Source of the DNA: CBDUXZ01 sp965371325 [NCBI: uncultured bacterium] | GTDB lineage: Bacteria > JAUYMQ01 | Direction of reading: 5' to 3' | DNA length: 5,497 bases | Assembly (NCBI GenBank): GCA_965371325.1 | Contig: CBDUXZ010000156.1 | Location: 1 to 5,497, forward strand | Shown: piece by piece, positions 1-5,497 of the stretch | Position numbering within the stretch: position 1 is the stretch's first letter | How the letters are laid out: every line of letters starts with the position of its first letter | Notes under the pieces: generated by a model | Seen by the model: only the letters and a program-made list of their open reading frames with translations | What the model was told of the DNA's origin: nothing | Database searches by the model: none | Made by a program: the position numbers and the translations under genes

Positions 1-876
1 CTCTTCCCGAAAGATGTTCCCCTTCATCAGCTCGACATCGTTCTGATATTGCGTGTTAAAGACTGTGGTGCCCATCTGCTCTCGGCGTTCTTCGAGCCAC
101 TCCAGCGAAAACTTCTCGGGCCACGGCGTCGAGCCCTCCGCCTCAATAGCCCGGATGATCTGGTGCTTCTCGGCGAACTCGTTGCGGATCAGATGGCCGT
201 AGAGATCGAGGTAGTGGTAGCGCGTGCCGACAATGTAGAGCCGCCCATCCGGCTCCAGGCAAGGGAGCAGCGTCTTGTAATACCAGGTCCGGACCTTCTC
301 ACGCTGCCCCTCGGTCCGGGCGTTCACCTCGTCCACCAGGTCGTCCGCGATGATGAGATCGTAGTGGCGGGAGGCCACGGGGCCTTCCACCCCTGCGCAG
401 GTGATCGTGGACTCTTTCGCGGCACTGGTCCTCGGAGCCACGCAGATCTCGCGGCTGTCCCACTTCTCGTCCGAGTAGAACTCCCCGAAGTATTCCTTGA
501 GCCGGGCGTTGTGCTGGAGGTGAATTTTGATCTCCCGCAGGAATACGTCCGCCTGGAGCTGGGTGTTCGAGGCGATGAGGATGCGCAGGTTCGGGTCGCG
601 GACGATCTCAAAGATGCAGCGCGCGATGGTGAGAATAGTCGATTTACCGAAGCCTCGGGGTGCGAGCTGGAGGCACGCGTCAGGGGCCGCTGACTGAAAG
701 GTGATCATCTCGGTATGGAAAGGCCGGACTTCGTAGCTCAAAATCTCGGTGGCGAGTACCTCAAGGCGCCCGTCCTCGAGGACTTCTCGCCGAACCAGCT
801 CCATCCGGACCGCCCGCAAGGCCGCGACCGTGCGTGCGACGTCTTCAGATGACGATTGCGTAAAATCAGTTCCCAC
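1..876 (-). CDS. Phage terminase large subunit, N-terminal ATPase part (truncated by window edge)
   Basis: This is the motor ATPase that drives DNA into the procapsid; the family also carries a C-terminal nuclease that cuts the concatemer. I translated 292 residues from the minus strand; the frame is open to base 1, so the C-terminus and the nuclease domain lie outside. Visible motifs: Walker A APRGFGKST at residues 72-80, Walker B DLIIADD at about 173-179, a VGTRYH coupling-type motif at 216-221, and FNTQYQND at 273-280, like the segment linking ATPase and nuclease domains in many large terminases. I chose the GTG at 876-874 because AGAGGG lies 5 bases upstream; an ATG at 804 would remove 24 residues before the motifs and has less support. 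The gene begins 38 bases after the probable small-subunit gene, the usual terS-terL order. The terminase assignment is firm; the exact start is less so. Confidence 0.93.
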   Translation of the reverse strand, partial: MGTDFTQSSSEDVARTVAALRAVRMELVRREVLEDGRLEVLATEILSYEVRPFHTEMITFQSAAPDACLQLAPRGFGKSTILTIARCIFEIVRDPNLRILIASNTQLQADVFLREIKIHLQHNARLKEYFGEFYSDEKWDSREICVAPRTSAAKESTITCAGVEGPVASRHYDLIIADDLVDEVNARTEGQREKVRTWYYKTLLPCLEPDGRLYIVGTRYHYLDLYGHLIRNEFAEKHQIIRAIEAEGSTPWPEKFSLEWLEERREQMGTTVFNTQYQNDVELMKGNIFREE

Positions 877-881
877 GGTTT

Positions 882-887
882 CCCTCT
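882..887 (-). promoter_or_regulatory. Ribosome binding site deciding the GTG start of the terminase large subunit
   Basis: Minus-strand AGAGGG lies 5 bases before GTG 876-874. The frame stays open upstream as far as a stop at 1080-1078, so the start cannot be set by frame length. This site and the position just after the upstream gene's stop favour the GTG. Confidence 0.5.
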
Positions 888-914
888 TGGACAGGAATCC
901 CCTCCCCCGTCGCC

Positions 915-1445
915 CTAAGATTGGCGGCTGGCGTTCTTGGTGAGCTTCCTGCCTTTCTGTTTTCTTACGGCCGCCGGGCGTAGCTTCCTTGCCATCTCTA
1001 TTTCCTGCGCCAGCATCGCGCGCAACTCCTCGCGCGTCCGACCCGAAAGGTCCCCGATCACATGTTCGGTCCTCGAATCAGGCTCGTTCGACAGAAACCG
1101 CTCCAGGCGTATCAGCCGGTCGAGGTCCCCGATGGTCACCTTCACCTTGGCCTCGGCAATGGCCTTGGCGACGTGGATCATAGCCATCTGCACGATCTGG
1201 ACTTGGCGTTCCTTGGTTTCTGCCTCGCCCTTGAGCGTCCGGTCCGACACCGTGCGGGCTACCTCCAGGTCCCGCTCGCCCACACGCTTACGCCAGGTGA
1301 ACGACCCTCCCCAGAGCTTGACCGTAGCCACCGATATCCCCAGTTTCTTCGCCACCGCCCTGTAGGAGCGCGCAAAACCCAGACCGTAGTACATCTCGAA
1401 GGCCCGCTCTTGCGCGGCTGTTTCTTTTCGGAGCCGCTTGGCCAC
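915..1445 (-). CDS. Probable phage terminase small subunit
   Basis: The 176-residue basic protein would recognise the packaging site and hand DNA to the large subunit. Residues about 18-56 look like a helix-turn-helix, with YRAVAKKLGISVATVKLW and then a WRKRV segment typical of small terminases. The middle (about 80-120) is predicted helical and fits an oligomerisation region; it includes DLDRLIRLERFLSNEPDSRTEH, a pattern I associate with phage small-terminase-like proteins. The tail (about 153-176) is rich in Lys and Arg. The start is GTG, preceded by AAGGAGG with 6-base spacing. The stop of the upstream ParB-like gene is 2 bases away and its last codons contain this ribosome site, so translation is probably coupled. 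The call rests on the HTH architecture and the position directly before the large subunit. A generic phage HTH protein is the alternative. Confidence 0.75.
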   Translation of the reverse strand: MAKRLRKETAAQERAFEMYYGLGFARSYRAVAKKLGISVATVKLWGGSFTWRKRVGERDLEVARTVSDRTLKGEAETKERQVQIVQMAMIHVAKAIAEAKVKVTIGDLDRLIRLERFLSNEPDSRTEHVIGDLSGRTREELRAMLAQEIEMARKLRPAAVRKQKGRKLTKNASRQS

Positions 1446-1447
1446 GA

Positions 1448-2074
1448 CTACCCTCCTTCCGAGAGGTAGGACCGGCAGACATCGAGCAGCGCCCGCCCCC
1501 TCGAAGTCCCCGGACCTCCCTTGGCCTGGGCCGTCCCGAGGGCGGCTTCGATGGGAGCAGGGTCGTCCACGACGAAGGACAGGATCTGCGGCCGCTCCCG
1601 CTCCGCCCGCTCTACTTCTCCGTCGAGGTAGGCCTTGAGACCATCGGGGACCTTCAGGACTTCGAGCACATCTGTCAGCTCGGCCGAGGAATACGGGAGT
1701 TGCGTGGCCAGATCGTCCAGGGAGACCTCACGGCTGAGGTCGTGGATGAGCTGTGCCAGGAGCTCCGGGAGCGACTGGCCCTTCAGCTCGTTCAGGTTCA
1801 CGGAAAGAACCTTGGCTCGCTGGTCGTCCAGATCGACGACCACGCACGGGACGCTCTCGTAGCCGAGCTCTTCTCGGCAGATTTTCCATCGGTGATAGCC
1901 CCCGAGGATCTCGTACGCCTCTCCCCTGGGGCGCACCACGAGGGGCTCGACGAGGCCCTCGCGCCGGAGGTATTCCAGGAGCTTGTGATACATCTCCGGG
2001 GCCATCCGGTTCGGGTTCCACGGGTTCGGATTAAGCTTTTCAACGGGCAGTTCGACTACTTCAAGCGCGTTCAT
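1448..2074 (-). CDS. ParB/sulfiredoxin-fold (ParB-N-like) phage protein
   Basis: This 208-residue protein has a ParB-N-like domain at about residues 8-100. It contains ELPVEKLNPNPWNPNRM, then a strand-helix region ending EPLVVRPRGEAYEILGGYHRW. GGYHRW (58-63) corresponds to the G-E/G-x-R box that binds CTP in chromosomal ParB and ATP in sulfiredoxin-like members. The remainder is helical up to about 150, followed by ILSFVVDD (164-171) and a variable tail. It lacks the long DNA-binding and dimerisation domains of true partition ParB, and no ParA is visible. Stand-alone phage versions often neighbour DNA methyltransferases and are suspected to act in DNA modification or as nucleases. The ATG at 2074 is chosen over an in-frame ATG at 2146 because GGGAGG precedes it and it forms an ATGA overlap with the methylase stop. 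The fold is clear; the biochemical role is unknown. Confidence 0.85.
   Translation of the reverse strand: MNALEVVELPVEKLNPNPWNPNRMAPEMYHKLLEYLRREGLVEPLVVRPRGEAYEILGGYHRWKICREELGYESVPCVVVDLDDQRAKVLSVNLNELKGQSLPELLAQLIHDLSREVSLDDLATQLPYSSAELTDVLEVLKVPDGLKAYLDGEVERAERERPQILSFVVDDPAPIEAALGTAQAKGGPGTSRGRALLDVCRSYLSEGG
1452..1458 (-). promoter_or_regulatory. Ribosome binding site inside the end of the ParB-like gene, for the small terminase GTG start
   Basis: Minus-strand AAGGAGG lies 6 bases before GTG 1445-1443 and within the last codons of the ParB-like gene (stop TAG at 1450-1448). The strong site supports a GTG start and coupling between the two genes. Confidence 0.65.
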
Positions 2075-3096
2075 CCTTTCCTCCCTGCGATGATGAGAAG
2101 TTCCCGGTTGCGCTCCCGGTGCGCCGCGCCAGCAAGACCGGTGCAATGCACATACTCGATCGCCTCGGCGTGTTGAACAGGCCGGAACTTCTCCACAAGC
2201 CCCACCAGCGCCTCCAGCGAAGTCTGGGCATTGCCGTAGGAGATGACCCAGGCGGGAAAATGCGATCCTCGATCGAGCAGCTCGCCCAATGCATGCAGAC
2301 CGTCTTTCCCCGAAAACCGGCTGCGCTCGGGCTTAAGCCGGCGGCCGGCCAGAATTTCATCGAGGGGTCGGAGCGCCGTCTCGTACGCTTGGGTTCCGGG
2401 ATAGGGCGGATCCAGGTAGAGGATGTCGCCCTCCGTCTCTTGCACCAGCGTGAAGGCGTCCCGCTGGTGGACCGTGTTTCGTTGACCGTTCGAGAAGACC
2501 CCCCGGTTCACCTGCTGTCGAAGCTTCTCGACCAGCGCCAGCGGATGGCCATGAACCGTTCGGGCCAGGGCGTCCCGGACGTAATGGGGATTCATGGCCT
2601 CCCAGTCCCCGCTCTCCATCTGCCGCACGATGCGCTTCGCTCCAAAATTGCCCATCGGACGGCAGCGGAGGATGTACTTCATGAGGAGGAGCAGGAAGAG
2701 AGAGCGTTTGGGCTCAGGGGCAGAGCGGGCCACGATCAGCGCGTCATCGAGAAACCCCGCATGCTTCCTCGTCAACACATCCGGGGCGAAGTTTTTCTGG
2801 ACGAAACCCTCCGCCGCTGGATGGGACACGAATAGGCGGAGCGAGTCGGCTTCGGTGAGTGTCACGCGATCGTTTTCGATGAGCGCCCGCCCGGCGATGA
2901 CGGAGCGTTCGGCCAGGTCGTTACACACGACGCGATAGCCCCGGGCCTTGGCACCCAAGGACACGGCACCACCGCCCAAAAACGCGTCCACGAAGACCGG
3001 CGCTTCTGTGGGCTTCGGAAGATGCTTGAAAATCTGGCCGAGCAGTCTTCGCTTGCCACCGGCATAGGGAGGCAGCGCGCTCAGAAGGAGCCGCAT
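2071..3096 (-). CDS. D12-class (Dam-like) adenine-N6 DNA methyltransferase
   Basis: The enzyme transfers a methyl group from S-adenosylmethionine to adenine N6 in DNA. In its 341 residues I see PYAGGKRRL (10-18), the N-terminal motif X typical of alpha-class D12 enzymes; FVDAFLGGGAVSL (35-47), motif I of the AdoMet pocket; ND at 59-60; and LYLDPPYPG (226-234), with the catalytic DPPY. WVISYGNA (283-290) fits a later core strand. Residues about 100-210 would hold the target-recognition region, including a hydrophobic RSLFLLLLMKYILR. The order X-I-TRD-IV is the alpha class. ATG 3096 follows AGGAGG at 5-base spacing. The stop overlaps the ParB-like ATG by 4 bases. No restriction partner is visible, so this is probably an orphan phage methylase for protecting phage DNA or for regulation. 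The target sequence cannot be read from the protein by eye. Confidence 0.93.
   Translation of the reverse strand: MRLLLSALPPYAGGKRRLLGQIFKHLPKPTEAPVFVDAFLGGGAVSLGAKARGYRVVCNDLAERSVIAGRALIENDRVTLTEADSLRLFVSHPAAEGFVQKNFAPDVLTRKHAGFLDDALIVARSAPEPKRSLFLLLLMKYILRCRPMGNFGAKRIVRQMESGDWEAMNPHYVRDALARTVHGHPLALVEKLRQQVNRGVFSNGQRNTVHQRDAFTLVQETEGDILYLDPPYPGTQAYETALRPLDEILAGRRLKPERSRFSGKDGLHALGELLDRGSHFPAWVISYGNAQTSLEALVGLVEKFRPVQHAEAIEYVHCTGLAGAAHRERNRELLIIAGRKG
2080..2084 (-). promoter_or_regulatory. Ribosome binding site deciding the ParB-like start
   Basis: Minus-strand GGAGG lies 5 bases before ATG 2074-2072 and within the last codons of the methylase gene. It rules against the longer 232-residue reading from ATG 2146, whose extra 24 residues run antiparallel to nothing conserved and are simply methylase codons in another frame. 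Confidence 0.65.
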
Positions 3097-3188
3097 GCGC
3101 GCCTCCTTTCAAACATCGAAGCCACCGTCGGGATCCCGGCGGCCGAAACGGATCGGATGCAACCGCGTGCATTCGGAAAACGAATCAA
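3081..3188 (-). CDS. Candidate 35-residue small ORF between the GIY-YIG and methylase genes
   Basis: The stop of the GIY-YIG gene (TGA 3202-3200) runs straight into AAGGAGGG, an excellent ribosome site. The only start at a normal distance is TTG 3188-3186, 5 bases after AGGAGG. It opens a 35-codon frame ending at 3081, overlapping the methylase start by 16 bases. The peptide is basic, with RGCIR near residue 10 and FERRRACGSF at the end; I recognise no family. A second frame from TTG 3192 (27 residues, ending at 3109) is too close to the ribosome site. The peptide may be a coupling leader that feeds ribosomes to the methylase, or the site may be a relic. Support is limited to the ribosome site and position. 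Confidence 0.25.
   Translation of the reverse strand: MIRFPNARGCIRSVSAAGIPTVASMFERRRACGSF
3121..3143 (-). other. Intergenic RNA hairpin before the methylase gene
   Basis: In the minus-strand transcript GCCGCCG and CGGTGGC can form a 7-pair stem, one pair being G-U, around a 9-base loop that itself contains part of the palindrome GGGATCCC. The G-U pair would be an A-C mismatch on the plus-strand RNA, so the structure suits the leftward transcript. No U-run follows, so it is not an intrinsic terminator. It could be a stability or processing element, or chance in GC-rich DNA. Confidence 0.3.
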
Positions 3189-3199
3189 ACAACCCTCCT

Positions 3200-3568
3200 T
3201 CACCAGCTCGCAAGAAGCGCAAACACGTCGCATCGCGCGCACTGCCAGCGACCCCCCATGGGGCGTGCCGGGTGACGCGCGTTGTCCAGCCTTCCCGCCG
3301 GACCGCCGAAGTCGTGCCAAAGTGTGCATTCCTTCTCGTACGCGGCCTTGGCGGAGGCGTAATAGGCGAATTTGAACTGCCGGTACCGGCCGATCCAATC
3401 CTTAAGGCGCTCTGCAAGGTCCAGGTCGGAGCGCCCGACGTACCGGATGACAAAGTTCGGCCCTTGCGTCTCACCCAGCGCGTACACTCCCGGAGACGTG
3501 CGGATCAGGTGTCGGTCGATGACGGCGGCGGCGAGATATAAAGGGCCATGAAGGCCTGAGATGGACAT
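3200..3568 (-). CDS. Small GIY-YIG-like nuclease-fold protein with C-terminal CxxC
   Basis: This is the first gene of the leftward operon, with 122 residues. PGVYAL (26-31) and IRYVGRSD (41-48), followed by LAERL (51-55), match the GIY...YIG strands and the conserved Arg helix of GIY-YIG nucleases. E80 in YEKEC could be the metal-binding Glu, and LDN at 94-96 a late conserved Asn. After the core comes HDFGG, LDNARHPARP and WQCARC (108-113). With C81 and H85, the CxxC could form a small zinc site. Stand-alone phage GIY-YIG proteins include homing and repair-type nucleases, but a domain this short may be non-catalytic. ATG 3568 follows a G-rich stretch (seven Gs, then ACGAAAG), an atypical ribosome site; GGAGGAA lies further upstream in a possible small hairpin loop (stem 3580-3584 with 3592-3596). 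The fold is likely; activity is not shown. Confidence 0.65.
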   Translation of the reverse strand: MSISGLHGPLYLAAAVIDRHLIRTSPGVYALGETQGPNFVIRYVGRSDLDLAERLKDWIGRYRQFKFAYYASAKAAYEKECTLWHDFGGPAGRLDNARHPARPMGGRWQCARCDVFALLASW

Positions 3569-3625
3569 CTTTCGTCCCCCCCGGTTCCTCCCCGGGTGGC
3601 ATGAGGGTGAGCGTCGGTTTCCTTT

Positions 3626-3654
3626 TTCCTACAGGATCGGGGAAGGTTTGTCAA
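3626..3654 (-). promoter_or_regulatory. Leftward promoter for the GIY-YIG/methylase/terminase operon
   Basis: Minus strand: a perfect -35 TTGACA (3654-3649), a 17-base spacer, then TAGGAA (3631-3626) as a weak -10 matching 3 of 6. This leaves a leader of about 50 bases before ATG 3568. The perfect -35 with a poor -10 is compatible with a promoter needing activation or kept low. The -35 abuts the operator half-sites, so repressor bound there should block it. Confidence 0.55.
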
Positions 3655-3706
3655 GCATTACCGTCGTCACATCAGTAACGACAGCATTACTGTCGATATT
3701 AACGCT
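3655..3706. promoter_or_regulatory. Operator cluster of four alternating CRTTAM half-sites
   Basis: Between the two -35 boxes lie four copies of a CRTTAM hexamer (M = A or C) in alternating orientation: CATTAC (plus, 3656-3661), CGTTAC (minus, 3680-3675), CATTAC (plus, 3685-3690) and CGTTAA (minus, 3704-3699). They make two dyads centred near 3668 and 3694.5. The second is AGCATTACTG, TCGA, TATTAACGCT (7 of 10 arm positions symmetric). The direct repeats GCATTACCGTCG and GCATTACTGTCG (3655 and 3684) match at 11 of 12, offset by 29 bases. A perfect dyad, CGACAG-CATTA-CTGTCG, sits at 3679-3695. The block is visibly richer in A+T than the genes. The likely ligand is the adjacent XRE protein. Confidence 0.6.
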
Positions 3707-3735
3707 TGACAGCCCGCACGGCCCCGGGCTACAAC
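3706..3735 (+). promoter_or_regulatory. Rightward promoter for the repressor-protease pair, predicted leaderless
   Basis: A perfect -35 TTGACA (3706-3711), 18 bases, then TACAAC (3730-3735, 4 of 6 matches to TATAAT). Transcription should begin about 7 bases later, at 3742-3743, which is the A of the repressor ATG. No Shine-Dalgarno sequence lies between; the bases before the ATG are CTCCTCTC. The -35 touches the rightmost operator half-site, so the repressor probably governs its own synthesis. Confidence 0.6.
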
Positions 3736-3742
3736 TCCTCTC

Positions 3743-4102
3743 ATGAAGTCTCCCCTTGAGCCCTTCTACACGGACTTCGGGCAGCGCCTGCGGCAGCTCC
3801 GCTCGGGGAAACGTCTGTCCCAGGAAGAGCTCGGCGGCCGCCTCGCGCCCCCCCTCACACCCGCTTCCAGCGCCCAAATCGAGTCCGCCCAACAACGCGT
3901 CCTCACGCACACGCTCTGCCAGCTCGCGGATGCCCTGGGCGTCAGCCCCCTCCACCTCCTCCCCAAGCAGAGCGTCCCGAAGGCCGAGCCCCTGGACCGC
4001 CGGAAACTTGAAAACGAACTGACCCAAGGGCTTGAGCTGCCCCGCACGAAAATAAAACGACTTGCCAAACGGATCAGCGGTTCTGGGAGGAGGAGATCAT
4101 GA
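3743..4102 (+). CDS. XRE-family helix-turn-helix repressor (probable lysogeny regulator)
   Basis: This 119-residue cytoplasmic DNA-binding protein has an XRE domain at about 12-73: FGQRLRQLRSGKRLSQEELG, a recognition region around TPASSAQIESAQQ, then TLCQLADALGVSPLHLL. The turn between helices 2 and 3 is longer and more Pro-rich than usual (LAPPLTPASS). The C-terminal 45 residues (about 74-119) are charged and basic, with LDRRKLENELTQ and TKIKRLAKR; there is no LexA/CI-type autocleavage domain. Relief of repression must therefore come from outside, and the overlapping protease gene is the natural candidate. The ATG at 3743 lacks a ribosome site, consistent with a leaderless message. It is divergent from the packaging operon across a shared operator region, as expected for a CI- or ImmR-like role. 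The family is certain; the lysogeny role is inferred from position. Confidence 0.88.
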   Translation: MKSPLEPFYTDFGQRLRQLRSGKRLSQEELGGRLAPPLTPASSAQIESAQQRVLTHTLCQLADALGVSPLHLLPKQSVPKAEPLDRRKLENELTQGLELPRTKIKRLAKRISGSGRRRS

Positions 4103-4626
4103 CTGTTCGCTTCGCGCGAGTGCAGGCCGAGAATCTCGTCGATGAATTAGAAATTGTGGGTCCCGAAGTAGACGTTGAAGACGTGGCCAGGAAATTGGGG
4201 ATCGAGGTGGGCTACGAGGATCTGGGACCGGGAGTCTCGGGGCTCCTCGTGTCAAGTCCCGATACGGCGCACATCTTGGTTCAAGGGTCCGACCCTCCGC
4301 ATCGGCAGCGGTTTACGATTGCCCATGAAATCGGGCATTTTGTGCTTCGCCACCAGTTCGAGGAGGGAAAACACGTTCATGTGGACCGGGGCAATTTCAT
4401 CAGTCAGCGCGGCCCCCAGGCCTCCACGGGCATTGACCCCAAGGAGGTCGAAGCGAACCAGTTTGCGGCCTGTCTCCTCATGCCTTCGAAGCGATTGACG
4501 AAGGCGGCCGCGCGGGTCGCCGAGGGAGGGCCGCTCTTCGACGACCACGTCACGCGCCTTGCGGAAGAATTCAACGTCAGCGAGCAGGCCATGACGATCC
4601 GCCTCACAAAGTTAGACCTGCTCTGA
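4099..4626 (+). CDS. ImmA/IrrE-family zinc metallopeptidase (probable anti-repressor protease)
   Basis: The protein has 175 residues. FTIAHEIGHFVLRH contains the HExxH zinc site (H76, E77, H80). EVEANQFAACLLMP (116-129) is the family's second signature; a Glu there (E116 or E118) should be the third zinc ligand. The C-terminal LAEEFNVSEQAMTIRLTKL resembles the HTH-like helices that close many family members. In ICEBs1, ImmA cuts the ImmR repressor to trigger induction. Here the gene overlaps the XRE gene by 4 bases (ATGA), with GGAGGAGGAGATC before the ATG, so protease and substrate would be made together. That the adjacent XRE protein is the substrate is inference from this known pairing. 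The gene ends 15 bases before the stop of the convergent gene at 4642. Confidence 0.92.
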   Translation: MTVRFARVQAENLVDELEIVGPEVDVEDVARKLGIEVGYEDLGPGVSGLLVSSPDTAHILVQGSDPPHRQRFTIAHEIGHFVLRHQFEEGKHVHVDRGNFISQRGPQASTGIDPKEVEANQFAACLLMPSKRLTKAAARVAEGGPLFDDHVTRLAEEFNVSEQAMTIRLTKLDLL

Positions 4627-4641
4627 CGGGGGAGTCGCGTT

Positions 4642-5064
4642 TCAAGCCTTCGAATCGAAGCCAAGCCTCCGGCGCTGCTCCTCCCACAAGACTGGCGCCT
4701 TCATCAAATCATCGATCGATAGGCCGCTCGGTTCCCGGCCCTCGAATATGGCCTCGACAATATCGGGCGCCAGGAGTGTCAAGCGCAGCTGCCGCCGCAC
4801 ATAGGCTTCATCGGCCTCAAAATGCATCGCCAACCCTGAGACCCTTCGAAACGCTCTCCCCTCCAGCAGCTCTAGCCATTGGTGGGCTCTTGCTACCGCG
4901 CGTGCCATGGCGGCGTTCGTACCTGCACAGGCCCCATTCCCCTGGTTATCCCGCGGCAGGATGATCTGCTTGCGCCCACCCCGGCGCTTGAAACGCATGG
5001 GTACCCGGATGAGGGCTCGCCCATCTTGCAGAACAAGAGATCCCGGTGACACCTCGTCCTTCAT
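4642..5064 (-). CDS. Recombinase-linked small putative DNA-binding protein
   Basis: The 140-residue protein is encoded directly downstream of the serine recombinase with an ATGA overlap, and GGAGGTGA lies just before its ATG. The N-terminal part (about 8-38) is basic and strand-like: ALIRVPMRFKRRGGRKQIILP. Residues about 54-70 are helical (ARAVARAHQWLELLEGR). SGLAMHFEADEAYVRRQLRLTLLAPDIVEAIFEGREP (76-112) reads as a helix-turn-helix similar to the C-terminal part of ParB/KorB-like domains. The LAPDIVEAI...GL...LLM...WEEQR pattern recurs in small proteins next to serine recombinases in GC-rich proteobacterial islands, mostly annotated hypothetical. It may be a directionality factor, an accessory recombination protein or an integrase regulator. 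The function is unproven; the pairing is the main clue. Confidence 0.8.
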   Translation of the reverse strand: MKDEVSPGSLVLQDGRALIRVPMRFKRRGGRKQIILPRDNQGNGACAGTNAAMARAVARAHQWLELLEGRAFRRVSGLAMHFEADEAYVRRQLRLTLLAPDIVEAIFEGREPSGLSIDDLMKAPVLWEEQRRRLGFDSKA

Positions 5065-5497
5065 CGACTCACCTCCGCTTCGCCTCCTCCCTCCAGCTCC
5101 GTGATGAGCGAGCGCATCCCCTTCACCCGCACGGCTATCTCAAGACCCGCTTCACCCACCGCGACCCCATCGAGAACCTGCCTGACGATCCGCCCCCGCT
5201 CCACGGGGAAAAGGTCCTCCCACAAGTCCTCCAGGCAGGCCGCCGCTTCGCGAACACGGAGCGCGGCGGTGAGGCGCCGCACACGCTGATCTTCCGAGCC
5301 CCTTCGCCCATTTCGTTCCTTGGGGGAGCCCTCTGCAGAGCGGGTTGAATCCTCGGCCGGCCCCGCGAGGATGCGGGTGAGCCGATCGGGCGATCGGAAG
5401 AGGCCCCGCAGCTGCGTGATAACGACCCCTTCTAGTTCTCCTGCCGCCACACGCCCGATCGGGCAGGCCCCGGCCCCGAACTTCGCAGCTTTCATGC
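5061..5497 (-). CDS. Large serine recombinase, C-terminal end only (truncated by window edge)
   Basis: The visible 144 codons enter from the right edge; the Met near 5495 is internal, not a start. The first two minus-strand bases are GC, so the preceding codon could be TGC, the Cys usually found in a YVC-type zinc-ribbon strand before MKAAKFGAGACPIGRVAAGELE. CPIGRV then supplies the next Cys, and GELEGVVITQLRGLF follows, the typical end of the zinc ribbon and start of the coiled-coil/helical tail in phage-type large serine recombinases. DLWEDLFPVERGRIVRQVLDGVAV (about residues 90-113 of the visible part) and the strand GLEIAVRVKGMRSLITEL are also characteristic. The catalytic resolvase domain must lie beyond the window. 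It probably integrates and excises this element. The link to this phage rather than a neighbouring island is by proximity only. Confidence 0.87.
   Translation of the reverse strand, partial: MKAAKFGAGACPIGRVAAGELEGVVITQLRGLFRSPDRLTRILAGPAEDSTRSAEGSPKERNGRRGSEDQRVRRLTAALRVREAAACLEDLWEDLFPVERGRIVRQVLDGVAVGEAGLEIAVRVKGMRSLITELEGGGEAEVSR

Follow-up and report, generated by a model that had tools for sequence, protein, structure and literature searches.

Repressor-protease switches are a known kind of regulatory module. ImmR of ICEBs1 reportedly occupies six sites that span both divergent promoters, and cleavage by ImmA inactivates it (PMC8960796); CapP cleaves CapH (PMC10233336) and is stimulated by single-stranded DNA (PMC10233336, PMC13373217); and IrrE cleaves DdrO (PMC8072749). 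XRE regulators are also described as often binding palindromic DNA that precedes the gene encoding them (PMC12565409). The association of such switches with immunity is likewise already known, since 219 of 544 Bub operons are reported to be associated with either CapW or CapH and CapP (PMC13373217). Here we describe an intergenic region that, in our view, probably holds the operators and divergent promoters of a repressor-protease module of the ImmR/ImmA (CapH/CapP-like) kind, serving as a phage or prophage immunity switch, and comparison with relatives allows the likely binding site of this branch to be named.

The window, that is, the whole stretch of 5,497 nt analyzed (62% G+C), looks like phage or prophage DNA. 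Its minus strand carries the genes of a terminase large subunit, which runs off the window (1-876), and of a terminase small subunit (915-1445), followed in the leftward block by a ParB-like gene (1448-2146), a D12-class adenine methylase gene (2071-3096), and the first leftward gene (3200-3568), which encodes 122 amino acids. The latter returned no family at useful E-values and only two weak matches in a search for relatives; it may resemble GIY-YIG-type proteins. Facing away from these phage genes, the plus strand encodes an XRE repressor of 119 amino acids with an HTH_31 domain and a C-terminal helical hairpin (3743-4102), followed directly, with an overlap of 4 bases, by an ImmA/IrrE-type M78 metalloprotease of 175 amino acids with an HEIGH motif (4099-4626). 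To the right of the pair lie two further minus-strand open reading frames, the first of which corresponds to phrog_14161, named "recombinase"; the frame at 5061-5495, for which family searches gave no match, looks like the C terminus of a large serine recombinase. The terminase subunits, the ParB-like protein, and the recombinase-named phrog_14161 provide the mobile-element setting of such a switch.

Between the divergent genes, positions 3655-3706 had been flagged in a first-pass annotation for four copies of a hexamer, CRTTAM, alternating in orientation between two perfect -35 boxes. All four are present, at 3656-3661 (+), 3675-3680 (-), 3685-3690 (+), and 3699-3704 (-), and the window contains only two others, at 2581 and 2919. 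Four copies within 52 bp are not due to chance: at least four were found in none of 5,000 dinucleotide shuffles of 3641-3711 and in one of 5,000 of 3569-3742, and a 52-bp stretch with four of them appeared in none of 500 shuffles of the whole window. The 8-base inverted repeat reported with the hexamers is perfect as well, with arms TGTCAAGC (3649-3656) and GCTTGACA (3704-3711) centered on 3680 and each containing TTGACA. An inverted-repeat search brought out a further element that the annotation lacked, the palindrome CGACAG-CATTA-CTGTCG at 3679-3695, centered on 3687 and with perfect 6-base arms. An RNA element in the flagged stretch was ruled out, as Rfam gave no match, and so was an intrinsic terminator, the sole candidate for which lies at 4320-4337.

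As for the two promoters that had been assumed, both TTGACA -35 boxes are perfect, but the -10 boxes are imperfect and a consensus promoter scan of the window found no promoter. The leftward -35 box (3649-3654, minus strand) has as its best -10 candidate TAGGAA (3626-3631), a poor one, with three of six positions and a 17-bp spacer. The -35 box of the XRE promoter (3706-3711, plus strand) is followed, after an 18-bp spacer, by the likely -10 box TACAAC (3730-3735, four of six positions), which ends 7 nt before the ATG. The best -10 candidates, those of the relatives described below included, leave 7 to 9 nt to the start codon (in L206, candidates at 5 and 7 nt are tied), from which we predict a repressor mRNA with no leader or almost none; the lambda cI mRNA made from PRM is likewise leaderless. 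A G+C-rich inverted repeat, AGCCCG-N8-CGGGCT (3711-3730), occupies the spacer of the XRE promoter.

Relatives of the module were found by protein and never by DNA motif, their upstream DNA playing no part in the selection. A protease scan of bacterial genomes yielded five loci, L019 to L023, with protease identities of 51-59% among the 80 of 144 relatives kept, and in each of them an XRE gene lies upstream of the protease gene, with 36-41% identity in the matched segment. In all, 98 loci were scanned and 18 had an XRE match; we refer to the best five (L019 to L023) as close relatives and to the others as distant ones. Searches with a profile of the XRE alignment added two loci, L191/L205 and L193/L206. 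With seed genomes included, this profile found 2 of 396, 1 of 43, 2 of 195, and 1 of 385 genomes in the four sets, and the protease profile found 2 of 396 and 1 of 398. These profile searches scored 8 to 23 candidates per genome, except for the XRE search of 43 genomes, and the two loci were the only new ones; none of the relatives found retains the divergent phage gene. The XRE genes of L021, L022, and L206 start with GTG, and positions in L023 are approximate, since no start codon stands at the assigned start, 3645, and a GTG lies 6 nt past it.

Motif discovery was carried out with our own script, which sought one palindromic site per sequence in the 300 bp upstream of the seven relatives, the window being excluded. 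The motif found de novo is a palindrome, approximately GACAG-YANTR-CTGTC, with a score of 127.2, versus 91.7 ± 3.3 and a maximum of 99.0 in 20 shuffled sets. All seven training regions contain sites of the GACAG-N5-CTGTC type, the poorest in L020/L207 and L023; they are exemplified by GACAGTAATACTGTC (L191/L205), GACAGTACTGCTGTC (L022), and GTCAGCAATACTGAC (L019). A literature search for the literal string GACAGTAATACTGTC gave no match, within a coverage that leaves out the key reports on CapH/CapP and on ICEBs1 ImmR, so that the operator may still be a published one.

When the 5,497 bases of the window are scored with this motif, the two best matches both fall in the flagged stretch, at 3680-3694 (21.8) and 3651-3665 (9.7). 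The first marks the palindrome at 3679-3695, which we name O2, the central and strongest predicted operator; its score exceeds the maximum of 15.8 reached in 300 shuffled windows. The second, O1 (3651-3665), is a predicted operator that overlaps the leftward -35 box and is placed as in L021; by chance, 0.008 matches of this strength would be expected in the intergenic region and 0.29 in the window. Two weaker candidates are not significant alone, namely O3 (3695-3709; score 2.4, eighth in rank, strength expected 0.24 times by chance in the intergenic region), which overlaps the -35 box of the XRE promoter, and a doubtful fourth site overlapping O2 (3668-3682; score 4.5, fourth in rank, expected 0.10 times). 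The third-ranked match, at the XRE/protease junction (4093-4107, score 5.7), was taken as a chance match, and those ranking fifth to seventh also lie outside the flagged stretch. The motif thus predicts several operators over both divergent promoters, O2 being strong, O1 good, and O3 weak. The proposal that the flagged stretch is an operator region spanning both divergent -35 boxes is supported by these sites, predicted from the relatives' motif, and the region most likely belongs to the XRE repressor encoded next to it.

Three of the four hexamers are the centers of predicted operators (3658, 3687, and 3702), and the remaining one, at 3675-3680, extends into the left arm of O2. The first-pass annotation had instead taken CRTTAM as the recognition unit, such that the hexamers would be half-sites at which two XRE complexes bind cooperatively about 3680 and silence both promoters equally. 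Four copies in 52 bp, far beyond chance and specific to the window, are what this model would lead one to expect, and the changed recognition helix of the window XRE, described below, could have moved its preference toward them. Yet the hexamer is present upstream of only one of the seven relatives, the palindrome is what recurs, in seven of seven, and the strongest site (center 3687) sits 7 bp off the symmetry point at 3680; we consider the half-site model distinctly unlikely. The earlier interpretation is therefore only partly supported, being right in kind and wrong in unit.

The placing of the sites in the relatives has counterparts in the window. L019, L021, L022, L205, and L206 each have a TTGACA or TTGATA box 36 to 39 nt upstream of the XRE start and a site whose first base is 11 nt ahead of that box; in the window, the -35 box of the XRE promoter lies at -37, and the weak O3 has the same 11-nt offset. 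The form found at the repressor's own promoter, G[AT]CAG-N5-CTTGACA, is an operator half-site fused with the -35 box, and TTGACA is absent from the expected place in L207 and L023. The 8-base inverted repeat is explained by the fact that GCTTGACA consists of the -35 box and the two bases preceding it, on both sides. Abutting sites lie at -61 and -46 in L207 and at -63 and -48 in the window, and in L021 the left site over the opposed -35 box is placed as in the window, 30 bp from the next site (29 bp in the window). The candidate sites appear to be regularly spaced, by about 15 bp.

This left site scores 11.3 in L021, 9.7 in the window, and 4.8 in L207, the last being biased upward because the motif includes a site from each relative. 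It is stronger than the site at the right -35 box both in the window (9.7 versus 2.4) and in L021 (11.3 versus 6.0, each relative having been left out in turn for the scan of offsets and placings). L019 and L022 differ in that their strong -35 site lies at the promoter of the repressor itself (15.6 and 13.3, obtained in the same leave-one-out scan), and the opposed box scores -6.9 and -5.0. No good site was found at the opposed -35 boxes of L019, L022, L023, and L206, whose scores (-5.0 to -20.3) share the upward bias noted for L207, and L205 has no opposed box; control of the divergent promoter is therefore not universal in the family. The spacing of the opposed boxes varies widely among the relatives, and the exact symmetry of the -35 boxes that had been pointed out in the window is not a family property.

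Opposed boxes recur in more distant modules. We examined 75 loci, with start codons picked by script; 32 have an XRE gene next to the protease gene, and 31 were retained after one identical protein was dropped. Of these 31 distant XRE-ImmA loci, 11 have TTGAC 34 to 40 nt upstream of the XRE start (0.8% expected from shuffles), and 21 have GTCAA farther out, at most 160 nt from the start (9.6% expected). XRE-ImmA modules thus commonly have opposed -35 boxes, which are not in themselves a mark of symmetry. These counts bear on the idea that the repressor only regulates itself, as in toxin-antitoxin-like modules, the leftward TTGACA driving little or nothing. The poor leftward -10 box fits autoregulation, as do L019 and L022, with a strong -35 site on their own promoter and none on the opposed one; however, the left site of the window outscores the right one, and opposed -35 boxes are far commoner than expected in the distant loci. 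Autoregulation alone is, in our estimation, unlikely. By eye, a different palindrome, approximately AAACRYGTTT, is visible near the promoter upstream of the XRE genes of L025, L032, and L034. From their sequences, the operators seem to differ between branches of XRE-ImmA modules.

In viral sequences, a single-protein XRE search of viral contigs gave no confirmed match, and a repressor search of 50,697 phage and 72,556 plasmid records at 1e-5 gave no match. The XRE profile found three viral loci (L099 to L101), none with a motif site upstream. An XRE match at 1e-6 is present in 5 of 115 viral loci; a motif site lies upstream in one, L103, and in none of the other four, three of which have a recognition helix of the family type. 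L103 comes from a viral contig and contains a distant XRE-ImmA pair, the XRE of which is 31% identical to that of L019; its site, GTCAGTATTATTGAC (16.3), overlaps a TTGACA about 53 nt before the likely GTG start. Two palindromes are seen upstream in this locus (1041-1105), one resembling ATGTCA-N8-TGACAT and the other being GTCAGTATTATTGAC. Because there are six motif sites scoring at least 15 in the 850,026 bases of viral loci, a motif site near one of five viral XRE genes is suggestive and not strong. The exact 17-mer of L019 matches viral DNA once, within the coding sequence of an unrelated gene, which we regard as chance.

Searches with the terminases did not reach a phage family with the same switch: the small subunit gave one distant match, and the large subunit gave ten viral loci (L195 to L204, 39-56%), none of which has an XRE or protease gene, or any other window protein at an E-value of at most 0.01, in the stretch examined. 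On a 28.6-kb viral contig (L102, the contig of L001), positions 4001-4522 encode a protease 58% identical to that of the window, among the 80 of 158 matches listed. The XRE profile found nothing in this record, an empty answer that on a fragment shows little, and the target of this protease could be a repressor encoded elsewhere.

The window repressor itself departs from its family in one respect. Its recognition helix reads TPASSAQIE (3857-3883, codons 39-47 of the XRE gene), versus TR[AV][SA][IV]AN[IVL]E in all seven relatives, and its DNA preference may therefore have shifted. The central operator is of the family type despite the changed helix, which may mean that other residues read it, that the change is recent, or that another protein reads it. 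In this last case, O2 would be read mainly by a related repressor of the host or of another element, the phage XRE having lost or changed its site preference. A family-type palindrome next to a helix unlike that of any relative is consistent with such a foreign reader, but the window XRE is full length and is paired with an intact-looking protease, and we hold this explanation to be very unlikely. The structure model of the repressor (pLDDT, 79.7; pTM, 0.55) comprises a helix-turn-helix domain and a C-terminal helical hairpin; the best fold match is C.AhdI (37% over 65 columns), and DdrO comes third, with a root mean square deviation of 8.4. In PADLOC, the protease matches capP at 3.8e-35 over profile positions 7-153 of 242, and the repressor matches capH weakly at 2.2e-5, two restriction control-protein models scoring better (9.2e-7 and 5.5e-6). 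The C-terminal domain that capP has beyond M78 is absent from the window protease; IrrE also has further domains, unlike the window protease.

Some of the relatives are neighbors of immune-type genes. A multiubiquitin gene (4.9e-51) and a DUF6791/ThiF gene lie divergent to L021, and L019 is divergent to a gene without a Pfam match, beyond which lies a ThiF gene (2.1e-26). In L191, a type I methylase gene follows, and in L023, RepB/ParB and serine recombinase genes follow on the other strand. What we add is that the same predicted operator form stands upstream of immune-adjacent modules and of a phage's module. A bolder proposal is that one code, approximately GACAG-N5-CTGTC, is common to the phage immunity switch and the immune-adjacent switches, so that the modules read each other's operators. 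We consider this improbable; if true, a resident immune-island repressor could hold the lytic promoter of a phage, and a phage protease could trip the switch of the host.

Our working model of the phage or prophage switch is as follows. An XRE dimer would bind 15- to 17-bp palindromes of the GACAG-N5-CTGTC form and, if motif scores are a guide, would fill O2, then O1, and then O3. With O2 and O1 occupied, the leftward phage genes would be silenced, O1 covering the leftward -35 box, and the repressor would still be made, with a presumed role in lysogeny. The weak O3, over the repressor's own -35 box, would fill at high dose only and cap the repressor level. By analogy with the systems cited above, the cotranscribed M78 protease, activated presumably by DNA damage, would destroy the repressor and open both promoters. 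Against the switch stand the changed recognition helix, the poor left -10 box, the weakness of O3 and of the fourth site, the four viral XRE loci that have no site, and the shortened protease. The results nevertheless offer a defined candidate operator sequence, open to testing, for one branch of ImmR/ImmA-CapH/CapP-like switches, a branch with one member on a phage and others next to genes of immune type. They also predict a common promoter layout, in which the -35 box is fused to an operator half-site and the repressor mRNA is probably leaderless, and they reduce cross-talk between prophage and host immunity through such modules to a simple binding question.

Among the known systems, the C proteins of restriction-modification systems, represented by C.AhdI, offer the closest solved helix-turn-helix fold, a likeness that covers the helix-turn-helix part only. 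Their operators have GAC/GTC arms, and they are not known to have a protease partner. DdrO/IrrE (PprI) of Deinococcus shares with the window an XRE repressor with a helical C-terminal domain, a palindromic operator at the promoter, and an M78 protease, but DdrO controls about 20 scattered genes, many of them for DNA repair (PMC8072749). For the CapH/CapP pairs of immune operons, CBASS and Bub among them, capP is the closest named defense model for the window protease, although the latter covers only the part of capP given above; furthermore, the window neighbors are phage genes with no adjacent immune operon, whereas the relative L021 has one. ICEBs1 of Bacillus subtilis differs in its divergent genes, which are xis and conjugation genes, whereas those of the window are a gene of uncharacterized function, a methylase gene, a ParB-like gene, and the terminase genes. 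As described, ImmR/ImmA of ICEBs1 is nevertheless alike in combining an XRE repressor with an M78 antirepressor protease on a mobile element and in placing several operators over both divergent promoters, a likeness of arrangement between described sites and those predicted in the window (PMC8960796).
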